The notes beneath the pieces are model-generated. The model saw only the letters and a list, made by a program, of their open reading frames with translations. It did not search any database and was not told where the DNA came from. Of a stretch of 64,000 bases of DNA, positions 1 to 64,000 are shown in pieces (position 1 is the stretch's first letter; each line of letters begins with the position of its first letter). The DNA comes from Modestobacter sp. Leaf380 (GTDB lineage Bacteria > Actinomycetota > Actinomycetes > Mycobacteriales > Geodermatophilaceae), in the NCBI RefSeq assembly GCF_001424485.1, contig NZ_LMQC01000004.1, positions 1 to 64,000 of the forward strand, read 5' to 3'. The position numbers were made by a program, and so were the translations under genes.

Positions 1-94
1 TCCTAGACAGCTCCACTTCACACCGGAGGCCCTCCCCGTCTCAACGACAGGCCCCGATCACCTCAGCTCGGGACAACGTCCCTGGACATCACAG

Positions 95-2912
95 CTAGAG
101 CTCGGACAGGTAGGGCAGCGTGCGGCTCATCCCGCCCGCGGTGTGGTGCTCGGTGAGCCGGTAGGTGGTGAACACGTAGGGGTAGACCTCGCTGGGCGAG
201 GGGTTCTCCCGGTTCCACGCCGCCCGGATGTGCTCGACCCCCGGGTTGGCCCGGGTGCCGTACAGCGCGTTGGGCACCGGGGACTCGGCCGGCTCGTAGT
301 GGGTGGGCATCGGACCGTCGGCCAGCCCGGACGGCGCGAACAGCCAGGCCTTGCCGTCGTTCTGCATGATGAACGGGTCGGCCCCGCCGATGCCGGCCTG
401 CGCCGTCGCACCCTCCGGCGGCACGTAGTCCGGGCGCTTGCCGACCTCGAAGTCCGGCACGTCGACCCCGGTCCAGCGCTGGTCGTCCTCGTCCCACCAC
501 ACGTACTTCTTGCGCTCGCTCCACGGCTTGCCAGCGGGGTCCGCCGAGGCCCGGTTGTAGAGCGTCCGCCGGTTCAGCGGCCAGGCCCAGCCCCACTCGG
601 GGGCCACCCAGCTCTGCTCCCGGCCCGAGCGCCGCCGGTCGGCCTGGTTGACCTCGTCGGCGTACACCCCGGTGTAGATCCAGCAGCCGCCCGACGTGCT
701 GCCGTCGCTCTTCATGTCCATGTAGGTCGACAGCGCACGACCGTCGGGCCCGACCCCGTTGATCTCCCGCAGCACCGCCTCGGCCGAGGGCTCGACCAGC
801 GCCCCGTGCGTCGGGTAGTCCCAGGTCAGGTCCAGCAGCGGACGGTCCCGGGGGTCCTCGGAGTCCCGCAGCCGCTCGCGCAGGATGCGGCCCAGGTGGA
901 AGTAGAACCACAGGTCGCTGCGGGCGTCGGCCGGCGGCTCGACCGCCTTGCGCCGCCACTGCAGCAGCCGCTGGGTGTTGGTGAAGGTGCCCTCCTTCTC
1001 CACGTGCGTGGCGGCGGGCATGAAGAACACCTCGGTGGCGATGTCCTCGGTGACCAGTTCCCCGGTCTCGATCTCCGGCGCGGTCTTCCAGAAGGTCGCC
1101 GACTCGATCATCTGCAGGTCCCGGACGACGAGCCACTCCAGGTTGGCCAGCCCGAGCCGCTGCATCTTGCCGTTGGCGTGGCCGACCGCCGGGTTCTCCC
1201 CGACCAGGAAGTAGCCGGGCACCTTGCCCTGGATCATGTCCGCGACCGTCCGGTAGGACCCGTGGTCGCCGGTGATCTTGGGCAGTTGGTCGAAGCAGAA
1301 GTCGTTCTCCGCCGTCGCCGCGTCGCCCCACCAGGCCTTGAGCAGGCTCACGGTGTAGGCGCGCATGTTGCCCCAGAACCCGACCGAGCCCTCGCTCTCC
1401 GCGCAGAAGTCGTCCAGCGTCGGGTGCGACTCGGCGTGCGGCATCGGGATGTAGCCGGGCAGCAGGTTGTACAGCGTCGGGATGTCGGTGGACCCCTGGA
1501 TGGAGGCGTGCCCCCGCAGGGCGAGGATGCCGCCGCCGGGACGGCCCGTGTTCCCCAGCAGGGCCTGCAGGATGCCGCAGGTCCGGATGTACTGGACGCC
1601 GACCGTGTGGTGGGTCCAGCCCACCGAGTACACCCAGGACGTCGTCCGCTCCCGGTTGCTGTTCGCCGTCACCGCCCGGGCGACGTCGAGGAACACCTCC
1701 GGGGTGATGCCGCAGACGTCGGCCACCATCTCGGGGGTGTAGCGGGCGAAGTGCCGCTTGAGCACCTGGTACACGCAGCGCGGGTGCTGCAGCGTCTCGT
1801 CGCGCTGCGGCTTGCCGTGGATGGTCGCGCCGCCGTCGCCGGCGCTCTCGTACTGGTCGGCGCTCTTGACGCCCTGCGAGGCGCCGGACTTCTGCTCCCG
1901 GAACGGATCGCCCGGGCCCTGCTGGCCGGCGGCCGGCGGGCTGTCGTCGACGCCCTCGTACTGCCAGGACGTCTCGTCGTAGTGCCCCGCCTCGGGATCC
2001 CAGCCGGAGAACAGCCCGTCCAGGTCCTCGGTGTCGACGAAGTCCTCCCGCAGGATCGCCGCGGCGTTGGTGTACGCGACGACGTACTCCCGGAAGTCGA
2101 GCCCGTTCTCCAGGACGTGGGAGATCAGCCCGCCGAGGAACGCGATGTCGGTGCCCGCGCGCAGCGGGACGTGGGTGTCGGCGACCGCCGACGTCCGGGT
2201 GAAGCGCGGGTCGATGTGGATGACCTGGGCGCCCCGCGCCTTGGCCTCCATGACCCACTGGAACCCGACGGGATGGCACTCGGCCATGTTCGAGCCCTCG
2301 ATGACGATGCAGTCGCTGTTGACCAGGTCCTGCTGGAAGTTCGTGGCCCCGCACAGCGCCCAGCGCGCTGTACAGCTTCTTCATCAGGTAGTTCTCCTCG
2401 TTGTCCAGCGTCGCGCCGCCCAACGAGGCCAGGCCCATCGTGCGGTGCACGCGCTTGCCGCCGTCGGTGTCCTGCCAGCCCTTGGCCCGGGCGTCGAGCA
2501 CCCGGTCGGCGATCATCTCCATCGCCGTGTCCAGGGGCAGGTCCTCCCACTCGGTGCCGTGCGGACGCCGGTACCTCACCGTCGTCACCCGGCTCGGGGA
2601 CGTGACCAGCGACTTGCTCGCGCTGCCCTTGGGGCACAGCCGGCCACGGCTGATCGGCGAGTCCGGGTCGCCCTCGATCTGCACGACCTGCTCGTCCTCG
2701 ACGAACACCCGCTGGCCGCAGCCCACCGCGCAGTACGGGCAGACGGACTTCACCACCCGGTCGGCGGTCGCCGTCCGGGAGGTGACGTGCTCGGTCTTCT
2801 GCGACCGCACCGCGTGGCCGCGGCCCAGCGGGTCGGTGCCGGTGAGCTGGCGGTAGACCGGCCAGGAGTCCAGCCAGGTGCGGACGCCGCGGCGCTCCGG
2901 GGTGGCGGTCAC
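95..2912 (-). pseudogene. Formate dehydrogenase alpha subunit, interrupted by deletion/frameshift at the active site
   Basis: Molybdopterin (bis-MGD) formate dehydrogenase catalytic subunit of the FdoG-like family, without a Tat signal, so probably cytoplasmic. The N-terminal part (frame from GTG at 2912; other starts are possible) has the [4Fe-4S] motif CPYCAVGCGQ and GRLCPKG. It continues in frame to LYSALGAV near 2352 (this frame). Homology then resumes in another frame with GATNFQQDLVNSD and MAECHPVGFQWVMEAKARG and runs intact to a stop at 95. In the family about 20 or more residues lie between these two blocks, including the NQAR-(Sec/Cys)-His segment that carries the catalytic residue; here they are absent and the frame changes. 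So the gene as given cannot make an active enzyme. It is either a real pseudogene or a sequencing/assembly deletion. Beta/gamma subunits would lie left of the window. Confidence 0.85.
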
Positions 2913-3130
2913 CGGGGCGGGCGGAGGGTGGGGAGGGGCACGACGGACCTCGCGGGGTGGGACGACGCGAGGGCCTCGGCTCGGCCCACCCCGAGGATGC
3001 ACCGCCCGGTGCGGGGGCGGCAACCCGGGTCCCGGGGTGCCCGGCCGCACAACCGCGTTTACGGTCGGAGGGCCGCGCCCGGCCCAGCCCCGGCCACGAA
3101 CGACCCCGCGCGGTGCCACGGAGAGAGCAC

Positions 3131-4693
3131 ATGCTCGGGACGTCCGGTGCCCGCACCGACCCGTTCGCCCCGCCGCCGGACACCCCGTGGTCCCGGGTGG
3201 TCGCCCGCGCCCGCGCCGTCGCCGGCCCCGGTGTCACGACGGTCGGCGGCCCCGTCGACGTCGTCCGCGGTCTGGTGACCGACTCCCGCGCCGTGGGCCC
3301 CGGCAGCCTGCTGGCCTGCGTGCGCGGGGGCCGGTTCGACGGCCACCGGTACGCGGCCCAGGCGGTCGCCGCCGGCGCGGTGGCGCTGGTCGTCGACCGG
3401 CCCGACCGGCTCCCGCCCGACCTGGGCGTGCCGCTGCTGGTGGTGCCCGCGGTGCGCCCCCTCCTGGGGCCGCTGGGCGCCCTGGTGGCCGGCGACCCGG
3501 CCCGGTCACTGCGGCTGGCCGCGGTCACCGGCAGCAACGGCAAGACGACGACGTCGACGCTGCTGCAGGCCGTGCTGGACCGGGCCGACGGACCGTGCGG
3601 ACTGGTCTCCACGGTGGGCGCCTCGCTGGGGCAGCGCCGCCGGTCGACGGCGCTCACCACCCCGGAGGCCCCCGAGCTGCACCGACTGCTGCGCTGGATG
3701 GTCGACCAGGGCGCGACCGGGGCGGTCGTGGAGGCCTCGTCCATCGCGCTGGACGTGGGCCGCCTCGACGCCCTCGCGGTCGACGTCGCGGTGTTCACCG
3801 GGTTCGAGGAGGACCACCTGGACCACCACGGCACCCTCGAGCAGTACTGGGCCGCCAAGGCCGCGCTGTTCGCCCCCGACCGGGCCGCTGCGGGTGTGGT
3901 GGTGACCGACGACCCGGCGGGACGGCGGCTGGCCGACCAGGCCCGCATCCCGGTGACCCGGGTGGGTTCGGACGCCGACTGCGACGTCCGGGTGCTGGAG
4001 TGGCGCACCGGCGAGGGCGGCACGGAGGTGCTGCTGGCCGCCGACGGACAGACGCACCGGGTGCGGTCGGCGGTGCTCGGCCGGGTGCACGTGGGTAACC
4101 TGACGGCGGCCTGGACCGCCGCCCGGGTGCTGGGGGTCGACGCCGCGGACGCGGCCGCCGGGTTGGCCCGCGCCGTCCCGCCGCCGGGGCGCAACACCCT
4201 GGTGGGCGGACCCGGCGGGCCGACCGTGCTGGTCGACTACGCGCACACCCCGGCCGCCCTGGCCGCCGCGGTGCAGACCGCCCGCGACCTGCGCCCGGAC
4301 GGCGAGGTGCACCTGGTGCTGGGCGCCCGCGGCGCCCGTGACCGCTACAAGCGCCAGGGCCTGGGCGTCTCCGCGCGCGCCGCCGACCACGTGTGGCTGA
4401 CCAACGAGGGCAGCCACGGGGAGGACCCGGCGGCCATCGTCGACGAGCTGCGGGTCGGTCTGATCGGCACCCGGGCGCACGTCCGGACCGAGATGGACCG
4501 GCGGGCCGCCATCACCGGCGCGGTCACCGCGGCCGGCCCGCAGGACGTCGTCCTGGTCGTCGGGCGGGGGCACGAGACGCTGCTGCAGGACGCCCCGGGT
4601 GCGCTGGACGCGGGACTGGCGGTGCCCTTCTCCGACGTCGAGGTGGCCGGCGAGGCGCTGGCCGGCCGGACCGCGGAGCCGCTGGCCTGCTGA
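3131..4693 (+). CDS. MurE-like Mur ligase family protein (520 aa)
   Basis: ATP-dependent amide ligase of the Mur family, closest in architecture to UDP-MurNAc-tripeptide synthetase MurE. Visible: N-terminal UMP-binding-like domain (DSRAVGPGSLLACVRG), ATP P-loop GSNGKTTT near residues 134-141, a central domain with EASSIALDVGRLDAL and DHLDHHGTLEQYWAAK (position of the carbamoylated Lys), and a C-terminal domain with VLVDYAHTP. The DNPR-type motif that recognises meso-diaminopimelate in MurE is replaced by LTNEGSHGEDP, so the amino acid added is probably different. ATG at 3131 is chosen because GGAGAG lies just upstream; the open frame extends further back without support. It stands alone, outside a dcw cluster, divergent from the formate dehydrogenase gene. 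It is probably a paralogue and not the housekeeping MurE. Confidence 0.85.
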   Translation: MLGTSGARTDPFAPPPDTPWSRVVARARAVAGPGVTTVGGPVDVVRGLVTDSRAVGPGSLLACVRGGRFDGHRYAAQAVAAGAVALVVDRPDRLPPDLGVPLLVVPAVRPLLGPLGALVAGDPARSLRLAAVTGSNGKTTTSTLLQAVLDRADGPCGLVSTVGASLGQRRRSTALTTPEAPELHRLLRWMVDQGATGAVVEASSIALDVGRLDALAVDVAVFTGFEEDHLDHHGTLEQYWAAKAALFAPDRAAAGVVVTDDPAGRRLADQARIPVTRVGSDADCDVRVLEWRTGEGGTEVLLAADGQTHRVRSAVLGRVHVGNLTAAWTAARVLGVDAADAAAGLARAVPPPGRNTLVGGPGGPTVLVDYAHTPAALAAAVQTARDLRPDGEVHLVLGARGARDRYKRQGLGVSARAADHVWLTNEGSHGEDPAAIVDELRVGLIGTRAHVRTEMDRRAAITGAVTAAGPQDVVLVVGRGHETLLQDAPGALDAGLAVPFSDVEVAGEALAGRTAEPLAC

Positions 4694-4697
4694 ACGC

Positions 4698-4736
4698 CGC
4701 AGGGGCGCTCCCCGTGGTCCGGAGAGCGCCCCTGCG
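4698..4736. terminator. Bidirectional hairpin terminator
   Basis: A perfect 13-bp GC-rich stem (4698-4710 pairing with 4724-4736) and a 13-base loop lie between two convergent genes, directly after the Mur ligase stop codon. No T-tract, as is usual in this DNA. Confidence 0.75.
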
Positions 4737-4772
4737 TGTGGCGGTGCTGGTCGTGCTGGTCGTGCTGGTCGG

Positions 4773-5468
4773 TCAGCTGGTGGCGACCGTGAGGGTCGCG
4801 ATGCCGATGACCAGGTTGGCCGGGATCGCGGTGACGCCGAACGTGGTGTTCAGCAGGTCGGCGGCCTCGGCGGACAGCTCGACGGTGGTGCCGCTCAGCA
4901 CGGCGTTGCCCTCGGCGTCCATGGAGACGGGCTCCAGGGTGGTGCCGTTGAGGTCGAAGAGCGGGGCGGAGGGCACGGCGAGCTCGCCGTTGACGCTCAC
5001 GTCGCCGAACAGGCGGGCGGGCTTGCCCGGGTCGATGGTGAAGTTGCTCAGCTCGACGGTGGTGGCACCGGCGGTCAGCGACAGGCCCGAGCCCTGGTGG
5101 AAGAGCACGCCCTGGACGAAGGGCCGGTAGCCGGAGTCCTTGTCGTAGAGGGTCACGGTGCCGCCGGTGATCGGGAAGTCCACGGCGCCGTCGGCCAGCG
5201 TCGCGGTGCCGGTGACGCCGGGGGTGACGCCGAGGCCGGCGAGGGCGTCCAGGAAGCCCTGGTCCAGCGCGACGGAGGTGTCGCCCCCGGAGACGGCCGG
5301 GACGACGGCGGCGGGCTCGGGGTTGGTCACGGTGCTGGAGGTCGACGAGCTGGACGCGGCGGCGGTGTCGCTGCCGGAGTCGGTGCTGCAGGCGGCCATG
5401 CCGAACGCGGCGCTCAGGGCGATGGCGGCGGCGACGGTGCGCTTGGCGACGAGGTGCTTGGTGTTCAC
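4773..5468 (-). CDS. Uncharacterised secreted lipoprotein
   Basis: A 231-residue protein with a lipoprotein signal: VNTKHLVAKR, a hydrophobic stretch, then lipobox FGMAAC near residue 27. A Ser/Thr-rich linker follows, then a single globular domain rich in beta-strand-like segments (GTATLADGAVDFPITGG, TVTLYDKDSGYRPFVQG, LSAEAADLLNTTFGV). I do not recognise a characterised family; the layout resembles small cell-surface beta-sandwich lipoproteins. GTG at 5468 is chosen over the longer open frame because GGGAG lies a few bases upstream and the signal peptide then starts correctly. It is monocistronic, convergent with the Mur ligase and divergent from the PHP gene. Confidence 0.75.
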   Translation of the reverse strand: MNTKHLVAKRTVAAAIALSAAFGMAACSTDSGSDTAAASSSSTSSTVTNPEPAAVVPAVSGGDTSVALDQGFLDALAGLGVTPGVTGTATLADGAVDFPITGGTVTLYDKDSGYRPFVQGVLFHQGSGLSLTAGATTVELSNFTIDPGKPARLFGDVSVNGELAVPSAPLFDLNGTTLEPVSMDAEGNAVLSGTTVELSAEAADLLNTTFGVTAIPANLVIGIATLTVATS

Positions 5469-5776
5469 GGTCACTCCCAGGATCGAGGCGTCCCCGGTGT
5501 GAGGACAGTGGGCCTTCGCCGCCGACGGCACTCCCGGATGCGTGGGGAAGCGAACACATCCATCCGGGTGACTCGCGACGAACGTGCAGCTCACGGGCCC
5601 GTCGCTGGGCCGGCGCACAGCCGGCGCACGGGTCCCGTCGGTCGCGGTCGTGAGCCGGACTCACCGTCCCTCCACGCGCTGTTCACCTGATCGGCGTCCC
5701 GGTGCCGCCCGGCCCTCGCCGCGAACGCGGAGGGTCGGGTGGCTCACCACGCATGCGACCCGGGAGGAACCCCGAG
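5469..5776. other. Divergent intergenic region, no gene seen
   Basis: About 308 bases separate the lipoprotein gene (minus) and the PHP gene (plus) and must hold both promoters. I see a small GC inverted repeat around 5619-5636 (GCCGGCGCA-type) but no convincing -35/-10 pair or RNA structure. Confidence 0.4.
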
Positions 5777-7543
5777 ATGGCGCACGACCACGCACACCCG
5801 CACGACCACACCCACGACCACACCCACGACCACACCCACGACCACGCACACCCGCACGGGGCCGACGGGCACATCCACGAGACCACCGCACTCGCCGGCT
5901 CCTGGCGTGACCCCGAGGTCGGCGACCGGCTGTCGGTCTCCCGCCGCTCCTTCCTCGCCGGCAGCGCGCTGGTCGCCGGTGCGGCCGCCGGGCTGGCCGG
6001 CGCGGCCGGCGGGTGGGGCCAGGGCGTCGCCGCGGCGGCACCGGGCAGCCGGACGCCGACCAACCCGTGGAGCGGCAACAACCGGTTCTTCGCCGGTGAC
6101 CACCACATCCACACCCAGTACTCCCCCGACGCGCAGTACACCGTCGAGACCCAGGTGGCCAAGGCGCGGGAGTACGGCCTGTCCTGGGTGGTCATCACCG
6201 ACCACGGCAGCGTCGCGCACCAGAAGTTCTCCATCGACCAGGTGACGCCCAACATCGAGGCGTCCCGGGCGGCCTACCGCGACATGCTCGTCTACCAGGG
6301 CCTGGAGTGGAACATCCCCGGCGCCGAGCACGCCACGGTCTTCCTGCCCCCGGGCCGGAACACCGTGGACATCCTGCGGGCCTTCGAGGCCGCCTACGAC
6401 GGCGGCGTGCTGGCCAGCACCGGCGTCATCCCCGGCGCCACCTCGGCGCTGGGCGAGCCCTACGCCCTGGACGCGCTGCGCTACCTGGACCAGCAGGTCA
6501 CCGGCGGCCGCACCGAGATCGCGCTGATGTTCGCCAACCACCCCTCGCGCAACGGCATCGACAGCCCGCACGAGCTGCGCAACTGGCGCGACGCGGCCCC
6601 GCGGGTCGCCGTCGGCATGGAGGGCGCCCCCGGCCACCAGGCCGCCGCGATCCCGCTGCCGGCCGGCCCGGGGTCCGGGCGCGGTTACTACGACCGCGGC
6701 CCCGGCACGAACAGCTTCCCCGGCTACCTGCCCACCGCGGCCGAGAACCCGTACCGCACCTACGGCGGGTTCGACTGGATGACCGCCAAGGTCGGCGGCG
6801 TCTGGGACTCCCTGCTCGCCGAGGGCCTGCCCTGGTTCGTCACCGCCACCTCCGACTCCCACCAGGTGTGGCGGGACACCTTCGTCCAGGGCAGTCAGGA
6901 CTACGCCACCACCGGCAGCAAGGGCGCCCCGGTCGACACCGGGCAGCCGATCACCACCTACGGCGACTTCTGGCCCGGCCAGTACTCCTCCACCCTGGTG
7001 GCCGCGCAGTCCAAGGCCTACGTGGACGTCATGCGCGGCCTGCAGTCCGGCCAGGTCGTGGCCGTGCACGGCCGCCTCATCGACGGCCTGGACGTGCGCG
7101 TGCGGGCCTTCCGCGGTGAGGGCGACCGGCGTGGGGTCACCCTGGGCGGGCGCACCTGGATCGCCCGCGGCGGCGACGTGAAGCTCGACGTCACCATCGA
7201 CCTGCCGGCCGGCCCCAACTCCGCCGGCCAGGTTCCCCGGCTGGCCAAGGTCGACCTGATCAGCGGCCCCGTCACCGGACCGGTCGGTGACCGGGACACC
7301 CTGACAGCCCCGCGGACGACGGTCGTGAAGACCTTCGACGTGTCCTCCTCCGCGGGGGGACGCCGGGTCCGGCTGGACCACACGTTCACCAACGTGCAGG
7401 AGTCGTTCTACCTGCGCCTGCGCGGCAGCGACGGCAACCAGCTCGACGCCCTGGGCAACCCGCAGATCGACGTCGTCGGCAACGAGGACCCCTTCGCCGA
7501 CCTGTGGTTCTACGCGAACCCGGTCTTCGTCGACGTGGTCTGA
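5777..7543 (+). CDS. Tat-exported PHP-domain metal-dependent phosphoesterase with His-rich leader
   Basis: 588-residue protein. Residues 1-35 are an Asp/His/Thr/Pro segment with well over a dozen histidines, coming before the twin-arginine motif (SRRSFLAG, about residue 56) and its hydrophobic stretch. The mature part begins with a PHP metal-binding fold: GDHHIHTQYSPD, VVITDHGS, later TATSDSHQVW, which supply the His/Asp ligands for two or three metals. A C-terminal region of about 150 residues looks like a beta-sandwich. PHP proteins hydrolyse phosphoesters; the substrate here is unknown. ATG 5777 follows GGGAGG. It heads a plus-strand group with a small unknown gene and a PhoD-type phosphatase, which suggests extracellular phosphate scavenging. 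A His-rich region ahead of a Tat signal could bind metal before export. Confidence 0.85.
   Translation: MAHDHAHPHDHTHDHTHDHTHDHAHPHGADGHIHETTALAGSWRDPEVGDRLSVSRRSFLAGSALVAGAAAGLAGAAGGWGQGVAAAAPGSRTPTNPWSGNNRFFAGDHHIHTQYSPDAQYTVETQVAKAREYGLSWVVITDHGSVAHQKFSIDQVTPNIEASRAAYRDMLVYQGLEWNIPGAEHATVFLPPGRNTVDILRAFEAAYDGGVLASTGVIPGATSALGEPYALDALRYLDQQVTGGRTEIALMFANHPSRNGIDSPHELRNWRDAAPRVAVGMEGAPGHQAAAIPLPAGPGSGRGYYDRGPGTNSFPGYLPTAAENPYRTYGGFDWMTAKVGGVWDSLLAEGLPWFVTATSDSHQVWRDTFVQGSQDYATTGSKGAPVDTGQPITTYGDFWPGQYSSTLVAAQSKAYVDVMRGLQSGQVVAVHGRLIDGLDVRVRAFRGEGDRRGVTLGGRTWIARGGDVKLDVTIDLPAGPNSAGQVPRLAKVDLISGPVTGPVGDRDTLTAPRTTVVKTFDVSSSAGGRRVRLDHTFTNVQESFYLRLRGSDGNQLDALGNPQIDVVGNEDPFADLWFYANPVFVDVV
5801..5848 (+). 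repeat. 12-bp tandem repeat encoding His-Asp-His-Thr
   Basis: Three perfect copies of CACGACCACACC (5801-5836) and a fourth diverged copy (to 5848), in frame, create the HDHT repeats in the leader of the PHP protein. Such a repeat could change length by slippage without shifting the frame. Confidence 0.9.
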
Positions 7544-7573
7544 GCCGTCCCCGCCGACACCGGCGGGTGGTGG

Positions 7574-8077
7574 GTGGGCGTCCCGGCCGCGGCACAGGCC
7601 GTGGACGTCCACCTGCTGGCCGCCCTGGACGACGCGCTGTCCGGCACCGGCCGGACGGTCGACTGGGTGCTGACCCACGTCGACCGCTCGGGCCCCGACC
7701 CGCGGGTGACCGCCAGCTGGCAGGTGTCCCCGGGCCCCGACGACAGGACCCTGCCGCACCGTTGGGCGCTGGCCCTGGGCGGGGCGGTGCTGCCCACCGA
7801 CGCCGTCCCCCAGGAGGGCCGGGTCGTCCGGTTCCCCGGTGGGGACGACGTCCCGGTGCGGGTGACCGTCGCCGACCTGGTCGCCGGCACCGCCATCGAC
7901 CGGGTCGTCGGCATCGGCTCCCCCGCACTCCCCGGGGACGTCGTCGACAGCGTCGACGGCCACCTGCGACCGGTACGCCACCCCGACGGTGTCGAGCTGC
8001 TCGTCGACCCGGCCGGACCGGGCACCTGGCGCCCGGTCGAGATCAGCACCCCGCACGAGTGCTGCGGCGGCCACTGA
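7574..8077 (+). CDS. Hypothetical protein ending in HECCGGH
   Basis: A 167-residue protein starting at GTG 7574, 30 bases after the PHP gene. No signal peptide or membrane segment. The sequence looks like one or two small beta domains (TVDWVLTHVDRSGPDPRVTA; LPHRWALALGGAVLP). The tail HECCGGH could bind a metal. I do not recognise a family. Its position between two Tat-exported phosphoesterase genes on the same strand suggests co-transcription. The start is not certain because no clear Shine-Dalgarno sequence is visible. Confidence 0.6.
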   Translation: MGVPAAAQAVDVHLLAALDDALSGTGRTVDWVLTHVDRSGPDPRVTASWQVSPGPDDRTLPHRWALALGGAVLPTDAVPQEGRVVRFPGGDDVPVRVTVADLVAGTAIDRVVGIGSPALPGDVVDSVDGHLRPVRHPDGVELLVDPAGPGTWRPVEISTPHECCGGH

Positions 8078-8181
8078 GCCACGGCCCCACCGCCCGACAC
8101 GGCCGCCCGACACCACCGCCCGGCACGACCCCGCGCCACCCCCGCGCCACCCCTGCGCCACCCCCCGAGACGAGGAACCCC

Positions 8182-9954
8182 GTGGTCACCCAGACACCGC
8201 TGTCCCGCCGCTCCGTCCTGCAGGGCGGCGCCGTCGGCGCCGCCGCGCTGGCCTTCGGCGCGCTCACCACCGAGCAGGCCCGGGCCACCGTCGCCGAGTC
8301 CGCCCGCGCCGGCGTCTTCGGCTTCGGCGTCGCCTCCGGGGACCCCACCGCCACCGATGTGCTGCTGTGGACCCGGGTCACGCCCAGCCGGCCCGCACTG
8401 CCGGGCAGCGGTCGCGGCCCGGGCAGCCGGGTCGACTGGGAGGTCGCCGCGGACGAGGGCTTCCGCCGCGTCGTCCGCCGCGGATCGCTGCGCACCGACG
8501 CCGACCGCGACCACACGGTCAAGGTGGTCGTCGGCGGGCTCACCCCCTACACCCGCTACTGGTACCGGTTCACCTCCCGCGGGGAGACCTCCCCCGTCGG
8601 CCGGACCCAGACCTCACCCGACGAGCCCGGCCGCACCCACGCGCTGCGGCTGGCCTTCGTGTCCTGCTCGAACTACACCGGCGGCTTCTTCACCGCCTAC
8701 CGCGGGCTGGCCGCCCGCGACGACCTGGACGCCGTGCTGCACCTGGGCGACTACCTCTACGAGTACGGCAACGACGAGGACCGCTACGGCCCGGCGTCGC
8801 TGGCCGGCACCCGGGACCACGAACCGGCCACCGAGATGGTCACCCTGGCCGACTACCGGCTGCGTCACGCGCTCTACAAGACCGGCCCCGACCTGCAGGC
8901 CGCCCACCAGCGGCACCCGTGGATCACCGTCTTCGACGACCACGAGATCACCAACGACGCCTACGACACCGGCGCGGAGAACCACGAGCAGCAGGACGAC
9001 CCGGACACCAGCTACACCGGACCCGGCGAGCCCGCCGGCACCCGCGCCGAGGGCGACTTCCTGGCCCGCCGCGCCGCCGCCTTCCAGGCCTACCTGGAGT
9101 GGATGCCGATCCGGGAGCCCGGCTGGCAGCCCGCCCCCCACCGGGGCACCCAGTTCTTCCGCCGCTTCTCCTTCGGCGACCTGGCCGACCTGTCGGTCGT
9201 CGAGACCCGGCAGAACCGCAGCCAGCAGGTGCCCGCCACCGTCGGCGGGCAGCTCAACCCCGCCCTCACCGCCCCCGCCCGGCACCTGCCCGAGCCCGAG
9301 CAGCTGACCTGGCTCACCGACGGGATCACCGGCAGCCGCAAGACCTGGCACCTGGTCGGCAACCAGACGGTGCTCACCCGGGTGCTGGCCCTGCCCCGCG
9401 CCGGGGTGCTCGGCGGCCAGGTGTTCAACGCCGACCAGTGGGACGGCTACCAGGCCGACCAGGCCGCGCTGGTCGCCGCGATGGGCCGGGCCACCACCGA
9501 CCCCGTCGTCCTCACCGGGGACATCCACTCCTCGTGGGCCAACGACCTCCCGGCCGGCTTCGACGCCGCCGCCTACCGCACCGCGCGGCGGTCGGTCGGC
9601 GTCGAGTTCGTCTGCCCGTCGGTCACCAGCAACGGGTTCAAGGAGTCCCTCGGCGGCTCGGCGGCCGCGGCCCAGTCCGCCACCGCCGCCTTCCAGGGCG
9701 TGAACCCGTGGATCCGGTACCTGGAGGGCATCGGTCACGGGTTCGCCGTCATCGACGTGACGCCGGACCGGGTGCAGACCGACTTCTGGTTCATCCGCTC
9801 CGGCGGCGACAAGGGCCTGGCCGTCGACCCGCGACTGGACCCGCAGGCCACCGTGGGCTTCGAGTCGGCCTGGCAGTCGGTGCGCGGCACCCGCGTGGTG
9901 TCCGGCCCGGTCGGCCAGCTCGGGCCCCGCTCGGACCGGCCCCGGGGAGCGTGA
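8182..9954 (+). CDS. phoD: PhoD-like alkaline phosphatase, Tat-exported
   Basis: 590-residue phosphodiesterase/alkaline phosphatase D. The Tat signal is SRRSVLQGG with an Ala-rich hydrophobic stretch. Then come the N-terminal Ig-like PhoD domain (GVASGDPTATDVLLWTRV, TPYTRYWYRF) and the metallophosphatase domain with FVSCSNY, HLGDYLYEYG, ITVFDDHEITND, and VVLTGDIHSSWAND, which carry the Ca/Fe ligands known for PhoD. GTG 8182 follows GAGGAA; the open frame upstream is not supported. It releases phosphate from phosphodiesters outside the cell. It overlaps the following membrane protein by 4 bases (GTGA). Confidence 0.93.
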   Translation: MVTQTPLSRRSVLQGGAVGAAALAFGALTTEQARATVAESARAGVFGFGVASGDPTATDVLLWTRVTPSRPALPGSGRGPGSRVDWEVAADEGFRRVVRRGSLRTDADRDHTVKVVVGGLTPYTRYWYRFTSRGETSPVGRTQTSPDEPGRTHALRLAFVSCSNYTGGFFTAYRGLAARDDLDAVLHLGDYLYEYGNDEDRYGPASLAGTRDHEPATEMVTLADYRLRHALYKTGPDLQAAHQRHPWITVFDDHEITNDAYDTGAENHEQQDDPDTSYTGPGEPAGTRAEGDFLARRAAAFQAYLEWMPIREPGWQPAPHRGTQFFRRFSFGDLADLSVVETRQNRSQQVPATVGGQLNPALTAPARHLPEPEQLTWLTDGITGSRKTWHLVGNQTVLTRVLALPRAGVLGGQVFNADQWDGYQADQAALVAAMGRATTDPVVLTGDIHSSWANDLPAGFDAAAYRTARRSVGVEFVCPSVTSNGFKESLGGSAAAAQSATAAFQGVNPWIRYLEGIGHGFAVIDVTPDRVQTDFWFIRSGGDKGLAVDPRLDPQATVGFESAWQSVRGTRVVSGPVGQLGPRSDRPRGA

Positions 9955-10493
9955 ACCCGGTGACCGCGGGCCGGGGCCCCGTGCCGCCCCGGCCCGCGCT
10001 CACCAGCTCGGTGCCGCCGCCCCGGCCGGCGCAGGCCGGCCCCCCGCCGACACCGGTCCGGCTGGCCGCGGTCGCCTGGGCGGCCGGGGCGCTGGCCGGG
10101 CTGGTCGCCCTCGTGGTGACCGCGCGCGACCTGGACGCCTCACGGGCCCGGCTGGCCGCCGTCGCCGCCGAGCAGGACCCGGAGGCGACCGCGGCGGTGC
10201 TCCGCTCGGGCGTGGCGACCACGCTGCTGCTGCCGGTGGGGACCGTGCTCGTCGCGCTCCTGGCCGGCACCGCCTGCCTCGCCCTGCTGCTGCGCCGCCG
10301 CGCCTGGTCCCGGTGGGTGCTCGGGGTGCTCTCCGGCGTCGCCGGCGCCTCCGCCGTCGTGGCCGCCGACGTCGTCCGGGGTGGACCGCCACTGGACGAG
10401 GTCGGCTTCCTGGCCTGCGCGACGGCGATGGTCGCGGTGCTGGTTGCCGTCGTCCTCCGGTCCGTCGGGCGGTGGCTGGACGTCGGCCGCTGA
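9951..10493 (+). CDS. Four-helix membrane protein of unknown function
   Basis: 180 residues with about four hydrophobic segments (AAVAWAAGALAGLVALVV; LLLPVGTVLVALLAG; VLGVLSGVAGASAVVA; ATAMVAVLVAVVL) after a Pro-rich N-terminus. GTG 9951 overlaps the phoD stop, so translation is probably coupled. No family recognised. Its 3' half is antisense to the open frame of the minus-strand IniC-like gene (overlap 10140-10493); hydrophobic periodicity favours this frame as the coding one in the overlap. Confidence 0.65.
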   Translation: MNPVTAGRGPVPPRPALTSSVPPPRPAQAGPPPTPVRLAAVAWAAGALAGLVALVVTARDLDASRARLAAVAAEQDPEATAAVLRSGVATTLLLPVGTVLVALLAGTACLALLLRRRAWSRWVLGVLSGVAGASAVVAADVVRGGPPLDEVGFLACATAMVAVLVAVVLRSVGRWLDVGR

Positions 10494-11105
10494 GCCCGCG
10501 GACAGCCGGCCCAGGACGGCGGCACACAGCTCGGGCAGGCCGCTGCGGCGGGCCAGCTCGGCGCCCAGGCCGGCGACGTCGCCCACCCCCTCCCGGACCA
10601 GGCTGGCCCCCAGCCGGACGCCGACGACCCCCAGCCGTCCCACGAGCTCCCGCCCGTCGGTGCCCGGCTGCCCGGCCAGTCGGGCCCCGAGCGCGCCGGG
10701 CCGCAGCAGCAGTTCCTCCACCTCTCCCGGGCCGGCCGCGGCGAGCAGCCGCAGCGCCACCAGGTCGCCGGGGACCAGGGTCGCCGGTGCGGCGGCCAAC
10801 AGCCCCGCGACGGGGACGACGACCACCGGGGTGCCCGCGAGTGCCGGGTGCTGCGCCCAGCGGTGCGCCACCCGCGCCGCGGCCACCATCGCCCCGGCCC
10901 GGCCGCCGGCCGTCTCGTCGGCCCGGGAGAGCACCAGCACCGGCGCGGTCGCCGCCAGCGCCGCCGCGTCCAGCCGGCGGGCGAGGTGCACGCGCAGCCC
11001 GGCGTCGGGGGCCTGGGGCACGGCGGGCAGCGCGTGCGCCAGCGCGCCGGCCAGCGTGCGGCGCCCGCTCGCCGGGGCCCCGGTGACCAGCACCCCCACG
11101 CTCAC
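10140..11105 (-). CDS. IniC-like / dynamin-type P-loop protein with degenerate Walker A
   Basis: Second dynamin-like gene of the ini-type cluster, joined to the first by a 4-base GTGA overlap (GTG 11105). The N-terminus SVGVLVTGAPASGRRT is a P-loop with Lys-Ser/Thr replaced by Arg-Arg-Thr, and VLVLSRADE takes the place of the NKxD region. The last recognisable segment, GVRLGASLVREGVGDV...RRSGLPELCAAVLGRL, matches the end of the G-domain module in actinobacterial dynamin-family proteins; a long helical tail is missing. Recognisable sequence ends near 10500. The remaining frame to 10140 is low-complexity and antisense to the plus-strand membrane protein, so the real end may be earlier or the gene truncated. 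Binding of GTP is doubtful with this P-loop. Confidence 0.65.
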   Translation of the reverse strand: MSVGVLVTGAPASGRRTLAGALAHALPAVPQAPDAGLRVHLARRLDAAALAATAPVLVLSRADETAGGRAGAMVAAARVAHRWAQHPALAGTPVVVVPVAGLLAAAPATLVPGDLVALRLLAAAGPGEVEELLLRPGALGARLAGQPGTDGRELVGRLGVVGVRLGASLVREGVGDVAGLGAELARRSGLPELCAAVLGRLSAGSAADVQPPPDGPEDDGNQHRDHRRRAGQEADLVQWRSTPDDVGGHDGGGAGDAGEHPEHPPGPGAAAQQQGEAGGAGQERDEHGPHRQQQRGRHARAEHRRGRLRVLLGGDGGQPGP

Positions 11106-12928
11106 GCGACGCCCTGCACGACACCGGTCGGCCCGCCGCCCGCCGGGAGCGCGGCGACCGCACGTTCCAGGGTGGCGACCTGCTCGAGCCGGCGGCGCAG
11201 CGCGCGGACCTCGCGGTCCCGGTCGGCCGTCTGCCGCCGGTTCGCCTCCTGGGCGGTGCGCAGCTCCAGGGTCGCCGCCCGCTGCAGGGCGTCCACGTGC
11301 CCGGCGACGACGTCGCGCAGGGTCCGCTGCACCCCCCGCAGTTCGTCGCGCAGGTGCTTGCCGACCTGGAACCCGACCTCGTCCAGGTGCCGGCGGACCA
11401 CGCCCTTGGCCTCGCCCCGCCGGCGGGTCAGCCGCTGGGCCGCGTCGTCCCGGTAGGCCTTGCCGCCGATGAGCAACCCGGCCCCGACCGACACCGGGTT
11501 GACCAGCGGCAGCCCGGCCAGGCTGGTGACCAGCCCGATCATCAGGATCCCGCTGTAGCTGCCGCGCATGCCCACGAGCACCTTCTGCAGCGCGGTGAGC
11601 CGGCCGCGGTCCACCACCGCGACGTCCGCGAGGCCCGCCAGCAGTCCACGCGCGTCACCGACCCGGGCCCCGGGGGCGGCGCCGACCTCGGTGCCGGCGA
11701 CGTCGCGCAGGTCGGCCTCGACCAGGGCCAGCACCTCCCCGGTCAGCCAGTCGACCCGGTCGGCTGCCCACCGCGCGTTGACGGTGACCGCCTCGGCCAC
11801 CCGGGCGTGCAGCCAGCCGTCGACCGCCGGCCACATGGCACCCGGGTCGTGGGCGTCCAGCGCCTCGTCGGCGTCCCGGGTGACCGCCCGCAACCGGTCC
11901 CTCAGGTCGTGCTCCAGGTCGGCGACCAGGTCGGTCGTGCCGTCCCCCAGCACCTGCTGCCAGCGCGAGGCCTGCCGGCGCAGCCGGTCCACCCGGTCCC
12001 GGACGTCGTCCAGGCCAAGGGCGGCCACCGCCACGGCCGCCGGGTCCTGCAGCTCCGCCAGCCGGGCGGCGCCGTGCGCCCGCAACGCCGCGGCGGCCGC
12101 GACCAGGGCGGCCCGGGTCGGGCCGGCCGCTCCCCCCGGGACCGCCGACAGCGCCGGGGGGACGGCGGCGACCAGGTCCGGCACCCCGGACTCGACCAGC
12201 AGCCCGGGCTCGGCCCGGCGCACCGCCTCGTCGGCCAGCCGGGCACACACCCCGCGCACCGGACCGTCGACGCCCAGCCGGGCCAGCTCGGCGCGCAGCC
12301 CGCGGACCCGGTCGGACCAGGCGGGGTGCAGGTCGGTCCGGCTGAGCACCGGGTGCACCGGCACGTCGGCGTCCACGGCGGCGCGGACGACGTCGGCCAC
12401 CTCGGGCAGCAGGGGGGCACCCGCGTCCAGCACCAGCCAGACGACGTCGGCGCCCGAGACCGCGGCCCGCGCGCGGGACCCCTCGGGGTCGCCCGGCCCG
12501 CCCACGCCGGGTGTGTCCACCAGCTCCAGGGTGTCCAGCACCCGGCGGGGCAGCTGGACCTCGACGGACACCCGCCCGGGCGCTGCGTGGTCGGCCACCG
12601 CGGCGGGCAGCCCGCGCACCGGCAGCTGTCGCCGCAGCGGCTCGCCGTCGCCGGCCGGTGTCTCCACCAGCTCGGCGCACACGACCGGGCCGCCACGCAC
12701 CACCCACGGCACGGTCGTGCCGCCGTCGTCGCCGACCGGGCACACCGGGGCGCCGACGACGGCGTCCACCAGGCTGCTGGTGCCCTCGCCGGGAGCGCCG
12801 ACGAGCACCACCCGGCGGACGTCGGAGGTCAGCCGCCGGCGGGCGCGGGCCAGCGCGGCGACGACGTCGGGGACGTCGGCCGCCGCCGCGGCAGCCGCGA
12901 GCCGGTCCAGGACCTCGAGCGTGGAGAT
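11102..12928 (-). CDS. IniA-like dynamin-family GTPase, apparent ATC start
   Basis: About 608 residues. It has the plan of isoniazid-inducible IniA/IniC dynamin-like proteins: N-terminal helix (STLEVLDRLAAAAAAADV), G domain, helical stalk, a hydrophobic pair around GILMIGLVTSLAGLPLVNP and VSVGAGLLIGG (membrane paddle), and a C-terminal coiled coil (LEQVATLERAVAAL). G motifs: G1 GAPGEGTSS (Lys replaced by Thr), G3 DTPGVGG, G4 SRTD. The only start that keeps the conserved N-terminal helix is ATC at 12928, exactly 6 bases after a perfect AGGAGG; the first GTG is 39 codons later (12811) inside the P-loop strand. Mycobacterial IniA remodels membranes. Downstream of IniB and coupled to the IniC-like gene. 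Confidence 0.8.
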   Translation of the reverse strand: MSTLEVLDRLAAAAAAADVPDVVAALARARRRLTSDVRRVVLVGAPGEGTSSLVDAVVGAPVCPVGDDGGTTVPWVVRGGPVVCAELVETPAGDGEPLRRQLPVRGLPAAVADHAAPGRVSVEVQLPRRVLDTLELVDTPGVGGPGDPEGSRARAAVSGADVVWLVLDAGAPLLPEVADVVRAAVDADVPVHPVLSRTDLHPAWSDRVRGLRAELARLGVDGPVRGVCARLADEAVRRAEPGLLVESGVPDLVAAVPPALSAVPGGAAGPTRAALVAAAAALRAHGAARLAELQDPAAVAVAALGLDDVRDRVDRLRRQASRWQQVLGDGTTDLVADLEHDLRDRLRAVTRDADEALDAHDPGAMWPAVDGWLHARVAEAVTVNARWAADRVDWLTGEVLALVEADLRDVAGTEVGAAPGARVGDARGLLAGLADVAVVDRGRLTALQKVLVGMRGSYSGILMIGLVTSLAGLPLVNPVSVGAGLLIGGKAYRDDAAQRLTRRRGEAKGVVRRHLDEVGFQVGKHLRDELRGVQRTLRDVVAGHVDALQRAATLELRTAQEANRRQTADRDREVRALRRRLEQVATLERAVAALPAGGGPTGVVQGVA

Positions 12929-12952
12929 GGGGTCCCTCCTGGGGGGAGCCGG

Positions 12953-12989
12953 CCGTGGGCCCCGGTCGGCGTCCGACCGGGGCCCACGG
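12953..12989 (-). terminator. Intercistronic hairpin between iniB-like and iniA-like genes
   Basis: A perfect 17-bp stem (12953-12969 with 12973-12989) and 3-base loop lie after the iniB-like stop and before the iniA-like Shine-Dalgarno. It could act as a partial terminator or stabiliser so that IniB is made in excess over the GTPases. Confidence 0.7.
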
Positions 12990-13043
12990 GTGTGCGGGTG
13001 GAGCGGGGTGCGGCGGGGCCCGGGCGGGCTCCGCCGCGACCGG

Positions 13044-14252
13044 TCAGACGGTGGCGTCCTCGGAGACCGAGTTGTCGCTGTTGTCGGAGAAGTCGTTGCC
13101 GTCGAAGGACTCGTCCACCGAGTTGTCGGAGAAGTCGTTGCCGCCGAACGAGTCGTTGACCGAGTTGTCGGAGTTGTCCGAGGAGTCCACCGAGTTGTCG
13201 CTGGCGTCGGTCCACACCGAGTTGTCCGAGGAGTCCACGGAGTTGTCGCTGCTGTCCGAGTTGTCGACGACGGAGTTGTCGCTGCTGTCCGAGTTGTCGA
13301 CGACGGAGTTGTCGCTGTTGTCGGAGGAGTCGACCGAGTTGTCGGAGTTGTCGCTGTTGTCCGACGAGTCCACGGAGTTGTCGCTGTTGTCGACCGAGTT
13401 GCCGGAGTTGTCGCTGTTGTCCGAGGAGTCGACCGAGTTGTCGCTGTTGTCCGAGTTGTCGCTGTTGTCGGAGTTGTCGACGACCGAGTTGTCGCTGTTG
13501 TCCGAGGAGTCCACGGAGTTGTCGCTGTTGTCGGAGTTGTCGACGACCGAGTTGTCGCTGTTGTCCGAGGAGTCCACGGAGTTGTCGCTGTTGTCGGACA
13601 GGTCGTTGCCGTTGAAGGAGTCCCGGACCGTGGTGGAGGAGTCCACCGAGTTGTCGCTGTGGTCGGAGTTGTCGACGACCGAGTTGTCGCTGTTGTCGGA
13701 GGCGTCGACCGAGCTGTCGTTGCCCGACGCGATGTCGCCGACGGTCACCGTGGTGACGCTGTTGTCCGAGGAGTCCCGGCCGTCGCGGGTCGAGGACCCG
13801 GCGCCGACGGCGTTGCTGTCGCCGATCACGTTGCTGGTGCCGATGACCTGGTAGGCGTCGCCCCCGGCCCACACGTCGTGCGAGTAGTCGTTGTGCACGC
13901 TGGCATCGGTGTAGCTGTAGGTCGCCTGCAGGACCTGCAGCTGCTCGACGGCCGACGTCGGCTCGGCGCCCGTGGCGGTCGCGGTGGCGGCCGGGGCGGC
14001 GGTGGCGGTGGCGGCCGCGTGGTCGGCGGTCCGGCCGGCGGCCGAGTGCACCGGGGCGGCCCCGGCGGCGGCCAGCGCGGGCACGTGCTCGGCGACGGCC
14101 GGCTCGAGGGCGGCCACGTCGGCGGCGTCGACGTCGGACAGACCGGCGTCGGCCAGCGCCCGGTCGGGGTCCTCGGCGAAGGCGCGGGCCGCGGCCGGGT
14201 CGCGCAGGAGGTCGAGGATGAAGGTCAGCAGCGAGCTGGCGATGTCGGACAC
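13044..14252 (-). CDS. iniB: IniB-like protein with giant Asp/Asn/Ser repeat
   Basis: 402 residues starting at GTG 14252 (GAGGAG upstream). Residues 1-50 (SSLLTFILDLLRDPAAARAF, EDPDRALADAGLSDVDAADV) match the IniB N-terminal domain. An Ala/Thr-rich linker and a short unique segment (YSYTDASVHNDYSHDVWAG) follow. From about residue 165 to the end the chain is a low-complexity repeat of SDNSDNSV / VDSSDNSD units with no Cys, Lys or Arg-rich parts, so it is strongly acidic and hydrophilic. There is no Sec signal. Mycobacterial IniB is instead Gly/Ala-rich, so only the N-terminal domain is shared. It is first in the minus-strand unit iniB-iniA-iniC and divergent from a LuxR regulator, as in Mycobacterium tuberculosis. 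Function unknown; a cell-envelope role is inferred from IniB. Confidence 0.8.
   Translation of the reverse strand: MSDIASSLLTFILDLLRDPAAARAFAEDPDRALADAGLSDVDAADVAALEPAVAEHVPALAAAGAAPVHSAAGRTADHAAATATAAPAATATATGAEPTSAVEQLQVLQATYSYTDASVHNDYSHDVWAGGDAYQVIGTSNVIGDSNAVGAGSSTRDGRDSSDNSVTTVTVGDIASGNDSSVDASDNSDNSVVDNSDHSDNSVDSSTTVRDSFNGNDLSDNSDNSVDSSDNSDNSVVDNSDNSDNSVDSSDNSDNSVVDNSDNSDNSDNSDNSVDSSDNSDNSGNSVDNSDNSVDSSDNSDNSDNSVDSSDNSDNSVVDNSDSSDNSVVDNSDSSDNSVDSSDNSVWTDASDNSVDSSDNSDNSVNDSFGGNDFSDNSVDESFDGNDFSDNSDNSVSEDATV
13060..13770 (-). repeat. Degenerate tandem repeat encoding DNSDNSV units
   Basis: About 700 bases made of GTTGTCGCTGTTGTC / GAGTTGTC-type blocks (plus-strand view), in phase with the reading frame. 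Copies differ at synonymous AGC/TCC serine codons, so the array has expanded and been kept in frame. Not a CRISPR: no spacers. Confidence 0.9.
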
Positions 14253-14533
14253 GTCGGGGAGCTCCTCGGGTCGTCGTGGCGGGGGGTGGCCCCGCTCTCC
14301 CGGCCACTGTCCGTCGCACCCTCACGGAGGGTCACCCGGTCCGGTCCCCCTCTCCCGGCGCCACCGGAGGGGGATCGTGCGGGGACGCCCCACCGCTGCC
14401 GGGCCCGTGGGCCCGAGGCTTCACCGGGCGGCTCCCGGCCGTTCACCCGGAGACGCCGACGTGGACGGCAGCCCCTCCTACCGTCCACCTCGCGGACCAC
14501 CGGGGCCCGCCCGGACGAGGAGGTCGGCCACCC
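14253..14533. promoter_or_regulatory. Divergent iniB/regulator promoter region with palindromes
   Basis: 281 bases between the divergent regulator and iniB-like gene. It contains ACCCTC-ACG-GAGGGT (14318-14332) and a second related inverted repeat with TCCCCCTC/GAGGGGGA arms (about 14345-14374). Either could be a binding site of the neighbouring LuxR-type protein. This rests on symmetry and position only. Confidence 0.35.
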
Positions 14534-16894
14534 GTGCGTGCGTTGAGTCTGGCCACCACCATGGCCCGGCCCTTCGTCGCCGGGGACGAGGCCGGGCAGC
14601 TGCTGGCCGACGCCGCCGCCGACCGGCTCCCCCGGGTGGTCGTCGTCAGCGGCGCCGGAGGCACCGGGAAGAGCTGGTTGCTGGGCCGGGTCGCCGAGGC
14701 CCTGCGGGCCCGTGGCCAGGTAGTCGTCGGGCCCGGGGAGGAGCCCCGACCGGCCCGGACGGCCCGGACGCCGTTGACCGTCCTGCTCGACGACGCGCAC
14801 CGGCTCACCACCGACGACGCTGCGTCGCTGCGCCGTCAGCTGCGCCGGCCGGCCGGCCGGGTGCTGCTGGCGGCCCGCCCGGCACCGTCGGCACCGGCCT
14901 GGTGGGACCTGCTGGCCGACCTGCCCCGGGACCGGGCGGTGGTGCACCGCACCCACCTGGACGAGGCGGACGTCGCCCGCTGGGTGCACCACTCCGGTCC
15001 CGACGACGTCGACCCGGCCGCCCTCGCGGCGCGGACCGGCGGGCTGCCGGTGCTCGTGGGCGCCTCGCTGGGCCGCAGCCCGGCCGGCGACCGGGCGGTC
15101 CGGGCCTGGGCCGCGGCGGAGCTGGCGACGCTGCCCCGGCCCGCCGCCGCCGTGCTGGCCCTGGTCGGCGACGGGGTGCCCTGGGAGGAGGACCTGCTCG
15201 CCGAGGTGCTCGCCACCCCGCTGGGCGACGTCGTCGCTGCCTGCTGGGCCTCCGGGTTGGTCCGCCCCGACGGCACGCTCCTCCCGGTCGCGCTGACCAC
15301 CGTGGCGGCCACGCTGCCCGCCGCCCGGACCCACGGCTGGCGGCGGCGGGCACTGTCCCTGCTGCACGAGCAGGGGCGTGTCCCGCCGGCGCTGGCCCGG
15401 GCGGTGGCCGCCCGGGGGGCGGACCCGTCTGCCGCTGCCGCGCTGGCCGACCTGGCGCGGGCGCGGGTGCAGGTCGATCCCGGCGCGGCGTCGGACCTGC
15501 TGGACGAGGCCGTGGCCGCAGGTGCCCCGGCGTCGTCGCTGGCAGGTCTCCGCGCCCGGGCCGCCGCCGGCGACGGGCGGGTGGACCTGGCGCTCGCCGC
15601 GGTCCGGGAGCACCCCGACGGCCAGCTCGCCGCGACCCTGCTGGCGGCGGCCGGCGAGCACCGGGCCGCGGCCCGCGCCGTCCCGGGCAGCGGCGCGGCG
15701 GCCCTCGTCGGGGCTCTCACGGGACGCACCGGGGACGTCGGGCCCGACCCGGACGACACGCAGGCGAGGACAGCGGCCGCACTGCTGGCCACGACCTGCC
15801 CGGCGGCCGGCGACGACGTCACCGAGCAGGCCCTGGCGTCCCTCACCCGGGCCCAGGCGCTGGCACCGGGCGGTCCCGCGGCGCTGCTGGTGGACAGCCC
15901 GGCCGCGGTGGGCGCCGTCCTGGCGCTGCACACCGGCGACCCGGGGACGGCGCGACAGCTGCTCACCCGGGCACTCGCCACGGCCACCGGCGGCCCGCTG
16001 CTGACCGCCCGGCACCGGCTGCTGCTGGGGTGGTCGGCGCTGCGGTCCGACGACCCGGCCACCGCGCACGACCACCTCCGTGCCGTCGAGCCGGGACCCG
16101 GCCGGCGACTCACCGCCCGGGACGAGCTGTGGGCCGCCGCCCTGTCCCTGGTGCTGCACCTGCGCACCGCCCAGGAGTCGTCCGCCGAGGGCTGGGAGCG
16201 GGTCCGGGACGCCGTCCGGGCGCACCCGGTCGACCTGCTCGGCCTGCCGGTGCTGGCCGAGCTGCAGGTGGCCACGGCGACGTCGGCGGAGGTCCACGAC
16301 GGGGCCGCGACGGCGGTGCGGGTGGCCGTCGCCGAGGGCTCGGCGTTGCTGGCCGGGCTGGCCGACCCGGCACCCTGGTCCGCGGGCTGGCACTGGGCGG
16401 CCGTCCGGGCCGCCTCCACGGGCGCGGCAGCCGGCGAGGCGTCGGCGGGGCTGGACCGGGCCGGTCGGCACGGCTCCCGGGCCCGGGAGCTGGCCGCGCT
16501 GGGCCGGGTGTGGGCCGACGTGCTGACCGGCACCTCGGAGCCGGCCACGGTGACCGCCTCGGTGTCCCGCCTGGTGCGGCTGGGGCTGACCGCCGAGTCC
16601 CGGGACCTGGCCGGCCGGGCCGCCCTCCGCACCGGACCGGGGCGGGACCGCACCGAGCTGCTCCGGCGCGCCCGGGAGGCCGCCCCGGCACCCGGCGCCC
16701 GGCTCAGCGGCCGGGAGGTGGAGGTCGCCCGCCTGCTGCTGGCCGGCCGCACGCACGCCCAGATCGGCGCCCGGCTCTTCCTGTCCCCCCGCACCGTCGA
16801 GCACCACGTCGCCCGGATGCGCCGGCGGCTGGGCGCCGGCGGCCGCGCGGACCTGCTCGACCGGCTGAGCCGGGAGCTCGACGCCGGTCCGTGA
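14534..16894 (+). CDS. Large ATP-binding LuxR-family regulator (IniR-like)
   Basis: 786 residues of LAL/STAND-like layout. An N-terminal ATPase holds Walker A GAGGTGKSWLL (about residues 37-47) and Walker B LTVLLDDAHRL; a long helical TPR-like middle follows; the C-terminal HTH_LuxR is LSGREVEVARLLLAGRTHAQ and LFLSPRTVEHHVARMRRRL. GTG 14534 has GAGGAGG 10 bases upstream; an ATG at 14561 is an alternative. In M. tuberculosis the regulator Rv0339c (IniR) is of this size and type and sits divergently next to iniBAC; this gene has the same place. So it is probably the activator of the iniB-like operon. The ligand cannot be read from the sequence. Confidence 0.85.
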   Translation: MRALSLATTMARPFVAGDEAGQLLADAAADRLPRVVVVSGAGGTGKSWLLGRVAEALRARGQVVVGPGEEPRPARTARTPLTVLLDDAHRLTTDDAASLRRQLRRPAGRVLLAARPAPSAPAWWDLLADLPRDRAVVHRTHLDEADVARWVHHSGPDDVDPAALAARTGGLPVLVGASLGRSPAGDRAVRAWAAAELATLPRPAAAVLALVGDGVPWEEDLLAEVLATPLGDVVAACWASGLVRPDGTLLPVALTTVAATLPAARTHGWRRRALSLLHEQGRVPPALARAVAARGADPSAAAALADLARARVQVDPGAASDLLDEAVAAGAPASSLAGLRARAAAGDGRVDLALAAVREHPDGQLAATLLAAAGEHRAAARAVPGSGAAALVGALTGRTGDVGPDPDDTQARTAAALLATTCPAAGDDVTEQALASLTRAQALAPGGPAALLVDSPAAVGAVLALHTGDPGTARQLLTRALATATGGPLLTARHRLLLGWSALRSDDPATAHDHLRAVEPGPGRRLTARDELWAAALSLVLHLRTAQESSAEGWERVRDAVRAHPVDLLGLPVLAELQVATATSAEVHDGAATAVRVAVAEGSALLAGLADPAPWSAGWHWAAVRAASTGAAAGEASAGLDRAGRHGSRARELAALGRVWADVLTGTSEPATVTASVSRLVRLGLTAESRDLAGRAALRTGPGRDRTELLRRAREAAPAPGARLSGREVEVARLLLAGRTHAQIGARLFLSPRTVEHHVARMRRRLGAGGRADLLDRLSRELDAGP

Positions 16895-16920
16895 GGCCGG
16901 AGGGCGGAGGGCCGGCCGGC

Positions 16921-18063
16921 TCAGGCCGCCGTCGTCCCGGCCCCGCGGAGCGCGAGCGTGCGCAGCACCAGGGCCGCCGGGTCGGGGTGGTGCACCCGGG
17001 TCCGGGGCCGGCGCGCGGCGCCGGCGAGCGCGGCGGCGAGCTCCGTCCGGGTGCGGGCCCACGGCGCCACCCCCGCGTCGTGCAGCACCGCGGCGTTGAT
17101 CCGGCCGTGACCGGGCACCGGGCGGTGCGTGACCACCGGCAGCCCCGCGACCAGGGCCTCGGTGCAGGACATCCCGCCGGCGTTGTGCACCAGCACGTCG
17201 GCGACCGCCATCAGGTCCGGGACGTCGTCCCGCCACCCCAGGGCGACCGCCCCCGGCACCCGGGCCACCCGGTCGAGGAGTCCCGGGTTCCGACCGCACA
17301 GCACCACCGGGGTGGCACCGACGGCGATCAGGTCGACCACCGTGGGGACCGGGTCGCCCAGACCCAGCGACCCGGCCACCACCAGCGCGAGCGGGCGGCC
17401 GGGGCCGGCGTCCAGGCCGAGCGCCGTCCGCACCCGGCGCTGCCGCTCAGGGGGCACCGGCCGGCCGAACCGGGGCGACACCAGCGGCCCGGCCACCGTC
17501 ATCGGGGCGCCGTAGGCGGTCCGCCCGTGCTCCGCGGTCGCGGCCGACACCGTCAGGTGCGCCGCGACGGCCGGGTGCAGCCAGCTGCGGTGCACCGCGG
17601 GGTCGGTCAGGTAGGTCAGCACCGGTGCCGCGAGCCGCCCGGTGGCCCGCAACCCGCCCAGCGTCTGGGAGGCGACCGGGTAGGTCGACACGACCAGGGC
17701 CGGCCGCAGGTCCGCACACCACGCGGCGACCCCGGCGGACGCCGACGTGGCGACCCGCTGGACGGCGCCCCACAGCAGGCCCTCGTGCTCCAGCCTGCGG
17801 ACCAGCAGCTCGAACGCGGCCGGGGCCCGGTCGACGCAGGGCCCGTACCCGCTGCCCAGCAGGCGACGGGCCGGACCGGGCAGCACCGTCAGCAGGTCGC
17901 GGACCCACACCGGCACACCGGCCGCCCGCAGGCGTACGGCCAGCTCGGCCGCAGCGGCGTCGTGCCCGGCGCCCACGCCGGCCGACACGACCAGCACGCC
18001 GGCCCGGCCACCTCCCCCGGTGGGCCTCCGGACCGGCCGTCCCGCCTGCCACGCCAGGTGCAT
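16921..18063 (-). CDS. MGDG-synthase-like glycosyltransferase (GT28 type)
   Basis: 380 residues. N-terminal motif VLVVSAGVGAGHDAAAAELA is typical for processive diacylglycerol glycosyltransferases/MGDG synthases. The C-terminal donor domain has LALVVAGSLGLGDP, VVLCGRNPGLLDRV and DVLVHNAGGMSCTEALVAGLPVV (UDP-sugar binding). It probably transfers a hexose to a lipid at the cytoplasmic membrane face, making glycolipid. ATG 18063 is chosen; the open frame extends upstream without homology. It is convergent with the LuxR regulator. Exact acceptor and sugar are unknown. Confidence 0.82.
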   Translation of the reverse strand: MHLAWQAGRPVRRPTGGGGRAGVLVVSAGVGAGHDAAAAELAVRLRAAGVPVWVRDLLTVLPGPARRLLGSGYGPCVDRAPAAFELLVRRLEHEGLLWGAVQRVATSASAGVAAWCADLRPALVVSTYPVASQTLGGLRATGRLAAPVLTYLTDPAVHRSWLHPAVAAHLTVSAATAEHGRTAYGAPMTVAGPLVSPRFGRPVPPERQRRVRTALGLDAGPGRPLALVVAGSLGLGDPVPTVVDLIAVGATPVVLCGRNPGLLDRVARVPGAVALGWRDDVPDLMAVADVLVHNAGGMSCTEALVAGLPVVTHRPVPGHGRINAAVLHDAGVAPWARTRTELAAALAGAARRPRTRVHHPDPAALVLRTLALRGAGTTAA

Positions 18064-18310
18064 GCCCGTCCCCTCGGTCGCCGACCCCGCACGCCCCGAC
18101 CCTCCGCGCCGCCGGGGACCGGCCGGGGCTCCCGCCACGACCGCACGACGAACTCGGGGTGTACGACCGCGGATGCCCGTGGCGGCCCATCGGGCCCGCG
18201 GGCGGCGCACCGGGTCGACACACCGGTCGCCGCCTGCTGTTGACCCGGACCTCACCCCGACGACACCGGGCCCGGGGACGCTCGGTGGCACCCCAGCCGA
18301 GGAGCCCGCC

Positions 18311-18682
18311 GTGCAGGACAGCACCGCCCGCGCCGTCGCCTACATCGCCGGCCGGCTGACCACCGGCCGCCCGGCGTCCTCGGTGCTCGACCACCGGTCC
18401 GCCCACCGCGCCGCCTTCTCCGGCGACGTCACCGCGCAGCGGGTCTTCGTGCACGACACCGACGAGGACGTGCTGGTCACCGGCCAGGCCGGCACCGACG
18501 CCACCTGGTGGCTGCTGCACCAGGGCACGATGCGCTTCCTCACCCTGCAGCTGGCCCACCCCGGGTCGTGGACCGGGTTCGACTACGCCAGTCACCGCGC
18601 CTTCGACCTGGACGCGGACACCGACGGCACCGTCCGGCTGCGCGACCGGACCGACGGGGTGTGGCGCACCTACCAGCTCTGA
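18311..18682 (+). CDS. Small hypothetical protein
   Basis: 123 residues from GTG 18311, preceded by GAGGAG about 9 bases upstream. Acidic, soluble, with VRLRDRTDGVWRTYQL at the end; no signal or membrane segment. No family recognised. It lies divergent from the glycosyltransferase and 59 bases before the PPK2 gene, possibly in the same transcript. Confidence 0.6.
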   Translation: MQDSTARAVAYIAGRLTTGRPASSVLDHRSAHRAAFSGDVTAQRVFVHDTDEDVLVTGQAGTDATWWLLHQGTMRFLTLQLAHPGSWTGFDYASHRAFDLDADTDGTVRLRDRTDGVWRTYQL

Positions 18683-18741
18683 GGGGCCGGCGGTCACCCC
18701 TCGTCCACCCGCCGTCCACCCGGGCGCGGCAACCTGCCCCC

Positions 18742-19707
18742 GTGACACCTCTCGGCACCCCGCCCGGCGCCCCCCGCTACGTCGCCGACCCCGAGCACGC
18801 CGACCGGATGAGCGACCTCACCGGCTGGCAGCTCGCCCCCCTCCCCGACGAGCACTCCGACGAGGACTGGGACGACGACCGCGAGCTGCTGGACCCCAGC
18901 GGCGACCGGGTGGAGACCTGGCGGGAGGACTACCCCTACGCCGAGCGGCTCGCGCGTCGCGAGTACGAGATCGAGAAGCGCCGGCTGCAGATCGAGCTGC
19001 TCAAGCTGCAGGGCTGGGTGAAGGAGACCGGGCAGCGCCTGGTGCTGGTCTTCGAGGGCCGGGACGCCGCGGGCAAGGGCGGCACCATCAAGCGCTTCAC
19101 CGAGCACCTCAACCCCCGCGGCGCCCGGGTCGTGGCCCTGGACAAGCCCACCGAGCGCGAGCGCAGCCAGTGGTACTTCCAGCGTTACGTGGCACACCTG
19201 CCCGCGGCCGGGGAGATCGTGCTGTTCGACCGGTCCTGGTACAACCGCGGCGGCGTCGAGCGGGTGATGGGCTACTGCACCGACGAGGAGTACGAGCTGT
19301 TCTGCGCGCAGGCACCGGGCTTCGAGCAGATGCTCGTCGACAGCGGCGTCCGGCTGGTCAAGCTGTGGTTCTCGGTGTCCCGCGGCGAGCAGCGGACCCG
19401 CTTCGTCGTCCGGCAGATCGACCCGGTCCGCCAGTGGAAGCTGTCCCCCACCGACCTGGCCTCGCTGGACCGCTGGGAGGACTACACCGCGGCCAAGGAG
19501 GCGGTCTTCGCCGCCACCGACACCGACCACGCCCCCTGGACCGTGGTCCGCAGCAACGACAAGAAGCGGGCCCGGCTGGAGGCCATGCGGCACGTGCTGT
19601 CCACGCTGCCCTACGAGGGCCGCGACGAGTCCGTCGTCGGCCGGCCGGACCCGCTGATCGTGGTGTCGGCCGCCGACGTGCTCGAGGACGACGCCCGCCC
19701 CGCCTGA
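18742..19707 (+). CDS. ppk2: Polyphosphate kinase 2
   Basis: PPK2 family, which transfers phosphate between polyphosphate and nucleotides. Walker A in VFEGRDAAGKGGTIKRF; lid/Walker B region IVLFDRSWYNRGGVERVMG; also QWYFQRYVAHLP and DPVRQWKLSPTDL. These are the single-domain (class I-like) PPK2 motifs. The acidic N-terminus (DEHSDEDWDDDRELLDP) is common in actinobacterial members. The start is uncertain: GTG 18742 gives 321 residues, ATG 18808 gives 299, and neither has a good Shine-Dalgarno sequence. Confidence 0.93.
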   Translation: MTPLGTPPGAPRYVADPEHADRMSDLTGWQLAPLPDEHSDEDWDDDRELLDPSGDRVETWREDYPYAERLARREYEIEKRRLQIELLKLQGWVKETGQRLVLVFEGRDAAGKGGTIKRFTEHLNPRGARVVALDKPTERERSQWYFQRYVAHLPAAGEIVLFDRSWYNRGGVERVMGYCTDEEYELFCAQAPGFEQMLVDSGVRLVKLWFSVSRGEQRTRFVVRQIDPVRQWKLSPTDLASLDRWEDYTAAKEAVFAATDTDHAPWTVVRSNDKKRARLEAMRHVLSTLPYEGRDESVVGRPDPLIVVSAADVLEDDARPA

Positions 19708-19752
19708 GCACGGGCCGCCTCCTCCTCACGCACGGCCGGTACCGTCCCGGCC

Positions 19753-20622
19753 ATGGGGGGTCTGGTGCGCGCGGTCACCGTGCTGGTGGGGACGGCGGTC
19801 CTGGGTCTGCTGCCCACCGCTGCCTCGGCTGCGCCGCTGCCCGTGCCCGGTCTGCCCGCCGTGCCGGCGGTGCCCGCAGCGCCGGCCGCCGACCTGGGCT
19901 TCGACGTCTCCCACCCGCAGTGCGACACCCCGCTGCCCACGGGCGCCGACTTCGGCGTCGTCGGTGTCAACGGCGGCGTGGCGACGACGGTCAACCCGTG
20001 CCTGGTCGATCAGCTGCGCTGGGCCGACTCCACCACGGGTGACGTGCCCGGCCAGCCGGCGCTGCAGGTCTACGTGAACACCGCGAACCCCGGGCACCTG
20101 CAGGAGGAGATCAGCACCTGGCCGCGCAGCGGGGACTCCCCCTACGGCCCCTGCACCGGCGCGAACGACACCGCGTGCTCCTGGGTCTACGGCCAGATCC
20201 GCGCCTCGGTGGACATCCACGGGTTCCTGCTGCCGGCCGCCCGCGCCGCCGGTGTCGACGTCGTCCCCGCCGAGCTGGTCTGGTGGCTGGACGTGGAGAC
20301 GATGAACACCTGGCAGTCCGGCTCGGCTGCCGCGCTGGCCGCCAACCGCGCGGCGCTGGAGGGCATGCACGACTACCTGGCCACCACCGGCGCCCGGGTC
20401 GGCCTCTACTCGACCAGCCAGCAGTGGCAGCAGATCGTCGGCCTGGTCCCGCCGGGCAGCTCGCTGTACGAGCTGGACAGCTGGCTGGCCGGGGCGCTGT
20501 CCCGGTCCGAGGCCCAGCTGCACTGCGCCGACGCACCGCTGGTCGCCGGCGGGTCGGTGGTGCTCAGCCAGTACGTCGTCGAGCGCGACGGGCGGCCGCT
20601 GGACCACGACCTGCCCTGCTGA
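19753..20622 (+). CDS. Secreted glycoside hydrolase-like (DUF1906/GH25-like) protein
   Basis: 289 residues with a Sec signal peptide (AVTVLVGTAVLGLLPTAASAA) and Pro/Ala-rich linker. The domain begins LGFDVSHPQCDTPLP, with WWLDVETMNTW later, which fits a TIM-barrel fold of lysozyme-like hydrolases that act on cell-wall glycan or other polysaccharides. The Asp of GFDVS and the Asp/Glu of LDVE are the likely acidic residues. Cysteines (PQC, NPC, GPC, TAC, LHC, LPC) suggest disulfides. Monocistronic, ending in a hairpin terminator. Confidence 0.7.
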   Translation: MGGLVRAVTVLVGTAVLGLLPTAASAAPLPVPGLPAVPAVPAAPAADLGFDVSHPQCDTPLPTGADFGVVGVNGGVATTVNPCLVDQLRWADSTTGDVPGQPALQVYVNTANPGHLQEEISTWPRSGDSPYGPCTGANDTACSWVYGQIRASVDIHGFLLPAARAAGVDVVPAELVWWLDVETMNTWQSGSAAALAANRAALEGMHDYLATTGARVGLYSTSQQWQQIVGLVPPGSSLYELDSWLAGALSRSEAQLHCADAPLVAGGSVVLSQYVVERDGRPLDHDLPC

Positions 20623-20650
20623 CCCGGCGCCCCCACGAGGGAGCGCCGGG
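20623..20650. terminator. Bidirectional hairpin terminator
   Basis: CCCGGCGC (20623-20630) pairs with GCGCCGGG (20643-20650); inner CCC/GGG can extend the stem. It sits between the convergent hydrolase and catalase genes. Confidence 0.7.
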
Positions 20651-20658
20651 CCGACGGC

Positions 20659-22110
20659 TCAGCCCAGCAGGCCCTTCTCGACCCGGGCACCGATGCCGGG
20701 GTCGATGGCGCGCCAGTACTCCACGATCCGCGGCTTCATCTCCGCCGACACCGAGGGGTCACCGGCGTGGCCGAGGATGTTGGCGACCAGGTGCTCCCGG
20801 TCGGTCTCGCTCATCACCTCGCGGATCAGGATGCCGGGCTGGGTGGTGTCGTCGTCCTCGGCGTGCAGCGTCGCCGCGGCGCGCTGCATGTCACCGGACA
20901 CGTGCCAGCCGGGCTCGGCCACCGACGGGTCGGCCACCGGGCCGCCCATCGTGCTGGGGGCGTAGACCGGGTCGCCCGGGTTGCTGAAGCGCATCGCGCC
21001 GTCCCGGTTGTAGCTGTTCACCGGGGACAGCGGCGCGTTCACCGGCAGCTGCAGGTAGTTGGTGCCGATCCGGTAGCGGTGCGCGTCCGGATAGCTGAAC
21101 AGCCGGCCCAGCAGCATCTTGTCCGGCGAGTAGCCGATCCCGGGCACCAGGTTCGAGGGCTCGAACGCGGCCTGCTCGATCTGGGCGAAGTGGTTCTCCG
21201 GGTTGCGGTCCAGGGTCATCCGACCCACCTCGACCAGCGGGTACTCCTGCTGCGAGATCGTCTTGGTGACGTCGAAGGGGTTCACCCGGTGGTCCGCGGC
21301 GTCCTCGAAGGGCATGACCTGGACGGAGAACGTCCAGGACGGGTGGTCGCCGGTCTCGATGGCCTCGCGCAGGTCGCGGCGGTGGAAGTCGCCGTCCTCG
21401 CCGGCCATCGCACCCGCCTCGTCGTCGGTGAAGTTCACGACGCCCTGGTCGGTCTTGAAGTGGTACTTCACCCAGTGCTTGTCACCCGCGGCGTTCTCCC
21501 ACAGGAACGTGTGGCTGGAGTACCCGTTCATGTTCCGCCAGGTCCTCGGCGTCCCGCGGTCGCTCATCAGGATCGTCACCTGGTGGCTGGACTCCGGGGA
21601 CAGCGTCCAGAAGTCCCACTGCATGCCGTTGTCGCGCAGGCCGTTGTCGGCCCGGCGCTTCTGGGAGTGGATGAAGTCCTGGAACTTGGACGGGTCGCGC
21701 ACGAAGAAGACCGGGGTGTTGTTCCCGACCATGTCGTAGTTGCCCTGCTCGGTGTAGAACTTCAGCGAGAAGCCGCGGGGGTCCCGGGCGGTGTCGGGGA
21801 AGCCCTGCTCACCGGCCACGGTGGAGAACCGGGCCAGCATCGGGGTGACCTTGCCCGGCTGCAGGAAGTCCGCCTTGGTCAGGTGGCTGACGTCGGCGGT
21901 CACCCGGAAGGTGCCGAACGCGCCGCCGCCCTTGGCGTGCACCACGCGCTCCGGGACGCGCTCCCGGTTGAACTGGGCCATCTTCTGGATGAGGTAGTGG
22001 TCCGAGAGCAGGATCGGGCCGTCCGCGCCAGCGGTGAGCGAGTGCTCGTCGCTGGCTGCGGGGATCCCGGCGTCGTCGGTGGTCACCCGGGTCTGGGGGG
22101 TTGCCGTCAT
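20659..22110 (-). CDS. katA: Monofunctional heme catalase (clade 3 size)
   Basis: 483-residue catalase degrading hydrogen peroxide. Active-site segment [15 protein letters not shown] holds the distal His; [17 protein letters not shown] contains the region following the distal Asn; [14 protein letters not shown] carries the proximal heme Tyr. No C-terminal flavodoxin-like domain, so a small-subunit type. ATG 22110 follows AGGGGAC. It is divergent from an oxidoreductase gene with about 70 bases between. No OxyR/PerR/CatR gene is adjacent. Confidence 0.96.
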
Positions 22111-22180
22111 GTCCCCTGGGGTGCCCCACCGGAGGGGGTCCGAACCGAGCCGCCCGGCGTGGCGCGGCATGATCGCCGTC

Positions 22181-23209
22181 ATGAGCGGTGACGTGCGGTT
22201 CGGCCTGGTCGGCTACGGCTTCGGCGGGAGGTGGTTCCACGCCCCGCTGCTGGCAGCGGCACCCGGCGTCGACTTCCTCGGGGTGGTGACGACGTCGCCG
22301 GACCGGCAGGCGCAGGTCGCCGCCGAGCACCCGGGTGCCGCGACGTTCGCCTCCCTGCAGGCACTGGTCGACGCGGGCGCCGAGGCGGTGGCGATCTCCA
22401 CGCCGGCCGACACGCACAGCCCGCTGACCGACCAGGCGCTGGAGCTGGGGCTGGCCGTGGTCTGCGACAAGCCGTTCGCCCTGGACGCCCCGGCCGCGCT
22501 GGCCTCGGTGGAGCTGGCCGAGCGCGTGGGCCTGCCGCTGTCGCCGTACCAGAACCGCCGCTGGGACTCCGACTTCCTGACCGTGCAGCGGCTGGTGGCC
22601 GACGGCACCCTCGGCGAGGTCACGTCGCTGGAGTCCCGCTTCGAGCGGCTGACCCCGCAGGACGGCCCGGGCGCGGCCGGCGGCGGGACGCTGCGCGACT
22701 TCGGCAGCCACCTCGTCGACCAGGCCCTGGTGCTGCTGGGCCCGGTCGCCACGGTGTCGGCGCACTGGTCGCTGCGCGACTCGGGTCTGGACGACGACGT
22801 GCTCGTCGTCCTGCAGCACACCGCCGGCGGCCGCTCCGTGCTGGGCGGCAGCTGGCGGCAGGGCGCACCGGGCCCGCGCTTCCGGGTCACCGGCACCACG
22901 GGCAGCTACCTGGTCGACGGCATCGACGGCCAGGAGGACCACCTGGTCGCCGGCCGCTCCCCCGCCGACCTCGGCGACCGGTGGGGCGTGGAGCCCGAGT
23001 CGGCGTGGGGCCGGGTGCACCGCGGCGGCCCCGACGGCGAGCCGGTGCCGCCCGAGCGCGGCCGCTGGGACACCTTCTACCCGGCGTTCGCCGCGGCGGT
23101 CCGGGGCACCGGACCGGTGCCGGTGCCCGCGCGGGACGCCGTGGCCACCGCGACCGTGCTGGACGCCGCCCGGCGCAGCGCCACCGAGGGCACCGTGGTG
23201 TCGCTGTGA
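22181..23209 (+). CDS. Gfo/Idh/MocA-family oxidoreductase
   Basis: 342 residues. N-terminal Rossmann fold [18 protein letters not shown] binds NAD(P); the signature DKPFAL replaces the usual [13 protein letters not shown] and [17 protein letters not shown] (catalytic His region) are standard for YvaA/YdgJ-type sugar or polyol dehydrogenases. ATG 22181 is chosen, with an in-frame ATG at 22169 possible. Coupled to the following deaminase by a GTGA overlap. Substrate unknown. Confidence 0.88.
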
Positions 23210-23685
23210 GCCTCACCGCCGTCGACCGGGCGCACCTGGCCCGCTGCGTGGAGCTCGCCGAGGAGGCCCTGGAGGCCGGCGACGAGCCCTTCGGTTCCCT
23301 GCTCGTGGCCGCGGACGGCACCGTGCTCGCCGAGGACCGCAACCGGATCGCCGGCGGCGACGCCACCCGGCACCCGGAGTTCGAGCTGGCCCGCTGGGCC
23401 GCTGAGCACGTGGACCCGGCCGACCGGCCCTCGGCCACGGTCTACACCTCCGGCGAGCACTGCCCGATGTGCTCCGCGGCGCACGCCTGGGTGGGTCTGG
23501 GCCGGATCGTCTACGCCAGCTCCTCGGCCCAGCTCGCGCGGTGGCTCACCGAGCTCGGCGTCCCGGCCGGCCCGGTCGCCACCCTGCCGGTCACCACCGT
23601 CGCGCCGGGCATCCCGGTCGACGGCCCGGACGAGGAGCTCTCGGCCCGGGTGCGCGAGCTGCACGTCCGCCTGCACTCCTCCTGA
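23206..23685 (+). CDS. CMP/dCMP-deaminase-like nucleoside deaminase
   Basis: 159-residue zinc deaminase of the TadA/guanine-deaminase superfamily. Zinc motif first part HPEFEL (the usual H-A-E is H-P-E), second part EHCPMCSAAH (PCxxC type with His-Cys-Pro). EPFGSLLVAADGTVLAEDRN matches the substrate-binding strand. It probably deaminates a free base or nucleoside. GTG 23206 overlaps the oxidoreductase stop, so the two are likely co-translated. A strong terminator follows at 23695. Confidence 0.85.
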   Translation: MSLTAVDRAHLARCVELAEEALEAGDEPFGSLLVAADGTVLAEDRNRIAGGDATRHPEFELARWAAEHVDPADRPSATVYTSGEHCPMCSAAHAWVGLGRIVYASSSAQLARWLTELGVPAGPVATLPVTTVAPGIPVDGPDEELSARVRELHVRLHSS

Positions 23686-23694
23686 GCACGCGCA

Positions 23695-23724
23695 ACGCCC
23701 TCCCCGGCTGACCGGGGAGGGCGT
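23695..23724. terminator. Strong bidirectional terminator
   Basis: A 13-bp perfect stem (23695-23707 with 23712-23724) and 4-base loop lie between the deaminase gene and the convergent multi-cold-shock-domain gene. Confidence 0.85.
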
Positions 23725-23746
23725 CGTGCGTGGGCCGTGTCTCAGC

Positions 23747-25219
23747 TCAGAGGGGCTCGACCTGGTCGGCCTGCGGGCCGCGCTCGGCCGGGGTGGCGGT
23801 GAACTGCACCCGCTGCCCCTCCTCCAGGTCGCGGAACCCGCCCCGGTCGGCGATCGCGGAGAAGTGCACGAACACGTCGTCGCTGCCGTCGTCGGGGGCG
23901 ATGAACCCGAACCCCTTCTCGCCGTGGAACCACTTCACCGTGCCCTGCTGACCGCCCTCGATCGGGGGCAGGTCGGTGCGCGGCTCGCGCGGGGCGCGCT
24001 GCTGGCGGCCGGCGCCACGGGAGGGGTCCCGACGGGCCTCGCGGCGGGCCGGGTCGTGCCGCGGCGGCGGGCCGGCGCCGTCCAGCGGCCGGACGACGTC
24101 GGCCTGCGGGCCGCGGTCGCCCGAGGAGGCGGCGAACTCCACGCGCTGGCCCTCGGCCAGGTCGCCGTAGCCGCCGTCGTCCTCGATGACGGAGAAGTGC
24201 ACGAACACGTCGCGGCTGCCGTCGTCGGGCTCGACGAACCCGAAGCCCTTGTCGGCGTTGAAGAACCGGACGGTGCCCTGCTGCATGCCCGAGCCGGAGG
24301 GACGGCCCCGACCCTGGTCACGCCCCTGGTCGCGGCCCTGGCTGCCACCGCGGGCGCCGCCGGCGCCACCGCCGAGGGGCTGGACGTACGTGGCCTGCAG
24401 GCCGCGGTCGCCCTGGGCGGCCTCGAACTCGACCCGCTGGCCCTCCTCCAGGCTGCGGTAGCCGCCGTCGTCGGCGATCGCGGAGAAGTGCACGAACACG
24501 TCGTCGCCGCCGTCGTCGGGCTGCAGGAAGCCGAAGCCCTTGTCGCCGTTGAAGAACCGCACGGTGGCCTGCGGCAGACCGGAGCCCTGCGCGCCGGCCT
24601 GGCTCCCGCCGCCGTGGCCGCCACGGTCGTCGGACCCGCCACCGCCACCGCCACCACCGCCGCCGGAGAGCGGCTCGACGTGGGTGGCCTGCACCCCGCG
24701 GTCGCCCTGCGCGGCCTCGAAGAGCACCCGCTGGCCCTCCTCCAGGCTGCGGTAGCCGCCGTCGTCGGCGATCGCGGAGAAGTGCACGAAGACGTCGTCG
24801 CCGCCGTCGTCGGGGGTGATGAAGCCGAACCCCTTCTCGGAGTTGAAGAACTGCACGGTGCCCTCGGCACCGCCACCGGAGGCACGCGGCGCACGGGCCG
24901 GCTCGCGGCGCGGGGCCTCGCGACGGGGCGCGCGCTCCTCGCGGCGATCGTCCCGGCGGTCGTCCCGGCGGGGCTCGCGGGACTGCGAGCGGTCGACCTG
25001 GACCGGCGGGCCGCCCAGCAGGTGGACGCGGTCGGCCTGCAGGCCGCGCTGGCCGGGGCTGGCGGTGTAGTCGACCCGGGCGCCCTCGTCCAGGCTGCGG
25101 AAGCCGCCGGTCTCCTCGATCGCGGAGAAGTGCACGAAGACGTCCTCACCGCCGTCGTCGGGTCCGATGAAGCCGAACCCCTTCTCGGCGTTGAACCACT
25201 TCACGAAGCCCTGCGGCAT
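23747..25219 (-). CDS. Protein with five cold-shock domains
   Basis: 490 residues holding five complete CspA-type domains at about 2-67, 119-184, 217-282, 315-380 and 426-490. Each has the RNP1-like KGFGF and RNP2-like DVFVHFS (repeat 4 has HFSVI). Domains 1 and 5 keep VKWF; domains 2-4 have VQFF/VRFF, so one aromatic differs. Linkers are disordered: Arg/Glu-rich after domain 1, poly-Gly after 2, RDQGR repeats after 3, Arg/Pro-rich after 4. It should bind single-stranded RNA or DNA with high avidity. ATG 25219 follows AGGAG by 6 bases; a GTG 5 codons upstream is possible. Bacterial Csps are usually single domains; five in tandem recalls animal UNR/CSDE1. Confidence 0.93.
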
Positions 25220-25320
25220 GCCCTGCTCCTGCACTCACTCGACGTCCATCCGGTTCCTGCGGGGTCCAGCCTCCCACCTGGCCGGGTGCGCCGGGGTGCC
25301 CGCCCACCCGGGCGGGGGAC

Positions 25321-26472
25321 TCAGTCCTCGGGGGCGTGCACGGGACGGGGCGCCAGGACCAGGCACATCGCCCCGATCGCGGCCAGCAGCCACAGGCTGA
25401 CGAACCGGTAGACGACGACCGCGGGCACCGCCTGGGCGGCGGGCAGCCCGGCCGCGACGAGCGCGGAGGCCATCGCGGCCTCGACGACGCCGATGCCGCC
25501 GGGGGTCAGCCGGGTCGAGGACACCAGCGCACCGGCCGCCCAGGCGAGCACGACGCCCTGCCAGGGCAGCCCGGCGCCGACGGCCAGCACCGACAGGCCC
25601 AGGCAGACCGCGTCGAGGACCCAGTTCGCCAGGGCCAGGCCACCGGCGGTCGCCGCGTTGCGGAAGCCGGGACGGATCGCCCCCAGCGAGGTGAGGACGC
25701 CGTCCACGGCCGGTCCGACGACGGCCGGGCGCAGCACCGACCACCAGCGGGCGAACGGCGCCACCGCGCCCTGCAGCAGCTTGACCACCAGGTGCTTGGC
25801 CTCGGGGCTGCGGGTGACCGCCAGCAGCGTGAGGACCGGCACGACGGCGGCGACCGAGGCCAGCGACGCGACGGCGGCGCCGACGGTGGAGCCGGTGGCC
25901 GCGGAGCTGACCGCCACGACGGCGGCCAGGCTGACGGTGGAGCAGACCCCGGACACGGCCAGCGTCCAGCTGACCAGCACCGGGTTGTTGCCCAGGTCGC
26001 GCATCCGCCGGTAGGTGTAGGCGACGCTGGCCGCGGAGCCGGCCAGCGGCAGCCCGACGGCGATCGCGTTGCCGCCGTAGACGGTGACGGTGAGGTTCCC
26101 GGTGGGCGCGTGGCCGCCGCCCGAGCGCAGCAGCAGCCGCTGCTGGGACACCAGGCACTGCATCGAGACCAGCTGGACGACCGCGGCCAGCAGCGCCCAG
26201 CGCCACTCGGCCCCCGCCAGGGTCTCCAGCCAGCCCAGGATCGACTGCCGGAACACCACGACGGCCACGACCGTGCCCAGGGCCAGGACGCCGGTGAGCA
26301 CCGGCCGCCACCAGCGGGCCACCGCGGAGGCCCGGACCGCGGCGATCGGGCCCGACCCGGGTCCCGGTGCGGGCGCCGGTGTCGGCGCCGGTGCAGGGCC
26401 GCCCGGCCGTCCGGTGGCCCCGGGGGCGGGCACGCCGTCTCCCGCTCCCGTCCGGTGCTGGGGGTCGGTCAT
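25321..26472 (-). CDS. LPG synthetase-type membrane protein (YbhN/UPF0104)
   Basis: 383 residues, Pro/Ala-rich cytoplasmic N-terminus then about eight membrane segments. YGGNAIAVGLPLAGSAASVAYTYRRM and STRLTPGGIGVVEAAMASALVAAGL are the two conserved signature regions of the lysylphosphatidylglycerol synthase transmembrane (flippase-like) family. No catalytic aminoacyl-transferase domain, so a lipid or polyprenol transport role is more likely. ATG 26472 chosen because the open frame upstream crosses a promoter-like gap. Confidence 0.85.
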   Translation of the reverse strand: MTDPQHRTGAGDGVPAPGATGRPGGPAPAPTPAPAPGPGSGPIAAVRASAVARWWRPVLTGVLALGTVVAVVVFRQSILGWLETLAGAEWRWALLAAVVQLVSMQCLVSQQRLLLRSGGGHAPTGNLTVTVYGGNAIAVGLPLAGSAASVAYTYRRMRDLGNNPVLVSWTLAVSGVCSTVSLAAVVAVSSAATGSTVGAAVASLASVAAVVPVLTLLAVTRSPEAKHLVVKLLQGAVAPFARWWSVLRPAVVGPAVDGVLTSLGAIRPGFRNAATAGGLALANWVLDAVCLGLSVLAVGAGLPWQGVVLAWAAGALVSSTRLTPGGIGVVEAAMASALVAAGLPAAQAVPAVVVYRFVSLWLLAAIGAMCLVLAPRPVHAPED

Positions 26473-26572
26473 CAGCGGAGACGGTAGCGACCCCGGCTGG
26501 TGGAGGGGACCACCGCTCACCCGGACGAGCGTGCCGCTCGCCACCGGTGACCGGGAGGGCACACTGCCGCCC

Positions 26573-27064
26573 GTGGCCGACGGCGGGCAGGACGAGGAGC
26601 ACCCCGAGGAGCACGACGAGGAGCACTACGCGCCGAGCCCGGTGCCGTGGGTGGCCGAGGAGGTCGCCCAGCTGGAGGCCACCGGGACGGCGTTCGACGG
26701 GCGCGCCGTGGTCCTGCTCACCCACCGCGGGGTGAAGACCGGCCTGGTGCGCAAGACCCCGCTGATGCGCGTGGAGCTGCGCGGGGTCTACGCGGCGGTC
26801 GCCTCGACCCGCGGCGGACCGGACCACCCGCACTGGTACGCCAACGTGCTGGCCTCCCCCGACGTGCAGCTGCGCGACGGTGACCTGCGGCTGGACCTGC
26901 GGGCCCGCGAGGTGACCGGTACCGAGCGGTCCCGCTGGTGGTCCCTGGCGTGCGGCACCTTCCCCTCCTACGTGGAGTACCAGCGGCGCACGCGGAGGCG
27001 GATCCCGGTGCTGCTGCTGGAGCCCCGCCCCGCCCCCGACCCGCTCGCGCCGACGGAGCCCTGA
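26573..27064 (+). CDS. Ddn-like (nitroreductase/deazaflavin-dependent) oxidoreductase
   Basis: 163 residues. Acidic N-terminus (GGQDEEHPEEHDEEHYAP), then the split-barrel fold of F420H2-dependent quinone reductases such as mycobacterial Ddn: GRAVVLLTHRGVKTGLVRKTPLMRV, YAAVASTRGGPDHPHWYANVLASPDV. The K-T-x-x-xRKTPL segment is the deazaflavin phosphate-binding signature. GTG 26573 is the likeliest start; spacing to the GGGAGG upstream is rather long. It precedes RNase J by 36 bases on the same strand. Confidence 0.82.
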   Translation: MADGGQDEEHPEEHDEEHYAPSPVPWVAEEVAQLEATGTAFDGRAVVLLTHRGVKTGLVRKTPLMRVELRGVYAAVASTRGGPDHPHWYANVLASPDVQLRDGDLRLDLRAREVTGTERSRWWSLACGTFPSYVEYQRRTRRRIPVLLLEPRPAPDPLAPTEP

Positions 27065-27100
27065 CCAGGAGTGTCGGTGGGGGGCCGTAGCGTCTCCCCC

Positions 27101-28786
27101 ATGAGCCGTACGCACCCCGAGCTGAAGACCCCGCCGGCACTGGCCGAGGGAGGCCTCCGGATCGTGGCGCTGGGCGGGCTCGGCGAGATCGGCCGGAACA
27201 TGACCGTCTTCGAGTTCGGCGGCAAGCTGCTGATCGTCGACTGCGGCGTCCTGTTCCCCGAGGAGCACCAGCCCGGCGTCGACGTGATCCTCCCCGACTT
27301 CACCTCCATCCGGGACCGGATGGACGACGTCCTGGCGGTCGTGCTGACGCACGGGCACGAGGACCACATCGGTGGCGTGCCCTACCTGCTGCGCGAGCGC
27401 CGCGACATCCCGCTGGTCGGCTCCAAGCTGACCCTGGCCTTCATCAAGGCCAAGCTCGAGGAGCACCGGATCAAGCCGGTCACCCGCGAGGTCGCCGAGG
27501 GCGACACGCTGGACTTCGGGCCCTTCGAGACCGAGTTCCTCGCGGTCAACCACTCCATCCCCGACGCGCTGGCCGTGGCCATCCGCACCGAGGCCGGCCT
27601 GGTGCTGCACACCGGTGACTTCAAGATGGACCAGTTCCCGCTGGACCGCCGGATCACCGACCTGCGCGGGTTCGCCCGGCTCGGCGAGGAGGGCGTCGAC
27701 CTCTTCCTCACCGACTCCACCAACGCCGAGGTCCCGGGGTTCACCCTGTCCGAGGGCGACCTGGTCCCGGCCATCGAGACCGTGTTCCGGACCGCCCCCA
27801 AGCGGGTCATCGTCTCCAGCTTCGCCAGCCACGTGCACCGCATCCAGCAGGTGCTCAACGCCGCGCACGCGCACGGCCGCAAGGTCGCCTTCGTGGGCCG
27901 CTCGATGGTGCGCAACATGGGCATCGCCCGTGACCTGGGCTACCTGGACATCCCCAAGGGCCTGGTCGTGGACCTCAAGCAGATGGACAAGCTGCCCGCC
28001 GACCAGGTCTGCGTCATCTGCACCGGGTCCCAGGGCGAGCCGATGGCGGCGCTGTCGAGGATGGCCAACCGCGACCACGTCATCCGCATCTCCGAGGGCG
28101 ACACCGTGCTGCTGGCCAGCTCGCTCATCCCCGGCAACGAGAACGCCATCTACCGGATCATCAACGAGCTGACCCGCTGGGGCGCCAACGTCGTGCACAA
28201 GGGCAACGCCAAGGTGCACGTCTCCGGTCACGCCAGCGCCGGTGAGCTCGTCTACTGCTACAACATCGTCAAGCCGCGCAACGTCATGCCGGTGCACGGC
28301 GAGTGGCGCCACCTCAAGGCCAACGGCGAGCTGGCGATCAAGACCGGCGTGCACCCCCGCGGTGTCGTGCTCGCCGAGGACGGTCAGGTCGTCGACCTCG
28401 TCGACGGCCGGGTCCGGGTCACCGGCAAGGTCAGCGCCGGCAACGTCTACGTCGACGGCGCGACCGTGGGCGGGGCGACCGAGGCCTCGCTGAAGGACCG
28501 CCGCAACCTGGCCGAGGAGGGCGTGATCACCGTCGTGGCGATCGTCGACGCCGACACCGGCCTGCTCGCCGAGACCCCGGACTTCCTGGCCCGCGGCTTC
28601 GTGCACGACGAGGGCACGTTCGACTCGGTCGTGCCACTGATCGAGAAGGCGCTGGCCAAGGCCGCCGAGGAGGGCGTGGGCGGTGCGCTCCAGCTCGAGC
28701 AGCTGATCACCCGCGCCGTCGCCGGCTGGGCCAACCGCAACGGCCGCCGCAGCCCGATGATCATCCCGGTGGTCATCGACGCCTGA
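27101..28786 (+). CDS. rnj: Ribonuclease J
   Basis: 561-residue metallo-beta-lactamase/beta-CASP nuclease for mRNA and rRNA processing. Zinc site: VVLTHGHEDHIGGVPYLL, later GDFKMDQFPLD and HVSGHASAGEL; beta-CASP motif DSTNAE and SSFASHVHRIQQ. GGLGEIGRNM at the N-terminus is the RNase J signature. ATG 27101 chosen; the usual upstream neighbour in actinobacteria (dapA) is not present here. A 38-base perfect palindrome terminates it. Confidence 0.96.
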   Translation: MSRTHPELKTPPALAEGGLRIVALGGLGEIGRNMTVFEFGGKLLIVDCGVLFPEEHQPGVDVILPDFTSIRDRMDDVLAVVLTHGHEDHIGGVPYLLRERRDIPLVGSKLTLAFIKAKLEEHRIKPVTREVAEGDTLDFGPFETEFLAVNHSIPDALAVAIRTEAGLVLHTGDFKMDQFPLDRRITDLRGFARLGEEGVDLFLTDSTNAEVPGFTLSEGDLVPAIETVFRTAPKRVIVSSFASHVHRIQQVLNAAHAHGRKVAFVGRSMVRNMGIARDLGYLDIPKGLVVDLKQMDKLPADQVCVICTGSQGEPMAALSRMANRDHVIRISEGDTVLLASSLIPGNENAIYRIINELTRWGANVVHKGNAKVHVSGHASAGELVYCYNIVKPRNVMPVHGEWRHLKANGELAIKTGVHPRGVVLAEDGQVVDLVDGRVRVTGKVSAGNVYVDGATVGGATEASLKDRRNLAEEGVITVVAIVDADTGLLAETPDFLARGFVHDEGTFDSVVPLIEKALAKAAEEGVGGALQLEQLITRAVAGWANRNGRRSPMIIPVVIDA

Positions 28787-28805
28787 CCGGCGCACCGCAC
28801 GGACG

Positions 28806-28843
28806 CGAGACGGCCGGCACCCCGCGGGGTGCCGGCCGTCTCG
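28806..28843. terminator. Bidirectional terminator (38-base perfect palindrome)
   Basis: CGAGACGGCCGGCACCCCG and its exact reverse complement abut at 28824/28825, giving a stem of up to about 17 bp between RNase J and a convergent small gene. Confidence 0.85.
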
Positions 28844-28845
28844 TC

Positions 28846-29151
28846 TCACGTCGGGGGCGCGTACCAGCCGGCGAGCAGCTGCTGGCGCACGACGGGCGGC
28901 AACGCCCCCCAGCGCAGCAGGGCGGCCCGGGCCGGGAGCTGGCTGGCCGCGGCGAGGCGGCCCAGCTCGCGCACCCGGTGCGGCGGCGGTCCCCCACTGG
29001 CACGGCCACCGGCGGGACGGAGCAGGACGACGGGACCGCAGAGGGAGGCCGCCAGGGTGTCGTACGCCGCCGTGATCGCGGCCTGGTGCGCGGGGTCGGA
29101 CCAGTGCGGGCATCGCCCGGCGGTCACGACGGAGGCTGCTGGAGCGCTCAT
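28846..29151 (-). CDS. Small hypothetical protein
   Basis: 101 residues from ATG 29151 (CGGAGG-like purines not obvious; GGGGGGC upstream). Contains CPHWSDPAHQAAITAAYDTL and RQQLLAGWYAPP; two cysteines. No signal, membrane segment or recognised domain. It lies divergent from an ECF sigma factor gene with about 170 bases between. Confidence 0.5.
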   Translation of the reverse strand: MSAPAASVVTAGRCPHWSDPAHQAAITAAYDTLAASLCGPVVLLRPAGGRASGGPPPHRVRELGRLAAASQLPARAALLRWGALPPVVRQQLLAGWYAPPT

Positions 29152-29319
29152 GCCCCCCACATCGGCAGTGCACAGTCAGATCGTGACCAGCCTGTGACCG
29201 GACTCGGCTACACCGCTCCCCCGGCCGCCGTACCCGGCACCGAACCGTCGACCGGGCGGTGAACGAACCCCGACCCGGCGCCGTAGTCCCCACGGGGACC
29301 ACCGACGGGAGGGGACGAC

Positions 29320-29892
29320 GTGGCACGGCTGGGCAGCACGCGCCTCGGCAGCGCACGGCACGCGGCGCGTCCGCGCGACCCGGTCGAGTCCTTCGACGCC
29401 CGCGAGGCCTACGCCGCGCACGGGCCCGAGCTGTACCGCTTCGCCCTGCGCCAGCTCGGTGACGGCGGGGCCGCCCAGGACGTCGTCCAGGAGGTCTTCC
29501 TGCGGGCCTGGCGCGCCGCGGACTCCTTCGACCCGCAGCTGGCCAGCCTGCGCACCTGGTTGTTCGCGATCGCTCGCAACGTGGTGGTCGACGAGGCCCG
29601 CCGGTTCGCCGTCCGGCCGTGGCAGCGGGACCTGGTCTCCGACGCCGGGGCCGACGAGCCGGTCGACGGGCGGGTGGACGAGCAGCTGGTCGATGCCTGG
29701 GTGGTCGAGGAGGCGCTGCGCCGGGTGAGCCCGGAGCACCGCGCGGCGATCGTCGAGACGCACCTGCGCGGGCGCCCGTACGACGAGGTGGCGGGCGAGC
29801 TGGGCATCCCGGTGGGCACACTGCGCAGCCGGGTCTTCTACGGGCTCAAGGCACTGCGGCTGGCGATGGAGGAGATGGGGGTGGAACCGTGA
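29320..29892 (+). CDS. ECF sigma factor
   Basis: 190-residue group 4 sigma factor. Region 2: ELYRFALRQLGDGGAAQDVV, QEVFLRAWRAADSFD, TWLFAIARNVVVDEARR; region 4 with HTH: RVSPEHRAAIVETHLRGRPY, GTLRSRVFYGLKALRLAM. GTG 29320 follows GGGAGGGG. Directly coupled (4-base overlap) to a zinc-binding anti-sigma factor, so its activity is held by that partner. Likely targets are its own operon: CHRD protein and class F sortase. Confidence 0.92.
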   Translation: MARLGSTRLGSARHAARPRDPVESFDAREAYAAHGPELYRFALRQLGDGGAAQDVVQEVFLRAWRAADSFDPQLASLRTWLFAIARNVVVDEARRFAVRPWQRDLVSDAGADEPVDGRVDEQLVDAWVVEEALRRVSPEHRAAIVETHLRGRPYDEVAGELGIPVGTLRSRVFYGLKALRLAMEEMGVEP

Positions 29893-30557
29893 CCGGCGCA
29901 CCGAGGGAGCACCGCGAGCTGCGCGAGCAGCTGGGCGGGTACGCACTGGGGCACGGGGCGCCCGGCGAGCGCGCCGCGGTCACCGCGCACCTGGACGGTT
30001 GCGCCGGGTGCCGGGCCGAGCTGGCCGCGATCGCCCCGCTGCGCGACCGGCTGGCCGGGGTGGACCCCGACCGGCTGTCCGAGCTGCCTGCTCCCCCGCC
30101 GGGCCTGCGCGAGGCGGTGCTGTCCCGGCTGGCCGCCGAGGAGTCCCGCTCCGGCGTCGCCCGGCGCCCGCACCGGTGGCGCACCGCCGTCGCCGCGGCG
30201 GGCGTCGCCGCGGCGGGCGTGGGCGTGGGCTGGGTGGCCCGGCCGGTGCCCGATCCGCCGCCGCTGGAGGCGGTCGCCGTCGAGGTGGCCGACCGGGACG
30301 TGCAGGCCACCGCGGACGTCGTCCCGCACACCTGGGGCATGGAGGTGCAGCTGCACGGCGAGGGCTTCACCGCCGGTGAGGTGTTCCGGGTGCAGGTGAC
30401 CGAGACCGACGGCCGGGTGGTCCCCGCCGGGGAGTTCCTCGGGATCGGCCCGGGGCAGCTGGACTGCAACCTGAACAGCTCGGTGCTCCGGGAGGACGCC
30501 GCCGGGTTCACCGTGCTCGACAGCTCCGGTGCCGTGGTGCTCACCTCCGATCTCTGA
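29889..30557 (+). CDS. Zinc-type (ZAS) anti-sigma factor, membrane-anchored
   Basis: 222 residues. N-terminal anti-sigma domain has the HxxxCxxC motif in AHLDGCAGCRAEL; one membrane segment (AVAAAGVAAAGVGVGWVA) near residue 105; the external domain (HTWGMEVQLHGEGFTAGEVF, QLDCNLNSSVLRE) looks like a beta-sandwich. It binds and inhibits the upstream ECF sigma at the membrane until an extracellular signal releases it. GTG 29889 overlaps the sigma stop. Confidence 0.88.
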   Translation: MTGAPREHRELREQLGGYALGHGAPGERAAVTAHLDGCAGCRAELAAIAPLRDRLAGVDPDRLSELPAPPPGLREAVLSRLAAEESRSGVARRPHRWRTAVAAAGVAAAGVGVGWVARPVPDPPPLEAVAVEVADRDVQATADVVPHTWGMEVQLHGEGFTAGEVFRVQVTETDGRVVPAGEFLGIGPGQLDCNLNSSVLREDAAGFTVLDSSGAVVLTSDL

Positions 30558-30632
30558 GCGGTGCGGTGAACGCGCGGGCAGCGCGGCCCGTACCCCCGGG
30601 GGACAGCGACCACCGAGCACTGGAGCCCGACG

Positions 30633-31355
30633 ATGTCCCGATCGACCACCCGCACCGCCCTCCTGCGCACCGCCGTCGTCACCGGCGCGGCCGGCGCCCT
30701 GGCCCTCACCGCCGTCGGCCCGGCCGCCGCCGAGACCGAGGTGCCGACCCCCTCGACGTTCACCAGCGCCTTCACCGCGATGGCCACCCCCGACATGGTC
30801 GTCAACGCCGACGGTGTCGCCACCCCCGGTGAGCCGGGCGCCTCGGGCACCTTCACCTACCGGATCAACTCCGACACCGAGGTGATCTGCTACGACATCT
30901 CCCTCACCGGCGTCACCCCGCCGTACCAGTCGCCGGCCAAGACCGCGACGCACATCCACCAGGGCGACGCCGGGCAGGCCGGCCCGCCGCGGATCGCCCT
31001 CCCGAACCCCGAGGACGACGGCAGCGGCACGCTGACCAGCTCGGGCTGCCTGCAGGGGCCCTTCACCACCGGGGTCGTCGCCAACGGCGCGGACACCGGC
31101 GCGGGCTTCACCCTGGACCAGATCGAGGCCGACCCGTCGGCGTTCTTCACCGACTCGCACACCGCGGCGTTCACCTCCGGCGCGGTCCGCGGCCAGCTGA
31201 CCGAGATCCCGGTCGGCGGCGTCGAGACCGGTGCCGGTGGCACCGCTGCGGCCCCGGCCGGCACGTCGGGCACCACCGTGGGCGTCGTCGGCGGCACGGC
31301 GCTGCTGGCCGCGGCCGGCGCGGTCGCGCTGCGTCGCCGGACCGTCCGGCAGTGA
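30633..31355 (+). CDS. CHRD-domain exported protein with C-terminal membrane anchor
   Basis: 240 residues. Sec signal (AVVTGAAGALALTAVGPAAA), then a CHRD domain (TFTYRINSDTEVICYDISL, ATHIHQGDAGQAGPPRIAL, FTSGAVRGQL) with the conserved HIH of that family, then VGVVGGTALLAAAGAVAL and a basic tail. The C-terminus looks like a cell-wall sorting signal, but no LPxTG-like motif is seen before the hydrophobic stretch. Followed by a class F sortase with a 4-base overlap. Probably a surface protein controlled by the adjacent sigma factor. Confidence 0.85.
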   Translation: MSRSTTRTALLRTAVVTGAAGALALTAVGPAAAETEVPTPSTFTSAFTAMATPDMVVNADGVATPGEPGASGTFTYRINSDTEVICYDISLTGVTPPYQSPAKTATHIHQGDAGQAGPPRIALPNPEDDGSGTLTSSGCLQGPFTTGVVANGADTGAGFTLDQIEADPSAFFTDSHTAAFTSGAVRGQLTEIPVGGVETGAGGTAAAPAGTSGTTVGVVGGTALLAAAGAVALRRRTVRQ

Positions 31356-32002
31356 CCGCCCGCGGGCGCCGTCCCCACCTGCGCGCGGTCGCGCTGCTGA
31401 CCGGCGCCGTGCTGGCGCTGGCCGGCTGCGGCGCGGGGACGGCGCCCGCGGCGGCACCACCCACCCCGCCGGCCGGCACGTCCGGTCCGGCGGCCACCAC
31501 CGGACCGACGCCCTCCCCCGCGCCGGCCCCTCCGACGTCCGCGCTGGACCCGGCGTCGGCGCCCGAACCGACCGCGCTGCGGATCCCCGCCCTGGACGTC
31601 GACCGGGAGCTGATCGACCTGGGCGTCGCGGCCGACGGCACCGCCGAGGTGCCGGTCGACTTCGACGACGCCGGCTGGTTCACCCCGGGCGGGCGGCCCG
31701 GCGCCCGCGGCCCGACGGTGGTGATGGGCCACGTCGACTCCACCGAGGGACCCGCGGTGTTCTACGCGCTGCGCGACCTGGTGCCCGGCGACGTCGTCGA
31801 GCTGACCGTCGCCGACGGCACGGTCGCCGTCTACGAGGTCAGCGGCACCGAGCAGGTCGCCAAGGACGAGTTCCCCACCGCGGCGGTGTTCGGCGCGACC
31901 ACGGCCGACGTGCTGCGGCTGATCACCTGCACCGGCGCGTTCGACCAGGGCGCCCGCAGCTACACCGACAACCTCGTCGTCACGGCGGTCCGGACCGGCT
32001 GA
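31352..32002 (+). CDS. Class F sortase, lipoprotein-like
   Basis: 216 residues. Signal with lipobox LALAGCGAG, Pro/Ala/Thr-rich linker, then sortase core: RIPALDVDRELIDLGV, VVMGHVDSTEGPAVFYALRDL (catalytic His), LRLITCTGAFDQGARSYTDNLVV (catalytic Cys and Arg). Class F sortases are typical for actinobacteria and have no TLxTC consensus of class A. GTG 31352 overlaps the CHRD gene stop. A lipid anchor in place of a membrane helix is uncommon but seen in this class. Confidence 0.9.
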   Translation: MTARGRRPHLRAVALLTGAVLALAGCGAGTAPAAAPPTPPAGTSGPAATTGPTPSPAPAPPTSALDPASAPEPTALRIPALDVDRELIDLGVAADGTAEVPVDFDDAGWFTPGGRPGARGPTVVMGHVDSTEGPAVFYALRDLVPGDVVELTVADGTVAVYEVSGTEQVAKDEFPTAAVFGATTADVLRLITCTGAFDQGARSYTDNLVVTAVRTG

Positions 32003-32041
32003 CCCGGCGCTACGGTGCCCCCACCCGTCCAGGAGGCCGCC

Positions 32042-32614
32042 GTGTTCCTGACCGACCCACCCCCGAGCGCGGCAGCCGACGCGCTCTACGCCGAGGACGT
32101 CGCCGACCACGGCCACGTGATGGCCCTGAGCCGGGTCTGGGCGCACCGGCCCGAGCTGCAGACCGGGCTCGTCGACCTGCTGGCCGCCGCCGGCGCCGGG
32201 CTGACGCTGCGCCAGCGCGGGCTGCTGGTGACCGCCGCCGCGGCGGCCCGAGAAGACGGGTACTGCGCCCTGGCCTGGGGCACCCGGCTGGCCGCCGCCG
32301 CCGGGGACGACGTCGCGGTGGCCGCCCTCACCGCCGAGGACGCCGCGCTCGGCGCGGACGACCGGGCACTGGTCCGCTTCGCCCGGCAGGCCGCCCGGGA
32401 CCCCAACGGCACGACCGCCGCCGACGTCCAGGCCCTGCGGGAGGCCGGCCTCGACGAGGCCGCGGTGCTCTCGCTGACGGTCTTCGTGGCGCTGCGGGTC
32501 GCCTTCGCCACGGTGAACGGGGCGCTGGGGGCCGCACCGGACCCGGAGCTGGCGGCCGCCGCGCCGGCCGCGGTGCGGGACGCCGTCCGGTTCGGCCGCC
32601 CGGCCGGTGGCTGA
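32042..32614 (+). CDS. AhpD-like / carboxymuconolactone-decarboxylase-family protein
   Basis: 190 residues, all-helical. LTLRQRGLLVTAAAAAREDGYCALAWGTRLA matches the AhpD/CMD core, but only one Cys remains where peroxidase-active members have CxxC. So alkylhydroperoxidase activity is doubtful. GTG 32042 has a perfect AGGAGG 5 bases upstream. It follows the sortase by about 40 bases on the same strand. Confidence 0.75.
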   Translation: MFLTDPPPSAAADALYAEDVADHGHVMALSRVWAHRPELQTGLVDLLAAAGAGLTLRQRGLLVTAAAAAREDGYCALAWGTRLAAAAGDDVAVAALTAEDAALGADDRALVRFARQAARDPNGTTAADVQALREAGLDEAAVLSLTVFVALRVAFATVNGALGAAPDPELAAAAPAAVRDAVRFGRPAGG

Positions 32615-32641
32615 CCCCGTGTGGTTGGGTCCACAGCCGTG

Positions 32642-33499
32642 GTGAACGTCCTCTCGATCCAGTCCCACGTCGCCTACGGGCACGTCGGGAACGCCTCCGC
32701 CGTCTTCCCGCTGCAGCGGCTGGGGCACGAGGTGTGGCCGGTGCACACCGTGCAGTTCTCCAACCACACCGGGTACGGCGCGTGGACCGGCCGGGTGTTC
32801 GACGGGCAGGCCGTCGAGGAGGTCGTCGACGGCATCGCCGACCGCGGTGTGCTCGGCAGCTGCGACGCCGTCCTGTCGGGCTACCTGGGATCCGCCGACA
32901 TCGGGCACGCGGTGGTGCAGACCGTCGCGCGGGTGCGGGCGGCCAACCCGGCGGCCGTGTACTGCTGCGACCCGGTCATCGGCGACGTCGGCCGCGGCGT
33001 CTTCGTCCGGCCGGGGATCGCCGAGTTCATGCGGGACACCGCGGTGCCCGCCGCCGACGTGGTCACACCCAACCACTACGAGCTGGACCTGCTCACCGGC
33101 CGGGAGACCACGACGCTGGCCCAGGTCCGGGACGCCGTCGCCGCGCTGCAGGCCACCGGCCCGCGGGTGGTGCTGACCACCTCGCTGGTCGTGGAGGACA
33201 CCCCGGAGGACGCGGTCGACCTGCTGGCCAGCGAGGGCGGCCGGCACTGGCGGGTGCGGACCCCGCGGCTGGGCCTGTCGGTGAACGGCGCCGGCGACGC
33301 GATCGCCGCGCTGTTCCTGGCGCACTGGATGTCCACCGGCTCGGCCGCCGAGGCGCTGGGCCGGGCGGCGGCCTCGGTGTTCGGCCTGCTGCGGACGACC
33401 GCCGAGGCCGGCAGCCGGGAGATCCTGCTGGTGGCGGCTCAGGAGGAGTTCGTGGCCCCGACCCGGACGTTCGACGTCGTCGAGGTGCCCGCCGGCTGA
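32642..33499 (+). CDS. pdxY: Pyridoxal kinase PdxY
   Basis: 285 residues, ribokinase-like. [20 protein letters not shown] and [14 protein letters not shown] are PdxY/PdxK signatures; [13 protein letters not shown] and [17 protein letters not shown] give the ATP/anion-hole region with catalytic Asp. Phosphorylates pyridoxal for the B6 salvage pathway. Start is GTG 32642 or the GTG one codon earlier. Its 3' end overlaps the convergent ABC permease gene by 61 bases. Confidence 0.93.
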
Positions 33500-35217
33500 G
33501 CCGGCCGGCGGGACCAGACCGACAGCGACACCGCCAGCACCGCGGTCAGCACCAGGGCGCCGGTGGGGGCCAGCACCGTCCAGGGGGCCCGCTCGACGTA
33601 GGGCATGCCCTCGGCGAGCAGCAGGCCCCACTCGGGGCTGGGCGGCGTCGGGCCGAGACCCAGGAAGCCCAGCGCGGCCAGCGCCAGCGCGATGCCCGGC
33701 AGCCGCAGGACGGCGTTGCGGGTGACCGGTCCCAGCAGCGTCGGGACGACGTGCCGCCAGGTCACCGCCAGCGGGCCGACGCCCAGGACCGGCAGCACCC
33801 GCACGTACGCCGACGCCCGGACCTCGGTGCCGACGGCGGCGACGTGCGCGGCCACCGGGGCCCAGCCGACCAGCAGCACCGCCACCGCGGCGCCGGTCAG
33901 CGAGGACCCGGCGACGGCGGCGACCAGCACACCGACGATGACCGGCGGTGCGGCGTTGGCCACCTCGACCGGGCCGACCGAGGCCCGGGGCAGCAGCCCG
34001 ACCAGCAGGCCCACCAACAGGCTGGCCGCGGTGACCAGCACCGCCGTCCCCACCGTGTCGAGGGCGCCGTGCGCGACCCGGGCGAGCAGGTCACGGCCGC
34101 TGGCGTCGGCGCCGAAGGGCAGGGCCCAGCTCGGCGGGGCCAGGCGGGCGTGGGCCGACGTCACCGGGTCCCGGCCCAGCCCGGCGGCGACGGTGCCGGC
34201 CAGCAGGGCCGCACAGACCCCGGGCAGCACCCGGTCCCGTCCCCGCCAGGTGCGGACGGGGTCGGCGACCGGGACCGTCCCGGTGCGCACGGCGCGGCCC
34301 AGCAGCGCCACCCGCAGCGCGCTCGCCGCGATGCCGAAGACCGCGGAGATGCCGAGCAGTGCGAGCATCCCGGCCTGCAGGGCGGGCAGGTCCTGGGACT
34401 CGGCGGCACCGAGGGTCGATCGCCCCAGCCCCGGGACGGCGAACACCTGCTCGGCGGCCACGGCTCCGCCGGTCAGCCCGACCAGCACCAGCGCGACCTG
34501 GGTGGTCAGCGAGGGCAGCGCCCGGCGCACCAGGGCCCGGGCGACCTGGGCGCGGGTGGCACCGGCGACCTGCCAGGACAGCACCCAGCGCTCGCTGCTG
34601 GCCGCGGTGAGCGCATCGGCCAGCAGCCGCCCGACCAGCCCGCCCGCGGGCAGTCCCATCGCCAGCGCCGGCAGCACCGCCGAGGACGGCCCGTCCCAGC
34701 CGTAGGGCGGGAACCAGCCCAGCCAGACGGCGCCGACGACCAGCAGCACGGACGCCAGCAGGAACTCCGGCAGCGCGGTCAGCGCCGCCCCGCCCACGCC
34801 GGAGGGCCGGCCGGGCTCGCCGCGGACCGCCCGGCGCAGGGCCGGCAGGCACAGCAGCGTCGTGGTCAGCACGGCGACGAGCAGGGCGAAGGCCATCAGG
34901 GTCAGCGAGACGCCCAGTGCGGCGCCCACACCGGGGCCGACGGGGGTGCCGGAGACCCAGGAGGTCCCCAGGTCCCCGCGCACCAGCCCGCCCAGCCAGG
35001 ACCGCAGCAGGGCCAGCGGCCCGTCGTCGAGCCCGAGGTCGGCCCGGATCGCGGCCAGGGCCTCCGGGGTCGCCTCCTGCTCGGCGGACCGGGCCCGCAG
35101 CACCGACAGCTCGGGGCTGCGGCCCGACAGCCAGGGCAGCACGCCGATCAGCGCAACCACCCCGGCCAGCGACAGCACCCGGGACGCCGTCACCCCCAGC
35201 CGGCCCGCCACGGTCAC
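33439..35217 (-). CDS. Family-5 ABC transporter permease, DppB and DppC halves fused
   Basis: 592 residues. The first half looks like DppB/NikB (SLAGVVALIGVLPWLSG, GLVRGDLGTSWVSGTPVG, GLPAGGLVGRLLADALT, EQVFAVPGLGRSTLGAAESQD). The second looks like DppC/NikC (LPFGADASGRDLLARVAHG, VLGVGPLAVTWRHVVPTLLG, GLGPTPPSPEWGLLLAEG). These are normally two proteins; the linker is near PVADPVRTWRGRDRVLPG. GTG 35217 overlaps the stop of the binding-protein gene. Imports a peptide, nickel or metallophore-type ligand; with the zinc context a metal chelate is plausible. Confidence 0.9.
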   Translation of the reverse strand: MTVAGRLGVTASRVLSLAGVVALIGVLPWLSGRSPELSVLRARSAEQEATPEALAAIRADLGLDDGPLALLRSWLGGLVRGDLGTSWVSGTPVGPGVGAALGVSLTLMAFALLVAVLTTTLLCLPALRRAVRGEPGRPSGVGGAALTALPEFLLASVLLVVGAVWLGWFPPYGWDGPSSAVLPALAMGLPAGGLVGRLLADALTAASSERWVLSWQVAGATRAQVARALVRRALPSLTTQVALVLVGLTGGAVAAEQVFAVPGLGRSTLGAAESQDLPALQAGMLALLGISAVFGIAASALRVALLGRAVRTGTVPVADPVRTWRGRDRVLPGVCAALLAGTVAAGLGRDPVTSAHARLAPPSWALPFGADASGRDLLARVAHGALDTVGTAVLVTAASLLVGLLVGLLPRASVGPVEVANAAPPVIVGVLVAAVAGSSLTGAAVAVLLVGWAPVAAHVAAVGTEVRASAYVRVLPVLGVGPLAVTWRHVVPTLLGPVTRNAVLRLPGIALALAALGFLGLGPTPPSPEWGLLLAEGMPYVERAPWTVLAPTGALVLTAVLAVSLSVWSRRPAQPAGTSTTSNVRVGATNSS

Positions 35218-36731
35218 TCCCCGGCGGTGGTCTGCGCGGTGATCAGCACGCGCTCGCGGGGGTCGCGGGCGGCGTCGCTGACGCCGGCCTGCTCGCCCTG
35301 GACCACGCGCTCGTGCAGCATCGGCACCGCGGCGCCGGTGGCCAGCACCGCGGCCTCGGCCTCGAGCACCAGGGCGCGGCGCTCGGGCCCGGCCGGGGCG
35401 GCCGAGGCGGCCTGCAGCGCGGCGTCGACGGCCGGGTCGCACAGCTGGGAGATGTTGAAGGAGCCCTCGCAGGAGAAGTCGCTGAACAGGTAGGCGACCG
35501 GGTCACCGGAGTCCAGCACGGTGGCGCGGGACAGGATGAACGCGTCGAACGCCCCGGCCAGCGCGTCGGCCTCGATGAAGGCGTACTCGCGGACGTCCTG
35601 GGTGACGGTGAAGCCGACGGCCTCCAGCTGCTGCTGCACCAGGACGGCGACCTCGGGCAGCTCGGCCCGGTCGGTGAAGGTGCCCAGGGTGATCGCGGTG
35701 CCGGCCCGGACGGTGCCGGCGGCGGGCAGGTCGAGCTCGCCGCGGCCCTCGGCGGCCCAGGGCAGCGCCGGGCCGAGCAGGCCCTCGGCGATGTCGGCCC
35801 GGCCCTCGTAGACGGTCTCCACCAGGGTGGCGCGCTCGATCGCCGCCCGGGCCGCGGCGCGGACCCCGGCGTCGGCGAAGGGCCCGCTGGTGGTGTTGAG
35901 GTAGAGCGTGTTCGTGCGCGGCATGGGCACCTCGTGCACCAGGTCGGGGTCCAGCAGCCCGGCCTGGGAGACCGGCACGGCCTCCACGACGTCGGCGGTG
36001 CCGGTCCGCAGCGCCGCGGCCCGGGCGGTGCCGTCGGGCACGAAGTCGACGTCGATGCCGCTGGCCGCGGCGGGGTCGCCCCAGTAGCCGTCGTACCGGT
36101 CCAGGGTGGCGCCCGAGGTGCCGTCGACCGCGACCAGCTCGAAGGGCCCGGTGCCGGTGCCCACCGGGCTCACGGCGCCGTCCTCGGCGTAGGCGGAGGC
36201 GGCCAGCACGGCCAGCTGCGGGCTCGACAGCCGCTGGGGCACCAGCGGGTCGACGTCCCCGGTGGTGACGACGACGTCGTCCCCGTCGGCGACGGCGGTG
36301 AGCTCGACGCCGTCCAGGATCCGGGGCTTCGGGGAGGCCTGGGTGGCCGCGGTCAGCGAGGCCGCGGCCTGCTCGGCGGTGAGGTCGGTCCCGTCGTGGA
36401 AGGTCACCCCCTGGCGGACGGCGAACCGCCACGTGCGGTCGTCGACCTGCTCCCAGCCGGTGGACAGGGCGGGCTGGGCCTCACCGAGCTCGTCGAGCAC
36501 CACCAGGGTCTCGGCGGTGCTCCAGCGGGAGAGCTTGAACGCGTCGTCGGACAGCGGGGACAGCCCCGAGCGGGGCGGCTGCAGCATCGCCAGGGAGACC
36601 CGGCCGTCGCCGGCCGAGGCGGCGTCGGACCCGGTCGAGCCGCTGAAGCAGCCGGTCAGCAGCAGGGCGGCGGTGGTGGTCAGGACACCGGTGCGGAACA
36701 ACGGTCGGCGGTGGGTGGGGACAGCAGGCAT
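35214..36731 (-). CDS. Family-5 extracellular substrate-binding lipoprotein
   Basis: 505 residues with lipobox LLLTGCFSG. SBP_bac_5 features: DRTWRFAVRQGVTFHDGTDL, GTGPFELVAVDGTSGA, ALPWAAEGRGELDLPAAG, DAFILSRATVLDSGDP, CEGSFNISQLCDPAVD. Binds the ligand of the ABC importer outside the cell. ATG 36731 chosen. Encoded between the second ATPase and the fused permease. Ligand (peptide, nickel, opine-type metallophore) cannot be read from sequence. Confidence 0.9.
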   Translation of the reverse strand: MPAVPTHRRPLFRTGVLTTTAALLLTGCFSGSTGSDAASAGDGRVSLAMLQPPRSGLSPLSDDAFKLSRWSTAETLVVLDELGEAQPALSTGWEQVDDRTWRFAVRQGVTFHDGTDLTAEQAAASLTAATQASPKPRILDGVELTAVADGDDVVVTTGDVDPLVPQRLSSPQLAVLAASAYAEDGAVSPVGTGTGPFELVAVDGTSGATLDRYDGYWGDPAAASGIDVDFVPDGTARAAALRTGTADVVEAVPVSQAGLLDPDLVHEVPMPRTNTLYLNTTSGPFADAGVRAAARAAIERATLVETVYEGRADIAEGLLGPALPWAAEGRGELDLPAAGTVRAGTAITLGTFTDRAELPEVAVLVQQQLEAVGFTVTQDVREYAFIEADALAGAFDAFILSRATVLDSGDPVAYLFSDFSCEGSFNISQLCDPAVDAALQAASAAPAGPERRALVLEAEAAVLATGAAVPMLHERVVQGEQAGVSDAARDPRERVLITAQTTAGE

Positions 36732-36769
36732 CGACGGACGTCCTCGTTCGGTGGGGTGGGTGGAGCGGG

Positions 36770-37600
36770 TCAGGCGGGGAGGTGCGGCACGGCCTCGACG
36801 AGGGCCCGGGCGGCGGGGTGCCGGGGGGTGGCCAGCAGCTGGTCGGTGGGGCGGTCCTCGACGACCCGGCCGGCGTCCAGGACGAGCGTCCGGCTGCACA
36901 GCCGGGAGACCACGGACAGGTCGTGGGAGACCAGCAACAGGGCCAGACCCCGGTCCCGGCCCAGCTCGGCGAGCAGCTCGACGACCTGCGCCCGGACGGC
37001 GAGGTCCAGGCCGCTGACCGGTTCGTCGGCCAGCAGCACCGTCGGGGCCGGTGCCAGGGCGCGGGCCAGGGCGACCCGCTGGGCCTGACCGCCGGAGAGC
37101 TCGCCGGGACGGCGGGAGGCGAGCCCGGCGTCCAGCCGGACCCGCTCCAGCGCGGTGGCCACCGCGGTCCGGTGGTCGCCGGGGACGCCCAGGGCGCGCA
37201 GCGGTTCGGCGACCAGGGCCCCGACGGTCATCCGGGGGTCCAGGGTGCTGGCCGGGTCCTGGGGCACGTACTGCACCTGCCGGCGGAACCAGCGCAGCCG
37301 GCGGGCCGGGCCCGGGGAGACGGCCCGGTCCCCGCAGTGCACGGTGCCGGCGTCGGGGGCGTCCAGGGCCAGCAGCAGCCGCAGCAGGGTCGACTTGCCC
37401 GACCCGGAGCTGCCGACGACCCCGAGCTGCTCGCCGGGCGCCAGCGCCAGGTCGACCCCGTCGAGGGCGGTGAGCCGCCCGGCCGGCGCCCACGGGCGGC
37501 GCCTGGGGAGCGGGTGGGTGCGGCGCAGCCCGCGGGCCTGCAGCACCGGGGTGACGGTGGTCGACGGGACGGCCTCCCGGGCCGTCAGCACGGCGTTCAC
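36770..37600 (-). CDS. ABC transporter ATPase (DppF/NikE-like)
   Basis: 276 residues. Walker A GSSGSGKST, Q-loop YVPQDPASTLDPRMTV, signature LSGGQAQRVALARAL, Walker B VLLADEPVSGLD, His switch LLLVSHDLSVVS. It has no further domain at the C-terminus. GTG 37600 overlaps the stop of the first ATPase gene. It powers the fused permease together with the upstream ATPase. Confidence 0.93.
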   Translation of the reverse strand: MNAVLTAREAVPSTTVTPVLQARGLRRTHPLPRRRPWAPAGRLTALDGVDLALAPGEQLGVVGSSGSGKSTLLRLLLALDAPDAGTVHCGDRAVSPGPARRLRWFRRQVQYVPQDPASTLDPRMTVGALVAEPLRALGVPGDHRTAVATALERVRLDAGLASRRPGELSGGQAQRVALARALAPAPTVLLADEPVSGLDLAVRAQVVELLAELGRDRGLALLLVSHDLSVVSRLCSRTLVLDAGRVVEDRPTDQLLATPRHPAARALVEAVPHLPA

Positions 37601-38382
37601 GCCACGGCCCGGGCGGCGTCGACCAGCTCGCGCAGGTGCGCCGATGCCGGGGCGGCCACCAGCTCGGCGGTCGGGCCGTCCTCGACGACCCGACCGGCCT
37701 CCAGCACCACGAACCGGTCGCACAGGGTGGCTGCGACGGCGACGTCGTGGGTGATGAACAGCAGGGCGCTGTCGGCGGTGTGCGCGTGCAGCAGCCGGAC
37801 GACCTGGGCCTGGGTGACCAGGTCCAGGGCGGTGGTGGGTTCGTCGGCGACCAGCAGCCCGGCCGCCGACGCCAGCGCGATCGCGGTGCAGACCCGCTGG
37901 CGCTGGCCGCCGGAGAGCTCGCCGGCGACGCTGCGCAGCACCCGGTCGGGGTCGGTGAGCCCGACGTCGGTGAGCAGCTGGGCGGCCCGGGTGCGCAGTG
38001 CGGCGCCACGCAGGCCCCCGCGGTGGCGCAGCGGGGTCGCCAGCTGGGCGCCCACGGGCACCAGCGGGTTGAGCGCGGCCAGCGGGTCCTGGGCGATGGC
38101 GGCGACCCGGGTGCGGGCCGTGCGCCGCGCGGCGGGCACCCCGAGGACGTCGTCCCCGGCGACCCGGACGGCGCCGGTGGCCACCGCGCCGGCGGGCAGC
38201 CGGCCCAGCACCGCCCCGGCCGTGAGGGACTTGCCGGAGCCCGACGCCCCGATGAGCGCGACCCGGCTGCCGGCGGGCACGGTGAGGTCGACGCCGTGCA
38301 GCAGCCGGGTGCCGGCGACGCTGAGGGTCAGGCCGGACACCTGCAGCGCAGGTGTGACCTCGGCGTCGACAACAGGAATCAT
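37597..38382 (-). CDS. ABC transporter ATPase (DppD/NikD-like)
   Basis: 261 residues. Walker A GASGSGKS, Q-loop AIAQDPLAALNPLVPVG, signature LSGGQRQRV, Walker B LLVADEPTTALD, switch FITHDVAVAA. The ATG at 38382 lies inside a Zur-box-like palindrome and 7 bases after a TAGCCT hexamer, so the mRNA is probably leaderless and repression would be by direct promoter cover. First gene of the importer unit ATPase-ATPase-SBP-permease. Confidence 0.93.
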   Translation of the reverse strand: MIPVVDAEVTPALQVSGLTLSVAGTRLLHGVDLTVPAGSRVALIGASGSGKSLTAGAVLGRLPAGAVATGAVRVAGDDVLGVPAARRTARTRVAAIAQDPLAALNPLVPVGAQLATPLRHRGGLRGAALRTRAAQLLTDVGLTDPDRVLRSVAGELSGGQRQRVCTAIALASAAGLLVADEPTTALDLVTQAQVVRLLHAHTADSALLFITHDVAVAATLCDRFVVLEAGRVVEDGPTAELVAAPASAHLRELVDAARAVA

Positions 38383-38395
38383 TGTCAGCAGGCTA
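38366..38395 (-). promoter_or_regulatory. Zur-box-like operator and -10 element of the ABC importer
   Basis: Minus strand reads TAGCCT, 7 bases, then ATG of the first ATPase gene. The start codon is inside TGACAATGATTCCTGTTGTC, whose ends GACAA/TTGTC are inverted (38368-38372 and 38382-38386). It resembles the operator at 43835-43869. Zur as the binding factor is inferred. Confidence 0.55.
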
Positions 38396-38426
38396 GCCGA
38401 GGGGCGACGGGGGTCCCCGGCGGGGG

Positions 38427-39161
38427 TCAGTCCTCGTAGCCGTCGACGGGGGCCGGCACCGTCGCGACCGCGTCGGGGTCCAGCACCGGCTCGGGGTACC
38501 CCAGCGTGGGGTGCTCCCGCGACGGTGCGTACGTGCCGACGACCTCGACCCAGTCGTCGGCGGACCGCCCGGCCAGCAGCTCGTCGGCGTCGGGGCCCTC
38601 GAGCACGACCCGCACGGCCAGTGCGTCCGCGGCGCAGCAGGCGATCCGGATGCGGGTGACGTACCAGCCGCCACCGTCGCGCGGGGACAGGAAACCGACC
38701 AGCCGGATCCGACGGTCGCGCAGCGGCGCGGTGTCCGACTGCTGGGTGCGCACCGAGTAGCCGGCCAGCGTCATCGTGCGCCAGGACTCCCCCGGGTCGT
38801 CGGGTCCGATGCCCAGCGGCACGTCCCCCGGCGGCGGCGCGGACACCGGGGCGGTCTGCCGCTGCGCGGTGAAGGCGCCCAGCGGCCCGGGTGCGACCAC
38901 GAGCAGCACCGCGACCGGGGCCAGCAGCAGCCAGGCCACCCGCGGCCCGCCGTGCTCGTGCGCCTGCCCGGGCCCGGCGTCGCGGCCGGGGCGGTCCCGC
39001 ACCAGCCCGAGCAGCCCCACCGCGAGGACGACGGCCCCGGCGGCGACCAGCAGCGGCCGGAACCCGGCCTGCACGTACGCCAGGTAAGCCTCGGACAGCG
39101 AGACGCGCAGCGTCACCCCGCCCAGCAGCACCAGCAGCAGGTGCTGGGCCAGCCGGCTCAC
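38427..39161 (-). CDS. TIGR03943-family membrane protein (YcgQ-like)
   Basis: 244 residues: two hydrophobic segments at the N-terminus (LLLVLLGGVTLRVSLSEAYL; PLLVAAGAVVLAVGLLGLV), a third (VAWLLLAPVAVLLVVAPGPL), then an OB-like domain (RRIRLVGFLSPRDGGGWYVT, RIACCAADALAVRVVLEG). The CC-A-AD segment is conserved in this family. GTG 39161 overlaps the permease stop. TIGR03943 proteins occur beside DUF318 permeases and are found in predicted Zur regulons of Gram-positive bacteria. Confidence 0.85.
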   Translation of the reverse strand: MSRLAQHLLLVLLGGVTLRVSLSEAYLAYVQAGFRPLLVAAGAVVLAVGLLGLVRDRPGRDAGPGQAHEHGGPRVAWLLLAPVAVLLVVAPGPLGAFTAQRQTAPVSAPPPGDVPLGIGPDDPGESWRTMTLAGYSVRTQQSDTAPLRDRRIRLVGFLSPRDGGGWYVTRIRIACCAADALAVRVVLEGPDADELLAGRSADDWVEVVGTYAPSREHPTLGYPEPVLDPDAVATVPAPVDGYED

Positions 39162-40183
39162 AGCAGCCACCAGCCCACGAGCGACCCCGCGGCGATCGCC
39201 ACGACCAGGGTGACCGGGGCGAACCGGACGGCGAACCGGCTGCCGAAGGTGCCCGCCTGCAGCGCGATCAGCTTGACGTCGACGGCCGGGCCGACGACGA
39301 GGAAGACCAGCCGCGCGGTGAGGGAGAACGAGGTGAGCCCGGCCGCGACGAACGCGTCGGCCTCCGAGCAGATGGCCAGCACCACGGCCAGCGCGGCCAG
39401 CACCAGCACCGCGAGCACCGGCTCGGCGGCCACGGCGTCCAGCCACTCCCGGGGGACGACGACGTTCAGCGTGGCGGCGGTGAGGCCCCCGACGACCAGG
39501 TAGCCACCGGCGTGCACCAGGTCGTGCTGCACCGCGCCGAGGAACGCGGCCGCCCGGTGGCCGCCGGCCTCGTGCACCGAGCGGGCCGGCATGCGCAGCC
39601 ACTCCCCCCGGCCGAACGCCGACCACAGCCAGCCCATGGTCACCGCGACCGCCATCGAGGCCAGGAACCGGGCCAGCACCATCTCCGGGTCCCCGGGGAA
39701 GGCGACCGCGGTGGCGACCAGCACGACGGGGTTGACCGCGGGCGCCGACAGCAGGAAGGCCAGCGCGGCAGCCGGGGTCACGCCGCGGCGGACGAGGCTG
39801 CCGGCCACCGGCACCGAGGCGCACTCGCACCCGGGCAGCACCAGCCCGGCGGCACCGGCGACCGGGACGGCCAGCGCCGGGCGGCGCGGGAGCGCCCGGG
39901 CGAAGAACGAGGGTGGCACCAGCGTGCCGATCGCCGCGGACAGCCCGACGCCCAGCACGAGGAAGGGCAGCGCCTGCAGGCAGACCGCCACGAACACCGT
40001 CGCCCAGGCGCGCAGGGCCGGTGCGTCGAAGGCGCCGGGCAGCAGGAACCGGGCGGCGACGACGGCCAGCAGGGCCACCACCAGCACGTCGGTCGACCGG
40101 GTGCCTCCACCGCGGCCCCGGTCCAGGCCACTCCCCCGGGACGGACGGAGCCCGAGGTCGGGCGGACCGGACACGGCACCCAC
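39158..40183 (-). CDS. DUF318/ArsP-like permease
   Basis: 341 residues with about eight to nine membrane helices. The signature VLPGCECASVPVAGSLVRRG and SAPAVNPVVLVATAVAF mark the DUF318 permease family; ICSEADAFVAAGLTSFSLTAR is the second repeat. GTG 40183 has GAGGGGG directly upstream. First gene of a minus-strand array that continues through TIGR03943 to the ABC importer. Substrate unproven; its context in Zur-type regulons suggests zinc or a zinc-dependent process. Confidence 0.85.
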   Translation of the reverse strand: MGAVSGPPDLGLRPSRGSGLDRGRGGGTRSTDVLVVALLAVVAARFLLPGAFDAPALRAWATVFVAVCLQALPFLVLGVGLSAAIGTLVPPSFFARALPRRPALAVPVAGAAGLVLPGCECASVPVAGSLVRRGVTPAAALAFLLSAPAVNPVVLVATAVAFPGDPEMVLARFLASMAVAVTMGWLWSAFGRGEWLRMPARSVHEAGGHRAAAFLGAVQHDLVHAGGYLVVGGLTAATLNVVVPREWLDAVAAEPVLAVLVLAALAVVLAICSEADAFVAAGLTSFSLTARLVFLVVGPAVDVKLIALQAGTFGSRFAVRFAPVTLVVAIAAGSLVGWWLL

Positions 40184-40191
40184 CCCCCTCG

Positions 40192-40217
40192 GTGAACATG
40201 GTTCCCACTACCGTTGT
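40192..40217. promoter_or_regulatory. Zur-box-like sequence between permease and PacL1-CtpC genes
   Basis: TGAACATGGTTCCC followed by ACTACCGTTGTC shares the core ATGGTTCCC with the operator at 43835-43869. It is in the 79-base gap between two divergent units (uptake-type permease and efflux pump). Symmetry is imperfect (AACATGGT / ACCGTTGT). Confidence 0.45.
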
Positions 40218-40262
40218 CGCGCACACTGTCGCACGACCCACCCCCTGAACGAGGAGCTCCCG

Positions 40263-40574
40263 TTGGCCGAGTCGAAGAAGTCCCGCACCTCCGGCGCCGG
40301 GTCCCTGCTGCGCAAGGCCGTCGGCACCGTGGCCACCGGCGTCGTCGGCGTCCTGGTCGTCCGCGCCGCCGAGCGCGGCGAGTCCGGCAGCCTGCCGAAG
40401 AAGGCCGCTGTCGGCGCCACCAAGCTGGGCATCCTGGGTGCCCGCCGGGCCGAGACCGCGGTGGAGAAGGCCCGCCTGGCCGCCGGCGACGTCCGCGCGC
40501 AGGCCTACGCCGACCTGGGCGAGCAGGCCCCGCCGCCGGCCGACCGGGCCGCCGGGCACGACCACAGCCACTGA
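40263..40574 (+). CDS. PacL1-like (DUF1490) small metal-binding chaperone of the P-ATPase
   Basis: 103 residues, start TTG 40263, 9 bases after GAGGAG. Membrane-like segment AVGTVATGVVGVLVVRAAER, then ARRAETAVEKARLAAGDVRAQAY as in mycobacterial Rv3269 (PacL1), and a C-terminal metal-binding tail GHDHSH. PacL1 forms membrane patches with the CtpC pump and supports zinc efflux. The next gene is a CtpC-type ATPase and overlaps by one base (TGATG), the same pair as Rv3269-Rv3270. Confidence 0.88.
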   Translation: MAESKKSRTSGAGSLLRKAVGTVATGVVGVLVVRAAERGESGSLPKKAAVGATKLGILGARRAETAVEKARLAAGDVRAQAYADLGEQAPPPADRAAGHDHSH

Positions 40575-42802
40575 TGGCCCGCCGCACCCCGGTCCCCGCC
40601 GTCGTCCTGAGGTCAGCCACCCCGGAGCCGCCCCCGCCGACCCCCGCACAGGCACCCGCCCCGCGCGTCGTCAGCGACGTCGCCGGCCGGGTCCGGCTGC
40701 ACGCCCCGTGGCTCACCGGCTCGCCGTCCCGCGCGGTGCTGGTCGAGGACGCCCTGGACGAGCTCCCCGGGGTGCTCGCGGCGCAGGCCCACCCGGTCAC
40801 CGGCCACGTGCTGGTCTGGCTGGACGCCGACGCCCACCGCGCCGACGTGCTCGCCGCCGTCTCGGCCGTCGCCGACCGGCCCGCGGACGCCGTCGTCGCC
40901 CGCCGCCCGCGCTCGGCCGACGTGACCAACGGCGAGCTGCTGCGCATCGGCGTGGGCGGTGCCACACTGCTGCTGCTCGGCGTCCGCCGCTACGGGCTGG
41001 GCCGCCCGCCCGTGCTGTCCGGGCAGAGCCGGTTCGCCGCCAGCGTGGTCACCCTCTTCACCGGCTACCCGTTCCTCAAGGGCGCCGTCGGCGCGCTCAC
41101 CGGCAAGCGCACCGCGGGCACCGACGCGCTGGTCACCGCCGCCACCGTGGCCAGCCTGCTGCTGCGCGAGAACGTCGTGGCACTCACCGTGCTGTGGCTG
41201 CTCAACATCGGGGAGTGGCTGCAGGACCTCACCCTGCGCCGCACCCGCAACGCGATCTCCGCCCTGCTGGCCGGCACCGAGTCCACCGCGTGGGTCCTGG
41301 TGGGCGACAGCACGTCTGCCGTGGAGCAGCAGGTCGACCTGGCCCGGCTCCGCGTCGGGGACCTGGTCGTCGTCCACGAGCAGGCCACCATCGCCGTGGA
41401 CGGCGAGGTCGTCGAGGGCGACGGCGTCGTCGACCAGGCCGCCATCACCGGCGAGCCGCTGCCGGTCGCGGTCACCGCCGGGTCCACCGTGCACGCCGGG
41501 TCGGTGAACCTGCGCGGCCGGATCGTCGTGCGCGCCTCGGCCACCGGCTCGGACACCGCGATCGGCCGGATCATCGCCCGGGTCGAGCAGGCCACCGACG
41601 ACCGCGCCCCGATCCAGACCGTGGGCGACGAGTTCTCCCGCCGGTTCGTGCCGGCGTCCTTCGCGCTGGCGGCCCTCACCTGGCTGGTCACGCGCGACGT
41701 CCGCCGGGCGATGACCATGCTGCTGGTGGCCTGCCCCTGCGCGGTCGGGCTCTCCACCCCGACCGCGGTGAGCGCCGCCATCGGCAACGGCGCCTCCCGC
41801 GGCGTGCTGATCAAGGGCGGCGCGCACCTGGAGGCGGCCGGCCGGATCGACGCCGTGGTGTTCGACAAGACCGGGACGCTGACCGTGGGACGCCCCGTCG
41901 TCACCAACGTGGTGTCCTTCTCCCCCGACTGGGAGCCCGAGCAGGTCCTGGGCTACGCGGCCAGCTCGGAGATCCACTCCCGGCACCCGCTGGCCCAGGC
42001 GGTCATCCGCTCCACCGAGGAGCGGCACGTCTTCATCCCCCCGCACGAGGAGTGCGAGGTCCTGCTGGGCCTGGGGATGCGCACCCAGGCCGACGGCCGC
42101 GTGCTGCTGCTGGGCAGCGAGGCGCTGATGGCCGCCGAGGGCGTGGCGGTCGGCGAGGAGGCGCTGGGCTGGCTGGCCACCCTGCGCGGACGGACCGAGA
42201 CCCCGCTGCTGCTGGCCGTCGACGGCGAGCTCGTGGGGCTGGTGAGCCTGCTCGACGAGGTCCGCGAGGAAGCCGCCGAGGTGCTGGCGACGCTGCGGGC
42301 CACCGGGGTGCGCCGGATCGTCATGCTGACCGGGGACCACGCGGCCAGCGCGGCCGCCGTGGCCGAGCGCCTGGGCATCACCGAGTGGCGCGCGGAGGTC
42401 CTGCCCGAGGACAAGCAGGACGTGGTCACCGCGCTGCAGGCCGAGGGGTACACGGTCGCGGTGGTCGGCGACGGCACCAACGACGCCCCCGCCCTGGCCG
42501 CGGCCGACATCGGCATCGCGATGGGCGTCTCGGGCACCGACGTCGCCGTCGAGACCGCCGACGTCGCCCTGGTCGGGGACGACCTGCGGCACCTGCTGGA
42601 CCTGCGCGACCTGGGCGGCGCGACCCTGGGGATCGTGCGGCAGAACTACGGGCTGTCCATCGCGGTCAACGGCGTCGGGCTGGTCGTCGCCGGGGCCGGG
42701 GCGCTGTCCCCGGTGCTGGCCGCGGTGCTGCACAACGCCAGCTCGGTGGCCGTGGCGGTCAACTCCGCCCGCCTCGTCCGCCACCGCGGCACCCCCCGCT
42801 GA
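40574..42802 (+). CDS. ctpC: CtpC-type metal-exporting P1B-ATPase
   Basis: 742 residues. N-terminal domain (VAGRVRLHAPWL...EDALDELPGVLAAQAH) is HMA-like but without CxxC. Then actuator AAITGEPLPVAV, metal site CPC in LVACPCAVGLSTPTA, phosphorylation DKTGTLT, nucleotide domain with HSRHPLAQAV, hinge GDGTNDAPALAAADIGIAMG. This layout is that of mycobacterial CtpC, reported to export zinc (manganese has also been proposed). Together with PacL1 it would protect from excess zinc. Confidence 0.92.
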   Translation: MARRTPVPAVVLRSATPEPPPPTPAQAPAPRVVSDVAGRVRLHAPWLTGSPSRAVLVEDALDELPGVLAAQAHPVTGHVLVWLDADAHRADVLAAVSAVADRPADAVVARRPRSADVTNGELLRIGVGGATLLLLGVRRYGLGRPPVLSGQSRFAASVVTLFTGYPFLKGAVGALTGKRTAGTDALVTAATVASLLLRENVVALTVLWLLNIGEWLQDLTLRRTRNAISALLAGTESTAWVLVGDSTSAVEQQVDLARLRVGDLVVVHEQATIAVDGEVVEGDGVVDQAAITGEPLPVAVTAGSTVHAGSVNLRGRIVVRASATGSDTAIGRIIARVEQATDDRAPIQTVGDEFSRRFVPASFALAALTWLVTRDVRRAMTMLLVACPCAVGLSTPTAVSAAIGNGASRGVLIKGGAHLEAAGRIDAVVFDKTGTLTVGRPVVTNVVSFSPDWEPEQVLGYAASSEIHSRHPLAQAVIRSTEERHVFIPPHEECEVLLGLGMRTQADGRVLLLGSEALMAAEGVAVGEEALGWLATLRGRTETPLLLAVDGELVGLVSLLDEVREEAAEVLATLRATGVRRIVMLTGDHAASAAAVAERLGITEWRAEVLPEDKQDVVTALQAEGYTVAVVGDGTNDAPALAAADIGIAMGVSGTDVAVETADVALVGDDLRHLLDLRDLGGATLGIVRQNYGLSIAVNGVGLVVAGAGALSPVLAAVLHNASSVAVAVNSARLVRHRGTPR

Positions 42803-42808
42803 CCCCCG

Positions 42809-42870
42809 AGGCAAAGGAAGCTCCACACCCCCCGGTGAGCCCGATGGGGGGTGTGGAGCTTCCTTCGCCT
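42809..42870. terminator. Very strong bidirectional terminator
   Basis: A 25-bp stem with one mismatch (42809-42833 with 42846-42870) and 12-base loop between the convergent ctpC and rpsR2 genes. Short A/T runs flank it on both strands. Confidence 0.88.
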
Positions 42871-42887
42871 GCACCTGGGTACGCGGG

Positions 42888-43112
42888 TCAGCGGCCCTTC
42901 GAGGGGTAGGGCAGCAGGGCCATCTCGCGGGCGTTCTTGATCGCCCGGGCGACGTCGCGGTGCGCCTTGGGGTCCAGGCCGGTGACCCGGCGGGCACGGA
43001 TCTTGCCGCGGTCGGAGACGAAGGTGCGCAGGAACTGCACGTCCTTCCAGTCGACCGGACCGTCCAACCGCCGGCGCTTCCTCGGCCGCGGCGGGCGCGG
43101 GGCCGGGGTCAC
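42888..43112 (-). CDS. rpsR2: Ribosomal protein bS18, zinc-independent paralogue
   Basis: 74 residues. [20 protein letters not shown] and [20 protein letters not shown] are bS18 signatures. It has no Cys, so this is the C-minus form that replaces the zinc-binding paralogue under zinc starvation. Last gene of the rpmB2-rpmG2-rpsN2-rpsR2 unit; ATG overlaps the rpsN2 stop by 4 bases. Confidence 0.96.
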
Positions 43113-43408
43113 CAGCTGCTCTTGGTGATGCCGGGGAGCTGGCCGTCGTGGGCCATCTCCCGGAACCGGATGCGGGACAGCCCGAACGCCCGCAGGTGCC
43201 CGCGCGGGCGGCCGTCGACGGCGTCCCGGTTGCGCACCCGGGTGGCGCTGGCGTCGCGGGGCATCCGCTGCAGGGCCGCCTGGGCGGCGGCGCGTTCGAC
43301 GTCGGTGCCGGTGCGGACGACCTGCTTCAACGCGGCGCGGCGCTCGGCGTACCGGGCGACGACGAGCCGGCGCCGGTCGTTCGCGGCGACCTTCGAGGCC
43401 TTGGCCAT
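43109..43408 (-). CDS. rpsN2: Ribosomal protein uS14, zinc-independent paralogue
   Basis: 99 residues, the long zinc-free form. [20 protein letters not shown] at the start, [20 protein letters not shown] and [20 protein letters not shown] at the end are uS14 signatures. No CxxC zinc ribbon. ATG 43408 is one base after the rpmG2 stop codon. Confidence 0.97.
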
Positions 43409-43409
43409 G

Positions 43410-43577
43410 TCAGCGGTCCTCCTTGAACTCGACGTGCCGGCGCACGACCGGGTCGTACTTGCGCAGCACCAGCCGGTCGGGGTCGTTGCGGCGGTTCTTG
43501 CGGGTCACGTACGTGTAGCCCGTCCCGGCGGTGGACTTGAGCTTGATCACCGGCCGGACGTCGGTGGCCCGGGCCAT
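43410..43577 (-). CDS. rpmG2: Ribosomal protein bL33, zinc-independent paralogue
   Basis: 55 residues: [40 protein letters not shown]. The four cysteines of the zinc form are absent. Its ATG overlaps the rpmB2 stop (ATGA), so the two are coupled. Confidence 0.97.
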
Positions 43578-43825
43578 CAGACCCGCCCGCCGGTGAGCGA
43601 GCGCTCGCGCTTCACCCGGGCCCAGACGGACTCGATGCCCTGGACGTCGATGGTCTTGATGCCTCGGGTGGACACGGTGAGCCGGACGAACCGGTTCTCG
43701 CTGGGCACCCAGAAGCGCTTGCGTTGCAGGTTGGGGTCGAAGCGGCGGTTGGTCCGCCGGTGGGAGTGGCTCACGGCCTTGCCGAAGGTGGGACGGCGGC
43801 CGGTCACCTCGCAGAAGGTGGTCAT
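43577..43825 (-). CDS. rpmB2: Ribosomal protein bL28, zinc-independent paralogue
   Basis: 82 residues: [40 protein letters not shown]. It retains one Cys (TTFCEVTG) but not the zinc-binding set. First gene of the minus-strand C-minus ribosomal unit, with a very short leader after the operator at 43835-43869. Confidence 0.96.
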
Positions 43826-43833
43826 GGCGGACC

Positions 43834-43870
43834 ACCCTAGATGACAATGGTTCCCGTCTTCATCTAGGGT
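43834..43870. promoter_or_regulatory. Palindromic operator (probable Zur box) flanked by symmetric -10 elements
   Basis: CCCTAGATGA (43835-43844) and TCATCTAGGG (43860-43869) are perfect inverted arms around CAATGGTTCCCGTCT. Each edge includes a TAGGGT hexamer, one per strand (43865-43870 plus; 43834-43839 minus), placed 6 and 8 bases before the start codons at 43877 and 43825. So both divergent mRNAs should be leaderless or nearly so, and one bound dimer pair would cover both promoters. The zinc-free ribosomal genes on both sides make Zur the likely repressor. Confidence 0.75.
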
Positions 43871-43876
43871 CTGGGC

Positions 43877-45115
43877 ATGCCCACTCCCCTCGTCCTCGTC
43901 ACCGGCGTGCACCGCGCGCTGAGCGCCCGGGCCGCGGCCGACCTGCTCACCCCGGGCTCCGTGCTCGTGCACCACGACGTCGGCCGGCTCGACCAGGGCG
44001 TCGTCGTCCGCACCGTGCAGGCCGCCGGCGCCCCCGCCGAGACCACCGCCCTCGAACTCGCCCACGGCTGCCTGTCCTGCACGCTGCGCCTGGACGTCCT
44101 CCCGCTGCTGCACACCCTGGGCACCCGCCCCGACGTCGCCCGCGTCGTCCTCCAGCTCGACCCGGCCCTGGAGCCCGAGCACCTGTGCTGGTCCCTCGGC
44201 CACCTGCCACTCGACGACGGCGGCACCGCCTCCGACGCGGTCACCGTCGAAGCCGTCGTCGCGGTGCTGGAGCAGGCGACCTGGCTCGAGGACGTCACCG
44301 GTGAGGACACGATGGCCGACCGCGGGCTGGCCGCCACCGCCGACGACGAGCGGACCCTGGCCCAGGTCGCCCTCGGCCAGGTCGGGATGGCCGACGTCGT
44401 CCTGCTGGCCGGGCCGCCGGTCGACGACTGGACCGCCGTCCGGCTGCACGCGGTGCTGGAGCGCTGGGTGCCGGCCGCCCGGCTCGGGTCGATCGAGCAC
44501 TGGACCCCCGAGCGGGTCCTCGCCGGCCTGGACGGCTCCGCCCGACGCGGCCGACCGCACTCCCCGCACGCCCCGCTGCTGGCCGGGCAGCCCCGCCTGG
44601 ACACCGACGCCGGGGTGCAGCTGGTCCGCTTCACCGCCGCGCGCCCGTTCCACCCCGAACGCCTGCACGAGGCCTTCGACGTGCTGCTGGACGGCGTCGT
44701 GGGCAGCCGTGGCCGGCTGTGGCTGGCCACCCAGGGCGAGCGTGCCGTGTGGCTGGAGTCCGCCGGCGGCGGCCTGCAGGTCGGGGACGCCGGCCCGTGG
44801 CTGGCCACCCTGGGCGACGACGCCGAGCTGTGGGCCCAGGTGGACCCGGAGCGGCGGGCCGCGGCCGCGCTGCGCTGGGACCCGGTGCACGGCGACCGGG
44901 ACGCCGCCCTCGTCGTGCTGGTGCACCGGCAGTCCCCCGACGTCGTCACCGACGCGCTGCGGGACGCCCTGCTCACCGACGCCGAGTTCGCCGCCGGCCC
45001 GGAGCTGTGGGCCACCTTCCCCGACCCGTTCGGCGACTGGCACGCCGACCCCTGCGAGGACAGCACCCCCGCCCCCGACCCCCGCAGCAGCACCCACCCC
45101 GAGGAGAACCGATGA
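43877..45115 (+). CDS. CobW/COG0523-like protein (Mrf-like), P-loop lost
   Basis: 412 residues. CobW-type fold with metal motif HGCLSCTLR (CxxC, as in mycobacterial Mrf; canonical G3E has CxCC). C-terminal CobW_C domain: [53 protein letters not shown]. The N-terminal P-loop is replaced by [14 protein letters not shown], so GTP hydrolysis is unlikely. In Mycobacterium smegmatis the protein in this position of the C-minus operon (Mrf) recruits the hibernation factor Mpy to zinc-free ribosomes. Same role is inferred. First gene on the plus side of the operator; ATGA overlap with bL31B. Confidence 0.85.
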
Positions 45116-45393
45116 GAGACGGCATCCACCCCACCTACCGGACGGTGGCCTTCCGCGACACCGCCACCGGCACGGTCTTCCGCACCCGCTCGACGATCGC
45201 CGGCGGGCAGACCGGCGGGCAGACCGGCGGGCAGACCGGCGGGCAGACCATCGAGCTGGACGGCGAGACCCTGCCCGTGGTCACCGTGGACACCAGCAGC
45301 GCCTCGCACCCGTTCTGGACCGGCAGCGCCCGGGTCCTGGACACCGCCGGCCGGGTGGAGAAGTTCCACGCGAAGTACGGACGGCGCGGCTGA
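45112..45393 (+). CDS. rpmE2: Ribosomal protein bL31 type B with (GGQT)4 insertion
   Basis: 93 residues. [20 protein letters not shown] and [20 protein letters not shown] are type B bL31, without the zinc-binding cysteines. In the loop between these blocks are four copies of Gly-Gly-Gln-Thr, which I do not know from other members. ATG overlaps the CobW-like stop; the stop overlaps the rpmF2 start (TGATG). Confidence 0.95.
45202..45249 (+). repeat. Four perfect 12-bp tandem repeats inside rpmE2
   Basis: GGCGGGCAGACC occurs four times without change, in frame (GGQT). Identity of all copies points to recent expansion. Confidence 0.95.
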
Positions 45394-45560
45394 TGGCGGT
45401 CCCCAAGCGCCGGACGTCGAGGTCGAACACCCGGCACCGCCGCGCGCGGTGGAAGGCCACCCCGCCGCAGCTGGTGCCCGTGGTGGTCGACGGCGTCCGC
45501 CACCTGGTCCCGCGTCGCCTGGTCCGGGCCGCCCAGCGGGGCCTCCTGACCCTGGACTGA
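45393..45560 (+). CDS. rpmF2: Ribosomal protein bL32, zinc-independent paralogue
   Basis: 55 residues: [20 protein letters not shown], then [20 protein letters not shown]. The CxxC pair of ordinary bL32 is absent. Third gene of the CobW-bL31B-bL32 unit. Confidence 0.95.
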
Positions 45561-45633
45561 CCCTGGGCTGCCCGGCCCGACGACCCCCTGCCGAGGCTGG
45601 AGCCGGGCGGGGCGGAGGTGGCAGGGTGTCGCC

Positions 45634-45984
45634 ATGAGCACCCCGGCCGGCATCGACACCTCCGTCCCGCCCAGCGGCCCCGGCTGCGTCGAGTGCGAGG
45701 CCACCTCGTCCTGGTGGTTCCACCTGCGCCGCTGCGCGCAGTGCGGGCACGTCGGCTGCTGCGACGACTCGTTGAACAGGCACGCCACCGCGCACGCCGA
45801 GCAGACCGGGCACCCGGTCATCCAGAGCTTCGAGCCGGGCGAGGACTGGTTCTACGACTTCGGCACCGGTGGCGGGTTCGTCGGCCCGGAGCTGGCCGCG
45901 CCCACCAGCCACCCGGAGGAGCAGTCCGTCCCCGGCCCGGCCGACCGGGTGCCCGCCGACTGGGTCCGCCGCCTCGGCGGCTGA
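45634..45984 (+). CDS. UBP-type zinc finger protein
   Basis: 116 residues. CVECEATSSWWFHLRRCAQC, GHVGCCDDSLNRHATAHAEQ, TGHPVIQSFEPGEDWFYDF form the ZnF-UBP fold found in deubiquitinases and in small stand-alone bacterial proteins of unknown role. ATG 45634 preceded by GGTGGCAGGG. It follows the zinc-sparing ribosomal genes by 73 bases but itself needs zinc, so probably a separate unit. Confidence 0.85.
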   Translation: MSTPAGIDTSVPPSGPGCVECEATSSWWFHLRRCAQCGHVGCCDDSLNRHATAHAEQTGHPVIQSFEPGEDWFYDFGTGGGFVGPELAAPTSHPEEQSVPGPADRVPADWVRRLGG

Positions 45985-46000
45985 CCCACCCGGGCGCCGG

Positions 46001-46825
46001 CTACTCCGGCAGCCGCTCCGCCAACCGCCGCAGGTCGGCCTCGGTGGCCGGCTCCAGCGGCAGGTGCGGCAGCACTCCGAGCACCTCCTCGCGCGCCAGT
46101 CCCTCCTCCACGAGGGCGTCCAGCACCCGGTCGACGTGGGTGGGCGGCACCGGCGTGGGCAGCCCCTCCAGCGCGACGGTGGCCAGGAAGACCGCGCCGG
46201 CCAGGTCCTCGGTGCGGGGCGCCGGGGCGGGCGGGCGCGGCGCGGCCTCCCGGGTCAGTGCCTCGGCGGCGCGCACCAGCGACAGCGGCACCCCCTCGGC
46301 CTCCACGAGCGCCAGGGAGGTGTCGCCGATCGCGGCGAGCACCAGGTGCTCGGCGTCGATGCGCAGCGGGGCCTCCCACTCCCCCGCCCGGACCACCGCG
46401 GCGGCATCGGCCGGGTCCTCGCCCACCTCGTCGGCCAGCTCGGCCCAGGCGGCGGGCCGGGTCCGCCGCAGCCGCTCGCCGGCGCGCACGCAGGTCTCCA
46501 GCACGAAGGGCTCCAGGACGGCGACGTCGAACCGGTCGGCGTGGAGCACGCCCTCGGCGTCGACCATGTTCAGCGCGTCCCGGAAGCTGCCCGGCCGGGC
46601 GTCGCCCAGGTCGAGCCGGCCACCCTCCTCGTCGGCGAGGGGCTGGCCGTTCTCGGCCCGCACCCCGACGGTGGTCCCGCTGGCCACGAGCCGCCCGCGC
46701 CGGCGCAGGTGGTGCGGCCGGTCGCTGGTGCCCACCGCCCAGGCGCAGGCCTCGGCGATCAGCTCGGCCCCGCGCTCACGGAGGACCTCGCGGGTCAGCA
46801 GCGCCATCTCGTCGATCTCGAACAC
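46001..46825 (-). CDS. Hypothetical protein of a c-di-GMP/HDOD operon
   Basis: 274 residues, mostly helical and acidic: ALLTREVLRERGAELIAEAC, HLVLAAIGDTSLALVEAEGV. No membrane segment or known motif. GTG 46825 taken as start (an ATG 6 codons later is possible). It lies 35 bases downstream of the HDOD gene on the same strand, so probably in one operon with the signalling genes. Confidence 0.6.
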   Translation of the reverse strand: MFEIDEMALLTREVLRERGAELIAEACAWAVGTSDRPHHLRRRGRLVASGTTVGVRAENGQPLADEEGGRLDLGDARPGSFRDALNMVDAEGVLHADRFDVAVLEPFVLETCVRAGERLRRTRPAAWAELADEVGEDPADAAAVVRAGEWEAPLRIDAEHLVLAAIGDTSLALVEAEGVPLSLVRAAEALTREAAPRPPAPAPRTEDLAGAVFLATVALEGLPTPVPPTHVDRVLDALVEEGLAREEVLGVLPHLPLEPATEADLRRLAERLPE

Positions 46826-46860
46826 GCCCCCACTGTCCTCCCGGGGGCGCGCCCGCGCAC

Positions 46861-47757
46861 TCAGCCCAGCAGCGTCCGGCGCAGCTCGGCGGCGTCGGTG
46901 CGGACCTGGGTGAGCATCGGGCGCAGGTCGACCTCGCTGACCCGGCCACCGGTCAGCCGCTCGATCCGCTCGACCTGGTGGCCGTCGCGGGTCAGCCGAC
47001 CGGTGATCTCCAGGGCGCCGCGCAGCAGGCCCCCGGGGGCGGAGGCCAGGTCGTCGACCTGGGACACCGGGTCGACCAGCGCACCGGGGAAGGCCCAGCT
47101 GCGCATGGCCAGTGCGGTCAGCCCGAGCGCGTCGGTGCCGTAGCGCTGGGTCTCGGCGACCCGGCGGGCGGCCGGGGTGGGCCCGGCCTCCCGGACGGCG
47201 TCGTACCCGGCCCGGTCGTGGTGGTGCAGCAGGGCGACGCCGAGCTGGGCCAGCAGCCCGACGCACACCGCGTCCTGCGGCCGGCTGCCCAGCCGCGGGG
47301 CCAGGGCGGAGGCGGCCAGCGCCAGGTGCGTGCTGACGGTCCAGTAGTCCTCGGGCAGCTGCGACTCGTCGCGGGTGTCGGTCAGGGCGACGGTGGCCAT
47401 CGAGCGGACGACGGAGAACCCGACGACGGCGATCGCGAACTGCAGCGACCCCACGCGCCCGCGCATCCCGTAGTAGGCGGAGTTCGCCAGCTTGAGCACC
47501 CGACCGGACAGCGCCGGGTCGGCGGCGAGCAGGCGGGCCACGTCGCGCGCCCCGGCGTCGGACCCCTCGGTGAGGGCGACGATCTGGGCGGCGATGGGGC
47601 GCTGGGCGGCCATCGTCTCGATGCTGGCCAGCACGTCGTCCAGCGGGGATCCGCCGACGGTGACCGGCTGTCCGGTGCCGTCCCCGTCACCGTGCTCGTG
47701 CTCGCCGGGCGGGAGGTCCTCGACCTCCGGCTCGTGCCCGAGCAGCAGCTCCCTCAC
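46861..47757 (-). CDS. HDOD-domain protein
   Basis: 298 residues. HDOD core: PIAAQIVALTEGSDAGARDV, LAADPALSGRVLKLANSAYY, GSLQFAIAVVGFSVVRSMAT, VGLLAQLGVALLHHHD. HDOD is a catalytically inactive HD-like signalling domain. GTG 47757 overlaps the stop of the GGDEF-EAL gene, so the two proteins are probably made and act together. Confidence 0.9.
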   Translation of the reverse strand: MRELLLGHEPEVEDLPPGEHEHGDGDGTGQPVTVGGSPLDDVLASIETMAAQRPIAAQIVALTEGSDAGARDVARLLAADPALSGRVLKLANSAYYGMRGRVGSLQFAIAVVGFSVVRSMATVALTDTRDESQLPEDYWTVSTHLALAASALAPRLGSRPQDAVCVGLLAQLGVALLHHHDRAGYDAVREAGPTPAARRVAETQRYGTDALGLTALAMRSWAFPGALVDPVSQVDDLASAPGGLLRGALEITGRLTRDGHQVERIERLTGGRVSEVDLRPMLTQVRTDAAELRRTLLG

Positions 47758-49928
47758 GACGTCACCCCGTCCACGACGAACTCCTCGGTCTCTGGTGCGC
47801 GCCGGGCCACGGGGACCACGGTCGGGCTGCTGGCGGTCGCGCTGATGACGGTGGGGCTCGTGGCGGCGGCGCGGGCGGCCTGGGCGGCGAACCACGCGGT
47901 GGTGTCGGCGGCGTCCATCGGGGTGGCGATGCCGAAGCCCTGCAGGTGGGTGGCTCCCAGGGCGCCGAGCGCACGGGCCTGCTCCTCGGTCTCCACGCCC
48001 TCGGCGGTGGACTCCAGCCCGAGGCTGGCGGCCAGCGCGACGACGGCGGAGGTGATCTGGGGCCGCCCGTCGGCCAGCTCGGCGACGAAGGAGCGGTCGA
48101 CCTTGAGGCAGTCCACCGGCAGGTGCCGGAGGGTGGCCAGCGAGGACCAGCCGGTGCCGAAGTCGTCGACGGCGATCCGCACGCCCAGCGCGCGCAGCTC
48201 GCCGAGCACCCGGGCGGCCCGCTCGGGGTGGCGGACCAGCGCGGACTCGGTGATCTCCACGCACAGCCGGTCGGCACCCACGCCGTGCCGCTGCAGCGCC
48301 GAGGCCACCTGCGCCGGGAGGTGCTCGTCCAGCTGCAGGGCCGAGACGTTGACGTTGACCACCCGCGGGGCGGCCGGGCCGAGCTCGGCGTCCCAGCGGG
48401 CGACCTGCGCGCAGGACCCCTCCAGGACCACGGTGCCCAGCGCGTCGACCAGGCCGCTCTCCTCGGCCAGGGCCACGAAGACCTGCGGGCCGATGGGGCC
48501 CCGGGTCGGGTGCGTCCACCGGGCCAACGCCTCGACCCCCACCGGACGGCGGGAGACGGTCTCCACCACGGGCTGGAAGGCCAGCCGCAGGCCGCCGTCC
48601 TCGATGGCGGACCGCAGGTCGGCGACCAGGCGCAGCTTGTCCCGCGCCTGCGCCCGGGAGTCCTGGTCCAGCACGCTGACCCGGCCCTTGCCGTCGGCCT
48701 TGGCCTGGTACATGGCGATGTCGCAGTCGCGGACCAGCTCGTCGGCGGTCACGTGCTCGTCGGTCTGCACGGTGACCCCCACGCTGACCCGCACGCTGAC
48801 GCTCACCCCGCCCAGCTGGACGGGGCGGGCCAGCTCGGCGCCGATCCGCCCGGCCAGGGCCACGGCGTCGTCCTCGGAGACCCGCTCGCAGACGACCACG
48901 AACTCGTCGCCGCCGAACCGGACCACCAGGTCCGAGGGGCGGACGACGGAGCGCAGCCGGGTGGCGACCTGGACCAGCAGCTGGTCGCCGGCGGCGTGCC
49001 CGAGGGAGTCGTTGACCACCTTGAAGTCGTCGACGTCGAGGAACAGGCAGGCCAGCCCGCGGCCGCCGGGGACGAAGCGGTCCGCGACGTAATCGGCCAG
49101 CCGGGTGCGGTTGGGCAGGCCGGTCAGCGGGTCGTGGTGGGCCAGGTGGGCCAGCTGCGCCTCGAACTCCAGCCGTTCGGTGACGTCCTCGATGGTGCCG
49201 ACGAAGCCCCCGGCGCCGCCGGGGGCCTCCAGCGGGGCGAAGCGGGCGACGGTGCTGCGGACCGCACCGTCGGCGCGGACCATCCGCACCCGGACCTCCA
49301 CGGCGCCACCGGTGAGCACCTCGGCGGCCCGGTCGACGAGCTCCTCGACGTCGTCGGGGTGCACGTCGGCCAGCCAGCCGGTGCCCAGCAGCTGCTCGGC
49401 CTGACGGCCGGTGAGCCGGCAGAACGCGTCGTTGACGTGCGCCAGTCGCATGCCGTGGTCGGAGAGCAGGGTCGGCACCGGGGACCGCTCGGTCAGCGTG
49501 CTGAATCGGCGTTCGTGCGCGGCGGCGGTGTCGGCCAGGACCCGTTCGGCGTCGGTGGCCCCGGCCTGGAACCGGAGGGCCCAGACGCCGGGGTCGGTGG
49601 AGGGCGTGGCGAGCACGACGGCCTCGACGAGCGCACCGGTGACGGTGCGCACCGGGAGCGGCAGGCAGGAGGCGCGCTCGGCGCGCAGCAGCCCGGCGGG
49701 CAGGTCGGGCAGGAAGGCGGAGAGCGGGCGTCCGGGGACGTCGCTGAGGGCGTAGCCCAGCAGGCGCTCGACCCCCGCGCTGCCCCAGGTCACGACCGGG
49801 ACGCCGGGTCCCGAGGCGTCGACCACCAGCACCGCGGCGCCGTCGGTGACGGCGACCGAGTGGAAGACCGCGGTCACCACGGGCGTGGGGACGGCGGCCC
49901 AGGCGGGACGCAGCGCGGACGGGGACAC
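47754..49928 (-). CDS. PAS-GGDEF-EAL c-di-GMP cyclase/phosphodiesterase
   Basis: 724 residues, no membrane segment. One or two PAS domains (AVFHSVAVTDGAAVLVVDAS; MRLAHVNDAFCRLTGRQAEQ with GFVGTIEDVTERLEFEAQL linker), GGDEF domain with intact RFGGDEFVVV and DPLTGLPNRTRL, EAL domain with intact VGVEALARW, DDFGTGWSSL and KVDRSFV. Both catalytic sets look complete. So it can make and/or degrade c-di-GMP, probably switched by the PAS domains. GTG 49928 chosen at the first residue of the conserved start region. Confidence 0.93.
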   Translation of the reverse strand: MSPSALRPAWAAVPTPVVTAVFHSVAVTDGAAVLVVDASGPGVPVVTWGSAGVERLLGYALSDVPGRPLSAFLPDLPAGLLRAERASCLPLPVRTVTGALVEAVVLATPSTDPGVWALRFQAGATDAERVLADTAAAHERRFSTLTERSPVPTLLSDHGMRLAHVNDAFCRLTGRQAEQLLGTGWLADVHPDDVEELVDRAAEVLTGGAVEVRVRMVRADGAVRSTVARFAPLEAPGGAGGFVGTIEDVTERLEFEAQLAHLAHHDPLTGLPNRTRLADYVADRFVPGGRGLACLFLDVDDFKVVNDSLGHAAGDQLLVQVATRLRSVVRPSDLVVRFGGDEFVVVCERVSEDDAVALAGRIGAELARPVQLGGVSVSVRVSVGVTVQTDEHVTADELVRDCDIAMYQAKADGKGRVSVLDQDSRAQARDKLRLVADLRSAIEDGGLRLAFQPVVETVSRRPVGVEALARWTHPTRGPIGPQVFVALAEESGLVDALGTVVLEGSCAQVARWDAELGPAAPRVVNVNVSALQLDEHLPAQVASALQRHGVGADRLCVEITESALVRHPERAARVLGELRALGVRIAVDDFGTGWSSLATLRHLPVDCLKVDRSFVAELADGRPQITSAVVALAASLGLESTAEGVETEEQARALGALGATHLQGFGIATPMDAADTTAWFAAQAARAAATSPTVISATASSPTVVPVARRAPETEEFVVDGVTS

Positions 49929-50046
49929 GCCGTCTTCTCGGCCTGCCCGGGGCCAGGCTGGAGCCCAGCCGGGCCGGCTCACCCGTGCGGGTGGGACGGC
50001 CGGCGTCCTACGGTGGCCGCATGCGCACCCCCGCGGGCCGGCCCTG

Positions 50047-50844
50047 ATGGACCTCCAGCTGCGCGGGAGGCGCGCCCTGGTCACCGGCGCGAGCCGGGGC
50101 ATCGGCCGCGCGGTCGCCGAGCGGCTGGCCGAGGAGGGCTCCGACGTGGCCCTCCTCGCCCGGGACGCCGACGCGCTGGCCGCGGTCGCCGCGGAGCTCT
50201 CGCGGTACGGCACCCGGGTGGTCGTGGTCGCCGCCGACACCACCGACGACGCCGCGGTCCGGGCCGCCGTCGCCGAGGTGGTGACCCAGTTGGGCGGGGT
50301 CGACGTGCTGGTCAACGCGGCCGCCCGGCCGGCCAGCTCGGGACCGGTCCCCACGCTGGCCGACCTGACCGACGACGCGCTGCGGGCCGAGGTCGAGACC
50401 AAGGTGCTGGGCTACCTGCGCTGCGCCCGCGCCGTCGCCCCGCACATGACCGCGCAGGGCTGGGGCCGGATCGTCAACGTCAGCGGGCTCAACGCCCGGC
50501 GGACCGGCTCGCTGGTCGGCACGGTGCGCAACGTGGCCGTCGCCGCGATGACGGCGAACCTGGCCGAGGAGCTGGGCCCGCACGGGGTCAACGTCACCGT
50601 CGTGCACCCCGGGACCACCGTCACCGAGCGCACCCCGGGCGTGGTCGCGGCCCGCGCTGCCGCGGCCGGCACCAGCGAGACCGAGGCCGAGGCGGCGATG
50701 GCCGCCGACGTCCGCATCGGCCGGCTGGTCACCGCCGCCGAGGTCGCCGACGTCGTCACGTTCCTGTGCTCCCCGCGCAGCGTCGCCGTCACCGGGGACG
50801 CCGTCGCCGCCGGCGGCGGGCAGCGCGGGGTCGTCCACTACTGA
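50047..50844 (+). CDS. SDR-family protein lacking the YxxxK pair
   Basis: 265 residues. Rossmann fold with VTGASRGIGRAVAERLAEEG and VDVLVNAAARPASSG is intact. The strand with catalytic Ser is present (IVNVSGLNARR), but where YxxxK should follow there is GSLVGTVRNVAVAAMTANLA with neither Tyr nor Lys in register. So it may be a non-catalytic or altered SDR. ATG 50047 chosen. Convergent with the VOC gene. Confidence 0.85.
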   Translation: MDLQLRGRRALVTGASRGIGRAVAERLAEEGSDVALLARDADALAAVAAELSRYGTRVVVVAADTTDDAAVRAAVAEVVTQLGGVDVLVNAAARPASSGPVPTLADLTDDALRAEVETKVLGYLRCARAVAPHMTAQGWGRIVNVSGLNARRTGSLVGTVRNVAVAAMTANLAEELGPHGVNVTVVHPGTTVTERTPGVVAARAAAAGTSETEAEAAMAADVRIGRLVTAAEVADVVTFLCSPRSVAVTGDAVAAGGGQRGVVHY

Positions 50845-50848
50845 GCGC

Positions 50849-51322
50849 TCAGCTGCGCAGCGCGGCCTCCAGCGCGGAGACGTCGATCCGCACCATCGGC
50901 ATCAGCGCGGCGAACCCGGCCGCTGCCTGGGCCGGCGTGGCGGTCCGCAGCGCGGCGGCCCAGGACCGCGGCACCACCTGCCAGGACACCCCGAAGCGGT
51001 CCTTCAGCCAGCCGCACTGCACCGGCGTGCCGCCCCCGGCGAGCAGCCCGTCCCAGACCCGGTCCAGCTCGGCCTGGTCGGCGACGAGGACCTGCAGGGA
51101 GACGGCGTCGTTGAACGCGTCGTGCGGGCCGCCGTTGAGCGCGGTGTACCGGCTGCCTGCGACGGTGAACTCCACGGTCAGCACGCTGCCCTCCTCCCCG
51201 GGGGCGCCGGCGGGGTACCGGGTCACCTCGAGCACCTCGCTGTCGGGGAACAGCCCGGTGTAGAGGGCGACGGCCGCCTCGGCGTCGTCGGTGAACCACA
51301 GGCAGGGCACGATCTCGGTCAC
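50849..51322 (-). CDS. PhnB-like VOC-superfamily protein
   Basis: 157 residues. EIVPCLWFTDDAEAAVALYT, RYTALNGGPHDAFNDAVSLQ and DRFGVSWQVVP match the PhnB/3-dmu-9_3-mt group of the vicinal oxygen chelate superfamily. GTG 51322 follows GAGGAGA. Function unknown in most bacteria. Confidence 0.88.
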   Translation of the reverse strand: MTEIVPCLWFTDDAEAAVALYTGLFPDSEVLEVTRYPAGAPGEEGSVLTVEFTVAGSRYTALNGGPHDAFNDAVSLQVLVADQAELDRVWDGLLAGGGTPVQCGWLKDRFGVSWQVVPRSWAAALRTATPAQAAAGFAALMPMVRIDVSALEAALRS

Positions 51323-51480
51323 GGGGTCTCCTCGGGGTCGGTGGGTCTGTCGGGGAGGACCGGCGCGGGCCCCGGGACTCACCGGCGGGCGGAGGTTACC
51401 GGCCAGTAGGAAGTGTGGGATCGTCGTCCCGACGCCCGCGCGGCACGGTCGCCGTGCGGGGAGAGAGATGAGGGTCGTCC

Positions 51481-52659
51481 ATGCAGTTGCACCTGTCGCC
51501 CGAGGACCAGGCGTTCCGGGACGAGATGCGCACGTTCTTCACCACCCAGGTCCCGCAGTCCATCCGCGACGACGTCGCCGCGCACCGGGACGTGTCCAAG
51601 GAGGCCTACGTCGAGGCCCAGCGGGTGCTCAACGCCGCCGGTCTCGCCGTGCCGCACTGGCCCGCCGAGTGGGGCGGCCGGGACTGGACCCCGCTGCAGC
51701 GCCACATCTGGCGCGAGGAGATGCAGCTGGCCGCCGTCCCCGAGCCGCTGGCGTTCAACGCCTCGATGATCGGCCCGGTCATCGCGGCGTTCGGCAACCA
51801 GGAGCAGAAGGAGCGCTTCCTGCCGAAGACGGCGAACCTGGACATCTGGTGGTGCCAGGGCTTCTCCGAGCCCGACGCCGGCTCCGACCTCGCCAGCCTG
51901 CGCACCACCGCCGTCCGCGACGGCGACGACTGGGTCGTCAACGGCCAGAAGACCTGGACCACGCTGGGGCAGTACGCCGACTGGATCTTCTGCCTGGTCC
52001 GCACCGACCCGGGAGCGGAGAAGAAGCAGCGCGGCATCTCGATGCTGGTCTTCCCGATGGACACCCCCGGGGTCACCCTGCGCCCGATCGAGCTGCTGGA
52101 CGGCGGCTTCGAGGTCAACGAGGTCTTCTTCGAAGACGTCCGGGTGCCCGCCGAGAACCTGATCGGCGAGGAGAACCGCGGCTGGGACTACGCCAAGTTC
52201 CTGCTGGGCAACGAGCGGGTCGGCATCGCCCGGGTCGGGGCCACCAAGCGCATGCTCGTCGACGCCAAGGCGCACGCCGCGGCGATCAGCCTGGGCGACC
52301 ACACGCTGCTCGAGGACCCCTCCATGGCCCGGCGCATCGCCGAGCTGGAGAACGAGCTGCTGGCCCTGGAGCTCACCGCGCTCCGCGTGGTCGCCAACTC
52401 CACCGACGGCAAGCCGCACCCGGCGTCCTCGGTGCTCAAGCTGCGCGGCTCGGAGCTGCAGCAGGCCGCCACCGAGCTCATCGTGGACATCGCCGGACCG
52501 CTGTCGCTGGCCTCCTTCGCCGACGACGCCGACACCGACGTCCCCGAGTGGGCCCGCGTCGCCACGCCGGAGTACCTGAACTACCGCAAGGTCTCCATCT
52601 ACGGCGGCTCGAACGAAGTACAGCGCACCATCATCGCCGGCTCGATCCTGGGGTTGTGA
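51481..52659 (+). CDS. Acyl-CoA dehydrogenase (large-type partner)
   Basis: 392 residues. ACAD fold: WWCQGFSEPDAGSDLASLRT, GQKTWTTLGQYADWIFCLVR (FAD/substrate region), YRKVSIYGGSNEVQRTIIAG (C-terminal signature). Followed after 6 bases by a second, diverged ACAD. Such pairs form heterotetramers (FadE types) in actinobacteria acting on steroid side chains or other bulky acyl-CoAs. No other beta-oxidation gene is adjacent, so the substrate is open. Confidence 0.93.
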   Translation: MQLHLSPEDQAFRDEMRTFFTTQVPQSIRDDVAAHRDVSKEAYVEAQRVLNAAGLAVPHWPAEWGGRDWTPLQRHIWREEMQLAAVPEPLAFNASMIGPVIAAFGNQEQKERFLPKTANLDIWWCQGFSEPDAGSDLASLRTTAVRDGDDWVVNGQKTWTTLGQYADWIFCLVRTDPGAEKKQRGISMLVFPMDTPGVTLRPIELLDGGFEVNEVFFEDVRVPAENLIGEENRGWDYAKFLLGNERVGIARVGATKRMLVDAKAHAAAISLGDHTLLEDPSMARRIAELENELLALELTALRVVANSTDGKPHPASSVLKLRGSELQQAATELIVDIAGPLSLASFADDADTDVPEWARVATPEYLNYRKVSIYGGSNEVQRTIIAGSILGL

Positions 52660-52665
52660 CCTGAC

Positions 52666-53811
52666 GTGGACTTCACCTTCGACACCGAACAGAACGCCCT
52701 CCGCGAGGCCGTCGCCGGCCTGCTGATGCGCGCCTACGGCGGCGACCAGCGCCGCACCGTCACCCGGGAGGACCCCGGTTTCGACGAGAAGACCTGGGCC
52801 CAGCTGGCCGAGATGGGCGTCCTCGGGCTGCCCTTCGCCGAGGCCGACGGCGGCATGGGCGCCGGCCAGGTCGAAGTGGCCCTGGTGGCCACCGAGATCG
52901 GCCGCGTGCTCGCGCCGGAGCCCTTCGTCGAGTCCGTCGTGCTCGCCGGTGGCCTGGTCGCCGCCGTCGGGACCGCGGAGCAGCGCGCCGCCCTGCTCGG
53001 TCCGCTCGCCGAGGGCGCCAGCGTGCTGGCCTTCGCCCACGCCGAGCCGGGCTCGCGCTGGACCGCCACCGCGGCCGGCGTCACCGCCTCTGCCGCCGGT
53101 GACGGCTGGACCCTCTCCGGGGTCAAGGAGCCGGTCCAGCACGGCGCCCGGGCCGACGTCCTCGTCGTGTCCGCTGCCGTCGACGGCGGCACCCGGCTCT
53201 TCGTCGTCCAGGGCGACGCCGAGGGCCTCACCCGCTCCGGCTACCGCACCCACGACGGCGGCCGCGCCGCCCGGGTCTCCTTCGACGGCACCCCCGCCCA
53301 GCTCCTCGGGGACGGCGACGCCGACCGCACCGCCGACGTCGAGCAGGCCCTGGCCCGCGCGACCGTGGCCTACGCCCACGAGGCGGTCGGGGCCATGGAG
53401 ACGGCGCTGACCACCACCGCGGAGTACCTCAAGACCCGCAAGCAGTTCGGGGTCTCGCTGAACAAGTTCCAGGCGCTCACCTTCCGCGCCTCGGACATGT
53501 ACGTGTCCCTGGAGCTGGTCCGCAGCACCGCGCTGTGGGCCACGATGGTCATCGACGCCGCCGACTCGACGCCCGCGCAGGTCGTCGACGCCGCCGACCG
53601 CGCCCGGCTGCAGACCAGCCGCGCCGGCCGGCACATCGGCAAGGAGGCCATCCAGCTGCACGGTGGCATCGGGGTGACCGCCGAGTACAAGGTCGGCCAC
53701 TACACCTCCCGGCTCACCGCCATCGACCACCTGGTCGGCGACGGCGACTGGGCGGCCGCCCGGCTGGCCACCCGGGTCTCCGACCACGACACGGTCGAGG
53801 CCCTGCGCTGA
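52666..53811 (+). CDS. Acyl-CoA dehydrogenase (diverged partner)
   Basis: 381 residues. FTFDTEQNALREAVAGLLMR, AEMGVLGLPFAEADGGMGAG, EYLKTRKQFGVSLNKFQALT, GKEAIQLHGGIGVTAEYKVG are ACAD signatures. The central beta domain is shorter and less conserved than in the partner, as in heteromeric FadE pairs. GTG 52666. Ends in a strong hairpin. Confidence 0.92.
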   Translation: MDFTFDTEQNALREAVAGLLMRAYGGDQRRTVTREDPGFDEKTWAQLAEMGVLGLPFAEADGGMGAGQVEVALVATEIGRVLAPEPFVESVVLAGGLVAAVGTAEQRAALLGPLAEGASVLAFAHAEPGSRWTATAAGVTASAAGDGWTLSGVKEPVQHGARADVLVVSAAVDGGTRLFVVQGDAEGLTRSGYRTHDGGRAARVSFDGTPAQLLGDGDADRTADVEQALARATVAYAHEAVGAMETALTTTAEYLKTRKQFGVSLNKFQALTFRASDMYVSLELVRSTALWATMVIDAADSTPAQVVDAADRARLQTSRAGRHIGKEAIQLHGGIGVTAEYKVGHYTSRLTAIDHLVGDGDWAAARLATRVSDHDTVEALR

Positions 53812-53814
53812 CCG

Positions 53815-53855
53815 GCCCGTACGACGACAGGCGGGGGGCCTGTCGTCGTACGGGC
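53815..53855. terminator. Strong bidirectional terminator
   Basis: A perfect 18-bp stem (53815-53832 with 53838-53855) and a 5-G loop lie between the acyl-CoA dehydrogenase and the convergent YceI gene. Confidence 0.88.
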
Positions 53856-53857
53856 AC

Positions 53858-54457
53858 TCAGGCGGTCTTGATCGCCGAGACGTCGAACTCGATCTGGATC
53901 CGGTCGCTGACCAGCACGCCGCCGGTCTCCAGGGCCGCGTTCCAGACCAGGCCCCACTCGCTGCGCTTGAGCGCCAGCGCGCCCTCGAAGCCGACCCGGA
54001 CGTTGCCGAAGGGGTCCTGCGCCGACCCGGTGAGGGTGAACTCGATGTCGACCTCGCGGGTGGTGCCCTTGACGGTCAGGTCGCCGGTCACGTCGTAGAC
54101 GTCGTCCTCGACCCGCTCGACGCCGGTGGAGACGAAGGTGATCTCGGGGAACTGCTCGACGTCCAGGAAGTCCGCCGAACGCAGGTGGGCGTCCCGGTCG
54201 GGCTGCTGGGTGTCCAGGCTGCCCGCGTCGATGCGCAGGGTCACCGAGCTGGACCCGGGGTCCCGGGTGTCCAGGTGCGCGGTGCCCTCGAAGTCGCCGA
54301 ACGTGCCGCGCACGGTGGTGACCATGGCGTGGCGGGCCCGGAAGCCGATCCGGGTGTGCGCGACGTCGACGGTGTAGTCCCCGGACACGTCGTCCAGCGC
54401 GGACGTCGCGTCGTCGAAGTCGGTGACGGCGGACTCGCGCGCGCGGTGCTTGGCCAC
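53858..54457 (-). CDS. YceI-family polyisoprenoid-binding protein
   Basis: 199 residues. SGDYTVDVAHTRIGFRARHA, VRGTFGDFEGTAHLDT, DAHLRSADFLDVEQFPEITF, GDLTVKGTTREVDIEFTLTG are the YceI lipocalin-like barrel motifs. No signal peptide, so cytoplasmic. GTG 54457 chosen (GGGAGG upstream). Confidence 0.93.
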   Translation of the reverse strand: MAKHRARESAVTDFDDATSALDDVSGDYTVDVAHTRIGFRARHAMVTTVRGTFGDFEGTAHLDTRDPGSSSVTLRIDAGSLDTQQPDRDAHLRSADFLDVEQFPEITFVSTGVERVEDDVYDVTGDLTVKGTTREVDIEFTLTGSAQDPFGNVRVGFEGALALKRSEWGLVWNAALETGGVLVSDRIQIEFDVSAIKTA

Positions 54458-54535
54458 GGTGGACCGTCCTCCCAGAAGGTGTGCAACCACGCCATTGTGG
54501 CTGGTGGAGGACGGTCCCGCGCGTCCGGGTGCCGG

Positions 54536-55090
54536 TCATCCCCCGGCGAAGAGCTCCACGGCCGCCGCGCTGAACGCCGGGACGTCGTCGGGGTCGCGGC
54601 TGGTGACGAGGTTGCCGTCGCGGCACACCTCCTCGTCGACGACGGTCGCGCCGCCCCGCCGGAGGTCCCCGCGGATGCTCGGGTAGGACGTCAGCGTGCG
54701 CCCGGAGAGGGTCTCGGCCTCCAGCAGCGTCCACGGGGCGTGGCAGATCGCGGCGACGGGCTTGCCGGCGTCCATGAACGCCTTCACGAAGGCCAGCGCG
54801 TCGGGGTCCTGGCGCAGGGTGTCGGGGTTGACCGCACCACCGGGCAGCAGCAGACCGTCGTAGTCGTCGGCGGAGACCTCGCCCACCAGGGCGTGCACCG
54901 GGAAGGTCTCACCCGGGTGGATGTCGCCGTCCACGGACTGGACGGTGCCGTCGGTGACGCCGTCGGGGACCGACAGCAGGTGGGTGGTGGCCCCGGCGGC
55001 GTCCACGGCAGCGCGGGGCTCCACCAGCTCGATGCGCTCGACGCCCTTGGCGGCGAGCACGGCGATCGTCTTGCCAGTCAGTTCAGCCAT
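54536..55090 (-). CDS. DJ-1/PfpI-family protein (YhbO-like)
   Basis: 184 residues. TGKTIAVLAAKGVERIELVE, YDGLLLPGGAVNPDTLRQDP, VAAICHAPWTLLEAETLSGR with catalytic Cys in the AICHAPW elbow, and Glu at the front strand (ERIELVEP). PfpI/YhbO proteins are linked to stress and glyoxal/methylglyoxal defence. ATG 55090 chosen. Confidence 0.93.
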   Translation of the reverse strand: MAELTGKTIAVLAAKGVERIELVEPRAAVDAAGATTHLLSVPDGVTDGTVQSVDGDIHPGETFPVHALVGEVSADDYDGLLLPGGAVNPDTLRQDPDALAFVKAFMDAGKPVAAICHAPWTLLEAETLSGRTLTSYPSIRGDLRRGGATVVDEEVCRDGNLVTSRDPDDVPAFSAAAVELFAGG

Positions 55091-55110
55091 GCCCCGGGGC
55101 ATGCCCAGCA

Positions 55111-55134
55111 GAGCTCGGGAGGGAACCCGGGCTC
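55111..55134 (-). terminator. Hairpin at the end of the transglycosylase-like gene
   Basis: GAGCTCGGG (55111-55119) pairs with CCCGGGCTC (55126-55134) with one mismatch; it overlaps the stop codon of the minus-strand gene. Confidence 0.5.
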
Positions 55135-56026
55135 AGTACCAGTTGACCGCCTGCGAGTGGCTCCACGCGCCACAGGGGCTGCCGTAGCGGTTCTCGATGT
55201 AGATCAGCCCGGCGTCGATCTGGCGGAAGCCGTTGTCGGTCTTGGCGATGCCGGTGCCGGCCCACGTCGAGTTCAGGAACTGCGGGATGCCGTACGCGGT
55301 GGAGGTGGGGTTCTGCGCGTCGGGGTTCCAGCCGGACTCCTTGCCCCATAGGTTCTCCAGGCAGGAGAACTGGCTGGCGTCCCCGCCGAGCTGGGCCATG
55401 GCGTAGTCGTGGAACTCGGCCGGGCCGGCGGCGGCCGCGGCGGCCTCCGCGTCGGCGGCGGCCTGGGCCAGCGCGGCGGCCTGTGCCTCGGCCTCGGCGC
55501 GGGCGGCGGCCTCGGCGGCAGCGGCGGCCTGGGCGTCCAGCACGGCCTGGTCGGCGGCGGACTGGGCCTGGGCGGCGGTGACCTCGTCGGCCTCGCGCTG
55601 GGCGCGGCTGGCCTGCAGGGAGCCCAGGTGCGCGCTGACCTCGGCCGGGCCGTCGGCGGCGGTCGCGGTGGCGTCGGTGAGCCCGAGCTGCTGGGCGACG
55701 CTCGCCGCCTGCGAGACCGTGGGGGTGGCGGCGTCGGCCTGCGCCTCCGCGGCCGGACCGCCGGTGAGCAGCACGTTGACCAGCACGCCACCGACAGCGG
55801 CGGCGGCCAGGTACACCGCGGCCCGGCGGGCCGGGGGACGACGGTGCCGGCCGCGCGCGACCGCGGCGACGGTCTGCTCGGCGGACTCGACCGTGGCGAC
55901 GGTGGTGCCGTCGACGGGAGTCGGGGCGGAGCCGGTCCTCGGGGTGGGGACGTCGTCCGCGGGGAGGACCACCTCGGCGGCGGGGCTCTCGGGGACGGCG
56001 GGCAGTGCGGAGTGACGAGCGCTCAT
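55133..56026 (-). CDS. Exported lytic-transglycosylase-like protein with Ala-rich coiled coil
   Basis: 297 residues. Cytoplasmic N-terminus, membrane/signal-anchor segment AAVYLAAAAVGGVLVNVLLT (about residues 70-89), a long Ala/Glu/Gln coiled coil (120-200), and a C-terminal SLT/resuscitation-type domain: NLWGKESGWNPDAQNPTSTA, YGIPQFLNSTWAGTGIAKTD, FRQIDAGLIYIENRYGSPCG. The E of WGKESGW is the expected catalytic Glu. It would cleave or bind peptidoglycan. Its mRNA leader carries a c-di-AMP riboswitch, a common arrangement for cell-wall hydrolases in actinobacteria. Confidence 0.9.
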   Translation of the reverse strand: MSARHSALPAVPESPAAEVVLPADDVPTPRTGSAPTPVDGTTVATVESAEQTVAAVARGRHRRPPARRAAVYLAAAAVGGVLVNVLLTGGPAAEAQADAATPTVSQAASVAQQLGLTDATATAADGPAEVSAHLGSLQASRAQREADEVTAAQAQSAADQAVLDAQAAAAAEAAARAEAEAQAAALAQAAADAEAAAAAAGPAEFHDYAMAQLGGDASQFSCLENLWGKESGWNPDAQNPTSTAYGIPQFLNSTWAGTGIAKTDNGFRQIDAGLIYIENRYGSPCGAWSHSQAVNWY

Positions 56027-56040
56027 GCGGGTGGGGCGGG

Positions 56041-56178
56041 TCCTTGTCTTCCGTCGGCCGCCTACCGGGTTAGCTGACGGGTTCGGGCGGGAAGACTCCC
56101 TACCGTCCCGGCCGCTGACGCGGTCGGCACGGATTCACCCCAGTGCTGCGGTGGGTCCCCGGTTCGCCGGTGGTGCTC
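56041..56178 (-). promoter_or_regulatory. c-di-AMP riboswitch (ydaO-yuaA class)
   Basis: On the minus strand the leader contains CGAACCGGGGACCCA, then GGGGTGAATCC, then AGGGAGTCTTCC, then CCGCCCGAACCCGTCAGCTA and ACCCGGTAGGC, ending GACGGAAGAC. These are the conserved blocks of the ydaO RNA in the right order. It ends about 15 bases before the start codon of the transglycosylase-like gene. c-di-AMP binding to this class normally turns expression off. Ends of the element are approximate. Confidence 0.9.
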
Positions 56179-56382
56179 CGCCCGCGGTGGTGCTGCGGGC
56201 GGCCGTGCTGTGGCGACTCGGCGGCGTCCGGGTCGGTCCTCCCCGGGTGGGGACGGTGGTGCCGACCGGACCGGCCAACCGTACGAGGGCATGTGGAGTG
56301 CTGACAAGACAGCGCGTCCGGATTCACACACCTCGTGCAGCGTGTGGTGTGCCACACACCCAGAGCGACCGACCCGCCGCGC
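56179..56382 (-). promoter_or_regulatory. Promoter region of the riboswitch-controlled gene
   Basis: Minus strand TTGTCA (56302-56307) and TACGGT (56278-56283) are 18 bases apart and could be the -35/-10 pair; the transcript would then start near 56270, about 90 bases before the riboswitch core. A short stem GTGTGG/CCACAC (56342-56357) may end the upstream methyltransferase transcript. Nothing else seen. Confidence 0.45.
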
Positions 56383-57042
56383 TCAGGGCAGCCGCCAGAC
56401 CGCCGTCCGGCGGGCGACGTCGACCCCGCTGTCGGGCACCTCGTAGCCGGCGACCTCAATGAGGCCGTCGGGCAGCTGGGACCGGCCGGGGTCACCGACC
56501 AGGACGGTCGCCCCGCCGACCCAGGCGGTGAACAGCCACGGCCGCACCCGGTCGGCCATCCGCAGGTCGTAGAAGACGTCGCCGGCCAGCACGACGTCCA
56601 CCGCCGGCAGGTCGCCCTCCCCCGGCTGCCCGTCGAGGACGTCGCCGACCGCCTCGACGACGGTCACCCCGTTGGCGGCGGCGTTGAGCGGGGTGACCGC
56701 GAGGGCGTACGGGTCGACGTCGCTGGCGAGCACCCGCGTGGCACCGGCCAGGGCCGCGGCGATGGCGACCAGCCCGCTGCCCGACCCCAGGTCCAGCACG
56801 GTGCGCCCGGCGACCAGACCGGGGGTGTCCAGCACGTACCGGGCCAGGCCCTGCCCGCCGACCCAGGCCGCGGCCCAGAACGGCGAGGCCTCCCCCGGTC
56901 CCGTCCCGCCGCTCTCGCGCTCGTCCTCCATGGCCTGCCACAGCACGGCGACGTCGTCGGCCAGGTGCAGCGCCACCTCGGGCACCAGCGGTGGGCGGAC
57001 CAGACGGGTGTGCCGGGCGAAGAAGCCCGCGGGGACGGTCAC
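56383..57042 (-). CDS. SAM-dependent methyltransferase (protein-Lys/PrmA-like)
   Basis: 219 residues. SAM motif I TVLDLGSGSGLVAIAAALAG, ATRVLASDVDPYALAVTPLN, post-I acidic; VVLAGDVFYDLRMADRVRPW resembles the ETFB lysine methyltransferase/nicotinamide N-methyltransferase-like group. The N-terminal LHLADDVAVLW and EASPFWAAAWVGGQGLARYV are typical for that group as well. GTG 57042 has GGAGG upstream. Substrate unknown. Confidence 0.85.
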   Translation of the reverse strand: MTVPAGFFARHTRLVRPPLVPEVALHLADDVAVLWQAMEDERESGGTGPGEASPFWAAAWVGGQGLARYVLDTPGLVAGRTVLDLGSGSGLVAIAAALAGATRVLASDVDPYALAVTPLNAAANGVTVVEAVGDVLDGQPGEGDLPAVDVVLAGDVFYDLRMADRVRPWLFTAWVGGATVLVGDPGRSQLPDGLIEVAGYEVPDSGVDVARRTAVWRLP

Positions 57043-57108
57043 CGGTGCATCCTCCCCGCCCGCACGGACCCCCTCGACAGTCACCGCTGACTGGTAGCGT
57101 CCGCGGCC

Positions 57109-57957
57109 GTGAGCACCCCGGGCACCCCCGACCTGACCGGCCGCACGATCGTGATGTCGGGAGGCAGCCGCGGCATCGGGCTGGCCATCCTGGTCGCCGC
57201 CGCCCGCCGCGGCGCGAACAGCGTGCTGCTGGCCAAGACCGACCAGCCCGACCCGCGGCTGCCCGGCACCGTGCACACCGCGGTGGAGGAGATCACCGAG
57301 GCCGGCCGGGAGACCGGGGCCCGGGCGGTGGCCGTGGTGGGCGACGTCCGCGAGGAGGCCGACGTGCAGCGCGCCGTCGCCACCGCGGTCGAGACCTTCG
57401 GCGGGCTCGACATCGTGGTCAACAACGCCAGCGCGCTGAACCTGACCCCCACCGCCGAGCTGTCGGCCAAGCGGTACGACCTCATGCAGCAGGTCAACAG
57501 CCGGGGCACCTGGCTGCTGACCAGGACGGCACTGCCGCACCTGGCCGCCTCCCCCGACGCCCAGGTGCTCACGCTGTCCCCGCCGATCGACCTGGCGCCG
57601 CAGTGGCTGGGCATGGCACCGGCCTACACGCTGAGCAAGTACGGGATGACCCTGCTGACCCTCGGGTTCGCCGCGGAGCTCGCCGGTCAGGGCGTGCGGG
57701 CCAACTGCCTGTGGCCCCGGACCACGATCGCCACCGCCGCCGTCGTCAACGTCATCGGCGGCGAGGAGCTGGCCAGCCGCTCGCGCGACCCCGAGGTCAT
57801 GGGCGACGCCGCGGTCGCACTGCTCACCGACCCGTCCCGGCCGACCGGCCGCACGTTCGTCGACGACGACGTGCTGCGCGCGGCCGGGATCACCGACCTG
57901 TCGGTCTACGGCGGCGGCGACGACCCGCAGACCGACTGGTTCGTCGACCCGGCCTGA
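57109..57957 (+). CDS. SDR-family oxidoreductase (HSDL2-like)
   Basis: 282 residues. IVMSGGSRGIGLAILVAAAR and LDIVVNNASALNLTP mark the cofactor fold; AYTLSKYGMTLLTLGFAAEL has the YxxxK pair; LTLSPPID carries the Ser. The long segment LLAKTDQPDPRLPGTVHTAV is typical for hydroxysteroid-dehydrogenase-like-2 proteins. GTG 57109 start. Convergent with the MFS gene. Confidence 0.92.
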   Translation: MSTPGTPDLTGRTIVMSGGSRGIGLAILVAAARRGANSVLLAKTDQPDPRLPGTVHTAVEEITEAGRETGARAVAVVGDVREEADVQRAVATAVETFGGLDIVVNNASALNLTPTAELSAKRYDLMQQVNSRGTWLLTRTALPHLAASPDAQVLTLSPPIDLAPQWLGMAPAYTLSKYGMTLLTLGFAAELAGQGVRANCLWPRTTIATAAVVNVIGGEELASRSRDPEVMGDAAVALLTDPSRPTGRTFVDDDVLRAAGITDLSVYGGGDDPQTDWFVDPA

Positions 57958-57990
57958 CGCTGCCCGGCCCGGAGCTGCCCGCCGCCGCGG

Positions 57991-59292
57991 TCAGCGGCGG
58001 CGGCCGACCCGGCTGCGCATCGCGGTGTAGAGCGGGGTGAGCACGACCCCGTCCCCGGTGAGGCGCTCGCGCAGCACCCGGCGGTGCTTGAGCACCCCGA
58101 CCAGCCCGATGGCCCAGAACAGGTACTGCACGCTGAACGCCGCCTTGAACGCCGACAGGTCGTAGTCGGTGGAGGCACCCGGGGTCATCGCGTCCAGCAC
58201 GGCGCCGACCGCGAGCACGGTGAGCAGGGACGCCGCGAACCCGCCGATGTTGACCACGCCGGTGGCGCTGCCGAGCCGGGTGACCGGGTTCCAGGTGCGG
58301 GCGTAGTCGAAGCCGATCATCGAGCCCGGCCCGTTGGTGGCCAGCACGACGACGAGCACCACCAGCAGCCACAGCGGCGCCCGGCCGGGCCACAGCAGGA
58401 CCACGGTCCACGCGGTCGTGGTCAGCCCGGCGATGCCGAAGACCAGCACCGAGCGGCGCAGCGGCCAGCGGCCGCACAGCTTGCCCAGCAGCGGGCCGAC
58501 CAGCATGCCCACGACGACGAGCAGGGACAGCAGCCCCGCCGCGGTGCCGGTGGACAGGCCCTGCCCGAGCACCAGGAACGGGTACCCCCACAGCAGCGCG
58601 AAGACGGTGCCGGAGAACTGGGTGACCAGGTGGCTGTACAGCCCGATCCGGGTGCCGGACTCGCGCCAGGCGCCGGCCACGTTCTGCCGGATCTCGGCCC
58701 AGCCGGCGACCGGGGCGACCGGGGTCCCGGGCGGCGCGTCGGCCAGTGCCGCCACCACCAGGACCGCCACCAGCACCCCGATCGCGGCGGCGCCGAGGAA
58801 CGTCGTCGTCCAGCTGGTGTGGTGCAGGGCCAGCACCAGCGGGTAGGCGGCCGCGATCTGGCCGAGCTGGCCCAGGATGCCGGTGAGCTGGGTGACGACC
58901 GGGACCACCGGCCCGCGGAACCAGAGGGTGACCACCCGCAGCACGCTGATGAAGGTCATCGCGTCCCCGGCGCCGACCAGCACCCGGGCCGCGACCGCCG
59001 TCGGGACGTCGGTGGCCACCGCCAGCAGCAGCTGCCCGGCGGCCATCGTGACCGCCCCGGCCGCGATGAGCGCCTTGGAACCGAAACGGTCCAGCAGCAC
59101 GCCCACGGGCACCTGCAGGCCGGCGTAGACGACCAGCTGCAGCACCAGGAACAGGCTCACCGCGGAGGCCCCGGCCGAGAACCGCTCCTGGGCGTCGACG
59201 GCGGCGACGCCGAGGGAGGCGCGCTGGAAGACGGCGACCGTGTAGGCGGCCAGCCCCACCGCCCAGACGACGTAGGCGCGGCGAGGGGTCAC
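57991..59292 (-). CDS. MFS transporter
   Basis: 433 residues with about 12 membrane helices. VPVGVLLDRFGSKALIAAG is the loop 2-3 motif (DRxGxK/R). RFSAGASAVSLFLVLQLVVY and GDAMTFISVLRVVTLWFR resemble the nitrate/sugar-phosphate type (NarK/YfkF-like) MFS carriers. Substrate not assigned. GTG 59292 start, divergent from the spermidine-synthase-like gene. Confidence 0.88.
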   Translation of the reverse strand: MTPRRAYVVWAVGLAAYTVAVFQRASLGVAAVDAQERFSAGASAVSLFLVLQLVVYAGLQVPVGVLLDRFGSKALIAAGAVTMAAGQLLLAVATDVPTAVAARVLVGAGDAMTFISVLRVVTLWFRGPVVPVVTQLTGILGQLGQIAAAYPLVLALHHTSWTTTFLGAAAIGVLVAVLVVAALADAPPGTPVAPVAGWAEIRQNVAGAWRESGTRIGLYSHLVTQFSGTVFALLWGYPFLVLGQGLSTGTAAGLLSLLVVVGMLVGPLLGKLCGRWPLRRSVLVFGIAGLTTTAWTVVLLWPGRAPLWLLVVLVVVLATNGPGSMIGFDYARTWNPVTRLGSATGVVNIGGFAASLLTVLAVGAVLDAMTPGASTDYDLSAFKAAFSVQYLFWAIGLVGVLKHRRVLRERLTGDGVVLTPLYTAMRSRVGRRR

Positions 59293-59350
59293 GTACCTGG
59301 TCTACACCGCCCGGGCCTCCCGCATTCCCGGGCACGGCAGGATCACGGTC

Positions 59351-60022
59351 GTGCGCGAGGAACTGGGCCGGGTCGCGGGCCCGCACGGCGAGGTGGCGCT
59401 CTGGCGGCGGACCACCGAGGACGGCGCGACGGTGACCGAGCTCGTCGTGGACGGCGTCTTCGCGATGGACGACGTGGAGACCTCCACCGAGCGTGCGCTG
59501 GCCACCGAGGCGCTGGCCCGCATCGACGGCGCCGAGCTGGCCGTGCTGGTCGGTGGGCTGGGGCTGGGCTGGACCACGGCGACGGTGCTGGCGACCCCCG
59601 GCGTGGCCGAGGTGCTGGTCGTCGAGCTCGAGGACGCGCTCATCGGGTGGGCGGTCGAGGGGCTGCTCCCGGGCCTGCGGCGGGTGGGCGACCCGCGGTT
59701 GGAACTGGTCGCCGGCGACGTCGCCGCGGCGTTCAGCCCCGACCGGTTCGACGCCGTGCTGCTCGACGTCGACAACGGCCCGGACTTCCTGGTGCACGCC
59801 TCGAACGCCGGCCTGTACTCCCCCGCGGGTCTGGCCCGGGCGCTGGGCGCTGTCCGGCCCGGCGGGGTGCTGGCGGTCTGGTCGGCCGACCCGGCACCCA
59901 CCCTGCTGCACCGGCTCGCCGCGCTGCCCGGGGCCGTGGACGCCGAGCAGCTGGTGCTGCCGGTGGAGCGGGAGGGCCGGGTCTTCGAGTACGCCCTGGT
60001 GTTGGTGCGCCGATCAGCGTAA
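59351..60022 (+). CDS. Spermidine-synthase-like (class I methyltransferase-fold) protein
   Basis: 223 residues. VFAMDDVETSTERALATEAL, LAVLVGGLGLGWTTATVLAT (nucleotide-binding loop), VLVVELEDALIGWAVEGLLP, FDAVLLDVDNGPDFLV match spermine/spermidine-synthase-like proteins. It lacks the gate-keeping tetrad of true spermidine synthase, so the product is not certain. GTG 59351. Confidence 0.82.
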   Translation: MREELGRVAGPHGEVALWRRTTEDGATVTELVVDGVFAMDDVETSTERALATEALARIDGAELAVLVGGLGLGWTTATVLATPGVAEVLVVELEDALIGWAVEGLLPGLRRVGDPRLELVAGDVAAAFSPDRFDAVLLDVDNGPDFLVHASNAGLYSPAGLARALGAVRPGGVLAVWSADPAPTLLHRLAALPGAVDAEQLVLPVEREGRVFEYALVLVRRSA

Positions 60023-60075
60023 ACGTCACGCACATCTGGCGTTTGGACTCGGTCACCGGGGTCACTCAAGGGGTC

Positions 60076-60294
60076 ATGACCTCTCCCAGTGACACCAACG
60101 AGACCCGCACCTTCGCCGACCTCGGCAAGGAGATGTGGTCCTACCTGACCGGCAAGGGCGCGGCGATCAACTACGAGTTCGTCGACATGACCGTCGAGGT
60201 GCCCCGCGAGATCGGTGCCGACGCCCCCCGCGCGACCTGGAAGCTCAACGGCACGCTGCGGATCACCACCGCGGAGGGCGTCTCGCAGGGATGA
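60076..60294 (+). CDS. Small conserved-looking hypothetical protein
   Basis: 72 residues: TRTFADLGKEMWSYLTGKGA, INYEFVDMTVEVPREIGADA. No membrane segment; a mixed alpha/beta mini-domain. ATG 60076 taken; AAGGGG lies just upstream (close). Its stop overlaps the next gene's ATG (ATGA), so the two are coupled. Confidence 0.65.
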   Translation: MTSPSDTNETRTFADLGKEMWSYLTGKGAAINYEFVDMTVEVPREIGADAPRATWKLNGTLRITTAEGVSQG

Positions 60295-60728
60295 CGGTCC
60301 CCTCCCGGTTCGACGTCCGGGCCGACCTCGTCCTGACGGTCGACGGCCGGCAGGCCCGGCTCACCGGGGACGGCACCGACCTGACGTTGACCTCGTCGGA
60401 CCCGGTCGCGCTGTGGCGCTCGGCCGCCTCGGTGCCCTGGCCGGTGGGCGTGACCGTCGGCAGCGGTCCCCGTGCCCTCGGTGGGCTCGCCGGGGCGCTG
60501 GCCGACGCCGGTCTGCACCTCGACGTCACCGGGCCCGGCGGCCGGGTGGCCGAGCTGGGTCGCGGCGTGGACTCGGGGCTGGGTCGTGGGCTGACCGGCT
60601 CCCGTGCGGTGCGCTTCGGCTCCCCCCGCACGCTGGCCGCCACCGTCGTCCGGGAGCCCGTGCCGTGGCGTCCGGTCGTCCTGGCGCTGGCCGGTCTGCT
60701 CGTCCTGCGGGCGTTGCGCCGACGCTGA
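60291..60728 (+). CDS. Hypothetical protein with C-terminal membrane segment
   Basis: 145 residues. Soluble N-terminal part (SRFDVRADLVLTVDGRQARL, VGVTVGSGPRALGGLAGALA), then one hydrophobic segment near the end (WRPVVLALAGLLVLRALRRR), so probably tail-anchored in the membrane with the domain in the cytoplasm. No family recognised. ATG 60291 has GCAGGG just before it. Confidence 0.7.
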   Translation: MTVPSRFDVRADLVLTVDGRQARLTGDGTDLTLTSSDPVALWRSAASVPWPVGVTVGSGPRALGGLAGALADAGLHLDVTGPGGRVAELGRGVDSGLGRGLTGSRAVRFGSPRTLAATVVREPVPWRPVVLALAGLLVLRALRRR

Positions 60729-60736
60729 CCCGGGAC

Positions 60737-60772
60737 GAGGGCGGCCGCACGCAGCACCGTGCGGCCGCCCTC
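60737..60772. terminator. Bidirectional hairpin terminator
   Basis: 15-bp stem (60737-60751 with 60758-60772) and 6-base loop between the tail-anchored protein gene and a convergent gene. Confidence 0.8.
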
Positions 60773-60784
60773 ACGCAGGCTCCC

Positions 60785-61249
60785 TCAGGCGCTGTCCTCC
60801 ACCTCACGGGTCCACTCGTGCGCCGCGAGCGCCAGGTCCTCGGCGGTGACGTCCAGGGGGACACCTCCCCCCAGGAGCCGGCCGCTCACCGGGTCCGCCC
60901 AGGCCGCCGACCCGGCCAGGTGCGCCCGCAGCAGCCTGCGGTCCTCCCGGGCGGCGTCCAGCACGAAGGACAGCTCCGGCTCGCGGAACACCAGGCCCTC
61001 GCCGACCAGGCCGTCGGGCGCCTCACCCACGGCGCGCAGCCAGGAACCCAGCCGCTGCGCCTCCCACGGGGTCAGGCACGGCTCGCGGAAGACCCAGTGC
61101 CGGCCGTCGGTCGTACGCACCTCGCCGCGCACCACGACCCAGGTCTCCGACCAGTCCGGCCGGTCCAGCTCGACCGCGCGCAGCTCCAGTGCCTGCCGGC
61201 GCAGGACGCGCAGGTCCAGCCACGCGCCGTCCCAGGAGGTCAGCCTCAC
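60785..61249 (-). CDS. WapI-immunity-like hypothetical protein
   Basis: 154 residues. DWSETWVVVRGEVRTTDGRH, WVFREPCLTPWEAQRLGSWL resembles the conserved D-P-C-L/WL block of WapI-type immunity and related proteins; this is a weak match from memory. GTG 61249 overlaps the stop of the ankyrin gene. No toxin gene of WapI/Rhs type is seen in the window. Confidence 0.5.
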   Translation of the reverse strand: MRLTSWDGAWLDLRVLRRQALELRAVELDRPDWSETWVVVRGEVRTTDGRHWVFREPCLTPWEAQRLGSWLRAVGEAPDGLVGEGLVFREPELSFVLDAAREDRRLLRAHLAGSAAWADPVSGRLLGGGVPLDVTAEDLALAAHEWTREVEDSA

Positions 61250-61653
61250 CGGCCGTGCTGCTCCAGCACGGCGGTCATCGCCGGCAGCTCGAAGAACAGC
61301 GCGGTCGCCCGGGCACTCGGCTGCCCGTGGTCGGGGTCGGCGCCGGCGTCCAGCAGGGCCCGGACCGTCTGCGGGGACTGCCGGAAGACCGCCGCCGCGA
61401 GCGCGGTCTGCCCGCGGTCGTTGACCCGGTCGTGCTCCGCCCCCCGCGCCAGCAGCAGGGCCACCGTGTCGGCCCGGCCCTGGTAGGCGGCCAGCACCAG
61501 CAGGGTGTCGCCCTTGCTGGTGGTCAGGTTCGCGGGCACCCCCGCGTCCAGGTAGCCCGCCAGGTCCTCGGTGCGCCCCTCCCGGGCCATGTCGAACACC
61601 CGGCCGGCCAGCTCGATGACGCCGGGGTCGATCTCGGGGGTCTGCTCGCTCAC
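61246..61653 (-). CDS. Ankyrin-repeat protein
   Basis: 135 residues with about three ankyrin repeats: KGDTLLVLAAYQGRADTVAL, DRGQTALAAAVFRQSPQTVR, HGQPSARATALFFELPAMTA. GTG 61653 chosen. Similar small ankyrin proteins in actinobacteria sit near catalase genes, but here the neighbours are the WapI-like and pentapeptide genes. Partner unknown. Confidence 0.88.
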   Translation of the reverse strand: MSEQTPEIDPGVIELAGRVFDMAREGRTEDLAGYLDAGVPANLTTSKGDTLLVLAAYQGRADTVALLLARGAEHDRVNDRGQTALAAAVFRQSPQTVRALLDAGADPDHGQPSARATALFFELPAMTAVLEQHGR

Positions 61654-61663
61654 CCCGCCGAGC

Positions 61664-62467
61664 CTAGGCAGCGGGCGCCCAGTGCGCGGGGTGGAGCAGC
61701 GCCCCCTCCAGCCGGGTGGCCGCGTCCCCCCGGGCGGCGTCCAGCTGCGCCTGGGTGAGGAAGAGCGTGCCGCGCAGGTCGGCGCCCTCCAGCCGGGCGC
61801 CCCGGGTGTCGGCACCGGTGACGTCGGCCAGTCTCAGGTCGGCCCGGCGCAGGTCGGCCCCCAGCAGCACCGCCCCGCGCAGGCTCGCCCCGCGCAGGTC
61901 CGCACCGGCCAGCCCGGCACCCACCAGGTCCGCTCCGCGCAGGTCACGGGGGCGGCGCACCGAGCGGCGGGCGTGCTCGCTGGCCCGAGTCAGCAGCGGG
62001 TTCACCCGCGCCCGGACGACGTCGACCGGGACCCCACGCAACTGCTCCGGGGTGCCCTGGACCCGGCGGGACAGCTCGTCGTCGGCGTCCGCGAGGTCGG
62101 CGGCGAGCGCCGCCGGGACCTCCAGGGCGCGGGCCGCGCGGACCAGCCAGCGCAGCTCCTGCAGCGCCCGGACGACGGGGAACACCGTGGCGACCTGGTG
62201 CAGGACGGTGCGGTCCCGGCGGTCCAGGCCCGGGAAGACGGCCCGGGTGACGTGCTGCCCGGCGCCGAAGCAGTCGTAGACGGTGCACCCGGGGAACCCG
62301 CGCTCGCGCAGCACCGGGTGGATGCCGCACCGGTCGTCGTCAGCCAGGTTCGGGCAGGCGGTCTCGGCGGGCTTGTCCAGCGCGAAGTCCGCTCCCCGGG
62401 CGAACGCCGGGACGACGCAGCACAGTGCGGCGCAGGACGCGCAGTCGGCGCGCAGCGGATCGGTCAC
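61664..62467 (-). CDS. Cys-rich (YkgJ-like) plus pentapeptide-repeat fusion protein
   Basis: 267 residues. The first 75 are Cys-rich (CASCAALCCVVPAF, CPNLADDDRCGIHPVLRERG, CTVYDCFGAG), like the metal-chelating YkgJ family. A helical middle follows. The last 90 residues are pentapeptide repeats A(D/N)LxG (DLRGADLVGAGLAGADLRGA) that form a right-handed quadrilateral beta-helix. The combination suggests a metal- or redox-regulated scaffold. GTG 62467 start. 10 bases upstream of the ankyrin gene, so probably one operon. Confidence 0.82.
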   Translation of the reverse strand: MTDPLRADCASCAALCCVVPAFARGADFALDKPAETACPNLADDDRCGIHPVLRERGFPGCTVYDCFGAGQHVTRAVFPGLDRRDRTVLHQVATVFPVVRALQELRWLVRAARALEVPAALAADLADADDELSRRVQGTPEQLRGVPVDVVRARVNPLLTRASEHARRSVRRPRDLRGADLVGAGLAGADLRGASLRGAVLLGADLRRADLRLADVTGADTRGARLEGADLRGTLFLTQAQLDAARGDAATRLEGALLHPAHWAPAA

Positions 62468-62504
62468 CGCCCGATCCTGCCGCCGGCCCGGCCCCGCCCC
62501 ACGC

Positions 62505-63257
62505 TCAGGGGGCGGCCACCCGGTCCGTCAGCCGCAGCACGTGCTCCCAGGCGTCCTCGCACGCCGCGGCCCACTCCTGCGAGGACCGGTCGAAGAACGA
62601 GTGCGGGGCACCGTCGTAGACCACCGCGTCGACGTCGGCACCGGCGTCCCGCATCCGCTGCGCCAGCTCCTGCTGCTCCTGGACCGGGGTGGCCTGGTCG
62701 GCGCCGGCGATGAGCATCACCACCGGCTTGGCGGCGCGGTCGGCGGCGTCCCCGACCAGGGCCGGGCGTCCGTAGAAGCCGGCGCAGCCGGCCAGGTCCA
62801 GGTCCCCACCGGACTGCCGCCAGGAGTGGCTGCCGCCGAAGCAGAAGCCGACGGTGACCACGGGCAGGTCTGCCCGGGTCCGGCTGCGCAGGTACTCCAC
62901 GGCCGCCGTGACGTCGGCGTCCACCCCGGCCTCGGTGGTCTGCGGGACGTGGGTCTGCCAGTCGAAGTCCTCCTCCCGGGTCCCGGTGGCCGCCAGACCC
63001 GCCGTCCGGCCGAACCAGTCGATCGCGACCGCGGGCAGCCCCGCCTCGGCGAACCGCTCCGCCAGGGCCACGTAGTAGGGGTGCAGGCCGCGGATGTCGG
63101 GCAGCACCACCACGCCGACCCGCGGGGCCGCCGCCGGAGCCGCGAAGGCGGCGGAGAACGCGGTGCCGTCGGCGGCGGTCAGCGTGAGGGTGCCGCGCTC
63201 GGCGACGTCCCCGCTGCGCGGCGGTGCGGGCGGGCGGCTGTCGTGGTCGTGGCACAT
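62505..63257 (-). CDS. Dienelactone hydrolase family protein
   Basis: 250 residues, alpha/beta hydrolase. Nucleophile elbow VTVGFCFGGSHSW (Cys, as in dienelactone hydrolase), acid LIAGADQATP, His VVYDGAPHSFFDR. The His-rich start MCHDHDSRP is unusual. Cleaves carboxylester or lactone; the usual aromatic-degradation genes are not adjacent. ATG 63257. Confidence 0.93.
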   Translation of the reverse strand: MCHDHDSRPPAPPRSGDVAERGTLTLTAADGTAFSAAFAAPAAAPRVGVVVLPDIRGLHPYYVALAERFAEAGLPAVAIDWFGRTAGLAATGTREEDFDWQTHVPQTTEAGVDADVTAAVEYLRSRTRADLPVVTVGFCFGGSHSWRQSGGDLDLAGCAGFYGRPALVGDAADRAAKPVVMLIAGADQATPVQEQQELAQRMRDAGADVDAVVYDGAPHSFFDRSSQEWAAACEDAWEHVLRLTDRVAAP

Positions 63258-63372
63258 GCCTGCTTCCTACCCCCGGACGACGCCTCCCGCCCGGCCGGGT
63301 CGGCGCCGACCCGGGGGCTCCACGACGACGCAACCGGTGCCTGCCGGACACCGGCCCGGGACGCCCGCACCC

Positions 63373-63388
63373 ATCTCACAGGTGAGAT
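63373..63388. promoter_or_regulatory. Palindromic operator candidate ATCTCAC-AG-GTGAGAT
   Basis: A perfect 7-2-7 inverted repeat, in an otherwise GC-rich gap, whose right arm overlaps a GAGATA-type -10; the HTH-MurA gene starts 13 bases later. Position fits autoregulation by the encoded HTH. Confidence 0.6.
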
Positions 63389-63401
63389 ACGGTCCCAGAC
63401 G

Positions 63402-64000
63402 ATGTCCCTCACCGAAGAAGCCACCGGTCAGTCCCTCCGCCAGATCGGCGCCCTCGTGCGCGACGCCCGGCGCCACCACGGGCTGACCCAGACCCAGCTC
63501 GGCGAGCGGCTGGGCACCAGCCAGAGCGCCATCGCTCGGATCGAGCAGGGCAACCAGAACCTGACCCTGGAGCTGCTGGGCCGGCTCTCCGCGGCCCTGG
63601 ACAGCGAGCTGATCTCCGTGGGCCCCGGCAGCAGCCCCGCCGGTCCCACGCACCTGCGCGTCACCGGCGGCCGCCCGCTGGCCGGCTCGGTCACCGTCAA
63701 GTCCAGCAAGAACGCCGCCGTCGCCCTGCTGTGCGCCTCGCTGCTCAACCGCGGGACGACGACGCTGCGCAACGTGGCCCGGATCGTCGAGGTCGAGCGC
63801 ATCCTGGACGTGCTGCGCTCCATCGGCGTCGTCGCCACCTGGGACGACGCCGGCCGCGACCTGACCATCGTCGTCCCCGAGCAGCTGGACCTGGCCGCCA
63901 TCGACGCCGACGCCGCCCGCCGGACCCGCAGCATCATCATGTTCCTGGGCCCGCTCATCCACCGGGAGCCCGACTTCCGGCTGCCCTACGCCGGCGGATG
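63402..64000 (+). CDS. XRE HTH fused to MurA-like (EPSP synthase fold) enzyme, partial
   Basis: 199 codons visible; the gene runs off the window. Residues 1-75: XRE-type HTH (RDARRHHGLTQTQLGERLGT, SQSAIARIEQGNQNLTLELL). From about 85: start of a UDP-GlcNAc enolpyruvyl transferase-like domain (LRVTGGRPLAGSVTVKSSKN, AAVALLCASLLNRGTTTLRN, ARIVEVERILDVLRSIGVVA). K and N of SSKNAA match the UDP-GlcNAc/PEP site Lys-Asn of MurA. So an enolpyruvyl transferase linked to its own DNA-binding domain. ATG 63402. Confidence 0.88.
   Translation, partial: MSLTEEATGQSLRQIGALVRDARRHHGLTQTQLGERLGTSQSAIARIEQGNQNLTLELLGRLSAALDSELISVGPGSSPAGPTHLRVTGGRPLAGSVTVKSSKNAAVALLCASLLNRGTTTLRNVARIVEVERILDVLRSIGVVATWDDAGRDLTIVVPEQLDLAAIDADAARRTRSIIMFLGPLIHREPDFRLPYAGG

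Follow-up and report, generated by a model that had tools for sequence, protein, structure and literature searches.

The window, the 64,000-nucleotide stretch of DNA that was analyzed, contains a gene for five cold-shock domains in one chain. The protein is a genuine, conserved multi-domain variant of the cold-shock protein (Csp) family and is undescribed as far as we searched. The open reading frame covers 23747..25234 on the reverse strand, and the ATG at 25219 gives a product of 490 amino acids (aa). The Pfam family PF00313 matched this protein at five stretches with 407.6 bits (E 6e-125, curated cut-off 27), and the RNP1 (KGFGF) and RNP2 (VFVHFS) motifs are complete in all five domains, confirming the domain count given in an earlier note on this DNA. 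The parts of the gene are listed in Table 1. Long open reading frames are also present antisense to the array gene; a wrong reading frame was ruled out by the Pfam match together with pN/pS.

Table 1. Features of the five-domain gene and its upstream region in the window (CSD, cold-shock domain)
Feature	Position	Strand	Remarks
Five-CSD gene	23747..25219	-	ATG start, 490 aa, PF00313, pN/pS 0.16-0.34 in domains
Cold-shock domain 1	25022..25213	-	aa 3-66, KWF type
Linker 1	24866..25021	-	52 aa; Arg 29 percent, Asp plus Glu 19 percent, Lys absent
Cold-shock domain 2	24674..24865	-	aa 119-182, QFF type
Linker 2	24572..24673	-	34 aa, Gly 53 percent
Cold-shock domain 3	24380..24571	-	aa 217-280, RFF type, 83 percent identity to domain 2
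Linker 3	24281..24379	-	33 aa, Gly/Arg with RDQGR stretch
Cold-shock domain 4	24089..24280	-	aa 314-377, RFF type
Linker 4	23948..24088	-	47 aa, Arg/Pro-rich
Cold-shock domain 5	23756..23947	-	aa 425-488, KWF type
AGGAG ribosome-binding site	25226..25230	-	6 nt ahead of ATG; GCAGGAGCAGGGC ahead of ATG in 8/8 Klenkia upstream regions
TGGGAGGCTG block, candidate -10 region of own promoter (inferred)	25267..25276	-	conserved Klenkia 10-mer

Excerpts of a review describe bacterial Csps as single-domain proteins (PMC7825780), in line with the earlier note's statement that this is the normal state, and the five-domain array is thus unusual. The classical bacterial Csp is a single domain of ~70 aa, whereas this protein has 490 aa and five domains. 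Each domain is a canonical Csp domain with complete RNP1 and RNP2, as in the single-domain CspA/CspE family (PF00313); the difference lies in the five copies per chain and in the linkers of 33-52 aa, rich in Arg, Gly or Pro, that join them. The NCBIfam models that match the protein carry CspE/CspA antiterminator names, and we take such CspA-type and CspE-type matches as a description of the domains rather than of a demonstrated function.

The animal protein UNR/CSDE1, to which the array had been likened, resembles it in architecture, with five canonical domains on one chain, but is not its kin. Among the best 60 of 193 matches in a search of solved structures, single bacterial Csps came first (for example 5o6f, E 6.5e-22), and CSDE1 (2yty, E 0.015) and Unr (7zhh, E 0.03) matched weakly, which rules out homology. 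According to the excerpted text of PMC7383231, UNR has five canonical and four non-canonical cold-shock domains with fixed spacing. The non-canonical domains of UNR lie between the canonical ones, whereas the window linkers are of low complexity and not long enough to conceal such a domain; non-canonical domains are absent from the protein. UNR also has a fixed domain orientation; the linkers vary from 15 to 55 aa across Klenkia, which speaks against fixed spacing.

Bacterial proteins with more than one cold-shock domain have been described. Excerpts of PMC7383231 mention that a protein of Clostridium has cold-shock domains of both the canonical and the non-canonical kind, the number of which is not given there, and excerpts of PMC4830024 describe Caulobacter CspD. 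The latter, likened to the array by its description, has two domains only and comes from another phylum. Two-domain proteins of Alphaproteobacteria (L016, L017) were separate from the family arrays in our domain tree. Bacterial proteins typically have six S1 domains at most, as stated in an excerpt of PMC12787238. Ribosomal protein S1, like other proteins with several S1 domains, places multiple OB-folds per chain on single-stranded RNA, but these proteins are built of S1 domains rather than cold-shock domains; the proposed analogy is one of function only. Arrays of three to five cold-shock domains were not found described among the papers listed from the open-access literature on multi-domain Csps, Geodermatophilaceae and Klenkia. 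Judged by titles and the opening of abstracts, the papers listed for multi-domain Csps deal with UNR/CSDE1, with further eukaryotic or general subjects in cold shock and RNA binding, with CSD in another sense, or with something else altogether, and the excerpted part of a paper on Csps of Antarctic biocrust does not name a multi-domain Csp (PMC10459675).

Conservation and selection in Klenkia

The window comes from a bacterium of the genus Klenkia in the family Geodermatophilaceae. The Klenkia sample consisted of nine genomes, with the window's genome counted among them. A search for related loci found seven Klenkia records (L008-L014) with best-segment identities of 76-84 percent. Among the matches listed, there were seven cold-shock-domain matches per genome in all nine Klenkia genomes, five of which belong to the array or its pieces. 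Seven genomes (the window, G001, G002, G003, G004, G006, and G008) have the five domains in one frame. In G005, a single-contig genome (L052), domain 5 is out of frame with domain 4, which is either a sequencing error or a loss of domain 5 that occurred naturally. The G007 array is cut off behind domain 4 by the end of its contig, and one more domain match is found on a separate contig. The earlier note had raised the possibility that the gene is a collapsed or expanded assembly of single csp genes. Such an artifact was ruled out, as assemblies made independently, with contigs as long as 4.7 Mb, all show these five positions again.

Over the seven complete Klenkia genes, pN/pS was 0.164, 0.242, 0.255, 0.191, and 0.341 for domains 1 to 5 and 0.468 for the linkers. 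All five domains are under purifying selection, and the array is maintained by selection in Klenkia. Identity at the same position across the seven Klenkia proteins averages 87-96 percent, compared to 62-83 percent between positions inside the window protein. In a FastTree domain tree, the Klenkia domains group by position into five clades (supports of 0.94, 0.88, 0.0, 1.0, and 1.0 for positions 1 to 5), so the five-domain state is older than the sampled Klenkia species. Positions 2 and 3 form a joint clade with a support of 0.84; from this grouping and their high identity, the duplication that gave rise to domains 2 and 3 looks like the youngest in the Klenkia array.

The upstream region of the array gene is also conserved in this genus. 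The block TGGGA[CG]GCTG lies at -51 to -60 in all eight Klenkia upstream regions compared (G007 not included) and is a candidate for the -10 region of a promoter belonging to the array gene itself. The same 10-mer stands ahead of the g3 array (genus labels are explained below), and one g4 locus (L100) has GGGAGGCTG; it is absent ahead of the remaining genes compared in the upstream scan. No consensus sigma-70 promoter or terminator was found within 23200-25900. A cspA-type RNA thermoregulator has no support, since the sole Rfam match in the window at the gathering threshold is unrelated. That match is a c-di-AMP riboswitch (RF00379, ydaO/yuaA leader) at 56064-56163 on the reverse strand, with 55.2 bits.

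Distribution and surroundings of the arrays

Genera within the family are labeled g1 (Klenkia) to g12. Two DNA patterns for neighboring KGFGF motifs were utilized in the survey, the first with a spacing of 83-103 aa and the second with a longer one. Both require an AAG-coded lysine before GFGF and a set spacing, and all counts are therefore lower bounds. The union of the two patterns caught 16 of 17 genomes with known arrays, missing G011, and the first pattern alone caught 15 of the 16 to which it was applied. Coverage of the family was 75 genomes for the first pattern and 112 for the union. The union matched 46 of the 112 and, with the G011 array that is known by reading, at least 47 family genomes carry an array. 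Thus, of the earlier note's concern that such proteins might be common and described in this clade, the first half is borne out; a description was not found in the literature searched.

Arrays occur in every genome of g1 (9/9), g2 (3/3), g3 (1/1), and g9 (1/1), in 14 of 26 genomes of g4, and in 19 of 23 of g6. None of 49 genomes of g5, g7, g8, g10, g11, and g12 showed an array by the two patterns, a method that gives lower bounds. Ten of the 12 pattern-negative g4 genomes still have six to eight domain matches among the matches listed, so g4 is probably undercounted. Among the arrays that were read, those of g2, g9, and most of g6 have four domains and those of g3 and g4 have three. The exceptions in g6 are G100, with three domains, and G810, which shows two at a contig edge. 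Five domains were found in Klenkia only, and arrays of three or four occur in five further genera of the family; these relatives rule out the array as an invention of Klenkia alone. The three-domain arrays of G010 (g3; L056:4294-5109) and G011 (g4; L057:4273-5121) have a shortened middle domain of 57-58 aa in which the pre-RNP2 loop is absent.

Outside the family, the first pattern matched 2 of 322 genomes of the order, 0 of 395 in a draw from the phylum, and 2 of 392 in a draw from the class (the draws overlap). This amounts to 4 of 1033 distinct non-family genomes with a multi-domain gene, a lower bound by the first pattern alone. As a control, the pattern read backwards gave zero matches in the family, order, phylum, and class surveys. 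The four genes, all from Actinomycetes, were read and encode four domains in G177, G831, and G852 and two in G243. Their linkers are 13-34 aa long in G177, G831, and G243 and 13-58 aa in G852. Lysine is present in the linkers of G831 and G852, unlike in the family arrays. We infer that these proteins probably have origins separate from the family arrays. The G177 and G831 proteins (L097 and L157) represent a second four-domain type with short linkers; they are 67-68 percent identical over 315 aa and come from genomes of different orders. Horizontal transfer or a rare old family is possible for this type.

In the window, the array gene lies downstream of a same-strand LPG_synthase_TM (flippase-like) gene, and on its other side deaminase and Gfo/Idh genes point toward it. 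An RNase J gene at 27071-28786 on the forward strand lies upstream of the array, with two genes in between. RNase J is near the array in all six long Klenkia loci examined (L048-L053) and was not found beside the arrays of other genera; its proximity may be due to chance. Flanks of mostly about 4-5 kb per side were compared (<2.5 kb for L100-L106 and one side of L057). Six flank proteins of the window were sought beside the arrays of other genera and none was found, save a weak Gfo/Idh match in L105. Within g6, the loci L058/L062/L106 have no flanking DNA similarity in common with L102/L103/L104. The arrays of G011 and G010 adjoin a large gene, presumably helicase-like by its motif, and another g4 array (G021) does not. 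Some stretches are common: one of 390-499 bases with 76-78 percent identity between the g2 loci and G021, one between L060 (g2) and L062 (g6), and one of 153 bases between L061 and L105. A single conserved locus for all arrays is therefore unsupported, as the flanks mostly differ. Either the array gene moved or it arose more than once.

Proposed function and alternatives

Our best reading of the protein sequence, held with moderate confidence, is a multivalent chaperone of single-stranded RNA (or ssDNA) that would act by avidity. RNA as the main ligand, the avidity, a role in stress, and the disorder of the linkers, suggested by their composition, are the conjectural parts of this reading. As summarized in the review excerpts (PMC7825780), Csp domains hold single-stranded nucleic acid through bases that stack on aromatic residues at the domain surface, and their selectivity for sequence is limited. 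Five CspA-like beta-barrels would each hold a few unpaired bases through the aromatics of RNP1 and RNP2 and would be joined by flexible, lysine-free, mostly cationic linkers. Through tethering, five contacts that are each weak and poorly selective would combine into a single avid one with a long unstructured RNA (or ssDNA), and under stress the mRNA would be shielded or kept from folding. Electrostatic contacts may be added by the Arg-rich linkers, either with RNA phosphates or with acidic domains, be it in the same chain or in a neighboring one. The five intact domains, the conserved positions and RNP motifs, the purifying selection, the lysine-free linkers, the acidic domains with mostly cationic linkers, the best structure matches to single bacterial Csps, and the constant Trp of the first domain count in favor of a chaperone. 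Points against it are the following: there is no RNA-related neighbor common across genera, where flanks mostly differ; many inner domains have lost the Trp; multi-domain proteins outside the family (G831, G852) have lysine in their linkers; and cold-shock domains could just as well bind DNA.

The position before RNP1 differs along the chain. The earlier note had observed a Trp-to-Phe change in the inner three domains, and this was verified: they read VQFF, VRFF, and VRFF, W is retained in domains 1 and 5, and the same is true of the seven complete Klenkia arrays. Across 22 family arrays, Trp is found in the first domain of all 22 and in the last domain of 16. In 17 of the 22, Trp is missing from one or more inner domains, with Phe instead in Klenkia and five of seven g6 arrays and Arg in g2, g3, and G011. 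All 20 single Csps of the family that were read have Trp here. Among the single-domain rows of fetched non-family relatives (L015-L047), Phe occurs in 29 of 31, in a search that used FF-containing peptides. The change from Trp to Phe is ordinary among bacterial Csps at large, and inside the family it was found in arrays only. The loss of Trp from inner domains, to Phe in some genera and Arg in others, looks like a parallel loss. Since Trp is missing from inner domains of 17 of 22 arrays, the domains need not all bind RNA equally, and the pattern would fit a divided labor among them, in keeping with the earlier note's idea that the change may tune base preference.

The linkers of the 22 family arrays vary in sequence and length yet remain lysine-free, with 557 Arg and 0 Lys. 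For comparison, the remaining crude gene calls of the window give a K/(K+R) of 0.125, and a larger set of control gene calls gives 0.107. In 28 control segments of low hydrophobicity it is 0.055 (7 K, 121 R), a small set that includes some doubtful, possibly wrong-frame gene calls. Part of the lysine-free effect is thus accounted for by the bias in composition that disordered sequence of high GC content has. The missing lysine does not serve as a test of function, since the control segments are few, crude, and poor in lysine to begin with, and the 22 arrays share a relationship. Elsewhere in the window, a crude gene call at 13044-14252 has long DNSDNS/VDSSDNS repeats.

Linkers of this kind could also mean that the array is a condensate scaffold, in which RNA-binding domains and Arg/Gly linkers phase-separate with RNA in cold, drying, or starvation and mRNA is stored as a bacterial RNP granule. 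We consider this unlikely. Phase-separating RG/RGG RNA-binding proteins have RG/RGG repeats and aromatic stickers in their disordered regions. The alternation of several domains with lysine-free, Arg/Gly-rich linkers is what such a scaffold would have, and the linkers of the six other complete Klenkia arrays contain one to four Tyr. The three g2 arrays have 9-10 RG, and RGG motifs are commoner in the g2 array. The window linkers, however, contain no Tyr, Phe, or Trp, and the RG motifs pointed out in the earlier note are few (four across the linkers), although the RDQGR stretch is present in linker 3 and poly-Gly mainly in linker 2. Net charge in the window protein is -5 to -9 for each domain and +5, -1, +3, and +3 for the linkers; linker 2 is nearly uncharged and acidic residues make up 6-19 percent of the linkers, which also argues against condensation.

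Another possible explanation, to which we give a similarly small chance, is a dosage effect: the array merely lets one gene supply five Csp domains of the ordinary kind in place of single csp genes that the genus lost, and the tethering has no function. Beyond the array, just two matches to the cold-shock domain are present in the window genome: one is a CspA-type protein of 67 aa, counted from its ATG, and the other is a longer frame that is CspB-like. One array-free genome each of g7, g11, and g12 (G018, G019, G014) has three single-domain types and one unread match among the matches listed, and the window genome has only the MPEGTV type of these three besides its CspB-like frame. The variation in domain number from three to five between genera would also suit mere supply. 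On the other hand, G009 (g2) and G010 (g3) retain all three single types alongside their arrays, and in Klenkia positions 1, 4, and 5 are still distinct and the linkers are retained. In G013 (g6), two of the three types were read and one further match, among the matches listed, was not. Single Csps were possibly replaced by the array in Klenkia, and no general rule emerges.

Finally, a role on ssDNA or in transcription, with the array coating ssDNA or acting as an antiterminator on nascent transcripts, is quite improbable: the review excerpts state that both RNA and ssDNA are bound by cold-shock domains (PMC7825780) and the antiterminator names of the NCBIfam matches point the same way, but a good Csp domain of any kind can score with such models, which happens five times in this protein, repair or transcription genes were not found among the Klenkia flanks tested, and the helicase-like neighbor in G010 and G011 is one context only.

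Meaning for the family

The Geodermatophilaceae are actinobacteria of rock, desert, and soil. In a wider and more speculative picture, which as a whole we hold to be rather doubtful, the family would have evolved its own beads-on-a-string RNA chaperone in parallel to animal UNR, with acidic barrels, lysine-free Arg linkers, and up to five domains. The first domain would keep Trp for grip, and the inner domains would be retuned from Trp to Phe or Arg. Such a protein may gather mRNA into protective assemblies in drying or cold, and in Klenkia it may have assumed the role of single Csps that were lost there.

Some genera of the family have a selected array of three to five domains with composition-constrained linkers, which was not found in others. 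To our knowledge, the effects of domain number and linker chemistry have so far been studied mainly in eukaryotic proteins. The natural series of one, three, four, and five domains would allow tests of how both affect RNA affinity, chaperoning, and condensation.
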